From Patescibacteria group bacterium (GTDB lineage Bacteria > Patescibacteriota > Microgenomatia > UBA8517): DNA of 37,185 nt. Under the pieces are notes generated by a model, which saw only the letters and a program-made list of their open reading frames with translations, was not told the DNA's origin and did no database searches. The stretch spans positions 382,393 to 419,577 of the forward strand of contig AP024680.1 of the NCBI GenBank assembly GCA_025999275.1, given 5' to 3'. The translations under genes and the position numbers were made by a program. This document shows positions 1-37,185 of the stretch, in pieces (position 1 is the first letter of the stretch; each line of letters begins with the position of its first letter).

Positions 1-36
1 TTGACTTTTATTTTTCAACTCTTTATATTAATTTTG

Positions 37-666
37 ATGAGAAAATTTTGGTTGGCTTCGTTTTTAGCTTTTTGTTTTGTTGTTTTTGGAACTTCTTATA
101 CATTTGCTGAAGGTCAAGAGGTGCAAACGAGGGAAAACCTAAGGCTCGACTTGGCTTCTCCTTCTTCATCTCCTGCAGCTAGAGTTCAAAATAGAGAAAA
201 TATCCGCAATGAGATAAGAATTCGACTTGAAGGAGCAAAGCTTCAAGCTTGTAAAGCAAGAGAAGGTGCAATTAAAAACAGAAAGGAATCTTTGTTAAGA
301 CTGGTTACAAGTGAACTCAAGAAAATGGATGGGTGGTTTGAAAGATTGAGGATGTTTTATGAGAATAGGGTTTTGTCTGCTGGTAAAAAGGTTGATAACT
401 ATGATGAACTTTTAGCTTCTGTTGAGACTGCCAGAGGAAAATTGACCTCTTCGCTTGATAAAGCATCTACTCTTTCAAGTGAATTTAGTTGTGATGGTGA
501 TAATCCTAAACAAGTGTATACAGAATTCAGACAAACTATGCAGGAAACAAAGACTAATATGTTTGAATACAGGAAGGCGATTAAAAATCTTTTGGTAGCA
601 ATAAGAAGGGCGGCAGTTGGACTTTCTGCCTCGCCTTCGCCTTTGACTAGTCCTGAAGCTGAATAA
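37..666 (+). CDS. Secreted or lipid-free exported helical protein, unknown function
   Basis: I do not recognise a family. The reading frame is open from base 1 (TTG), but I place the start at the ATG at 37. The 209-residue product then begins with a clean signal peptide: MRKF, a hydrophobic stretch of about 18 residues, and a likely cleavage site after TFA. The mature part is charged and probably mostly helical. It contains two RENxR repeats near the N-terminus (RENLR, RENIR), one cysteine in QACKARE and a second in FSCDG. The C-terminus is a Ser/Pro tail (SASPSPLTSP) of the kind seen in exported linkers. It is followed after 1 nt by another small membrane-anchored protein, so the two are probably co-transcribed. 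The upstream region is outside the window, so the start is not certain. Confidence 0.7.
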   Translation: MRKFWLASFLAFCFVVFGTSYTFAEGQEVQTRENLRLDLASPSSSPAARVQNRENIRNEIRIRLEGAKLQACKAREGAIKNRKESLLRLVTSELKKMDGWFERLRMFYENRVLSAGKKVDNYDELLASVETARGKLTSSLDKASTLSSEFSCDGDNPKQVYTEFRQTMQETKTNMFEYRKAIKNLLVAIRRAAVGLSASPSPLTSPEAE

Positions 667-667
667 A

Positions 668-961
668 ATGAAAAATAAAAATTTAGTTTTGGTTATAGGA
701 ATTTTGGCAGGAGTGTTGATATTGGTTGCTGGTTATTTGTTGTGGAATACTCAAAATCAGAAAGAGGTTCAAATGCAAAAAGAAACCAATGTACCCTCAA
801 GTGTGGAGAAATATTATCAGGAAGCTAGCCCTTCTCCACAAACAGTATCACAGTTGAAAAGTGTTTCTGATTTAGATTCTTTGTCCAAAGAAATAGACTC
901 AAGCTCGGTTGATGTTGACTCTGGCTTAAAGCAACTAGATAGTGACTTTGCTTCATTTTAG
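668..961 (+). CDS. Small membrane-anchored protein, unknown function
   Basis: The 97-residue product has one N-terminal transmembrane segment at about residues 5-26 (LVLVIGILAGVLILVAGYLLW). A polar, Ser/Asp/Gln-rich tail follows, predicted to lie outside the cytoplasm. It contains an ASPSP element like the Ser/Pro tail of the upstream protein. The ATG lies 1 nt after the upstream stop codon, which suggests translational coupling and a shared role. There is no recognisable enzymatic motif. It could be a surface-anchored partner of the preceding exported protein, but this is inferred only from position and composition. Confidence 0.65.
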   Translation: MKNKNLVLVIGILAGVLILVAGYLLWNTQNQKEVQMQKETNVPSSVEKYYQEASPSPQTVSQLKSVSDLDSLSKEIDSSSVDVDSGLKQLDSDFASF

Positions 962-977
962 TTTTCTCTGGTATAAT
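948..977 (+). promoter_or_regulatory. Predicted sigma70-type promoter, leaderless
   Basis: TTGCTT (948-953) is followed after 18 bp by a consensus TATAAT (972-977). The ATG at 984 lies 6 nt after the -10 box, about where transcription would begin, so the mRNA would have little or no leader. The -35 box overlaps the end of the previous gene. Confidence 0.6.
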
Positions 978-983
978 ACCTCT

Positions 984-1325
984 ATGGGGTTTGAGGATGA
1001 TCTAGAGAGAGGTTCTTATAAAACTTTGCCATCAAAAGACCCAAAGATGACTTTGCAGAAAGCTGTTGAGCTTGGCGAATACGATCCTGATTACTTGAGC
1101 ATTTTCCCAGAATGGCATACTTTAACACGTCATCTTCAGTTTCAGTTTGTAAGGCAGGGCTTGGAGAACAGAAGAAGAATATTAAGAGTGCAGTGGGCTG
1201 AGATTAACAATGTTTTGGATTTTAGGCTGAAGCCGAATTTGAAAAGAGCTCTTGAAAATTTAGAGAAGCAACTTAAAGCATTGGATAAAGATGAGGAGAG
1301 ATTGTATTTGGAATACTCGGGCTGA
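984..1325 (+). CDS. Small soluble helical protein, unknown function
   Basis: I do not recognise this 113-residue protein. The frame extends upstream to 942, but that would place the consensus -10 box inside the coding region. I therefore use the ATG at 984 (MGFEDDLERG). The C-terminal half is strongly charged and probably a long helix or coiled coil (ENRRRILRVQ, then LKPNLKRALENLEKQLKALD). There is no signal peptide or membrane segment, so it should be cytoplasmic. It has its own promoter and is followed by another small gene with the same arrangement, so the two are probably separate short transcription units. Confidence 0.6.
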   Translation: MGFEDDLERGSYKTLPSKDPKMTLQKAVELGEYDPDYLSIFPEWHTLTRHLQFQFVRQGLENRRRILRVQWAEINNVLDFRLKPNLKRALENLEKQLKALDKDEERLYLEYSG

Positions 1326-1331
1326 TATAAT
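1302..1331 (+). promoter_or_regulatory. Predicted sigma70-type promoter, leaderless
   Basis: TTGTAT (1302-1307) is followed after 18 bp by TATAAT (1326-1331). The ATG at 1341 is 9 nt downstream. The -10 box begins directly after the stop codon of the previous gene. Confidence 0.55.
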
Positions 1332-1340
1332 ATCTTTACT

Positions 1341-1586
1341 ATGGGTGAGATAATTCGTAATTTTTTAAACCTTGAAGAGAAGAAGAGACTTAAGGAAATA
1401 GGCGAGAGAGGTGATAGGTGGCGTAAATTATTAGAAGAAGCTGGTGGTGATGAAAGTGTTGCTGATCTTTTGGCAGAGGTTAGAGGTGATCCTGATTTCG
1501 GAATTTTGGATGATGAAAAGCCTAAGTTGGAAGCCCCTTCTCCTCGTGTTGCTGCACAGATGCACGCAAATAGAAAAAAAGGATAA
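1341..1586 (+). CDS. Small charged protein, unknown function
   Basis: The 81-residue product has no signal peptide or membrane segment. It is rich in Glu, Lys and Arg. The N-terminal part (LNLEEKKRLKEIGERGDRWR) looks helical and the tail is basic (HANRKKG). I do not recognise a family. The ATG at 1341 is chosen because a perfect TATAAT ends 9 nt before it. It is the last gene before a 502-bp non-coding stretch. Confidence 0.6.
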   Translation: MGEIIRNFLNLEEKKRLKEIGERGDRWRKLLEEAGGDESVADLLAEVRGDPDFGILDDEKPKLEAPSPRVAAQMHANRKKG

Positions 1587-1770
1587 TTAAGAATCTGGCA
1601 ATAAAATTAATTTAAAAGTCAAAATTCAATTTTTCAAAATCTAAATTCTAATATCTAAACATTGACTCAAAGTTCAAAAGTTAAAAGTCAAAAGTTTCCT
1701 TAGATAATTATAAGTAGTTTTAAATTTTGAATTGTTAAACCAAGGCCAACCGGCCTAGGGCTGGTAGTTT

Positions 1771-1818
1771 TGCCTGCCTGCCGTTAGGTAGGTCTGCCTG
1801 CCTGACGGTAGGTGGGAA
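1771..1818. repeat. Two imperfect 24-bp GC-rich tandem units forming hairpins
   Basis: Unit 1 (1771-1794) and unit 2 (1795-1818) both begin TGCCTGCCTG. Each contains a CCTGCC arm followed by a GGTAGG arm, which can pair with one G-T wobble. Just upstream (1743-1764) are further short inverted repeats, AGGCC/GGCCT and CCGGCC/GGCTGG. The block is far more GC-rich than its surroundings and is flanked by an 11-bp direct repeat, AATTTTGAATT (1723-1733 and 1817-1827). Confidence 0.65.
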
Positions 1819-1919
1819 TTTTGAATTATATTCCCATACCCATGCCCCGTAATCCATAATTCTCAATTATTATTGTATCTGTGTATTAGTCTACGGAACT
1901 GGTATACTATCACCTTAAT

Positions 1920-1949
1920 TACTATCAATACATCGATGTATTGATAGTA
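1920..1949. repeat. 30-bp perfect palindrome, copy 1
   Basis: The half-site is TACTATCAATACATC and the second half is its exact reverse complement, giving a TCGA centre. A further copy of TACTATCA lies at 1905-1912 and could pair with the same right arm (TGATAGTA, 1942-1949). A near-identical palindrome lies at 19850-19879, differing at only one symmetric pair of positions. There is no T-tract after it, so it is not a standard terminator. A dimeric-regulator operator or a structured RNA element is possible. Confidence 0.85.
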
Positions 1950-2053
1950 GCTTATAGTTTGTTTTGTAAGTGACAGTTAGATGTGAGGTCTATATTTCTT
2001 ATACTCATAATTCATACCCATTATTCACAATTCATACTAAATTGTTTTAATTA

Positions 2054-2082
2054 TTTACTCTTATTTTTTTCTGTTGTATTAT
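2054..2082 (+). promoter_or_regulatory. Predicted sigma70-type promoter
   Basis: TTTACT (2054-2059), a 17-bp spacer, then TATTAT (2077-2082). The ATG at 2089 follows 6 nt after the -10 box, giving an apparently leaderless mRNA. This spacing decides the start at 2089 rather than the upstream in-frame ATG at 2074. Confidence 0.55.
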
Positions 2083-2088
2083 CAAATC

Positions 2089-3228
2089 ATGCAAAGAGTG
2101 GTGGTTGTGATGCCAACCTTCAATGAGGCAGAAAATATTGGTTGGATGATTGATGAGCTGGTTGGCAAAGAATTCCCTAAAATCAACGCTGATATGCATC
2201 TTCTTGTGGTTGATGCCAATTCTCCCGATGGTACGGCTAAAGTTGTTGAGGAGAAGATGAAGGGTTTTAAAAATGTCCATCTTCTCAAAAAAGAAAAAGA
2301 AGGGCTTGGGGCTGATTATGTGGCAGGTTTTAAATATGCAATGGATAAACTTGGTGCCGATGCTGTAATGGAGATGGATGCTGATGGTCAGCATCCGCCT
2401 GATAACGTTAAAAGAATGGTTGAGGCATATCTTAATGGCGCTGATTATGTAATTGGTAGTCGTTATGTTCCTGGCGGCTCGGTTCCAAAGGAATGGCCTT
2501 TTTCGAGGAAGGCTATAAGTTATCTGGGTAATCTTTTTATACGTCTTGTTTGGTTTAAATTTTCTCTTCATGATGTGACAACTGGTTTCAGATTAACAAA
2601 AGTGAAAGGGGTATTAGACAAAATTGACCTTGACCATCTGATGGCCAAAGAAAGATTTGCTTATAAAGTTGATTTGCTTTATCAAAGTATAAAGAATGCC
2701 AAAAATGTTAAAGAAGTGCCTCTTGAATTCAAGCCCAGAGTCAAGGAAAAGTCAAAGTTTAACCCCAAAGAAATGATTACCACTTTTAAAGTAGCAATCA
2801 TTTTGGGAATAAAGGATAAGCAGAGATTTATAAAATTTGGCACAGTTGGTTTTATTGGTTATCTTGTTAATGCAATCTCTTTAAAAATTATGACAAATAT
2901 TGGTGCTCCAGGGCTTTTGGCTTGGAGTTTGCCTGTCGAACTTTCTATTATTAGCAATTTTACTTTTAATAACCTTTGGACATTTAAGCAGGAAAAAATA
3001 GTTGGTTTAAAAAGGATCATTTACAAGTTTTTGCAATTTAATTTAACCAGTCTAGGGGCTTTGATAATACAGACTGTAGCTGGGAATATTGGTGATTTGC
3101 TGTTTGGAGTTGGTTCAAGACAATTGATCTTACCTTTTATTATAGTTTTCTTGGTCTTGCCTTATAACTACTTTATGTACAATGCTGTAATTTGGAAGAC
3201 TTGGAAACTTCCCTGGCAGAAAAGATAA
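2089..3228 (+). CDS. GT2 polyprenol-phosphate sugar transferase fused to GtrA-like membrane domain
   Basis: Residues 1-225 of this 379-residue protein form a GT-A fold GT2 domain like dolichol-phosphate mannose synthase (DPM1). It has MPTFNEAENI at the N-terminus, VDANSPDGT around residue 41, the metal-binding DAD at 97-99 in MDADGQHPPD, and IGSRYVPGG at 122-130. Residues 247-373 form a GtrA-like domain with about four membrane helices and the family signature SNFTFNNLWTF near 289-299. The GT2 part would put a sugar onto polyprenyl phosphate at the inner face. The GtrA part is usually linked to flipping such lipids or anchoring the enzyme. It is the first gene after the 502-bp gap and has its own promoter. 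Confidence 0.92.
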   Translation: MQRVVVVMPTFNEAENIGWMIDELVGKEFPKINADMHLLVVDANSPDGTAKVVEEKMKGFKNVHLLKKEKEGLGADYVAGFKYAMDKLGADAVMEMDADGQHPPDNVKRMVEAYLNGADYVIGSRYVPGGSVPKEWPFSRKAISYLGNLFIRLVWFKFSLHDVTTGFRLTKVKGVLDKIDLDHLMAKERFAYKVDLLYQSIKNAKNVKEVPLEFKPRVKEKSKFNPKEMITTFKVAIILGIKDKQRFIKFGTVGFIGYLVNAISLKIMTNIGAPGLLAWSLPVELSIISNFTFNNLWTFKQEKIVGLKRIIYKFLQFNLTSLGALIIQTVAGNIGDLLFGVGSRQLILPFIIVFLVLPYNYFMYNAVIWKTWKLPWQKR

Positions 3229-3229
3229 A

Positions 3230-4099
3230 ATGTCTGTTTTTCCTCACAAGGAGCCTGATTTTAGCCACTTTTTGATAAGAGAGTATTTTAAGTTTGGTTC
3301 TGTTGATGCAGTTTTAAGACATTATCATTTTGGTCTACCTATTTCTTATGCAACATACCAAAGGTTGCTTGATAAGTATGGGGTTATCAAAAAAGCTGGC
3401 CCAAATAATAGATTAACTGAAGCTATATCTTTTTTTGAAAGTTTAGTTAAGGACAAAACTGACTTGGAAAGCATTTATAAAAAGATGCCTTATTCTTTTC
3501 AAACATCCCTTAAGACAATCTATCGAATCTATTCCTATATGAAGGAAGGATTAACAAGAAGGGTGGGTGTTGCTTTGGTTATTTCTCCTTTTGACAATCC
3601 TCACAAGGTTCTGCTGGCTAAGGATATTAGTGTTCCTTCTTTGGAGCTTGGAAAAAAGTATGGATATTTATCACTGCCTATGGGTTATACAAGAAAGAGG
3701 GATACTAGGAAAACGGGTATAATCAGGATTTTGCAGTATGAGGTCTTTACAGACATGATGATTAATGGAAATTTCCCTTTTTCTATAGTTCCTGATAATC
3801 CAGAGCCATTTTTGTATCTTGATATTGCAGATGTTCGCGTTGCTGTTTACAACATGGTTTTACCAAAAGAGTTTTCAAAGGAATCTTGTTTCTCAAGTTT
3901 CAAGCTTAAGGATTATAAATTTTTTAAAATTGATGACATTCTTAACTCAAAACTAAACTTAAGAGCTGGGGTAAAAGAGTCAATCGTTAGCTATAATAAA
4001 TATTTAAAGGCTCTTGAAAGAAATCTATCTGTAAATCCTCTTCAGCAGATTTCATCGGTTAATGCTAAACTTTTGACTGCAGATATTGTAGTAGAATAG
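3230..4099 (+). CDS. Helical-domain plus degenerate Nudix-fold protein, possible regulator
   Basis: This 289-residue soluble protein starts 1 nt after the GT2-GtrA stop codon. Residues 10-108 look helical and may hold helix-turn-helix-type DNA-binding elements (SVDAVLRHY, ISYATYQRLLDKYGVI). Residues 110-235 resemble a Nudix fold. The canonical box G-x5-E-x7-R-E-U-x-E-E aligns without gaps to G152, D158, R166, I167, L168, Q169, Y170, E171. Two metal-binding glutamates are therefore replaced by Ile and Tyr, which argues against normal hydrolase activity. In NrtR regulators a Nudix domain senses ligand for a DNA-binding domain; a similar sensor role here is inferred, with the domain order reversed. 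Confidence 0.6.
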   Translation: MSVFPHKEPDFSHFLIREYFKFGSVDAVLRHYHFGLPISYATYQRLLDKYGVIKKAGPNNRLTEAISFFESLVKDKTDLESIYKKMPYSFQTSLKTIYRIYSYMKEGLTRRVGVALVISPFDNPHKVLLAKDISVPSLELGKKYGYLSLPMGYTRKRDTRKTGIIRILQYEVFTDMMINGNFPFSIVPDNPEPFLYLDIADVRVAVYNMVLPKEFSKESCFSSFKLKDYKFFKIDDILNSKLNLRAGVKESIVSYNKYLKALERNLSVNPLQQISSVNAKLLTADIVVE

Positions 4100-4102
4100 A
4101 AT

Positions 4103-4303
4103 CTATAATCTTTCTTTTGAGCCTTTGTTTTCTGGTAGCTCTTTTTTATCAGACACTTTTGGTTCTATTTTTGTTGAGCTGAGTCCACAATCAGGACAAA
4201 CTGTTCTTGGAGGAAAATGTTTTATTCCACAGCCCTGGCAATTTGATCCCTCGAGTCGTAGTAATTGACCTTTTAAACGCCAAAATCTTGGAACTTCAGT
4301 CAT
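4103..4303 (-). CDS. Short DUF35-type zinc-ribbon protein
   Basis: The 66-residue protein matches the N-terminal rubredoxin-like zinc ribbon of DUF35 OB-fold proteins: a RFWRLKGQLLRLEG lead-in, C22-x2-C25, HFPPR, then C36-x2-C39. The usual following OB-fold of about 80 residues is missing and is replaced by a short charged tail. DUF35 proteins are often partners of acyl-CoA enzymes, but no such gene is nearby, so the role here is unknown; nucleic-acid or protein binding is equally possible. It converges with the pseudo-Nudix gene, with only 3 bp between the stop codons. A -10 box lies 9 nt before the ATG. Confidence 0.75.
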   Translation of the reverse strand: MTEVPRFWRLKGQLLRLEGSNCQGCGIKHFPPRTVCPDCGLSSTKIEPKVSDKKELPENKGSKERL

Positions 4304-4312
4304 GGTGTAATT

Positions 4313-4318
4313 ATTTTA
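4313..4318 (-). promoter_or_regulatory. Predicted -10 box of zinc-ribbon gene
   Basis: Read on the minus strand this is TAAAAT, ending 9 nt before the ATG at 4303. No strong -35 was seen. The short distance again suggests a leaderless or nearly leaderless transcript. Confidence 0.4.
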
Positions 4319-4359
4319 TCCAGGTTTTTTTCTCAAGAACTATCAACTTGGAGCTTTGC

Positions 4360-5520
4360 CTAAAGAAGCGGTCCCCAGTCAGCAATGGACATTTTGTTTT
4401 GGGAGATAAAAGCGATTGTAAAAAGATATATGGGAATAATTATTAACATAAAAATAGGACGAAATTCCTTTTTAAGCAAAGTGTCCTTATAGGCAAACAA
4501 CAAAAATGGAACTGCGGGTAAGAAATATCGCATTATGTCTCTGTGAGAGACAAAAAGGATTGACAGAAAAAATACTCCTGTAATTGAGGCAAAAACTATT
4601 TTTCTTTCTTTGAAAAGTTTTATGATTCCCCATCCGCCAATAAGGTAAATGAAAATTATTTCTTCTAACCAGAATGTTCCAACCCATGGCGCTGAGTAAT
4701 TAAAAACCTGGAAAGGGGGAAAGAAAAGATGAATATTATCGCCTGAATTGAAATAGGCAAAAAAATCGTTTAGCCTGATTTGATAAAAGATAAAAAGTAA
4801 AATTAGTGAGAAGGGTATTAAAGTTATAGGCAAATATTTTGTAAATTTTATTGGATTAGGATTTTTCCCTTGTTTGAAAACAGTTAATCTTTTTAGATAC
4901 TGTATTGTTATAGCTATAAAGTAAGCTATAAAAAGTAATATACCTACAGATTTGGTTAATTGGGCCAGTATTCCCATTATTGCTGATTTTAGATATTCCT
5001 TTTTATTGAAATAATAAATTGAGGCGATAATTAGGCCCAATAAAAGAGGTTCTGGAGAACCAATCGATCTTGTGATTAGCCATCTTGCTGGGAAGATGGA
5101 AAATATAAAAGTAATCCATTTGGCATCCTTTTCGCCCAGTTGTTCCTTAGCTAGTTTGAAGAAAAAGTAGATGCAAAAGAAAGAGGATATTACTGTGGCA
5201 AGAAGCATGGCATATGGGTAGCCAGAAAGTGGGGCAATTAATCTTATTAATAAAGGGAAGAGTGGAAAATGAGCAGCATAGTATTCAGTTGGTAGAGGAA
5301 ATGAAACAATTTGTTTAATTATCTCTTTTTGATAAAGAGATTTTGCCACCACAATGTAAAGAGGCCCATCGTAGTTGGCTACAATTGTTGCCATACCATC
5401 TTTTCCAAGTGGTATGTTCCAAAACTTGTCTATTTTTAGAAAAAATGGCAGCCAAACTAAGATGGTGGGAATGATTGTAATTAGGCAGATAAAGACGAGG
5501 TCTTTTATTTTCTTTCTCAT
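4360..5520 (-). CDS. PIG-V-like (GT76-type) GT-C membrane glycosyltransferase
   Basis: This 386-residue multi-pass protein has about ten hydrophobic segments. After the first helix come ANYDGPLYIVVAKSLY and then YYAAHFPLFPLLIRL. These match the hallmark spacing of PIG-V family mannosyltransferases: an acidic residue in the first external loop, then a FPLxPLLIR motif before the next helix. Such enzymes use polyprenyl-phosphate sugars as donors outside the cytoplasm. It is transcribed divergently from the GT2 gene at 5598, which may make its donor. Its composition (rich in Ile, Thr, Pro, poor in Val) differs from plus-strand neighbours, probably through strand mutational bias. The exact sugar is unknown. 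Confidence 0.78.
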   Translation of the reverse strand: MRKKIKDLVFICLITIIPTILVWLPFFLKIDKFWNIPLGKDGMATIVANYDGPLYIVVAKSLYQKEIIKQIVSFPLPTEYYAAHFPLFPLLIRLIAPLSGYPYAMLLATVISSFFCIYFFFKLAKEQLGEKDAKWITFIFSIFPARWLITRSIGSPEPLLLGLIIASIYYFNKKEYLKSAIMGILAQLTKSVGILLFIAYFIAITIQYLKRLTVFKQGKNPNPIKFTKYLPITLIPFSLILLFIFYQIRLNDFFAYFNSGDNIHLFFPPFQVFNYSAPWVGTFWLEEIIFIYLIGGWGIIKLFKERKIVFASITGVFFLSILFVSHRDIMRYFLPAVPFLLFAYKDTLLKKEFRPIFMLIIIPIYLFTIAFISQNKMSIADWGPLL

Positions 5521-5582
5521 TATTTTGATGATACTATTTTAGCTTTGTTTAGGCAAGTTGTGGTGATAATCGTGTATATTTT

Positions 5583-5591
5583 TGCTAAACT
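5583..5591 (+). promoter_or_regulatory. Predicted extended -10 promoter
   Basis: The extended -10 TGCTAAACT ends 6 nt before the ATG at 5598. The -35 region is weak, as is common for extended -10 promoters. It lies in the 77-bp divergent gap between the PIG-V-like gene and the GT2 gene. Confidence 0.45.
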
Positions 5592-5597
5592 ATTGTT

Positions 5598-6305
5598 ATG
5601 GCAGTAAGGAATTTATCTGTTTTTTTTCCCGCCTATAATGAAGAAGGAAACATCGAGAATGTTGTTTTAAAGGCGAAAAAAGTTCTTGAAGATTTGGGTC
5701 TTTCTTCTTGGGAAATACTGATAATTAATGATGGTTCGAAAGATAAAACTCTAGAGATAGCTCGTGATTTAAGCAGGCAAGACAGAAGAATAAAAGTAAT
5801 AGACCATAAAGTGAACAGAGGATATGGTGCTGCACTTAAAAGCGGTTTCTATAATGCAAAATATGATTGGGTTACTTTTACTGATTCTGATGGTCAGTTT
5901 GACTTTAGTGAAATTAAGAATTTTCTTAAGGCTCAAGAAGAGACTAATGCTGATTTGGTTATAGGTTTTTACAAGAAAAGGCAGGAATCGAAATTTAAGA
6001 TAATTACAAGTAAAGTATGGGAAGTGTTGGTGTTTATGCTTTTTGGCTTGAAAGTTAAAGATATTGATTGTGGCTTTAAGTTGATATCTAAAAAGGTTAT
6101 AGATTCCATTCCTAGGCTTGAATCAGAAAGGGGGGCTTTTATTTCAAGTGAGTTTCTAATTAAAGCAAAAAAAGCGGGTTTTAAGATTGTTGAAATTCCT
6201 GTTAGCCATTTTCCAAGAAAATCTGGTAAGCCTACTGGAAGGAATATTAGAGTAATATTAAAAAGTTTTTCAGATCTGTTTAAACTTTGGTTTAAGTTAA
6301 GATGA
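5598..6305 (+). CDS. DPM1-like GT2 polyprenol-phosphate sugar transferase
   Basis: This 235-residue cytoplasmic GT2 enzyme has the full motif set of polyprenyl-phosphate mannose/glucose synthases: FFPAYNEEGNI at residues 9-19, INDGSKDKT at 43-51, NRGYGAALKSGF at 73-84 and the metal-binding DSD at 96-98 in TDSDGQFD. A DCGFKL motif follows later, and ALL of this is without a GtrA or membrane extension, so it probably works at the membrane surface. Its stop codon overlaps the next ATG (ATGA), coupling it to a GT39-like enzyme that likely uses a polyprenyl-linked sugar. Confidence 0.92.
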   Translation: MAVRNLSVFFPAYNEEGNIENVVLKAKKVLEDLGLSSWEILIINDGSKDKTLEIARDLSRQDRRIKVIDHKVNRGYGAALKSGFYNAKYDWVTFTDSDGQFDFSEIKNFLKAQEETNADLVIGFYKKRQESKFKIITSKVWEVLVFMLFGLKVKDIDCGFKLISKKVIDSIPRLESERGAFISSEFLIKAKKAGFKIVEIPVSHFPRKSGKPTGRNIRVILKSFSDLFKLWFKLR

Positions 6306-7882
6306 AAACCCCCAATTCTTTTACCTCGACTCTAAAATGGGTAAAGGATAATAAATATTATTTTTTGGCTATTTTTTTAATAGTACTACTTGGTGGTTTC
6401 TTTAGGCTTTATAGGATTTCTGATTACATGACTTTTTTGGGAGATGAGGGTAGGGATGCCTTAGTGGTTAAAAGATTGATTTTGGATGGTGATTTAGTTT
6501 TTGTTGGCCCTGGAACTTCTGTTGGTAATATGTACTTGGGACCATTTTACTATTACTTTATGGCTCCATTTTTGTTTTTTTCTAATTTTGATCCTGTTGG
6601 TCCTGCTGTTGGAGTAGCTTTATTGGGAGTTTTGACTATTATTTTTGTTTGGTATATTTCTTACAAATGGTCTGGCGGTTGGGGTTCTATTTTTGCCAGT
6701 TTTCTTTATGCAATTTCTCCTGTTGTAATCGTTTTTTCTAAACATTCTTGGAACCCAAATATTATGCCATTTTTTTCGCTTCTGTTTATTTACTCAATCT
6801 GGAAATTTTGGTATGAAAGTAAGTATAATTGGATTTTGGTTGCTAGTCTTTCTTTTGCAATTTGCCTGCAATCACATTATCTATCACTTGCACTTTTGCC
6901 ATTTTTATTTGTTTTCCTAGTACTTTCTTTTATTAAATCGGTTGAGACTAAAAAGCAAAGAAAATTTTTGATTAAGTTATTTTTATCTTTTTTTGTCTTT
7001 TTAATTTTAATGTCTCCGCTTATTATTTTTGATGCCAAGTATAATTGGCGAAACATCTTGGCAATGAGAGATTTTTTCTTTGAGAAAAGCAGTTTGGTCT
7101 CTGTATCACTTGCCAGTCACTTTTTACGTTTTTTTTCGGTTTGGGAGCTCATTTTTATAAGGTTAATTACTGGAAAAGAAGTTTTGGTTGGAAAGATAAC
7201 TTCTTATATCTTCCTTTTAATTTCTATACTTTATTCTTTATATTTGATTAAGAAGAAAGATTATTCTTGTAAATCCTTAGCATTTTTATTTACTTTTTCT
7301 TGGCTTCTAATTTCTGTTTTAGTTTTAAGTTTTTATAAAGATGCAATTTATGACCATTATCTTGGTTTTTTATTCCCAGCTCCATTTTTAATTTTGGCTT
7401 TTTGGGTAGAGAAATTAAGAAAATTTGGTGGGGTAGGTATTGTCTTTAGTTTTGTTCTCATATTTTTATTTGCTGTTTTGGATTTATTGAATTCTCCACT
7501 TAGATCTTCGCCTTCCTATCAAATGAAAAGGACTATAGAAGTATCAAAGAAAATTTTAGATGAATCAAAGGGGAATAGATTTAATTTAGCGGTTATCGCG
7601 GAGAGAAATTATGAGGGAGCGTATCTTTATTTTTTGGAACTTTGGAAAGCACCGGTTGTTATTATTGATCCTCAAAGAGCAGGTGAAACGATTACAGAGC
7701 AGCTTTTTGTAGTTTGTGAGTATGAAGACAAGAATAAATGTCAGCCGACTTCAAATCCCAAAGCAGAAGTGGCTAATTTTGGCTGGAGTAAAATAGATAA
7801 AAGTTGGGAAGTGGGTGGGGTTATACTTTTTAAGTTAGTTCATAATCCCAGCGGCCAACCACAGTATTATGAAAAGGAATAA
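6302..7882 (+). CDS. GT39/ArnT-like membrane glycosyltransferase
   Basis: The 526-residue protein has one N-terminal helix at about 20-38. The first external loop carries the GT-C acidic pair D48-E49 in LGDEGRDALVVKR, then VGPGTSVGNMYLGPFYYY. About ten more helices follow, and a soluble C-terminal domain of roughly 110 residues that should face the outside. GT39-type enzymes transfer a sugar from polyprenyl phosphate, with the loop-1 Asp as the likely catalytic base. It belongs to an in-window subfamily with the genes at 7869 and 9370 (C-half), sharing D(E/Q)xRDA. It is coupled to the upstream GT2 through a 4-bp overlap and overlaps the next gene by 14 bp. Confidence 0.87.
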   Translation: MKTPNSFTSTLKWVKDNKYYFLAIFLIVLLGGFFRLYRISDYMTFLGDEGRDALVVKRLILDGDLVFVGPGTSVGNMYLGPFYYYFMAPFLFFSNFDPVGPAVGVALLGVLTIIFVWYISYKWSGGWGSIFASFLYAISPVVIVFSKHSWNPNIMPFFSLLFIYSIWKFWYESKYNWILVASLSFAICLQSHYLSLALLPFLFVFLVLSFIKSVETKKQRKFLIKLFLSFFVFLILMSPLIIFDAKYNWRNILAMRDFFFEKSSLVSVSLASHFLRFFSVWELIFIRLITGKEVLVGKITSYIFLLISILYSLYLIKKKDYSCKSLAFLFTFSWLLISVLVLSFYKDAIYDHYLGFLFPAPFLILAFWVEKLRKFGGVGIVFSFVLIFLFAVLDLLNSPLRSSPSYQMKRTIEVSKKILDESKGNRFNLAVIAERNYEGAYLYFLELWKAPVVIIDPQRAGETITEQLFVVCEYEDKNKCQPTSNPKAEVANFGWSKIDKSWEVGGVILFKLVHNPSGQPQYYEKE

Positions 7883-9365
7883 GAGATCCAATCTTTCTTT
7901 TTTTGAGCCTGTTTTATTTTTGATTTTAATTTTTGGCCTCTTTATTAGAATTTTTCATCTGGATAGGTTCTTGGGGTTTTATTTTGATCAGGGTAGAGAT
8001 GCTCTTGTTATCTGGGATTTTATAAAAAGTGGAAAGTTATTTTTGATTGGACCAACAATTGGGCCAACAATGGGTGTTGGAGATGTACCAAGAGGTCCTT
8101 GGTATTTATGGCTTCTTATTCCTTTTTATTGGTTAGGTAAAGGTAATCCTGTTATTCCTGCTTATTTTCTTGTTTTCTCTCAAGTTCTTTCTTTTGCTAT
8201 TTTGTATTTTGTTTTTTCTAAATTGGGGGAAAAATTTGTTGCAGTTTCTTCTCTTGTTATATCTGTTTTTTCTTTTAGTTTGGTCTTGTCTTCCCACTGG
8301 CTTTCAAATCCAACTTTTTTGTATTTTTTGAGCGCGTTATTTCTTTGGTTTCTGTTAAAAATAGCTGATGAGAAAAGATGGGCATTTTTAGCTTCTGGGT
8401 TTTTATCTGGTCTTGCTATTCATTTTGGTGGATCAGCTGATATATTCTATCCTTTGATTGCTTTTTTAGTTGCTTTTATTTGGTCTAGAAAATTAATTAA
8501 CCTCAAAAATATTTTTTATTTTTTCTTTTTTTATTGTTTTTCCCTTTTGCCTCAGATTATTTTTGATATTCGTCACAGTGGGATAATAAGGAAAGGTTTA
8601 TGGCAGTTTATTAATTCTTCGCGGTCTTTTAGTTTTTATTTTTGGGATCTTTTGCCCTCGCGGATTTCTCTTTATCTTGATACTTTTTCTGAGGTTGTTT
8701 GGGGGCAAAGAAGTTTTCTTTTTGTTTTGTTTTTTATTGCAATTTTTCTTGTTGCTATTTTGAAATCACAAGAAATCAAAAATAATAAATATTTTCAAGT
8801 AATACTTATTTCAGTATTTATTCCCCTTGTTGGTATGCTTTTTATAAAAGGGGAGAAAGGAATAATTTATGGATATTATTTCACTGGTTTTTATATTTTT
8901 TGGATAGTGTTTTTTTCTTTTCTTCTGAAATTTATTTCTAAAGGTTTTTTAGGTAAGGTAGTCATTTTCCTTTTCCTATTTGCATTTATTGGTAGGAATT
9001 TATATCTTGTTTCAAGGTATTTTAAGTATGACTATAGAAAATATAATCCTATTATTCTAGAGGATCAGCTTTTAGCAATTGATTGGATTTATAAGGATAC
9101 TACTGATTGTAATTTTAATGTTGATTTTTATGTACCCCCAGTTATTCCTTATGCCTATAATTATCTTTTTAAGTGGTATGGTTTTTCAAAGTATGGCTGT
9201 TTGCCCAAAGAGGAGAGTGTTAAAACACTTTACACTCTGAGTGAAAAAGACGATTCTCATCCAGAAAGGCTTTCAAATTGGCTTATGAGGCAAGATACTA
9301 TAGGGAAGGTAGAAAAGGAAGCAATTTTTGGCAATATTAAAATAGAACGAAGAGCTAGGATTTAG
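7869..9365 (+). CDS. GT39-like membrane glycosyltransferase with DQ instead of DE
   Basis: This 498-residue multi-pass protein is a close structural paralogue of the preceding gene. The loop-1 motif is YFDQGRDALVIWD: the Asp (D40) is kept but the following Glu is Gln (Q41). GPTIGPTMGVGDVPRGPWY follows, parallel to GPGTSVGNMYLGPFY in the neighbour. The C-terminal external domain of about 100 residues is rich in Tyr, Asp and Lys. It overlaps the gene before by 14 bp and is followed after 4 bp by the next one, so it is in the same operon. Activity is likely because the Asp is retained, but acceptor or donor choice may differ. Confidence 0.83.
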   Translation: MKRNKRSNLSFFEPVLFLILIFGLFIRIFHLDRFLGFYFDQGRDALVIWDFIKSGKLFLIGPTIGPTMGVGDVPRGPWYLWLLIPFYWLGKGNPVIPAYFLVFSQVLSFAILYFVFSKLGEKFVAVSSLVISVFSFSLVLSSHWLSNPTFLYFLSALFLWFLLKIADEKRWAFLASGFLSGLAIHFGGSADIFYPLIAFLVAFIWSRKLINLKNIFYFFFFYCFSLLPQIIFDIRHSGIIRKGLWQFINSSRSFSFYFWDLLPSRISLYLDTFSEVVWGQRSFLFVLFFIAIFLVAILKSQEIKNNKYFQVILISVFIPLVGMLFIKGEKGIIYGYYFTGFYIFWIVFFSFLLKFISKGFLGKVVIFLFLFAFIGRNLYLVSRYFKYDYRKYNPIILEDQLLAIDWIYKDTTDCNFNVDFYVPPVIPYAYNYLFKWYGFSKYGCLPKEESVKTLYTLSEKDDSHPERLSNWLMRQDTIGKVEKEAIFGNIKIERRARI

Positions 9366-9369
9366 TTTT

Positions 9370-12300
9370 ATGAAAAAGATTTTTCTATCTTTTAAGAAAA
9401 GTTGGGATATTTGGGTTTTTATAATTCTTTTTATTTCTGTTTTTTGGACGTCTCGTTTCTTCTTATCAAGCGATTGTTTTTATTCTCATGATTTGGACTA
9501 TAACCTAGCCAGGGGTCTTGAGGCATTTCAATCGATTAAACTGGGCAACATTCCTTTAAGGTGGGCTGGTAATATTAACAATGGTTGTGGTGTGCCTGTT
9601 TTTAATTTTTTCTATCCACTTGGTTATTACCTACTTGCCTCCTTCTATTTTTTGACTGGTAGTGTTTTATTGTCTTGGAAATTATTAGTTTTAATTTGCC
9701 TTTTTATTGGCTCGTGGTTTTTTTATCTTTGGGGAAAAGAAAGTATTGGTGATAGACTATCTTCTTTTATTGGGTCCTTCATTTATCTTTTTGCGCCATA
9801 TCGTTTTTTGTTGGTGTTTGTGAGGGGTTCTTTAGAATTTTTGGCTTATGCTATTTTTCCAATTCTTTTGTTTTTATTTTTTAGATTTTTAAGAGAGAGA
9901 AAAAATAAAAAAGAACTTCTTTATTCATTTTTGCTTTCTTTTGCAGGAGCCTTGTTTATTCTTTCTCACAATATAGTGGTGATGGTTATGCTTCCTATTT
10001 TTTTGCTGATAATAATTTTTGAGTTAATAAAAGGAGGTTTGGGAAAAAGAAAGTTTTTATTGCTGTCTTTTTCTTTCTTGAGCATGTTTGGTTTGAGTTC
10101 TTTTTTTGTTGGCCCTGCTTTATTGGAGAAGAAGTATGTTAAGTTGGGTTATTTAAATATAGTAAATTACAAAGATCATTTTCCAACATTGTTTCAGCTA
10201 ATTCGTTCAAGGTGGGGCTATTTCTTTTCCGTGGCTGGAGAAAATGATGGAATGTCTTTTATGCTTGGTTATGCTCAGTGGTTTGTTTTATTAATTTCTG
10301 TTTTAGTAATTTTTTATTTGTTTTTTTCTGGCAGAGACAAAATAAAATCTTTTTTAAGTAAACGCTGGTTATTCTTTTATCTGCTACTTTCTTTTTTTAC
10401 GATTTTTCTTATTTTGCCTCAGTCTAGTTTTATATGGGATAAAATAGGGATTTTATCTCAAGTTCAGTATCCTTGGAGGCTGATTGGAGTAGCTGTTTTT
10501 GCGATTTCAGCTTTAAGTGTTTATCTCTTTTCTTTATTGAAGAAGAATTTTGTTTATTGGCTTCTATTTTTTATCACTTTGTTTTTAGCATTTTTTGGCA
10601 ATCGAAATCATCTAAGAGTATTAAATTCTTGCCAAGGTAGAGAGTTGTTGTATAAAAATTTTGTTAATCACTATGTCTCTTTTGTTGGTACAACCACTAT
10701 AGCTGATGAAATACTTTCTCTTAATTCTCTATCAGCCTGTTTTGTGGGAGACAAATTTATCATTTCCGATGAAGTATCTTATGATTTTGTTTCTCGCAAT
10801 GCTTTATCAGGTGTTTTTAAACTTAGTTTAGGCGATAAGAAGCCTGAGAAATTAATCTTTTCTCTTGAATATTTTCCTGGAGCTTATGTTTTTGAAGTGA
10901 ATGGCAAAGAAAATATTCCTTATCAAGATTGCTCTGGAAGAGTGTGTATTGATGGCAAAGAATTTTCAGATTATAGCCTTGTTTCTTGGTATATTGTTCA
11001 AACTCCAATACAAAAGTTTTTTAATTATTTGAGCTTGTTTTTCTTAATTGTATGGTTTTTGATATTGGCTGGTCTTTACAAGAAGAAAAATATAGTTTTT
11101 ATTTTGATTCTTGGCTTGTTTTTGTTTTTTAGATTCTACCAGATAGACAAGCGTTTACTTTTTGGTTGGGATCAGGAAAGGGACGCCTTCACGGTTAAAA
11201 GTATACTTGAAGGCGAGTTAACTTTGCTTGGTCCAAGGGTGGTTGGGGTAAATGGGTTTTTCTTGCCTCCTTATTTTTTCTATATTCTTTCTCCATTTTA
11301 TCTTTTGTTTAAAGGCAATCCGTTGGCTTCTTTGATCGTGTTCCTTTTCTTTTATTTAGCTTCTTTCTTTTTGGCTTCATATTTTTTGTTATCGAAAATT
11401 TTTAGCAGTCGGGTCTCTTATTTATTTTTGATTATTTGGTCAATTTTACCAGCCGGGATTTTGATTGATCGTATTGTTTGGAATCCTCTTCTTGTTCCAT
11501 TGTTTTTTATTCTTATAATTTATCTTTTTTACAAATATCTTCAGAGTAAAAAGATTTATTGGTTCTGGATTCTTTCCACTGTTTATTTTTTGGGTATTTC
11601 TTTCCATATTCAACTTGCTTTTTATTTGCTGTTTTTGGTTCTTGCCTTGTTTGTTGGCGGTAAGGAGCCTATTTTCAAAAAATTATTGATTGTATTATTG
11701 AGTTTTTTAGTTGTATTTTTGCCACTTATTATCTTTGATTTTAGGCATAATTTCCTAAACTTGAAGTTGATTATGAATGCCGGTAATTTTGGTCTTGATC
11801 GAGGTGGAATGGTCGAGGTTTGGAACAATTTTGTCTCAATGGTTTTTGGTTTTAGGTTTTCTTTTTTTTTCTCTTCCATTTTTTACTTTTTGATTTTATT
11901 TTTGTCTTCTGCTCTTTATAAGATTGAGAATGATGTTTCTAGAAAGAAGGTTATTCTGGGTATGATTTTGGTTTTGTTATTGGCTTTTATAATTTTTGCT
12001 TTTGTATATCCTTTTCGTCCTTCTGAATATTATTTCAATTTTGTTTTGCCTTTGTTTGTCCTAGTATTTTCTTTGTGGATAGACAGATTGTTGAGGAAAA
12101 AGCTTATTTTGCTAAATCTTGTTTTGGTTTTTATTTTGGTGTTTTTCTTCAAACACTCCTTGAATTTTATTGGTCCTGACACTGAAAGTATTTATTTTAA
12201 AGAAAAATTAATTTCTAGCCTTAAGGCTGTTTCTTATTCAAGAGCTAGTTTTGATATTTCTTTGGATTTTAAAGAAGGTCGAGATGCTGGATTTTATTAT

Positions 12301-12441
12301 CTTCTTAATTTTAACAGGCTTAGTTATAACAAAAGAGATGGCTCGGCTTTAATTAGAATAGTAAGCCCGAGTTATGATAAATGCCAGATTAGTGTTTACA
12401 ATTATTCTATTTGTTTTAATCCAGTAGACTTTGGATGGTAG
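9370..12441 (+). CDS. Double GT-C fusion: PTPS-related/YfhO-like module plus GT39-like module
   Basis: At 1023 residues this is about twice the usual length. Residues 1-560 form a YfhO/6-pyruvoyl-tetrahydropterin-synthase-related membrane module. It has SHDLDYNLARG in the first loop (D41, D43), IPLRWAGNINNGCGVPVFNF, APYRFLLVFVRG, an SHN motif, and a small external beta-type segment with YFPGAYVFEVNG. Residues 570-1023 are a GT39-like module with D601-Q602 in GWDQERDAFTVK and GPRVVGVNGFFLPPYFF. The two halves would put two glycosyltransferases in one chain. The first module recurs at 22616 fused to a GT2. A TAGGAT element 9 nt before the ATG could serve as a weak ribosome binding site. Confidence 0.85.
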   Translation: MKKIFLSFKKSWDIWVFIILFISVFWTSRFFLSSDCFYSHDLDYNLARGLEAFQSIKLGNIPLRWAGNINNGCGVPVFNFFYPLGYYLLASFYFLTGSVLLSWKLLVLICLFIGSWFFYLWGKESIGDRLSSFIGSFIYLFAPYRFLLVFVRGSLEFLAYAIFPILLFLFFRFLRERKNKKELLYSFLLSFAGALFILSHNIVVMVMLPIFLLIIIFELIKGGLGKRKFLLLSFSFLSMFGLSSFFVGPALLEKKYVKLGYLNIVNYKDHFPTLFQLIRSRWGYFFSVAGENDGMSFMLGYAQWFVLLISVLVIFYLFFSGRDKIKSFLSKRWLFFYLLLSFFTIFLILPQSSFIWDKIGILSQVQYPWRLIGVAVFAISALSVYLFSLLKKNFVYWLLFFITLFLAFFGNRNHLRVLNSCQGRELLYKNFVNHYVSFVGTTTIADEILSLNSLSACFVGDKFIISDEVSYDFVSRNALSGVFKLSLGDKKPEKLIFSLEYFPGAYVFEVNGKENIPYQDCSGRVCIDGKEFSDYSLVSWYIVQTPIQKFFNYLSLFFLIVWFLILAGLYKKKNIVFILILGLFLFFRFYQIDKRLLFGWDQERDAFTVKSILEGELTLLGPRVVGVNGFFLPPYFFYILSPFYLLFKGNPLASLIVFLFFYLASFFLASYFLLSKIFSSRVSYLFLIIWSILPAGILIDRIVWNPLLVPLFFILIIYLFYKYLQSKKIYWFWILSTVYFLGISFHIQLAFYLLFLVLALFVGGKEPIFKKLLIVLLSFLVVFLPLIIFDFRHNFLNLKLIMNAGNFGLDRGGMVEVWNNFVSMVFGFRFSFFFSSIFYFLILFLSSALYKIENDVSRKKVILGMILVLLLAFIIFAFVYPFRPSEYYFNFVLPLFVLVFSLWIDRLLRKKLILLNLVLVFILVFFFKHSLNFIGPDTESIYFKEKLISSLKAVSYSRASFDISLDFKEGRDAGFYYLLNFNRLSYNKRDGSALIRIVSPSYDKCQISVYNYSICFNPVDFGW

Positions 12442-12458
12442 TTTATTAGAGAATTTGA

Positions 12459-12464
12459 TAAGAT
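12459..12464 (+). promoter_or_regulatory. Predicted -10 box
   Basis: TAAGAT ends 7 nt before the ATG at 12472, with no Shine-Dalgarno sequence between. No well-spaced -35 was seen. It supports the ATG at 12472 over the TTG at 12469. Confidence 0.35.
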
Positions 12465-12471
12465 ATCTTTG

Positions 12472-13236
12472 ATGGCTAATATTTTTCTTTCAGTAATAAT
12501 TCCTTGCTACAACGAGCGGGAGAATATTAAAAGGGGAGTTCTTGAAGAGGTTTATGACTTCTTGAAGAGAAAGAAGTTTGGTTGGGAAGTAATAATTTCT
12601 GATGATGGAAGTAGTGATGAGAGTAGGGATTTAGTTAGAAAGAAACTGAAGGATCTAAAAGGTTTTATTCTTCTTGAAAATCCTCATGGTGGCAAACCTT
12701 CAGCTCTTCTTTCAGGAATTAAGAAAGCTAAAGGTAGATATATTTTGTTTTCTGATATGGACCAATCTACACCAATTGGGGAGCTTGAAAAACTCTTGCC
12801 ATACACTAAAGATAATACCGAAGCAATAATAGGCTCCAGAGGAGTTGTTAGAAAAGATTTTCCGATTTACAGAAAAATTGGTGCAGTTGTTTTTATGATG
12901 ATAAGAAGACTTATGATTTTACCTGAAATTGTTGATACCCAGTGTGGATTTAAGCTTTTTAGGGCAGATATTTTAAAGGATATCTTCCCCAAGCTTGAGT
13001 TTTTTAAAGATAAAAGGGAAAAGGTTGGGTGGATTGTAACTTCTTATGATGTTGAGCTTTTGCATCTGATTAAAAAACATGGTGGAAAGATAGTTGAAGT
13101 TCCTGTATTTTGGCAGGATAGAGATGAAAGCAAAACTAAAGGCTCTTCTTTATCAAAATATATAAAAGAATCAAAAAATATGTTCCTGCAAATTATTAGA
13201 GTTAGAATTAATGAGTTGCGAGGTCTTTATAATTAA
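12472..13236 (+). CDS. ALG5/DPM1-like GT2 glycosyltransferase
   Basis: The 254-residue enzyme resembles dolichyl-phosphate beta-glucosyltransferase (ALG5) more than plain DPM1. It begins FLSVIIPCYNERENI, then ISDDGSSDES, NPHGGKPSALLSGI and SDMDQSTPIGELEKLL, where DMD is the metal-binding DxD. It continues with IIGSRGV and a DTQCGFKLFRAD motif typical of this clade. It would make polyprenyl-phosphate glucose or a related donor at the cytoplasmic face. The next gene, a GT39-like enzyme, starts 2 nt after the stop and could use that donor. I take the ATG one codon inside the TTG start because it fits the -10 spacing. Confidence 0.9.
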   Translation: MANIFLSVIIPCYNERENIKRGVLEEVYDFLKRKKFGWEVIISDDGSSDESRDLVRKKLKDLKGFILLENPHGGKPSALLSGIKKAKGRYILFSDMDQSTPIGELEKLLPYTKDNTEAIIGSRGVVRKDFPIYRKIGAVVFMMIRRLMILPEIVDTQCGFKLFRADILKDIFPKLEFFKDKREKVGWIVTSYDVELLHLIKKHGGKIVEVPVFWQDRDESKTKGSSLSKYIKESKNMFLQIIRVRINELRGLYN

Positions 13237-13238
13237 TT

Positions 13239-14759
13239 ATGGACTTCTTTGGGAATTTTAGGAAATATTTTTTTTTGATATTTTCTATCTTCGCCGCCGG
13301 CTTTTTGTTTAGGATTGTTAACCTTACTTCTTGGCCCATTTTTGCCGATGAGGCAATCTATATTAGATGGGCTCAGGTTATGAGAGCCGAAGAGACTCTT
13401 AGGTTCTTACCTCTATCTGATGGGAAACAACCCCTTTTTATGTGGTCTATGATACCCTTTTTGAAGATTTTTTCAGACCCTCTTTTTGCAGGTAGATTTT
13501 TGTCAGTAGTTTGTGGAGTTTTATCAATGCTTGGTATTTTAATTTTTTCTTTTTTAATTTTTAAAAATTTGAAAATTAGTATTTTTGCCTTGTTCTTGTA
13601 TGCCATTTCACCTTTTAATGTTTTTTTTGAAAGACTATCTTTGGTTGATAGCATGCTTTCAATGTTTGGCCTTTGGAGCTTTATTTTTGCTTTCTTGGCG
13701 CTAAAGAAAAGAAGAATGGATTTTGCTATTTTTTCTGGCTTTTGTCTTGGTGGGGCATTGATTACCAAATCACCAGCTTTATTTTTTGTTTTGCTTTTAC
13801 CTTTGATATTGCTTCTTTTAGATTGGGAGAAATCACTTAAGAAAAAATTATCTAGCTTGAAAGTTTATTTTTCTCTTTTTGCCATTATTTACATTATTGC
13901 CTATGCTATTTACAATATTTTGCGTTTAGGCCCAAATTTTCATCTTTTAGCCTCTCGCAATCTTGATTATGTTTTTCCAATTTCTCATGTCTTAGAAAGT
14001 CCATTTAATCCTTTTCTAGGACATCTAAAGGATGTTTTTGTTTGGTTTTTATATTTTTCTTCTCCGTTTATGTTAATTCTTTTTTTAATTGGGATTTGGG
14101 AAGGGTTTGTTGCTTTTAGGAAGCAGACTGTTTTTTTGCTTGTTGTTTTTGTTATTCCCATCTTGATCCAATCTGAATATGCTAAAGTTTTTACGGCTCG
14201 CTACATTCTTTTTGTTTTACCGTATTTTATTTTAGTTTCTTCCTTGTCTATTCTTGCAATTAAGAAGTTAAAATTTTTATTTTTGGGACTTTTTTCTGGT
14301 TTTATTTTATTTTCCCTTTTTCAAGTTATTACCTTTGCTTTTGTTAGGGAATCATCACTCTTGCCAGAAAATGAGCGTTCTGGATATCTAGAAGAGTGGA
14401 CGGCTGGTTATGGAATAAAGGAGGTCTCATCTTATTTGATTGACTTTTATAAGAAAAATCAGGAAAAAGAAATTGTTGTTGGAACTGAAGGTTTTTTTGG
14501 CACATTGCCTGATGGCTTGCAGATTTATCTTAACTCATATCCAAATATAAAAGTTTTGGGTTTGGGGCTTAACTTCAGGGAAATACCCAAACCACTTCTT
14601 GATTCCTCAAAAAACGGTACTCCCACTTTTTTTGTTTTTAATGACTCAAGGGGGGATATTTCAAATTATTCTAATGCTTCTATGATTGCAAGTTATCCAA
14701 AAACAAAAAAGAATAATGGCAGTTTTGAAAGCCTCCTTTTTTACAGAATTATGCCTTAA
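13239..14759 (+). CDS. GT39/ArnT-like membrane glycosyltransferase
   Basis: This 506-residue multi-pass protein has the classical bacterial GT39 start: a first helix at 9-25, FRIVNLTSWPIFADEAIYIRW with the DE pair around residue 37, then SDGKQPLFMW, matching the GKPPL(F/Y) loop of ArnT/PMT enzymes. About ten helices follow, then a C-terminal external domain from about residue 385 (EEWTAGYGIKEVSSYL). That domain resembles the nucleoside-independent periplasmic domain of long GT39 proteins. Donor is a polyprenyl-phosphate sugar by family. A T9 run at 13268-13276 lies in the first helix codons and leaves the frame intact. Confidence 0.88.
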   Translation: MDFFGNFRKYFFLIFSIFAAGFLFRIVNLTSWPIFADEAIYIRWAQVMRAEETLRFLPLSDGKQPLFMWSMIPFLKIFSDPLFAGRFLSVVCGVLSMLGILIFSFLIFKNLKISIFALFLYAISPFNVFFERLSLVDSMLSMFGLWSFIFAFLALKKRRMDFAIFSGFCLGGALITKSPALFFVLLLPLILLLLDWEKSLKKKLSSLKVYFSLFAIIYIIAYAIYNILRLGPNFHLLASRNLDYVFPISHVLESPFNPFLGHLKDVFVWFLYFSSPFMLILFLIGIWEGFVAFRKQTVFLLVVFVIPILIQSEYAKVFTARYILFVLPYFILVSSLSILAIKKLKFLFLGLFSGFILFSLFQVITFAFVRESSLLPENERSGYLEEWTAGYGIKEVSSYLIDFYKKNQEKEIVVGTEGFFGTLPDGLQIYLNSYPNIKVLGLGLNFREIPKPLLDSSKNGTPTFFVFNDSRGDISNYSNASMIASYPKTKKNNGSFESLLFYRIMP

Positions 14760-14776
14760 GGTAAACATCTCTTTCG

Positions 14777-14785
14777 TGATAAAAT
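14777..14785 (+). promoter_or_regulatory. Predicted extended -10 promoter
   Basis: TGATAAAAT, an extended -10 (TGn plus TAAAAT at 14780-14785), ends 6 nt before the GTG start at 14792. This supports GTG as the true start of the flippase gene. Confidence 0.5.
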
Positions 14786-14791
14786 CAATTT

Positions 14792-16285
14792 GTGGCAAAT
14801 AATCTTGAAGACAAAATAGAGGATGTTGAGCTTAATCTTGAAACTGTTAAGAAGAGAGCTGTTAAAGGAGTCGTGATTTTGACTGGAAGGACTTTTTTTC
14901 TTAATCTAGTTTCTTTTTTTGCAACTGCGCTTTTGACTTTTTTTCTTGAACCTTCTCAGTTTGGGATTTTTTGGATAGTTTCAGCCTTGGTTAATTTTTT
15001 GTCTTATTTTAGTGATATTGGTTTAGCGGCCGCTTTGATTCAAAAGAAAGATAAAATTAGGCAGGAAGATCTCTCAACTACATTTTTGGTTCAGCAGGGT
15101 TTGGTTTTGATAATTTTATTGACCATATTCTTAGCAAATCCGATTTTGGTTAGGTTTTACCATCTTGATTTTGAAGGAAAACTTTTGCTTTATGTTTTGG
15201 GTATTAGTCTTTTTTTGTCTTCTCTTAAGACTATTCCCTCGGTTTTGCTTGAGCGAGATCTTGAGTTTGGCAAGTTGGTTATTCCCCAAATATTAGAAAA
15301 TTTGACCTATAACCTCTTGGCGGTGTTTCTGGCCTGGCGCGGCTTTGGAGTGAGAAGTTTTACTTATAGTGTTCTTGCCAGAGGCATTGTTGGTCTTTTG
15401 GCGATTTATGTTCTTAAGCCTTGGAGGCCCAAGATTTATTTTTCAAAGGAATCTTTTAAAAACTTGATAGGATTTGGGCTTCCATATCAGGTAAATACTC
15501 TTCTTGCGACTGTTAAGGATGATGGTTTAAATGCTGTTTTGGGGGGTATTTTGGGTGGATCTGGTTTTGGTTTTCTTGCTTGGGCTCAAAAATGGGGGCA
15601 GGCGCCTTTGAGGTTTTTTATGGATCAGGTTATTAAAGTAACCTTTCCGGCTTTTTCAAGAATGCAAGATGATAAAGAGCAGCTTAGATCTTCTCTTGAG
15701 AGATCTATTTTTTTTATTTCACTTTTTGTTTTTCCATCTCTTTTTGGACTTTTGGCTTTGGCTCCAATTTTGGTTCAGGTTATTCCCAAATACCTTAAAT
15801 GGCAGCCTGCTATAATTCCTCTTTATTTAATTGGGGTAAACACTCTTTTTGCTGCGGTTTCAACTCAGCTTACTAATTTATTGAATGCTGTCGGGAAGAT
15901 AAAAATAACCTTTAAATTGATGGTGATGTGGACGGTTCTTTCCTGGCTTATCATACCGTTTTTATCAATTAAGTTTGGAGTTAATGGCGCAGCCTTAGGC
16001 TATCTTATTTTAGGTTTAAGCTCGGTGGTTGTGTTTATAATAGTTAGAAATTTCTTGCCGTTTTCTTTTTCTCGTTCTTTCTTAAAGCCACTTTTGGCAT
16101 CTCTTTTGATGTTTTTGGTTTTGGTTATTTTTAAGAGTTATTTACCGGTTAAATTTGTTTCTGTCTTGATTTTAATTTTATTGGGAGTGCTTGTTTATTT
16201 TGTCTCGATTTATATTTTGGTGGGTAGTTTGTTCAAGGAAGATGTTAAAAAAAGTTTTGAAATATTTTTCGGAAAAAGAAAATAG
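14792..16285 (+). CDS. Wzx-type polysaccharide flippase (MOP superfamily)
   Basis: The 497-residue protein has about 12-14 membrane helices after a charged 25-residue N-terminus. It shows features of the polysaccharide transport (RfbX/Wzx) family: VVILTGRTFFLNLVSFFATALL in helix 1, FFLEPSQFGIFWIVSA, SDIGLAAALIQKK and later FPAFSRMQDDKEQLRSSLER. It would flip an undecaprenyl-linked oligosaccharide to the outer face. It is the only flippase recognised in this window, so it may serve the products of the WbbL- and WaaE-like GT2 enzymes downstream. Start is GTG, chosen by the extended -10 box 6 nt upstream. It overlaps the next gene by 44 nt. Confidence 0.9.
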   Translation: MANNLEDKIEDVELNLETVKKRAVKGVVILTGRTFFLNLVSFFATALLTFFLEPSQFGIFWIVSALVNFLSYFSDIGLAAALIQKKDKIRQEDLSTTFLVQQGLVLIILLTIFLANPILVRFYHLDFEGKLLLYVLGISLFLSSLKTIPSVLLERDLEFGKLVIPQILENLTYNLLAVFLAWRGFGVRSFTYSVLARGIVGLLAIYVLKPWRPKIYFSKESFKNLIGFGLPYQVNTLLATVKDDGLNAVLGGILGGSGFGFLAWAQKWGQAPLRFFMDQVIKVTFPAFSRMQDDKEQLRSSLERSIFFISLFVFPSLFGLLALAPILVQVIPKYLKWQPAIIPLYLIGVNTLFAAVSTQLTNLLNAVGKIKITFKLMVMWTVLSWLIIPFLSIKFGVNGAALGYLILGLSSVVVFIIVRNFLPFSFSRSFLKPLLASLLMFLVLVIFKSYLPVKFVSVLILILLGVLVYFVSIYILVGSLFKEDVKKSFEIFFGKRK

Positions 16286-17984
16286 GCTTGTTTTTGCCTT
16301 GATTGTTTTAGGATCGATTTGCTGGTCTTTGACCATGGTTCGAAGTGGTCTTTGTTTTGATAAAGGCTGCGTTTCAGGTATCGGCTTTTGGGGGGCAAAT
16401 GGCCATGATGGTATATGGCATATTAGTTTAATCAAGAGTTTAATGAGGGGGGGTTTTGAAAATCCAGTTTTTGCTGGAGAAAAATTAAAGAACTATCATA
16501 TTGGTTTTGATCTTCTTGTTTCTTTTTTATCTCGAATTTCAGGTGTTGATCCTATGATTTTGTATTTTCAGGTACTTCCGCCTTTTATGGCTCTTATTAT
16601 TGGTTTGTTGGTTTATATTTTTATGTTTAAATGGACCAAAAGTAAACTATCTGCCTTTTGGGCTTTATTTTTTATTTATTTTGGAGGCGGGTTGGGATGG
16701 GTTGTGACTTTGATAAGGGAGGGGAAAATAGCTGGCGATTCTATGTTTTGGGCTCAATCTTCAGCAACAACTCTTATAAATCCTCCTTTTTCTCTTTCTT
16801 TAATTTTTTTGCTTTTGGGTCTTATTTTTTTCTCTAGTTATCTTAATTTTTCTAGGATTTTAGATTTAATTTTAATAGGTATATTTTGGGGGTTGTTGGT
16901 TCAAATAAAAATTTATGCAAGTGTTTTGGTTTTGGGATCTTTGTTTTTGTTACTTATTTACAGTTTTTTGTTTAAGAAAGATAAGTTTGTTTTAGTTCTG
17001 AAATCGTTAGTTTTAGTTTTTTTGATTAGTGTTTTTGTTTATCTAATTTCAGTTAAATCATCTACCGGATTAATACAATTTAGGCCATTTTGGTTTTTGG
17101 AAACGATGATGCTTTTTGGCGACAGGCTTCATTGGGAAAGATTTTATCAAGCGATGACTAATTATATTTTGGGGAGGATTTATCTTAAAGCATTTCTTGC
17201 CTATGTTTTGGCATTTGTTATCTTTTTAGTTGGTAATCTAGGAACTAGGATAATATCTTTTCTTTGGTTTATTAGGAAAGATAGTTTTCTTAAGAAACCT
17301 AATCTGATTGAAGCTTTTTTGTTTTTCTTAACGTTTTTTGGAGTTTTGTTGCCGATGCTTTTTGTTCAAGAAGGTACTGCCTGGAATACTATTCAATTTT
17401 TTTATTATTCGCTTTTTGTCTTTGGAATGTTTTCTGGAATTCTTGTAGCAATGATAATGTCAGTTTTAAATAAGAGCCTTAGTCTTTTTTTAATACTATC
17501 TTTTGTATTTTTAACTTTGCCTACAACAGTAGCTACGATGAGTCATTATTTATCTCGTTTGCCTCAAGCAAAAATATCATTGAATGAGTTTAATGCCCTA
17601 AGATTTTTATCATCTCAGCCCAAAGGGACTGTTTTATCTCTGCAAATTCCGGGTTCTTTTTATGGCAACAATGAGTTTCCCACTCCGCTTTATCTTTATG
17701 ATTCAACAGCTTATGTTAGTGCTTTCTCGGGTCAGACTGTTTATCTTGAGGACATAGTCAATTTGAATATAATGAACTACAACTGGGATGAAAGACTTGC
17801 AAAAATTAAGGTGTTTTTGAGTGATGCAAACAGTGCTTCTGCAAGAAATTTTTTGAGAGAATCTAATATTTCCTATATCTATTTGGTTAAAAGGATGGGT
17901 GTTGGTTTGGATGAGAAAGCTTTAAATATTAAAAACATTTACGATAATGATGAAGTAATTGTCTATAAGGTTTTGCCAATTTGA
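16242..17984 (+). CDS. GT-C-like membrane protein of the GHDGxWH family, paralogue 1
   Basis: A 580-residue multi-pass protein. After helix 1 the external loop reads GANGHDGIWHISLIKSLMRG, then NPVFAGEKLKNYHIGFDLL. The acidic residue in this loop and the following His are placed like catalytic residues of GT-C enzymes. I do not know a named family with this motif. The minus-strand protein at 28325-30307 is clearly a paralogue, sharing GHDGxWHI, AGEKLKNYH and GNLGTRI. The C-terminal domain, roughly 460-580, is soluble and external. An in-frame TTG at 16191 would lengthen the overlap with the flippase gene; the ATG at 16242 directly precedes the first helix and is preferred. Confidence 0.8.
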   Translation: MLKKVLKYFSEKENRLVFALIVLGSICWSLTMVRSGLCFDKGCVSGIGFWGANGHDGIWHISLIKSLMRGGFENPVFAGEKLKNYHIGFDLLVSFLSRISGVDPMILYFQVLPPFMALIIGLLVYIFMFKWTKSKLSAFWALFFIYFGGGLGWVVTLIREGKIAGDSMFWAQSSATTLINPPFSLSLIFLLLGLIFFSSYLNFSRILDLILIGIFWGLLVQIKIYASVLVLGSLFLLLIYSFLFKKDKFVLVLKSLVLVFLISVFVYLISVKSSTGLIQFRPFWFLETMMLFGDRLHWERFYQAMTNYILGRIYLKAFLAYVLAFVIFLVGNLGTRIISFLWFIRKDSFLKKPNLIEAFLFFLTFFGVLLPMLFVQEGTAWNTIQFFYYSLFVFGMFSGILVAMIMSVLNKSLSLFLILSFVFLTLPTTVATMSHYLSRLPQAKISLNEFNALRFLSSQPKGTVLSLQIPGSFYGNNEFPTPLYLYDSTAYVSAFSGQTVYLEDIVNLNIMNYNWDERLAKIKVFLSDANSASARNFLRESNISYIYLVKRMGVGLDEKALNIKNIYDNDEVIVYKVLPI

Positions 17985-17993
17985 TGGTAAAAT
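17985..17993 (+). promoter_or_regulatory. Predicted extended -10 promoter
   Basis: TGGTAAAAT, an extended -10, begins just after the previous stop codon and ends 5 nt before the ATG at 17999. No Shine-Dalgarno sequence is present. Confidence 0.5.
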
Positions 17994-17998
17994 AAGCT

Positions 17999-18913
17999 AT
18001 GGCAAAGATCTCAGTGGTTATAAATACATTAAATGAAGAGAAGAATTTGCCTTTTGCGATTCGTTCCGTTAAGGATTTGGCTGATGAGATTGTTGTTGTT
18101 GATATGGAATCTGAGGATAACACGGTTAGTGTTGCCAAGAGCCTTGGGGCGAAAGTGTTTAGTTATAGAAAAGTGGGTTATGTTGAACCTGCTAGAAACT
18201 TTGCTATTAGTAAGGCTACTGGTGATTGGATTTTAATACTTGATGCTGATGAAAGGTTGCCTGTGCAGCTTGTATCTAAATTAAAGAAGATTGTTAAAGA
18301 AAATGAGTTTGATTTTGTGTTTATTCCCAGAAAAAACTTAATATTTGGGAAATGGATTAAGCATTGTAACTGGTGGCCCGATTACAACTTGCGTTTTTTT
18401 AGGAAAGGGTTAGTTGTTTGGAGGGATGAGATACACAGTATTCCGGAAGCAAAAGGTAAAGGAACAAATTTATTACCCAGGGAAAAATATGCAATTGTTC
18501 ACAAAAATTACTCTTCTGTTAGTGGTTATTTAAAAAGACTTGACCGTTATACAACAATTCAATCTCAAGAGAAAATTGCCCATGGGTATAAATTTGATTG
18601 GAAAGATCTAATTAAGATGCCTGTTTCAGAGTTTTTTAGGAGGTTTTTTGCAGGTAAAGGATATAAAGATGGTGTTCATGGTTTGGTTTTATCGATGCTA
18701 CAGTCTTTTTCCGAGTTTGTGGTTTTGATAAAAGTTTGGGAAGCTAAGAAATTTAATGATTTAGATTTAGATTTGGAAGAAGTAAATGATGAATTGGTTA
18801 ATTTTGAGAAAGATCTAAATTATTGGAAAAACGATATGCTTCTTAAGAATAAAGAAATTAATCTTGTTTCTTCTTTGGTTCTTAAGGTTAAGCGAAAACT
18901 CAAGCTTATTTAA
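17999..18913 (+). CDS. WaaE-like GT2 glycosyltransferase, paralogue 1
   Basis: This 304-residue protein resembles lipopolysaccharide-core beta-1,4-glucosyltransferases (WaaE/KdtX group). It begins ISVVINTLNEEKNL, then VVDMESEDNT, ARNFAISKATGDW and LDADERL with the metal-binding DAD. FIPRKNLIFGKWIKHCNWWP and a DYNLRFFRKG motif follow, both characteristic of that group. The C-terminal 60 residues are charged and helical, beyond the usual length. The gene at 19887 is a paralogue with the same signature. It probably adds a hexose to a lipid-linked chain at the cytoplasmic face. The exact sugar cannot be read from sequence. Confidence 0.88.
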   Translation: MAKISVVINTLNEEKNLPFAIRSVKDLADEIVVVDMESEDNTVSVAKSLGAKVFSYRKVGYVEPARNFAISKATGDWILILDADERLPVQLVSKLKKIVKENEFDFVFIPRKNLIFGKWIKHCNWWPDYNLRFFRKGLVVWRDEIHSIPEAKGKGTNLLPREKYAIVHKNYSSVSGYLKRLDRYTTIQSQEKIAHGYKFDWKDLIKMPVSEFFRRFFAGKGYKDGVHGLVLSMLQSFSEFVVLIKVWEAKKFNDLDLDLEEVNDELVNFEKDLNYWKNDMLLKNKEINLVSSLVLKVKRKLKLI

Positions 18914-18916
18914 TAA

Positions 18917-18922
18917 TAAACT
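18917..18922 (+). promoter_or_regulatory. Possible -10 box
   Basis: TAAACT ends 4 nt before the ATG at 18927, in a 13-nt gap after the previous gene. It supports the ATG at 18927, but the gap is short and AT-rich, so chance is likely. Confidence 0.25.
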
Positions 18923-18926
18923 TTTA

Positions 18927-19847
18927 ATGAAAGAAAAGATCTTTATTATTATTCTTAATTGGAATAGAGCTGATGATACTTTAGCTTGTCTTAAGAGTTT
19001 ATCTTCGCTTGATTATTTTATGCTTGATCCTAATGTAGTCGTTGTTGACAATGGATCAACTGATAATTCTATTGATAGAATTAGTAAGTTTGAGCCCCAT
19101 AATTTTAAGTTGCACTTGATTAAAAACAATTCCAATTTTGGTTTTGCTAAAGGGAACAATATTGGTATTAGATACGCTCTTAAAAACAAAGCTGATTATG
19201 TTATGATTTTGAACAACGACACGCTGGTGGAAAGAAAACTTTTGTTAAACCTTGTTTCGGTGATAAAAAATGATAAAAAAGTGGGTGTGGTTTCTCCAAA
19301 AATATATTTTGCCAAAGGCTTTGAATTTCATAAAGAAAGGTACAAAAAGGAAGATTTGGGTAGAGTGATATGGTACGCGGGAGGGGAAATTGACTGGCAA
19401 AATGTTATGGGGATTAATCGGGGTGTGGATGAAGTTGACTGTGGGCAATTTGATTTGGTTGAGGAAACTGGTTTTGCTACCGGTTGTTGTAGTCTTTTTG
19501 CTTCTTATGTTTTGGAGAAAGTCGGTCTTTTTGATGAACGTTATTTTATGTATTTTGAGGACGTTGATCTATCAGTAAGAATTAAGAAAGCTGGCTTTAA
19601 AGTTTTTTATCAACCAGATGGGGTAGTTTGGCATAAAGTAGCCCAAAGCTCAGGTATAGGTAGTGGTCTTAATGACTACTTTATAAGCCGAAACAGACTT
19701 TTGTTTGGTTTTGCTTATGCGTCTTTTCGAACAAAAGCTGCTTTATTCAAAGAAAGTGTTAGACTTTTGTTTAAAGGCAGAGAATGGCAAAAGAAAGGTG
19801 TTGTTGATTTTTATTTGGGTAAATTTGGTAAAGGTAGTTGGGACTAG
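18927..19847 (+). CDS. WbbL-like GT2 glycosyltransferase (rhamnosyltransferase family)
   Basis: The 306-residue enzyme begins IFIIILNWNRADDTLACLKS, then VVDNGSTDNS, NFGFAKGNNIG and MILNNDTLV, where NND carries the metal-binding acid. It ends with DERYFMYFEDVDLSVRIKK, the acceptor-side motif of rhamnosyltransferase-like GT2 enzymes. A WHKVAQSSG element follows. The frame is open upstream to 18864, but the ATG at 18927 gives the standard N-terminus of the family. The gene is followed by a 39-bp gap almost filled by the second palindrome. It probably extends a lipid-linked oligosaccharide in the cytoplasm. Confidence 0.9.
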   Translation: MKEKIFIIILNWNRADDTLACLKSLSSLDYFMLDPNVVVVDNGSTDNSIDRISKFEPHNFKLHLIKNNSNFGFAKGNNIGIRYALKNKADYVMILNNDTLVERKLLLNLVSVIKNDKKVGVVSPKIYFAKGFEFHKERYKKEDLGRVIWYAGGEIDWQNVMGINRGVDEVDCGQFDLVEETGFATGCCSLFASYVLEKVGLFDERYFMYFEDVDLSVRIKKAGFKVFYQPDGVVWHKVAQSSGIGSGLNDYFISRNRLLFGFAYASFRTKAALFKESVRLLFKGREWQKKGVVDFYLGKFGKGSWD

Positions 19848-19849
19848 TT

Positions 19850-19879
19850 TACTAACAATACATCGATGTATTGTTAGTA
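19850..19879. repeat. 30-bp perfect palindrome, copy 2
   Basis: The half-site is TACTAACAATACATC and the other half is its exact reverse complement. It fills 30 of the 39 bp between two genes and ends 7 nt before the ATG at 19887. Compared with copy 1 at 1920-1949, only position 6 and its symmetric partner differ (T/A against A/T), so perfect pairing is kept in both. Confidence 0.87.
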
Positions 19880-19880
19880 T
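19875..19880 (+). promoter_or_regulatory. Possible -10 box overlapping the palindrome
   Basis: TAGTAT lies at the right edge of the palindrome and ends 6 nt before the ATG at 19887, the same spacing as several other genes here. If real, a protein bound to the palindrome would block this promoter. Confidence 0.4.
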
Positions 19881-19886
19881 GTCTTT

Positions 19887-20669
19887 ATGAAAAAATCATC
19901 TAAAAAAAGTAATAATTCTAAAATAAGCGCGGTTATTTTGACGCTAAATGAAGAAAACAAGATTGGTGATTGTCTTAATAGTCTTGATTGGGTTGATGAG
20001 ATAGTTTTGGTCGATAGTGATTCGACTGATAAGACTGCTGAAATTGCTAAAAGTTTTGGAGCTAAAGTTTATAGTTTTGTAAAAGGCAACTTCTCTGATA
20101 GGAGAAATTTTGGTACTAGCAAAGCAATGGGCGAGTGGGTTTTGCATATTGATGCTGACGAAAGAGTGACAAAAGAATTAAAAGATGAAATTTTAGAGAT
20201 TGTTAAAAAGGAATCTGATTTTTCTCATTTTGCCATTCCTCGTCAGAATTTTGTTTTTGGTAAAAAAATGCTTCACTGTGGCCTTTGGCCTGATTATGTT
20301 GTTCGTCTTTTTAGGAAAAGTAATTTTATTAAGTGGGAAGGTGACTTACATGAGACAGTAAAAGTGAAAGGCAAACTTGGTTATATGAATAATTATTTTG
20401 TTCATATCAAACATGATAATCTTTTTGATATAGTGGAGAAGACAAATAAATGGTCTTGTATCGAAGCTGATCTTATGTTTAACGCCAATCATCCACCAAT
20501 GAATTTACCTCGTTTTGCTTCGGCTATTTTTAGAGAGTTTTATCTAAGAATGATTAAACAAAAAGCTTTTCTTGATGGTGTTGAAGGTGTTATTTATGGT
20601 ATTTATCAGGTTTGGAGTAAGTTTATTAGTTATGCAAAACTTTGGGAAAGGCAAGTTAATGGTGTTTAG
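19887..20669 (+). CDS. WaaE-like GT2 glycosyltransferase, paralogue 2
   Basis: This 260-residue enzyme has the WaaE/KdtX-type signature: ISAVILTLNEENKI, LVDSDSTDKT, RRNFGTSKAMGEW, HIDADERV with the DAD motif, then FAIPRQNFVFGKKMLHCGLW and PDYVVRLFRK. It shares this layout with the gene at 17999 but lacks that protein's charged C-terminal extension, and it has a basic Lys/Ser-rich N-terminal tail (KKSSKKSNNSK). It is the gene directly downstream of the second palindrome, so its expression may be specially controlled. It likely adds a hexose to a lipid-linked intermediate. Confidence 0.9.
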   Translation: MKKSSKKSNNSKISAVILTLNEENKIGDCLNSLDWVDEIVLVDSDSTDKTAEIAKSFGAKVYSFVKGNFSDRRNFGTSKAMGEWVLHIDADERVTKELKDEILEIVKKESDFSHFAIPRQNFVFGKKMLHCGLWPDYVVRLFRKSNFIKWEGDLHETVKVKGKLGYMNNYFVHIKHDNLFDIVEKTNKWSCIEADLMFNANHPPMNLPRFASAIFREFYLRMIKQKAFLDGVEGVIYGIYQVWSKFISYAKLWERQVNGV

Positions 20670-20682
20670 TTTTATTTGATTT

Positions 20683-21717
20683 ATGAGAGCAGCATTATTT
20701 AGTCCATATCTTGATACTTTGGGGGGTGGGGAGAGATATTTGTTGGGGTTTGCTCGATCTCTTCTTGATTTAGGTTACGAGGTTGACATTAACTGGTCTG
20801 ATAAGAGTATTTTGTCTAAACTTCAAGATAGATTTGGATTTAATCTTGAAGGTATAAATATTGTTGACAATATTAAAAGAGGTTGGGGTTATGATCTTTG
20901 TTTTTGGTTGTCTGATGGGAGTGTCCCCTTTCTTTTTGGAAAAAGGAATTTCCTTCATTTTCAAGTTCCTTTTTCTGGTGTTGGCGGTTCTAATTTGTTA
21001 AACAAGATTAAGTTTATAAAAATAGAGAAGGTAATTGTAAACTCTCTTTTTACAAAGAGATTTGTAGACAAGGAGTATGAAATTGATAGTACAGTTGTTT
21101 ACCCTCCTGTTGATGTTGATAGGTTTAAGCCAAGAGAAAAGAAGGAGAATATTATCCTATCTGTTGGAAGATTTTCCCAATTAAAGCAAGCTAAAAACCA
21201 GCATATATTAGCCGAAACTTTTGCTCAGATGGTTAGAGATGGTCTTAGGGGTTGGAAATTAGTGCTTGCTGGTGGTTCAGAGGTGGGCTCTTCTGATTAT
21301 CTGAAGCAAATAAGGAAAATTTCCTCTGGTTATCCGATAGAGATATGGGAGAGTCCATCTTTTGAAAGTCTTGTAGATCTTTATGGCAAGTCTAGTATAT
21401 TTTGGTCGGCGAGTGGCTATGGTATAGATGATGAAAAACAACCTGAAAGAGTGGAACATTTTGGTATTGTTGTTGTTGAGGCAATGGCTTCCGGTTGTGT
21501 GCCTCTAGTCTATAATGCTGGGGGACATAGGGAAATAGTTAAAAATAAAAGGAATGGCTTTTTGTGGAGAAAAACAGAAGAATTAAAAGACTTGACTCTT
21601 TTTTTGATTAATAATAAAGAAAAGTTAAAAAATTTTGCTGCTGTGTCAATTAAACAAAGTAAAGATTTTTCTTATGAATCTTTCTCAAGTAAAATTAAAG
21701 ACCTGCTAGGAAAATAA
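20683..21717 (+). CDS. GT4 family glycosyltransferase (GT-B fold)
   Basis: This 344-residue protein is the only GT-B enzyme I recognise in the window. The N-terminal domain begins LFSPYLDTLGGGERYLLGFA, with the glycine-rich loop that binds the acceptor side, resembling ALG11-type mannosyltransferases. The C-terminal domain has SVGRFSQLKQAKNQ at about residue 160, then EHFGIVVVEAMASGCVPLVY, which carries the E-x7-E nucleotide-sugar motif, followed by NAGGHREIV and NGFLW. It should use a nucleotide sugar in the cytoplasm. The stop codon overlaps the next ATG by 1 nt (TAATG), so translation is coupled to the following GT2. Confidence 0.9.
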   Translation: MRAALFSPYLDTLGGGERYLLGFARSLLDLGYEVDINWSDKSILSKLQDRFGFNLEGINIVDNIKRGWGYDLCFWLSDGSVPFLFGKRNFLHFQVPFSGVGGSNLLNKIKFIKIEKVIVNSLFTKRFVDKEYEIDSTVVYPPVDVDRFKPREKKENIILSVGRFSQLKQAKNQHILAETFAQMVRDGLRGWKLVLAGGSEVGSSDYLKQIRKISSGYPIEIWESPSFESLVDLYGKSSIFWSASGYGIDDEKQPERVEHFGIVVVEAMASGCVPLVYNAGGHREIVKNKRNGFLWRKTEELKDLTLFLINNKEKLKNFAAVSIKQSKDFSYESFSSKIKDLLGK

Positions 21718-22619
21718 TGGTAGATTATAAAGTTTCAGTAGTGATTACAAATTATAATGGGCGGGATCTTTTAGCCAAGAATTTACCATCGGTGGTTAAG
21801 GCTAGCAAGAATCCCAAAAATAGGATTATTGAAATTATAGTTGTTGATGATGCCTCAACTGATGGCAGCGTTAACTTTTTAAAGAAGGAATTTGCAGATG
21901 TGAGAGTTATCTTTCACAGAAAGAATAGAGGGTTTGCATCAGCTTCAAATACTGGGATTAGATCTGCAAAGGGTAACTTGATTTGTCTTTTAAATAACGA
22001 TGTTTCTTGCACTGAAAACTTTCTTGAATCAGCAATAAAGATTTTTCAGTCTAATGAAAAAGTTTTTGGTGTTTCTTTGCATGAAACTGGATATGGCCCG
22101 GCAGCGGGGTGTTTCGAGAATGGTTTTGTTGTTCATAAACCGTTGCCCCAAACAGACAGACCACAAAAGACTTTTTGGGTTAGCGGGGGAAGCGGTGTTT
22201 TTAGAAGAGATTTATGGATAAAGGTTGGTTGGTTTGATGAAGAGACTTTTGCTCCTTTTTATTGGGAGGATGTTGATATTTCTTATCGGGCTTTGAAGAT
22301 GGGGCATGAACTTTGGTGGGACCCTGAAGGATTGGTTTTTCATAACCATGAGCAGACGATAGGTAAATTTAATAAAAAATACAAAAGCAGAGTCCAAGAA
22401 AGAAATCAGTTACTTTTTATTTGGAAGAATATCACCAGCAAACGTCTTTTTGCTCGTCACATTGCTGGTCTTTTTAGTAGAGTATTTAGTCATCCGGGCT
22501 ACATTATTGTTATTTTTCTTGCTTTATTAAAGTTGAAATATGTTATGAAGTTTAGATCGAGAAATAAAAAAGAAGAATTGGTAGCTGATGAATTTATTTT
22601 TGCAAGTTTCAAACAATGA
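21717..22619 (+). CDS. GT2 glycosyltransferase, WbbL-like
   Basis: This 300-residue enzyme begins VSVVITNYNGRDLL, then VVDDASTDGS, NRGFASASNTGI and LLNNDVS with the metal-binding acid. It has VSGGSGVFRRDLW and FAPFYWEDVDISYRALK in the acceptor region, as in rhamnosyltransferase-like GT2 enzymes. The C-terminus has one or two amphipathic or membrane helices (IIVIFLALLKLKYV) that may hold it at the membrane. It is coupled at both ends: TAATG with the GT4 gene before it and ATGA with the GT2-membrane fusion after it. Confidence 0.9.
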   Translation: MVDYKVSVVITNYNGRDLLAKNLPSVVKASKNPKNRIIEIIVVDDASTDGSVNFLKKEFADVRVIFHRKNRGFASASNTGIRSAKGNLICLLNNDVSCTENFLESAIKIFQSNEKVFGVSLHETGYGPAAGCFENGFVVHKPLPQTDRPQKTFWVSGGSGVFRRDLWIKVGWFDEETFAPFYWEDVDISYRALKMGHELWWDPEGLVFHNHEQTIGKFNKKYKSRVQERNQLLFIWKNITSKRLFARHIAGLFSRVFSHPGYIIVIFLALLKLKYVMKFRSRNKKEELVADEFIFASFKQ

Positions 22620-25111
22620 AAAACAAAGTCCTTTCGATCGTAATTGTTAATTACAACACCTGTGATTTAACGCTTAAGTGTCTTTATTCTATCTTGGCAG
22701 ATAAAACAATACCTCCTTATGAGATTATATTGATAGACAATGCTTCAACAGATGGGTCAATTGATCGATTTAATAGGTTGAATTGGAAAAATTTGATAAT
22801 TTTGTCAAACAAAGAGAATCTTGGTTTTTCCAAGGCGGTTAATCAAGGAATAAAAGTAGCTAAGGGTAGATACATTCTTCTTTTGAATTCTGATACAGAG
22901 GTTCCTAAGGGATCCATTAAAAAAATGTTGGATTTTGCTAGCAAGAATCCTGATGCTGGAGTAATTGCTCCCAAGCTTGTCTATGGGGATGGTAAGATTC
23001 AACCTTCTGCATTTCACCTACCGACAGTTTGGGGTGCTATAAAAGAATTTTGGCTTGGGATTGGAGGTAGTTATGGACAATATATTCCAGATAGCAAAGT
23101 TCCTATTGCTGTTGATGCAGTGGTGGGAGCTTGTTTTTTGATTACACCCAAAGCTTTAAAAAAGGTTGGTTTTTTTGATGAGCGATATTTTATGTATTTT
23201 GAAGATTTAGATTATTGCCGCAGAGTTAAAAAGATGGGTCTTAAGGTTTATTATTTACCCAATGTTAGGATTGTTCATCTTCATGGTCAGAGTGGAAAGA
23301 AGTTGGCGGATGAAAGAAATCAATGGAAAAGACTGATTCCATCAAGTAAAATTTATCATGGTGTTATAAAACATTTTTTAATTAGTTTTATTATTTGGGC
23401 AAGAAATAAGTTAAAAATGAAAATATTTAAACCTCGTTATTTTGATGTTTTTGTGGTTGTTTTGTTTTCTATTTTGTCTGGGCGGTATCTTTTAAAGTCG
23501 GGCTATTTCCCTATTCATGATGATATTCAAGCCTTCAGGCTTTTGGAGATGGATAAATGTATTAAAGATTGGCAAATTCCTTGCCGCTGGGTTCCTGATA
23601 TGGGTTATGGTTATGGGTATCCTCAGTTCAACTACTACGCTCCTTTACCGTATTACATTATGGAGTTTTTTCATCTTTTGGGTTTTAGTTTTTTGGATAG
23701 TACAAAGATTGGTTTTGGGTTAAGTACAGTTGTTGCGGGTTTAGGCATGTATCTTTTGTCTAAGACTTTTTTTGGAAGGTGGGGAGGTTTATTGAGTGCC
23801 CTATTTTATATTTGGGCTCCGTATCGGGCAGTTAATATGTTTGTGCGGGGAGCAATGGGTGAATTATGGGGTATGGCCTTTTTGCCTTTTGCTTTTTGGT
23901 CTGCCAAAAATATAGTTATTAAGAAAGATAAATTTTCCTCTTTGTGGTTAGCTTTAAGTATTTTTGGTATATTTACTTCCCATAATGTTACAGCTTTAAT
24001 TTTTGTTCCTTTTTTTACTATTTGGGTACTTTTTCTTTCTCTTAGTAGTCAGAGTAAAACATTTTTATCTAATGTGATTAACTTATTTCTGCCTTCATTT
24101 TTAGGTCTGTTAATGTCTTCCTTTTTCACCTTACCAGCTATTTTAGAGAAAAAATATGCTCATATAGAAACGATGTTTATGGGTTATTTTAATTATCTTG
24201 CTCATTTTGTTGGGTTGGGTCAGCTTCTTTTTTCCAGAAAATTTGGCTATGGGGCTTCTGTCTGGGGACCAGATGATGAGATGCTTCTTTCGGTGGGTTT
24301 ACTTCATTGGATCGTTCCTACTCTTGTATTTATACTTTTTATCTTCTCAACTAAAAAGGTGGTTAAAAATTCTAGAAGTGAAATTGTTCTGTTTTTTATT
24401 CTTGGGATTATTTCCTTATTTTTAATACACCCGAGGTCGGTTTTTATCTGGAAGATAATTCCCGCACTTTCTTATTTGCAATTTCCTTGGAGGTTCTTGT
24501 CGACTGCTAGTTTTTTCTTTTCTTTTGTTGCAGGTGGATTGGCTACTATTCTTTTGTCAACTTCAAAGAAGATTTTCTATACAGTTTTATCTTTAGTCTC
24601 TCTTTTGCTTATATCTTTTAACATTTCTTATTTTAAGCCTGAGAAAATATTGGATATCACGGATAGAGACAAATTTACTGGTCAATCGTGGGAGAAGCAA
24701 TTGACAATTAGCATTTTTGATTATTTACCTGTATCTGCGAAGCTCCCTCCAAACGAGAAGGCTCCAAATGAGCCAAGATTTTTGTCGGGAGAAGGAAAAG
24801 TTTTGGATGGTAAAAGAGGAACAAACTGGCAGAATTGGAAAATAGATGTGATAAGTGATGAGGCTAAAGTTGTTTTTCCAATTTACAATTATCCAGTTTG
24901 GAAAGCAATAGTTAATGGTAAGCAGGTAAAAATTTTTGAAAGTGGTGATTTGGGGTTGGTAACAATCTCAGTCTCGAAAGGTGAGTTGGATGTTAGTTTG
25001 AAACTAGAAGACACCTTGATTAGAAGGTTGTCTAATTATATTAGTCTGCTTTCATTTTTGCTTGTTCTGTTTTTGATTTTTGTTAATAGATATAATCTAA
25101 ATAAGAAATGA
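22616..25111 (+). CDS. Fusion of WbbL-like GT2 and YfhO/PTPS-related membrane module
   Basis: An 831-residue fusion. Residues 1-265 form a GT2 domain: SIVIVNYNTCDLTLKCL, IDNASTDGS, LLLNSDTEVP with NSD at 91-93, and DERYFMYFEDLDYCRRVKK. From about residue 280 a multi-pass module follows, with FPIHDDIQAFRLLEM in its first loop, IPCRWVPDMGYGYGYPQFNY, APYRAVNMFVRG, and SHN. Near the C-terminus there is an external segment with YNYPVWKAIVNGK and a last helix. The membrane module is homologous to the N-half of the protein at 9370. The arrangement suggests one chain that first adds a sugar inside, then acts on the exported lipid-linked product outside; this is inferred. Confidence 0.88.
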   Translation: MKNKVLSIVIVNYNTCDLTLKCLYSILADKTIPPYEIILIDNASTDGSIDRFNRLNWKNLIILSNKENLGFSKAVNQGIKVAKGRYILLLNSDTEVPKGSIKKMLDFASKNPDAGVIAPKLVYGDGKIQPSAFHLPTVWGAIKEFWLGIGGSYGQYIPDSKVPIAVDAVVGACFLITPKALKKVGFFDERYFMYFEDLDYCRRVKKMGLKVYYLPNVRIVHLHGQSGKKLADERNQWKRLIPSSKIYHGVIKHFLISFIIWARNKLKMKIFKPRYFDVFVVVLFSILSGRYLLKSGYFPIHDDIQAFRLLEMDKCIKDWQIPCRWVPDMGYGYGYPQFNYYAPLPYYIMEFFHLLGFSFLDSTKIGFGLSTVVAGLGMYLLSKTFFGRWGGLLSALFYIWAPYRAVNMFVRGAMGELWGMAFLPFAFWSAKNIVIKKDKFSSLWLALSIFGIFTSHNVTALIFVPFFTIWVLFLSLSSQSKTFLSNVINLFLPSFLGLLMSSFFTLPAILEKKYAHIETMFMGYFNYLAHFVGLGQLLFSRKFGYGASVWGPDDEMLLSVGLLHWIVPTLVFILFIFSTKKVVKNSRSEIVLFFILGIISLFLIHPRSVFIWKIIPALSYLQFPWRFLSTASFFFSFVAGGLATILLSTSKKIFYTVLSLVSLLLISFNISYFKPEKILDITDRDKFTGQSWEKQLTISIFDYLPVSAKLPPNEKAPNEPRFLSGEGKVLDGKRGTNWQNWKIDVISDEAKVVFPIYNYPVWKAIVNGKQVKIFESGDLGLVTISVSKGELDVSLKLEDTLIRRLSNYISLLSFLLVLFLIFVNRYNLNKK

Positions 25112-26382
25112 AAAAAAGTACTTTTTTATTGATTCTTTTTTTAAGCATTGTTGTAAAATCTTTGTTAGCATTTTCTACTTTTCATCCTGATATTATGGCC
25201 TTTAATCTTGCTGGAAGGTTGGTTAGAGAGGGTAATATCTTTAATCTGTATGACTATATTGGTAATTTATCCGTAGATCATCCTTTGAGAAAAGTTTATC
25301 CTCCTGATGTTTTTATTTACCCTCCAGTTGTTTACCTCTTTTTTGGTTTTGTTTCGACCACTTTAACCAAAATTGTTCCTGGTAATGTAGTTGAGAATAT
25401 GATCTATAATCTTAACTCTGTTTTGGGAACAAGTCAGTTTAATTCGTTTTTGTTTCTCTTTAAGATTTCTTATCTACCTTTCGATTTGGGTATATCATTT
25501 CTACTATTTAGACTTTTTAAGAAATATAGGTACAAGCTACTGGCTTTTATTTTTTGGACTTTTAATCCGGTGGCGATATATGTAACTTATATGCAGGGTC
25601 AATTTGATATAATTCCTACTTTTTTTGTTGTATTGTCTTTGTATGTTCTTACCCAAAAACAATCTCTGTCTATAAGAAATATTTATTTAGCATCTTTTTG
25701 TTTAGGTTTGGGTGCTTCTTTAAAAGTTTATCCCTTGCTTTTTATATTACCTGTTGCTCTGCTAGCTTCCAAGTGGAGAGACAAGATTGGGGTTTTTGCT
25801 GTTGGTTTAGGAACATACCTTTTGACCTTACTGCCGTTTTTGGATTCAGTGAGTTTTAGAAGCTCTGCTTTAGTTGCAGGACACACTCTAAAAAGTTTTT
25901 ATGCTCAGATTCCTGTTTCAGGTGGCCAGTCGATAATCCTTTATTTAGCTTCAATAATCTTTGTTTATTTAGTTTTTTATTATCACAAGGTTGAAGCAGA
26001 CAGTATTTGGCAAAGATTTTTTGTTATTCTTCTGATCTTTTTTATTTTTACTCATTACCATCCTCAATGGTTTTTATGGCTTACTCCCTTTTTGATAATA
26101 GACTTGGTCAAATCGGATTTAGAGCATTGGCCATTGGTTTTTATTTCTTTATTTAGTTTTATTGTTCTTTTGTTTTTCTTTGATCCAAGCTTAACAATAG
26201 GCCTTTTTTTACCAGTCTACCCAGCTTTGGTTAATTCTCCGTCACTTTGGTCTATCCTTGGTCTACATCCCGATATAAATTTTCTTAGAAGTGTCTTTCA
26301 TACCCTTTTTGTTTCGGTGGCAATTTACTACTTTTATTTTTTGATGTTTTATGAAAAAGAAGTCAAGATTGGAGGCGATTAA
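25108..26382 (+). CDS. GT87/ArnT-like membrane glycosyltransferase, paralogue 1
   Basis: This 424-residue multi-pass protein has FHPDIMAFNLAGRLVREGN in the first external loop, where the Asp takes the usual GT-C catalytic place. VFIYPPVVYLFFG and FNPVAIYVTYMQGQFDIIP follow, then LGLGASLKVYPLLFILP. The YPPV and GQFD/LK-YPLL elements are typical of GT87-like (DUF2029) and ALG-type mannosyltransferases, so a polyprenyl-phosphate mannose donor is plausible. It is coupled to the fusion gene upstream by ATGA. The next gene is a diverged paralogue, so these two probably arose by tandem duplication. Confidence 0.82.
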   Translation: MKKSTFLLILFLSIVVKSLLAFSTFHPDIMAFNLAGRLVREGNIFNLYDYIGNLSVDHPLRKVYPPDVFIYPPVVYLFFGFVSTTLTKIVPGNVVENMIYNLNSVLGTSQFNSFLFLFKISYLPFDLGISFLLFRLFKKYRYKLLAFIFWTFNPVAIYVTYMQGQFDIIPTFFVVLSLYVLTQKQSLSIRNIYLASFCLGLGASLKVYPLLFILPVALLASKWRDKIGVFAVGLGTYLLTLLPFLDSVSFRSSALVAGHTLKSFYAQIPVSGGQSIILYLASIIFVYLVFYYHKVEADSIWQRFFVILLIFFIFTHYHPQWFLWLTPFLIIDLVKSDLEHWPLVFISLFSFIVLLFFFDPSLTIGLFLPVYPALVNSPSLWSILGLHPDINFLRSVFHTLFVSVAIYYFYFLMFYEKEVKIGGD

Positions 26383-26413
26383 CCTTATTTTATGAATGTT
26401 TTAGACATTTTTC

Positions 26414-26444
26414 TACTAAACAGGTTTCTTGATGTTTTTTAGTA
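26414..26444. repeat. Imperfect inverted repeat before a start codon
   Basis: TACTAAA (26414-26420) pairs with TTTAGTA (26438-26444) in the 68-bp gap before the ATG at 26451. The right arm also holds a possible -10 (TTTAGT, 26438-26443). The TACTAA/TTAGTA ends recall the outer parts of the 30-bp palindromes, but the centre is not conserved. Confidence 0.4.
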
Positions 26445-26450
26445 AAAGAC

Positions 26451-27674
26451 ATGAGTGATTTTTTTAGAATTCCAATTAAAAAGCATATTTTTATTTTGGC
26501 TATTTTGGCTAGAGTATTGGTTATGCCATTTTTATATCACCCTGATATCAAGATATATAACTTTCAATCTTCCTTTTTTGGCAGGGGTGTTATAAATATT
26601 TACAAGTTTCTAGATGAGAAAAAACAGGAGTTGCCGTACAAAGAAGAGTTTGTTTATCAGCCACTAGCCTATTTGTTTTTAGGTTCTTTTCAGTATTTAT
26701 TAAAGCCTTTTCTTGGAAATAGTTTTGAAAAATGGCTTTGGGATGCAAGTCAACAATCTATAGAATCAATTGGGGTATGCCGCTTTTATTTTTTGCTAAA
26801 GTTACCACTTCTTATTTTTGATATTTTAACTGCCTTTATTCTCGCCTCATTTTTTGTAAAGGAGGAGGATAAAAAAAGAGCTTTTTATCTTTGGATTTTG
26901 AATCCCTTTTCAATTTTCATTATTTATGCCTATTCAGGATTTGATGTGATTGTTTCTTTTATTGTTCTTGCTGCCTTATTTTTTGCCAGGAAAGGCAATC
27001 TTGTTTTATCTGCTTTACTTTTGGTCTTGGGTTCTCTTTTTAAAGCATACCCACTTCTATTTTTGCCTTTGATTATTCTTAAGGGTGAGAGTTTAAAAGA
27101 GATTTTAAATATGATTTTGATGGTGGTATTTGTTTTGATGTTTGTATTGGTTCCTTTTTCTTCATTTTCCTTTGTAAGTAGCGCTTTAAATTCTGGTTTA
27201 ATGAATAGAATTTTGACTCCAGTGATTGATCTTGGTTTTGGAGTAAAGATAATTGTTCCTGTTCTTTTACTCATTTTTATTTATGTAGACTCAAGATATA
27301 AAAGCAAGGACACATTGATAGAATATTTTTTCTTAGTATCGGTTTTTATTCTTAGTTTTATACATTTTCATATCCAATGGTTGATTTGGGTATTGCCTTT
27401 ATTTGTTCTTGTTTGGGTTAGAAGAAGTTTTGATAAGCTCTTGGTCTTATCTTGGTTGCTTTTTGTCTTTGCTACTCCTTTTCTTTATGATGATAAACAA
27501 ATGACAGTATCTTTATTTTCTTCCTTTTCTTACTATTTTAATTTAATTCCTTATCCTTTTGTTGTTGTGCAAAGGTTTTATGACCCTTATTATTTGCAAT
27601 CTTTGTTGCAAACAGCAGCTTCCTCTTTGGCTATATTTTTATTATGGAAAAATATAAATACTATAAAGAATTAA
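26451..27674 (+). CDS. GT87/ArnT-like membrane glycosyltransferase, paralogue 2
   Basis: The 407-residue protein has the same plan as the gene at 25108: YHPDIKIYNFQSSFFGRGVI in loop 1, FVYQPLAYLFLG, then LNPFSIFIIYAYSGFDVIV and LGSLFKAYPLLFLPL. Sequence identity looks modest, but the motif order and spacing agree (HPDI, P-x-x-Y, S/GxFDV, LK/FKxYPLLF). It should be a polyprenyl-phosphate-sugar-using enzyme acting outside the cytoplasm. A 68-bp gap with an inverted repeat separates it from its paralogue. Its 3' end overlaps the following gene by 31 bp. Confidence 0.8.
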   Translation: MSDFFRIPIKKHIFILAILARVLVMPFLYHPDIKIYNFQSSFFGRGVINIYKFLDEKKQELPYKEEFVYQPLAYLFLGSFQYLLKPFLGNSFEKWLWDASQQSIESIGVCRFYFLLKLPLLIFDILTAFILASFFVKEEDKKRAFYLWILNPFSIFIIYAYSGFDVIVSFIVLAALFFARKGNLVLSALLLVLGSLFKAYPLLFLPLIILKGESLKEILNMILMVVFVLMFVLVPFSSFSFVSSALNSGLMNRILTPVIDLGFGVKIIVPVLLLIFIYVDSRYKSKDTLIEYFFLVSVFILSFIHFHIQWLIWVLPLFVLVWVRRSFDKLLVLSWLLFVFATPFLYDDKQMTVSLFSSFSYYFNLIPYPFVVVQRFYDPYYLQSLLQTAASSLAIFLLWKNINTIKN

Positions 27675-28321
27675 GAATTATTTTGTTTCTGTTAACCATT
27701 TTTTTAGTGATTATATTTTTGACACCTTTTGTTTTCTCTTTGTTTTTAAAAAGAATTCCTTATCAATTTCAACCACCCTTTCTTGGGAGCGAAAAGTTGT
27801 ATAGCAATGTTGTTTTTTCTCAGCATTTTGTTTCTCCCAAGGAAAACCTATCTGCAATAGGACTTAGTATAAGAAATTTTAACCTACAAAGTAAGGGGGA
27901 TATTTTTCTTGAAGTTTTTCTAGATGGTAGGAAAATAAGGGAGTCTGTGGTAAAAAGCGGCTCGATTAAAGATGGAGACTTGGTTATTTTTACTTTTGAA
28001 AAGATTCCTGATTCTTTTGGTAAGAATTTCGTTTTTAAACTAAGGGCCCCTGATACAGATAAGGCTAAGGCTTATGAGGTATACACTACCAATATGCCTC
28101 AATCTTTCGTTTCAGATTTTTACATAAACGACTCTTTAATGGATAAAACAATTTCTTTTATGATCTACACTGCACCTCAAAATAGACTGGTCTTGGCTAT
28201 AGAGATCTATAAGTATTGGTTTTCAAGACTTTATAAAGACACTGTTTTCTTTTACTTTTATTCTTCTTTAATATTGGTTTTGATAGGGTTGGCGGCTTAT
28301 TTTTATAAAAAGGAAAAATAG
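27644..28321 (+). CDS. Membrane-anchored external beta-rich protein, unknown function
   Basis: The 225-residue product has one helix at each end (about 12-33 and 200-218). Between them are about 165 residues that look like a beta sandwich (LGSEKLYSNVVFSQ, GDIFLEVFLDGRKIRESV, NFVFKLRAPDTD). The middle should lie outside the cytoplasm. I do not recognise it as an enzyme. Such carbohydrate-binding-like jelly-roll domains often occur as add-ons of GT-C proteins, so this could be an accessory subunit of the enzyme encoded just before it, with which it overlaps by 31 bp. It converges with the minus-strand gene at 28325 across a 3-bp gap. Confidence 0.65.
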   Translation: MEKYKYYKELRIILFLLTIFLVIIFLTPFVFSLFLKRIPYQFQPPFLGSEKLYSNVVFSQHFVSPKENLSAIGLSIRNFNLQSKGDIFLEVFLDGRKIRESVVKSGSIKDGDLVIFTFEKIPDSFGKNFVFKLRAPDTDKAKAYEVYTTNMPQSFVSDFYINDSLMDKTISFMIYTAPQNRLVLAIEIYKYWFSRLYKDTVFFYFYSSLILVLIGLAAYFYKKEK

Positions 28322-28324
28322 TTT

Positions 28325-30307
28325 TTATTGTTTTAGAGTCCAGATTTCAGTTTCTTCGTTGTCAAAAACTTTTTCAAGTATTTCGTAGGGTAATTCTATG
28401 TTTTCTTTTAATTTTTTTGGTAGGTATATATAGTCTATACTGTTTTCTTTAATTAGTTTCTTAAAAATATTTTGATTACTTGTTTTGAATATTTCTTCTT
28501 GTACTTTTTTTCTGGTGTTTATATCGTACCCCATGATATCCATTTGTTCGTAATCAGCAAAAAATGCTTTTCTTTCTGATAGTGCTGATATATAAGATGT
28601 ATCAAACCATGCCCATATATCAGGTGTGGCTTGATTTTTGAATTTTGAATAGGGATCAAAAGGAGGTGATATAATAACTGAATTTTTGGGGGTGTTGTTT
28701 TTGATAAATTCCAAAGCTTCTATCTCATATTTTGATATTTTGGCAAGGGGTGGTTTTGAATAGAATTCGCAAATTAGGGCAATCTGTGTGGGAACGGATA
28801 TAGTTATGATTATTAACGGTATTAGTATCTTTATCCACTTGTTTTTGAGATCTTTTATTAATTGAAAAAGCGAGACACCCGCTATTATTCCCAAGATCAA
28901 TAGAAAATATTGTAATGTTTGTATAGTGTTGCCAGCAACTCCTTTTTGAATAAAAATTAAAGGGAAGGCAAATGATATCATAGATATGGTTATCAAGCTT
29001 ATATTTAATGGTCCTGATATTATTTTTTTTCTTTCTTTAATGAGCCAATAGAAGGCCAGTATTCTTGTCCCAAGGTTGCCAATTAGGAAAATCAGGAAGC
29101 TTTGTATTTCTATTTGAGCTACTCTTAAGAAATTTTTTTCGTAAAGATAGGTTTGTCTTCTTAGCTCCCAGTCAATTAGGTTTAGCCTTGATGGTTCGAC
29201 AACCATTGTTCTTATATACCACCAGGGTTTTAAGATTAGAAATGACTTGGATTTAAAAGGATTTGAAACACTTAAACTATAGAGCGCTAATGAAACCAGG
29301 ATTGTTATAAGTGTTAGGAGAGTAAAATTATAGTTCTTTTCTTTTACCGCTGTGTATAAAGATAAGATTATTAGCGATCCTGTTATAGGGACCCACGCAT
29401 ATATTTTTATTAAGGGTAGGGAAGTTGTTAATAATGCAATAAATATAAGCCATATTATTTCTCTTTTTTTAAAATATTTAACAATTGATAACAAAATTGA
29501 AAGAATGATTATTAAAGCCAAAGCTTGCGGAGGATTGCCGGATAGACTTTGTATTTGAGAACTCCAAAAGATGCTTTCGCCTCCTATGGTTTTGTTTTTT
29601 ATAAATGTCACTATATAACCAAAACTGCCTGCAAAATAGGTGAAAAACATGGCTCCTATGCCGCCCCAATATGATTTAGAAAGTGTTTTTCCTAAGAAGT
29701 ATGCCAATAAACCTAGGGTTATTGAATATAAGAGGGGGAAGAATCTGAAGTAAAGATCAATTTTTGAAATTTTAAATAAATGATTTATGTCTGATGGAGC
29801 TAGGTCTGAAAGAAAATGGTAGTTTTTAAGTTTTTCTCCGGCGTAATCTGGGTTTTGGGGGGGGAATTCTTTTTGCAATTCGTTCATTAAAGCTATATGC
29901 CAAGTACCGTCGTGCCCGTTTGCGCTAAAGAAGATAAGATCCCCGTTTTTGTTTTTGGTTCCGCTTGGGGCAATAATTAACAACTGTCCAACAACTCCAA
30001 TTATAAGTATTGCTGAGAAGATTGATATTTTTTTGTTGTCCTTTTTTATCTTTGGTAATTTTATGCCCTTTTTTATTAAAAAAAAGAAAGCTGATATAAC
30101 ATAAATTATAGTTAGGTTTGGTTTGCCCAGATAATGAAGTATTAAACTAATTATGCTGTAAAGGCATATTCCTACTGTAAGAGATATAAATAAATCTTCT
30201 GTTTTTATTTTTTTAATTCCCCCTATTTTTAATAAAGATAGACCCGGAATAAGGAAGAAAAATAAAGAAATTAAAAAAAACAAAAAAAGTTGAATTAATG
30301 GTGTCAT
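28325..30307 (-). CDS. GT-C-like membrane protein of the GHDGxWH family, paralogue 2
   Basis: A 660-residue multi-pass protein. An N-terminal region of several helices (about 1-115), missing from paralogue 1 at 16242, is followed by the shared part: SANGHDGTWHIALMNELQK, NPDYAGEKLKNYHFLSDLA, SFGYIVTFIKNKTIGGESIFW, GNLGTRILAFYW and a C-terminal external domain. It is probably a GT-C glycosyltransferase, though no named family was recognised. Compared with the plus-strand paralogue it is rich in Ile, Lys, Asn, Pro and poor in Val, as expected if mutation differs between strands. It is transcribed alone, against all neighbours. Confidence 0.8.
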   Translation of the reverse strand: MTPLIQLFLFFLISLFFFLIPGLSLLKIGGIKKIKTEDLFISLTVGICLYSIISLILHYLGKPNLTIIYVISAFFFLIKKGIKLPKIKKDNKKISIFSAILIIGVVGQLLIIAPSGTKNKNGDLIFFSANGHDGTWHIALMNELQKEFPPQNPDYAGEKLKNYHFLSDLAPSDINHLFKISKIDLYFRFFPLLYSITLGLLAYFLGKTLSKSYWGGIGAMFFTYFAGSFGYIVTFIKNKTIGGESIFWSSQIQSLSGNPPQALALIIILSILLSIVKYFKKREIIWLIFIALLTTSLPLIKIYAWVPITGSLIILSLYTAVKEKNYNFTLLTLITILVSLALYSLSVSNPFKSKSFLILKPWWYIRTMVVEPSRLNLIDWELRRQTYLYEKNFLRVAQIEIQSFLIFLIGNLGTRILAFYWLIKERKKIISGPLNISLITISMISFAFPLIFIQKGVAGNTIQTLQYFLLILGIIAGVSLFQLIKDLKNKWIKILIPLIIITISVPTQIALICEFYSKPPLAKISKYEIEALEFIKNNTPKNSVIISPPFDPYSKFKNQATPDIWAWFDTSYISALSERKAFFADYEQMDIMGYDINTRKKVQEEIFKTSNQNIFKKLIKENSIDYIYLPKKLKENIELPYEILEKVFDNEETEIWTLKQ

Positions 30308-30325
30308 TTAAATGTAACTAAGGTT

Positions 30326-30331
30326 ATTATA
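30326..30331 (-). promoter_or_regulatory. Predicted -10 box of minus-strand gene
   Basis: TATAAT on the minus strand, giving a leader of about 12 nt before the ATG at 30307. A plus-strand TATACT (30330-30335) overlaps it and may serve the gene at 30404, so this looks like a compact divergent promoter. Confidence 0.4.
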
Positions 30332-30403
30332 TACTATAACTGTTTGTTTAGCGCTTGCTTGAGGAAGATTAATTTTATTTTATTTTATTTGGACCTGTTA
30401 ATT

Positions 30404-31954
30404 ATGAAAATTAAACGTACTAAAGCGAGTCTGTTTTTTTTGATATTTTTTTTGATTTGTTTTATAAGTTCTTTATTTTATTCTCATAAATTAAGGTCGA
30501 TAGGTTTTTTTGTTATACCAGAACCATATGTTATAGCTGATGAACATACGAATGTTTGGCATGGTTTAAGTTTAAGAAGGACAGGTATTCCTGTTGCGTG
30601 GTCTCAACTAAAAGCTTATGATGCAGGTGGTAAGGCTTTGGGTGGAGATATTAAAGGTTTTAATGTTTTTGTTTTTGATAAACCTCTTGATCTACAAACT
30701 TCAAGAAAAATATTGTTTCCGGTTGTTTCCGTAATTCAATTAGATATGGGTAAAGGTTTGGAATATATGAGGTTGGTAGAACCATATCTAGATCATCCCC
30801 CTTTTGGTGCATTGATACTTTCTTTGGGTGTTTCAAAAGAAACAAATACATTTTCTGATTTATCTGCTTATGATATGAGAAAAGTTAGCCTTTATCTATC
30901 AATAATTACTATGATTCTGATATTTTTTGCTGGCTGGCAGGTTAGTGAAAATATTATTGTTGGTTTTATCTCTTCGACAGTTTACGGTTTTACTCCTGTT
31001 TACTTGCTTCTTAGCAGATATGCTCAGTTGGAGAATGTTCTTTCCCCCCTTTTTCTAATTGTTTTTAATATTCTTCTTCTTTTAAATAAGATTAAATCTC
31101 CAAAGACTATTAAAGTTTTATTGTTTTTGGCTGGTGTGTTTGCGGGTCTTTGTGCTATGACTAAGGTAATTGGTTGGTTTGCTTTTTTGTTTGGTTTGAT
31201 TTTTCTTTTTGTCGCAAAGAGGAGAGTCCAAGAAATATTGCTTTTTGTTGTTCCATCTTTTATGATTGGGTCTTTATATTTTATTTGGGGTTTGTATCTT
31301 AACCCTTCACTTTTTAGAGACCTGTTCTTTTTCCAGGGTATTTCAAGAGGTTTTATAGGATCACTCAACTTTCTATCGGCTGCTGTAAGAGTGGGAATAG
31401 TTAATTTCCCCTTTGATGGTTGGTGGTTGGGAGGTTTTTTAACTCTGCCTTTAATTGAAAGAAAAAAAATATATTTTCCTTTATTTCTTGCTTCGGGAAT
31501 TATTATTTTTTTTAACCTATTTTTAGGTGGAGCCAATTTTGCTTGGTATTATATTCCGCTTATTCCTTTTATGAGCATAGCGGTTGCCATCTTTTTTTGG
31601 GAAGTAATTACTAAACCTAGTTTTTTTAAAGTAGTATTTTTCTTTTTAGTTTTTGTTTCAAGTAGCTTATATTGGGGATATGGGGTTTATTTAGCTACAT
31701 CGCAAGCTTACAGTTATATGCAACCTTTTGGTGCCTACAGACTTTTGTTGCTTTTATTTTTTATTTTAGGTATTCTATTTTATTTTTATCCACGGATTAA
31801 TTTTTTGAGATACAGTTGGCCTTTCTTGATTTTCTTGGTTTTTATATGTTTGGTTTATCTTAATATAAAATCCGTATATTTCCTACATACTAATTGGGGT
31901 TTTGGAAAATATCCCTCTCTATATACCCCTGGAACAGATTTTGTAATGAAATGA
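30404..31954 (+). CDS. GT39-like membrane glycosyltransferase
   Basis: The frame opens at 30344, but the ATG at 30404 (MKIKRTKAS) directly precedes the first helix and is preferred; the product is 516 residues. Loop 1 has VIADEHTNVWHGLSLRRTGI with the DE pair, then VPVAWSQL-like spacing and LVEPYLDHPPFGALILSLG. The last element matches the DHPP-x-F/Y loop of GT39 enzymes. About ten further helices follow; there is no large external C-terminal domain. The partial gene at 36690 is a relative, with the same DE, RxGIPxxWS and LDEPPLFS positions. Family membership is clear; donor and acceptor are not. Confidence 0.85.
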   Translation: MKIKRTKASLFFLIFFLICFISSLFYSHKLRSIGFFVIPEPYVIADEHTNVWHGLSLRRTGIPVAWSQLKAYDAGGKALGGDIKGFNVFVFDKPLDLQTSRKILFPVVSVIQLDMGKGLEYMRLVEPYLDHPPFGALILSLGVSKETNTFSDLSAYDMRKVSLYLSIITMILIFFAGWQVSENIIVGFISSTVYGFTPVYLLLSRYAQLENVLSPLFLIVFNILLLLNKIKSPKTIKVLLFLAGVFAGLCAMTKVIGWFAFLFGLIFLFVAKRRVQEILLFVVPSFMIGSLYFIWGLYLNPSLFRDLFFFQGISRGFIGSLNFLSAAVRVGIVNFPFDGWWLGGFLTLPLIERKKIYFPLFLASGIIIFFNLFLGGANFAWYYIPLIPFMSIAVAIFFWEVITKPSFFKVVFFFLVFVSSSLYWGYGVYLATSQAYSYMQPFGAYRLLLLLFFILGILFYFYPRINFLRYSWPFLIFLVFICLVYLNIKSVYFLHTNWGFGKYPSLYTPGTDFVMK

Positions 31955-31955
31955 T

Positions 31956-31990
31956 ATCAAGTTCAAATTTTGCTTGATTTATTTTATTTT
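31956..31990 (+). terminator. Weak candidate rho-independent terminator
   Basis: ATCAAG (31956-31961) pairs with CTTGAT (31973-31978) across an 11-nt loop, followed by TTATTTTATTTT. The stem is short and AT-rich, so it is only a candidate. It directly follows the stop codon of the gene at 30404. The rest of the gap up to 32047 holds nothing I recognise. Confidence 0.3.
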
Positions 31991-32047
31991 AAACTACTGA
32001 ATTTAGATTGCGTATTATAGAGTAATTTTGGGCAGCGATGGGATTTG

Positions 32048-32075
32048 TTGAGGTTTTCTTGTTTATTTATATAAT
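32048..32075 (+). promoter_or_regulatory. Predicted sigma70-type promoter with a leader
   Basis: TTGAGG (32048-32053), 16 bp, then TATAAT (32070-32075). Start of transcription would be near 32082, leaving a leader of about 28 nt before the ATG at 32111. This is unlike most promoters in the window. Confidence 0.55.
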
Positions 32076-32098
32076 AGGATTATTACAGTCATTTTATT

Positions 32099-32103
32099 AA
32101 GGA
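32099..32103 (+). promoter_or_regulatory. Shine-Dalgarno site
   Basis: AAGGA, 7 nt before the ATG at 32111. It is the only well-spaced, convincing Shine-Dalgarno site I found at the head of a transcription unit here. Confidence 0.55.
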
Positions 32104-32110
32104 AATAATC

Positions 32111-33769
32111 ATGAAAGGGAAGAGAAATTTTATTCTGTTTTTAATACTAATTGTAGCCTTCTTCTTAAGGTTTTATAAACTTGATTTACTTCCTCTGTAT
32201 GGTGATGAGCTAACTATGGTTTATGATTCTTACTCTATTCTTAAGACGGGTAAGGATCAGTGGGGTAATTTTATGCCTTTAACTTTCAGAATGGGTGCAG
32301 GGCGCCCAGCTGGTTATGTTTATTTTAGTGCCCCTTTTGTGGCTTTATTTGGGCCAAGCGCTTTTGGCGTTAGGCTGTTATCGGTTTTCTCTGGTGTTGG
32401 TATTGTTTTTTTGATGTATCTTTTAGGTAGGAAATTATTTAATTACAAAGTCGGTTTAATCTCCTCTTTTTTGATGGCTTTTTCTCTTTGGGGCATATCG
32501 CTTTCTCGCGTTGGTTTTGAGGCTCATTTTGCACTATTTCTTTCTCTTTTAGGGATTACTTTCTTTATTTATGCGGATAGGAGATTTTGGTTTTATCCAC
32601 TTTTTGCATTATCCTGGGGGCTAGCGATTCATACATACCCAATTTACAAGCTAGTTCTTTTTTTATTTTTTCCTTTTCTGATTTGGTATAAGAAAGAAAT
32701 TCTTATAAAAACTTTCAAAATTAAATCCTCATTCTTTCCGATTTTTATGTCTTTTTTAATTGCTCTTATTGCAATTAGTTTCTCTTTGAAAGAAACTTTT
32801 TTTGGTATTTCTGAGGAGAGATTCTTGTCTATTAATGTTTTTTCAAGGTCTGATTTAAAGGAAAAAGTGGTCTCAGAGGTAGTTTTTAATAGAAGTTTGC
32901 CCAATATGCCTGATTTTTTGGGAAAGATCTTGTTTAATAAGCCGGTTTATTATTTTTTAGCGCTTTTCAATAGTTATCTTAGAAACTTTTCAATGGATTT
33001 TTTGTTTATTTCAGGTGATGCCAATCCTGTTCATAATCTTTTTGAATTTGGCCAAATGTATTATGTTGATTTGTTTTTGATTTTTCTTGGCTTTCTTTTC
33101 TTGGTGAGATTAGATAGCGTTAAAATTTCAAGTAAATTAAAGATTTTGCTGATTTCATGGCTTGTTATTTCTCCACTTGGATCTGTTTTGCTTTTGGATC
33201 AGCACGCTTTGAGAAATAGTTTTATGCTTCCCGTTTTAATATTTTTATCTGCTTTAGGTTTGAATTTATTGTGGTCAAGAGGCAGGTTGTTTTTTTATAG
33301 GTTGCTATTGCTGTTGATCGGGGTATTTTTTTCTTTTCAGCTAATTTTGTCTTTTGTTAGGCTTTTGTTTGTTTCTCCTTATAAAAACGGCCATTTTTGG
33401 TCATATCAAGCCAAGAAAGCAGTTCTTCTTGCTAATGAAAAATCAGCAGATTATGATTATGTTTTACTTTCAAATAAGATAGATAATATAGAGTATGCCT
33501 ACCAAGTTTATAATAGAATAGATCCAAATGAGGTTATAAAACAAAATTTGGATAAAAGTAAACAGGATCATTACCTTAAATCATTTGGCAATGTTTATAT
33601 AATTGATTTGCCAAAGGATAAAATTGAAGATTACCTTGACAAAATTGATTCTAGTTATATTTTTATAGGAGATTGGGTTGAAGAAAAAGACTATCTAAAG
33701 GATTATTTACGGGTTTATGATCCAAATCCATATTCTAGACCTATTTTAATTAAATATAAAAATAAATAA
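32111..33769 (+). CDS. GT39-like membrane glycosyltransferase
   Basis: The 552-residue multi-pass protein has FYKLDLLPLYGDELTMVYDS with the DE pair near residue 33, then SILKTGKDQWGNFMPLTFR and YVYFSAPFVALFGPSAFGVR. The GKD-x-x-G element after the DE pair is shared with the split gene at 34994, making the two paralogues. A C-terminal external domain starts near residue 430. It has its own promoter and Shine-Dalgarno site and heads an operon of four genes, followed after 2 nt by a DPM1-like GT2 that may supply its lipid-linked sugar. Confidence 0.88.
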   Translation: MKGKRNFILFLILIVAFFLRFYKLDLLPLYGDELTMVYDSYSILKTGKDQWGNFMPLTFRMGAGRPAGYVYFSAPFVALFGPSAFGVRLLSVFSGVGIVFLMYLLGRKLFNYKVGLISSFLMAFSLWGISLSRVGFEAHFALFLSLLGITFFIYADRRFWFYPLFALSWGLAIHTYPIYKLVLFLFFPFLIWYKKEILIKTFKIKSSFFPIFMSFLIALIAISFSLKETFFGISEERFLSINVFSRSDLKEKVVSEVVFNRSLPNMPDFLGKILFNKPVYYFLALFNSYLRNFSMDFLFISGDANPVHNLFEFGQMYYVDLFLIFLGFLFLVRLDSVKISSKLKILLISWLVISPLGSVLLLDQHALRNSFMLPVLIFLSALGLNLLWSRGRLFFYRLLLLLIGVFFSFQLILSFVRLLFVSPYKNGHFWSYQAKKAVLLANEKSADYDYVLLSNKIDNIEYAYQVYNRIDPNEVIKQNLDKSKQDHYLKSFGNVYIIDLPKDKIEDYLDKIDSSYIFIGDWVEEKDYLKDYLRVYDPNPYSRPILIKYKNK

Positions 33770-33771
33770 GT

Positions 33772-34512
33772 ATGAGAAGAAGACCAAAAGTAGTTATTGT
33801 GATGCCGGCCTACAATGCCGCCAAGACAGTTAAGGATACTTTTAAAGAAATCCCGCCTGCATATAGAAAGCATGTTATTCTAGTGGATGATCACAGCTCT
33901 GATAATACGGTTGAAGTCGCAGAAAAACTTGGTATTAAAGTCTTTTCTCACCCTAACAATTTGGGGTATGGTGGAAATCAGAAAACATGTTATTGGGAGG
34001 CTTTAAAACTCAATCCTGATGTTGTCGTTATGCTTCATCCGGATTACCAGTATGATGCCACAATGATCCCTTATTTAGTCCAGCCAATTTTGGATGGAAA
34101 ATATGATTTTATGTTTGGTAGTCGTATTGCCACAAAAAGAGGGGCTTTGGAGGGAGGAATGCCGCCTATTAAATATTATGTTAATCGCGTTGTTTGTTTT
34201 ATTCAAAATATTTTGTTAGGCGTTAATTTTACTGAGCATTTTTCTGGCTTTAGGGCTTACAGCTCAAAACTTTTGAAAAAAGTTCCTTTTCAGAGGTTTT
34301 CAAATGATTTTGTTTTTGATCAGGAAATGACAATATCTGCCTTGAGTTTTGGGTTCAGAATTGGGGAGATCCCAATTCCAACAAGATATCATGATAAAGC
34401 ATCCTCAATTAAATTTTTGAAGGGCACGAAGTTTGTATTAGAAGGTTTTATGACAATTTTTTCTTATTATCTCCACAAACTTGGTATTAAGAAAGATAGA
34501 AGATTTAAATGA
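33772..34512 (+). CDS. DPM1-like GT2 glycosyltransferase, HPDYQYD subgroup
   Basis: This 246-residue enzyme has VVIVMPAYNAAKTV, LVDDHSSDNT, NNLGYGGNQKTCYWEAL and VVMLHPDYQYDATMIPYLV. The HPD in the last motif stands where most DPM1-like enzymes have DxD; a D is kept at the final place and YD follows, as I recall for a known subgroup that reads (A/P)DYQYDP. FGSRIATKRGALEGGMP, FSGFRAYSSKLL and DFVFDQEM complete the family signature. It is soluble, with a basic C-terminus. ATGA overlap couples it to the small membrane protein at 34509. It likely makes a polyprenyl-phosphate sugar for the flanking GT39-like enzymes. Confidence 0.88.
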   Translation: MRRRPKVVIVMPAYNAAKTVKDTFKEIPPAYRKHVILVDDHSSDNTVEVAEKLGIKVFSHPNNLGYGGNQKTCYWEALKLNPDVVVMLHPDYQYDATMIPYLVQPILDGKYDFMFGSRIATKRGALEGGMPPIKYYVNRVVCFIQNILLGVNFTEHFSGFRAYSSKLLKKVPFQRFSNDFVFDQEMTISALSFGFRIGEIPIPTRYHDKASSIKFLKGTKFVLEGFMTIFSYYLHKLGIKKDRRFK

Positions 34513-34997
34513 TTAAGAAACTATTTTATCTAGCTTTATTATCACTTGTTATTATTGGTGTACTTTTGCTATTTGAAAATTTTGACACTAAACTTTTTAG
34601 TTTTTCTGATCTTGACAAATTGGAGATTCAAGCAAATGACGAATCTTTGATTGACAGCCAGTTAGGTTTTTTGTTTAATCACAAGATCTCAAGGCTTTTA
34701 ATGGGTAAGAGAGTCTTTATTTTAAACCGTTTTTTGGATAAAATTGCCCATCCTCTTGATTTTTCACTTTATTTTGGCCAAGGCAAATTCATTTCTTATG
34801 TTTTTGTTCCTTTCTTGATACTAGGTTTTTTGGGGTTGGTGAGAGATTTTTTGCCTGAAATATTTTTTTATTTTATTTTAAGTTTTTCTTTTAGTGTTTT
34901 TGTTTCAGAAGATAAGTCTTTTCTTTTGTATATTCCCTTAGTCTTTACGATGATACTAGCTGGTTTCTTATATCTTTTGCGTTTAAGGGTGAAATGA
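34509..34997 (+). CDS. Small membrane protein resembling a GT-C central segment
   Basis: The 162-residue protein has an N-terminal helix (about 4-22), an external loop of some 70 residues and two or three C-terminal helices. The loop and following helix (FILNRFLDKIAHPLDFSLYF, then FVPFLILGFLGLVRD) resemble in layout the central external loop and next helix of the GT39-like proteins at 32111 and 34994 (for example FNSYLRNFSMDFLF and FLIFLGFLFLVR). It lacks the DE loop, so it is not an enzyme alone. It is coupled by ATGA overlaps to the GT2 before and the split GT39 after, so it may be an accessory subunit or a relic. Confidence 0.6.
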   Translation: MIKKLFYLALLSLVIIGVLLLFENFDTKLFSFSDLDKLEIQANDESLIDSQLGFLFNHKISRLLMGKRVFILNRFLDKIAHPLDFSLYFGQGKFISYVFVPFLILGFLGLVRDFLPEIFFYFILSFSFSVFVSEDKSFLLYIPLVFTMILAGFLYLLRLRVK

Positions 34998-35419
34998 GAA
35001 GAAAGTCTAATCTTTTATTACTTCTATTTGCAATTCTTTTATCTTTTATACTGCGTTTTTGGCAACTAGGAGATATCTCTTTTGGATTGCATGCTGATGA
35101 GGCCTCTCAAGCTTATAATGCCTTTTCAATTTTGAAGACAGGGAAGGATATGTATGGTAAAAGTTTCCCCGTTCTTTTTAGGGCGAATGGTTCTTATCAA
35201 CCGCCTGTTTATACTTACTTAACAATTTTTCCTGTTCTTTTTTTTTGGCAATACAATATTTGCAGCTCGTTTTGTTTCTGCTTTATCTGGAGTTCTTTTG
35301 GTTTTATTGTCTTTTTTTCTTTGGTATCTATTTGGCTATGGCAAGAAAAAAGAAAGGTTTATTCAAGGGGCATTTGCAGCTTTTTTTGTGGCTATTTCTC
35401 CTTGGTCAATTCACTTTAG
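34994..35419 (+). CDS. GT39-like glycosyltransferase, N-terminal part of a frameshifted gene
   Basis: Residues 1-84 are a normal GT39 start: helix 1, FWQLGDISFGLHADEASQAY with the DE pair, SILKTGKDMYGKSFPVLFR, NGSYQPPVYTYL and FPVLFF. After the T9 run at 35238-35246 the frame gives unlike sequence (WQYNICSSFCFCF) and stops at 35419. Removing one T joins it to the frame that continues to 36632, restoring FPVLFFGNTIFAARFVSA. The restored protein would have 545 residues, matching the 552 of the paralogue at 32111. The start overlaps the previous stop (ATGA). Confidence 0.8.
   Translation: MRRKSNLLLLLFAILLSFILRFWQLGDISFGLHADEASQAYNAFSILKTGKDMYGKSFPVLFRANGSYQPPVYTYLTIFPVLFFWQYNICSSFCFCFIWSSFGFIVFFSLVSIWLWQEKRKVYSRGICSFFCGYFSLVNSL
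35238..35246 (+). other. T9 homopolymer at the frameshift
   Basis: Nine T follow C35237. With eight T the two parts of the GT39-like gene form one open frame. Possible causes are a sequencing or assembly error, slippage-based phase variation, or transcriptional slippage. T9 runs also occur in the intact genes at 13239 (13268-13276) and 9370 (11862-11870). Confidence 0.85.
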
Positions 35420-36632
35420 TAGATTGGCAGTTGAAGGTAATTTGGTTGTTTTAATTTTTGGGTTAGGAATTTTCTTTACACTTTTATATCTTAAAAAGAG
35501 GATCTCTTCGTATCTTATTCTTGGGTTTTTATTTTTGGGTATCGCCACCCATACTTACTATACTGAAAGAGCAACCTCATTCTTTTATATCTTTGGCTTT
35601 TTATTTTTATTTAAGGAATATCTTTTTAAAGATAGGAAACCTTTAATTTATTCCATTTTTGTTTTTTTGTTGTTTCTTATACCGCATGTTTATATTGCTA
35701 ACACTGGAGCTTTGACCAAAAGACTAATGCAGGTTAGTTATTTAAGTAATTCGAGTTTTGCTAACTTGAATTATATTCAAAAATCGATTTTTATAATGAA
35801 TAACTTTCTGGATCATTATTTTCAATATTTTTCGCCTAAAAACTTGTTTTTTAATCCTGGTAACAATTTGGGAAGAGTTAGCCCTAATCTGAGTGTGTTT
35901 TTACCTCTTTATTTTTTGTTTCTCCTTCTTGGGATAAGAGGCTTATCTAGCAATATTGGCAAGCCGTTATTCAAAGTGTTAATTTTTTTGTCTTTTATTA
36001 CTCCTATACCAGCAGGATTGACTGGTGATGCTTTTTATCCATTAAGGGTTTTGTCTTTTTTGTGGGTGTTAACTAATATGGTTTCTTATGGATTTTACTT
36101 ATTTTTTTCTAAGATTAAGTCAAATTTATTAAGATTCTTTTTTGTCTTTGGTCTTCTGATTTATTCTTTATTTTTTATTTATACCTCTCGTTTTGTTTTT
36201 TATAGACAACTAATGGTTGGTGGTGGAGGAAGTTTCCCTTATTTAAAGTTGGTTGCAGAGTTAGATAAGTATAAGGATAAAAAGGTTGTTATAGATAGCA
36301 ATGATAGATCCTGGGGGGTTGGTATAGTTTTTGCTTATCTTAAAAGAGCTGACCCTAAAGAAATTCAAATCCAGTTGCAAAAACAGATGGATGGTCCCTA
36401 TTATTCTAGTTCTGTCAACCCTTATAATATTTTTACCATAAGTAATATTATAATTAAACCTATTAACTGGTCTGAGGCTTGTGATAAGAATTTGTTAATT
36501 GTTGGCGATAAATATTCAGTATCAGAAGAACAGGTCTCTACCCATAATCTTTCTTTAGTATTTATTGTTAATGATGTTAGAGATAAACCTTATCTTTTTG
36601 CTTATAGACCCAATTCTTTTTGTAATCATTAG
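35298..36632 (+). CDS. GT39-like glycosyltransferase, C-terminal part of a frameshifted gene
   Basis: This frame begins formally at a TTG at 35298, but homology to the paralogue at 32111 runs upstream to the T9 run (GNTIFAARFVSALSGVLL, aligned with GPSAFGVRLLSVFSGVGI). It holds the rest of the membrane helices, ISPWSIHFSRLAVEGNLV, IATHTYYTERATSFFY, and a C-terminal external domain from about 36230 on (LVAELDKYKDKKVVID, NPYNIFTIS). On its own it lacks the catalytic DE loop and has no promoter or ribosome binding site, so it is probably not an independent gene. Confidence 0.78.
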   Translation: MVLLSFFLWYLFGYGKKKERFIQGAFAAFFVAISPWSIHFSRLAVEGNLVVLIFGLGIFFTLLYLKKRISSYLILGFLFLGIATHTYYTERATSFFYIFGFLFLFKEYLFKDRKPLIYSIFVFLLFLIPHVYIANTGALTKRLMQVSYLSNSSFANLNYIQKSIFIMNNFLDHYFQYFSPKNLFFNPGNNLGRVSPNLSVFLPLYFLFLLLGIRGLSSNIGKPLFKVLIFLSFITPIPAGLTGDAFYPLRVLSFLWVLTNMVSYGFYLFFSKIKSNLLRFFFVFGLLIYSLFFIYTSRFVFYRQLMVGGGGSFPYLKLVAELDKYKDKKVVIDSNDRSWGVGIVFAYLKRADPKEIQIQLQKQMDGPYYSSSVNPYNIFTISNIIIKPINWSEACDKNLLIVGDKYSVSEEQVSTHNLSLVFIVNDVRDKPYLFAYRPNSFCNH

Positions 36633-36656
36633 TTTTTTTAGATTGTTATTATTAAG

Positions 36657-36665
36657 TGTTATAAT
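36657..36665 (+). promoter_or_regulatory. Predicted extended -10 promoter
   Basis: TGTTATAAT, an extended consensus -10, in the 57-bp gap after the split gene. It would leave a leader of about 18 nt before the ATG at 36690. An ATG at 36685 is out of frame and stops after four codons. Confidence 0.5.
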
Positions 36666-36689
36666 CTTCCTATAAACAAATTAGATGAA

Positions 36690-37185
36690 ATGGCAATAAA
36701 ATCAACTTCTTCGTTTTTAATTTCTAAAATATTGAATTATAAGTTTTTTGTTTTTATTTTATTCTTTTTCTTTACATTTATCTTGCGTGCGCATAATTAT
36801 GAAAAAACTCCTGGTATCGGTCATTTAGATGAACAACTTTATGCTTTAAGTGGGGTTAGTTTAATAAGATCTGGAATTCCTATTTCTTGGTCTACCTTGG
36901 ATTATCCAAAAAGTGCCCAAGTTTACCAAGGTGAGATAAATTATAAAGGAGGAGATCCTAAAGCTTCTGTAACTCTTTACAAACCCTGGCTTGATGAACC
37001 ACCCTTGTTTTCTTATTTAGTTGGATATTTTGCTGTTTTGAATGGAGTTAATGAAAAAGAATTTGTCCCATCAATTTTTATTCGTTTTCCAATAATTTTT
37101 ATTTCTGGATTCACTTCTGTAATTGTTTTTTTGATAGCAAAAAAGCTTTCTGGTTTTTGGTTTGGTATTTTGTCTATGCTTGTTT
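36690..37185 (+). CDS. GT39-like membrane glycosyltransferase, partial at window end
   Basis: The frame is open from the ATG at 36690 to the last base, giving about 165 residues of the N-terminal part. Helix 1 is followed by the loop GIGHLDEQLYALSGVSLIRS with the DE pair, then GIPISWSTLDYP and LYKPWLDEPPLFSYLVGYF. The positions of DE, RSGIPxSWS and LDEPPLFS agree with the gene at 30404 (DE, RTGIPVAWS, LDHPPFGA), so the two are paralogues. Family length suggests that two thirds of the protein lies beyond the window. Confidence 0.82.
   Translation, partial: MAIKSTSSFLISKILNYKFFVFILFFFFTFILRAHNYEKTPGIGHLDEQLYALSGVSLIRSGIPISWSTLDYPKSAQVYQGEINYKGGDPKASVTLYKPWLDEPPLFSYLVGYFAVLNGVNEKEFVPSIFIRFPIIFISGFTSVIVFLIAKKLSGFWFGILSMLV

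Follow-up and report, generated by a model that had tools for sequence, protein, structure and literature searches.

Several described systems share features with the palindromes analysed here. REPtrons (REP plus RAYT) comprise palindromes of 20–40 bp dispersed between, and sometimes in, genes, with a single gene that has its own repeats on either side and several orthogonal gene–repeat pairs per genome (PMC3733652). These features recur in the Patescibacteria genomes described below, where dispersed palindromes of this length number 12 copies in the genome that contains the window (G000) and 7–14 in two others (G165 and G120). However, the defining feature of the REPtron is missing, as the gene encodes a TrpR-family HTH protein (PF01371) rather than an HUH (Y1) tyrosine transposase. 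REPs are also imperfect hairpins carrying a GTAG/CGTC end tag, whereas the family found in the window is perfect, loopless and without an end tag, and the palindromes of the TrpR-like cassettes, in contrast to those of REPtrons, are of low copy number.

TrpR and HisR (YerC) share with the cassette protein its fold and family (PF01371), along with lineage-specific palindromic operators and autoregulation (PMC9413887), the last of which is predicted for the cassette protein. Their operators are 20 bp in length; the cassette palindromes are of 28–30 bp, which might comprise two overlapping 20-bp sites, and they occur one at each side of the gene. They are also found dispersed, and no target pathway common to them was apparent. 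The cassette protein differs in having an extra C-terminal region and falls below the NCBIfam equivalog cut-offs for both TrpR (at most 24.1 of 42.2 bits) and YecD/YerC (at most 22.2 of 67.25 bits). Similar to the palindromic elements of Rickettsia, one copy is inserted in frame in the conserved uvrA gene of G120, but the elements described here are tied to a dedicated DNA-binding gene. The Rickettsia elements also differ in sequence from the cassette palindromes. MITEs and solo transposon remnants are likewise short, have no coding sequence and resemble the ends of a unit that carries a gene; here, however, the ends are full palindromes, and neither a target-site duplication nor a transposase was recognised.

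The window palindromes and their twelve-copy family

The window, the whole stretch of 37,185 nucleotides under analysis, corresponds to positions G000:C1:382393-419577 of a complete, single-contig genome of 785,860 bp. A first-pass annotation had reported two distant palindromes, TACTATCAATACATC|GATGTATTGATAGTA (copy 1) and TACTAACAATACATC|GATGTATTGTTAGTA (copy 2), and both were confirmed at 1920–1949 and 19850–19879 as perfect over 30 bp, intergenic and different from each other only at a single symmetric pair of bases. These palindromes and their surroundings are as follows:

1869..2004, + strand: species-specific repeat of approximately 110–135 bp with copy 1 central to it (extent approximate, read from an alignment, edges not sharp)
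1920..1949, no strand: solo palindrome copy 1, TC type, half-site TACTATCAATACATC
2074..3228, + strand: gene with glycosyltransferase family 2 and GtrA domains, downstream neighbour of copy 1
18864..19847, + strand: glycosyltransferase family 2 gene, upstream neighbour of copy 2
19850..19879, no strand: solo palindrome copy 2, AC type, with a paired T/A change at arm position 10
19887..20669, + strand: glycosyltransferase family 2 gene, downstream neighbour of copy 2

No other perfect inverted repeat of the window comes near copies 1 and 2 in length, and they are its only matches to the palindrome at three or fewer mismatches. Copy 2 is squeezed between two glycosyltransferase genes, starting 2 bp past the stop codon of one and ending 7 bp ahead of the ATG of the next. 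A further repeat-like stretch of a different palindromic kind, TTTTGCCTGCCTGCCGTTAGGTAGG...GCCTGCCTGACGGTAGGT, occupies positions 1770–1816.

The first-pass annotation recognised no family of sites and proposed a search of the full genome and its relatives. This search overturned the first statement, recovering 12 copies with the core AATACATCGATGTATT in G000, of which one carries a single change, as well as cognate families in other genomes with paired changes between them; a reversed control pattern gave 0 matches in the whole G000 genome. The probability of chance or an assembly artefact is practically nil, and both are refuted by the lack of matches in 100 dinucleotide shuffles of the window, by the 12 copies present in a complete genome of one contig and by recurrence in unrelated, independent assemblies.

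Ten of the G000 copies have TATC half-sites (edge variants included), one has TAAC (copy 2 of the window) and one TACT. Within the same genus, G002 carries seven copies, all of the TACTACA type or close to it, while G001 carries none of this family, and a few copies occur beyond the genus in G022, G082 and G157. The palindrome type thus changes between genomes in a paired fashion. At the rpsI locus, both G000 and G002 have a solo palindrome in the intergenic region of the same convergent gene pair, with TATC..GATA in one genome, TACA..TGTA in the other and flanks that are no longer alike. Eight of the 12 G000 palindromes, copy 1 included, sit inside the degenerate species-specific repeat of 110–135 bp, and the genes beside the G000 sites are mixed. 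Neither the palindrome nor the cassette gene was found in viral contigs. In G157, rsmI also contains, in frame, a family member that is perfect over 30 bp (L019/L189, G157:C12:1198-1227); a simple insertion of this palindrome was considered and rejected, as the gene has no indel relative to its relatives.

The TrpR-like cassette and its paired sites

A single ORF of 150 aa sits between two of the G000 copies (548 bp apart), and together they form the parent cassette:

G000:C1:697022-697599: parent cassette, between rplL and a tRNA-Pro gene (tRNA recognised by eye)

One palindrome of this cassette (P1) lies between the promoter, TTGACA-17-TAATTA just ahead of it, and the start codon, and the other (P2) lies behind the stop codon. 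Copy 1 of the window is identical over its inner 28 bp to P1, the gene-proximal predicted operator of the cassette. Orthologous palindrome–gene–palindrome layouts were found in G022, likewise behind rplL, and in G082, where the promoter TTGACA-17-TATATT lies directly ahead of P1. In G002, no gene lies in the interval from rplL to tRNA-Pro, which has just one palindrome, preceded by a promoter-like TTGACA: a solo site where the relatives carry the cassette. The 150-aa ORF matches Trp_repressor (PF01371) at 33 bits against a cut-off of 27, with a range of 33–38 bits for the cassette proteins tested, and the best matches in sequence and structure searches were solved TrpR-like proteins, the structure matches being supportive only as the AlphaFold model was built from two sequences (pLDDT 64.5). 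No nuclease, recombinase or other catalytic domain was recognisable in the cassette protein.

A profile built from eight cassette proteins found matches in 117 of the 187 genomes of the class. The cassette clade comprised 95 genes, eight of them the seeds, and 91 were measured on both sides for strong palindromes, defined by a score of at least 8 within 60 bp of the start or stop. Strong palindromes were present upstream in 66% and downstream in 55%, occurring at one side at least of 71/91 genes and at both sides of 39/91, compared with 0.6% in shuffled flanks, 1.4% in control windows and 0% among 24 housekeeping-clade genes. A strong sigma70-type promoter preceded P1 in several cassettes (23% versus 3.6% in shuffles), and a few loci outside the class, elsewhere in the phylum, share the layout (e.g. 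L258 and L261). Around cassette L069, an apparent duplication of murD was rejected, the genes being two different Mur ligases. A separate clade of TrpR-like proteins of ~120 aa is without palindromes (G000:C1:160260-160580, L044, L048, L049 and L124, among others) and is likely a housekeeping regulator; the 24 short genes of the housekeeping clade are mostly syntenic with a methionyl-tRNA synthetase-like gene (assigned by eye).

P1 typically ends 0–8 bp ahead of the start codon and P2 starts 0–6 bp past the stop. Each cassette has a palindrome of its own: in the 41 cassettes with sites on both sides, the median identity of P1 to P2 is 26/30 bases, compared with 14/30 between cassettes. Within these pairs there were 45 compensated differences, most of them at arm positions 8–10, the variable zone that also contains the paired difference between copies 1 and 2 (arm position 10). 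Cassettes with more similar proteins also have more similar palindromes (Mantel rho 0.43, or 0.48 for the HTH; 0/2000 permutations reach either value); as protein and palindrome descend together, this correlation is read as co-inheritance and is no more than compatible with recognition.

The cassette palindromes also contain extra complementarity 4 bp off centre (0.483 versus a null of 0.297 ± 0.014, with other offsets nowhere near; sign test 30:6), a second dyad that the window's own subfamily shows only weakly (about 3–5 of 10 pairs). In E. coli, tandem TrpR binding has an 8-bp spacing. Two overlapping 20-bp sites would give a palindrome of 28–30 bp with a second dyad 4 bp off centre, and two TrpR-type sites of 20 bp with centres 8 bp apart would produce a palindrome of exactly 28 bp. 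On sequence grounds, the off-centre dyad matches the expectation for a pair of TrpR-type dimers bound 8 bp from each other. Tandem TrpR binding has been documented (PMC8745587) and is also the subject of structure 1TRR, according to its title.

The first-pass annotation had suggested either a dimer-bound operator or an RNA stem. The operator has strong, indirect support, as the family brackets a TrpR-family gene, often just behind a promoter, changes in a paired manner in many independent cassettes and is far more constrained than its flanks. The RNA stem fared differently. A hairpin serving as a terminator, stabiliser or processing site would fit the paired changes, which preserve base pairing, and the several copies just past stop codons, but the palindromes are loopless, low in GC and symmetric on both strands, and the stem-loop and T-tract of an intrinsic terminator are absent at copies 1 and 2, the missing T-tract having been noted from the outset. 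The sequence is, moreover, conserved per cassette instead of covarying freely, copies occur between convergent genes and within ORFs, and both the promoter position and the off-centre dyad, which is typical of TrpR sites, fit DNA binding. The RNA stem or terminator was therefore rejected as very improbable.

Solo sites, turnover and constraint

Dispersed sites were also found in other genomes, with the copy counts for G165, G001, G120 and G101 including copies at cassettes. G165 has seven copies matching one of its own cassettes, G001 has nine of its own cassette type, with paired variants such as TGTTTCG..CGAAACA, and the TGTTANN type is represented by 14 copies in G120 and six in G101. Solo sites lie between genes in several orientations, several of them just behind stop codons, and sometimes inside genes. 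Those of G101 and G120 copy the small asymmetry of their own P1, or a combination of the left half of P1 and the right half of P2. By half-site provenance, 13 solos match P1 only, nine P1 or the hybrid, six the P1-left/P2-right hybrid, one the reverse hybrid and one P2 only, with two ambiguous. As solos mostly resemble P1, an excision scar was rejected as their sole origin, and excision is possible, if unproven.

Within genes, the palindrome in uvrA of G120 (L204/L234, G120:C34:5596) constitutes a net in-frame insertion of 30 bp, or 10 residues, that is absent in ten relatives, and the gene for an ATP-dependent DNA ligase contains a copy at one shared position in G120 (L206/L219) and G201 (L220). 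The palindrome or its remnants were observed at one position of the ligase gene in several genera, including G127 (L226), where the right half seems to be split by a GC-rich insert of ~19 bp.

An ordinary regulon, in which a TrpR-family factor acts through operators on itself and on about ten host targets, the glycosyltransferases of the window included, would be in keeping with the TrpR/HisR family, whose regulators are frequently autoregulated and use palindromic operators specific to each lineage (PMC9413887), with the position of P1 behind a promoter and of copy 2 just ahead of a start codon (7 bp), and with the strong constraint on the palindrome. It is nonetheless unlikely, given that solo sites lie between convergent genes or, in other genomes, inside genes, that a promoter was not seen at most of them, and that the second palindrome directly past the stop codon is left unexplained. 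The compared loci are also not common to sister species, except for the syntenic intergenic regions at rpsI and rplL. For example, at five G000 loci compared with G001 and G002, the palindrome was found at none in these relatives (L008 was placed by its nuclease gene, with synteny unsure), and one G000 locus spans 575 bp where G001 has about 28 bp. The empty-site pairs compared, which were not close enough for precision, showed no clean target-site duplication.

Within the repeat of 110–135 bp, the inner 26 bp of the palindrome had 1/208 departures, compared with 38/393 in the left flank. The cognate TrpR-like gene was not found in G002, though this genome has seven family sites, and sites can thus outlive the protein; perfect inner arms were counted by eye in 3/7 sites in G002 versus 11/12 in G000. 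Together, the constraint on the palindrome and the better arms in G000 than in G002 suggest that the sites are kept intact by the protein. The tree of cassette proteins required 44 changes of host family, against a minimum of 21 and a shuffled value of 69.6, a partial clustering that indicates substantial vertical inheritance along with much exchange or loss.

A putative selfish cassette with dispersed sites

The window palindromes are probably solo copies of a predicted TrpR-like binding site that spreads in the manner of REPs, as a selfish cassette with solo sites. TrpR-like dimers would most likely bind the palindromes, probably two side by side with centres 8 bp apart; at P1, they would repress their own promoter and gene, and they may also bind P2 and the solo sites. 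The gene and its palindromes would then be a small selfish unit akin to a REPtron, with cassettes turning over between lineages and P1-like palindromes accumulating as solos between genes and, in other genomes, inside genes too. We infer the protein binding, autorepression and movement, and that spreading would be driven by the protein rather than by a host enzyme. Y1 transposases, present in all seven genomes tested, could act in trans. Four such genes occur in G000:

G000:C1:355301: Y1 (RAYT-like) transposase gene
G000:C1:431000: Y1 (RAYT-like) transposase gene
G000:C1:741161: Y1 (RAYT-like) transposase gene
G000:C1:760615: Y1 (RAYT-like) transposase gene

Given these genes, and as REPs are likewise palindromic, dispersed and sometimes intragenic (PMC3733652), the palindromes could instead be a REP-like repeat moved in trans by resident HUH (Y1, RAYT-like) transposases, with the TrpR-like gene as a passenger or repressor. 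This is rather unlikely, however, as the palindromes bracket TrpR-like genes, the G000 Y1 genes listed above coincide with no palindrome locus, and perfect, loopless palindromes without an end tag are unlike RAYT substrates.

For the window, the selfish-cassette reading means that copy 1 belongs to a dispersed repeat ahead of a glycosyltransferase gene and that copy 2 is a lone site between two such genes, the pair being more than operators of the local genes; a regulatory effect of either on the adjacent genes is possible. More tentatively, the cassettes might represent a minimal class of mobile element in Patescibacteria, in which the sole protein is of the TrpR family, there is no transposase of its own, a site lies at both ends of the gene, spreading extends genome-wide and into genes, and each lineage has a private protein–site pair. 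Nothing relevant to a pairing of Trp repressors with palindromes in the candidate phyla radiation, or to REP elements there, was found in the open-access papers searched.

If the selfish-cassette reading is right, these genomes would hold dozens of independent, naturally matched pairs of TrpR-fold protein and DNA site, which would be good material on specificity and the co-evolution of symmetric sites. It would also account for many of the puzzling perfect palindromes in Patescibacteria genomes, and suggests that these very small genomes carry a widespread selfish element made up of a repressor and its operator.
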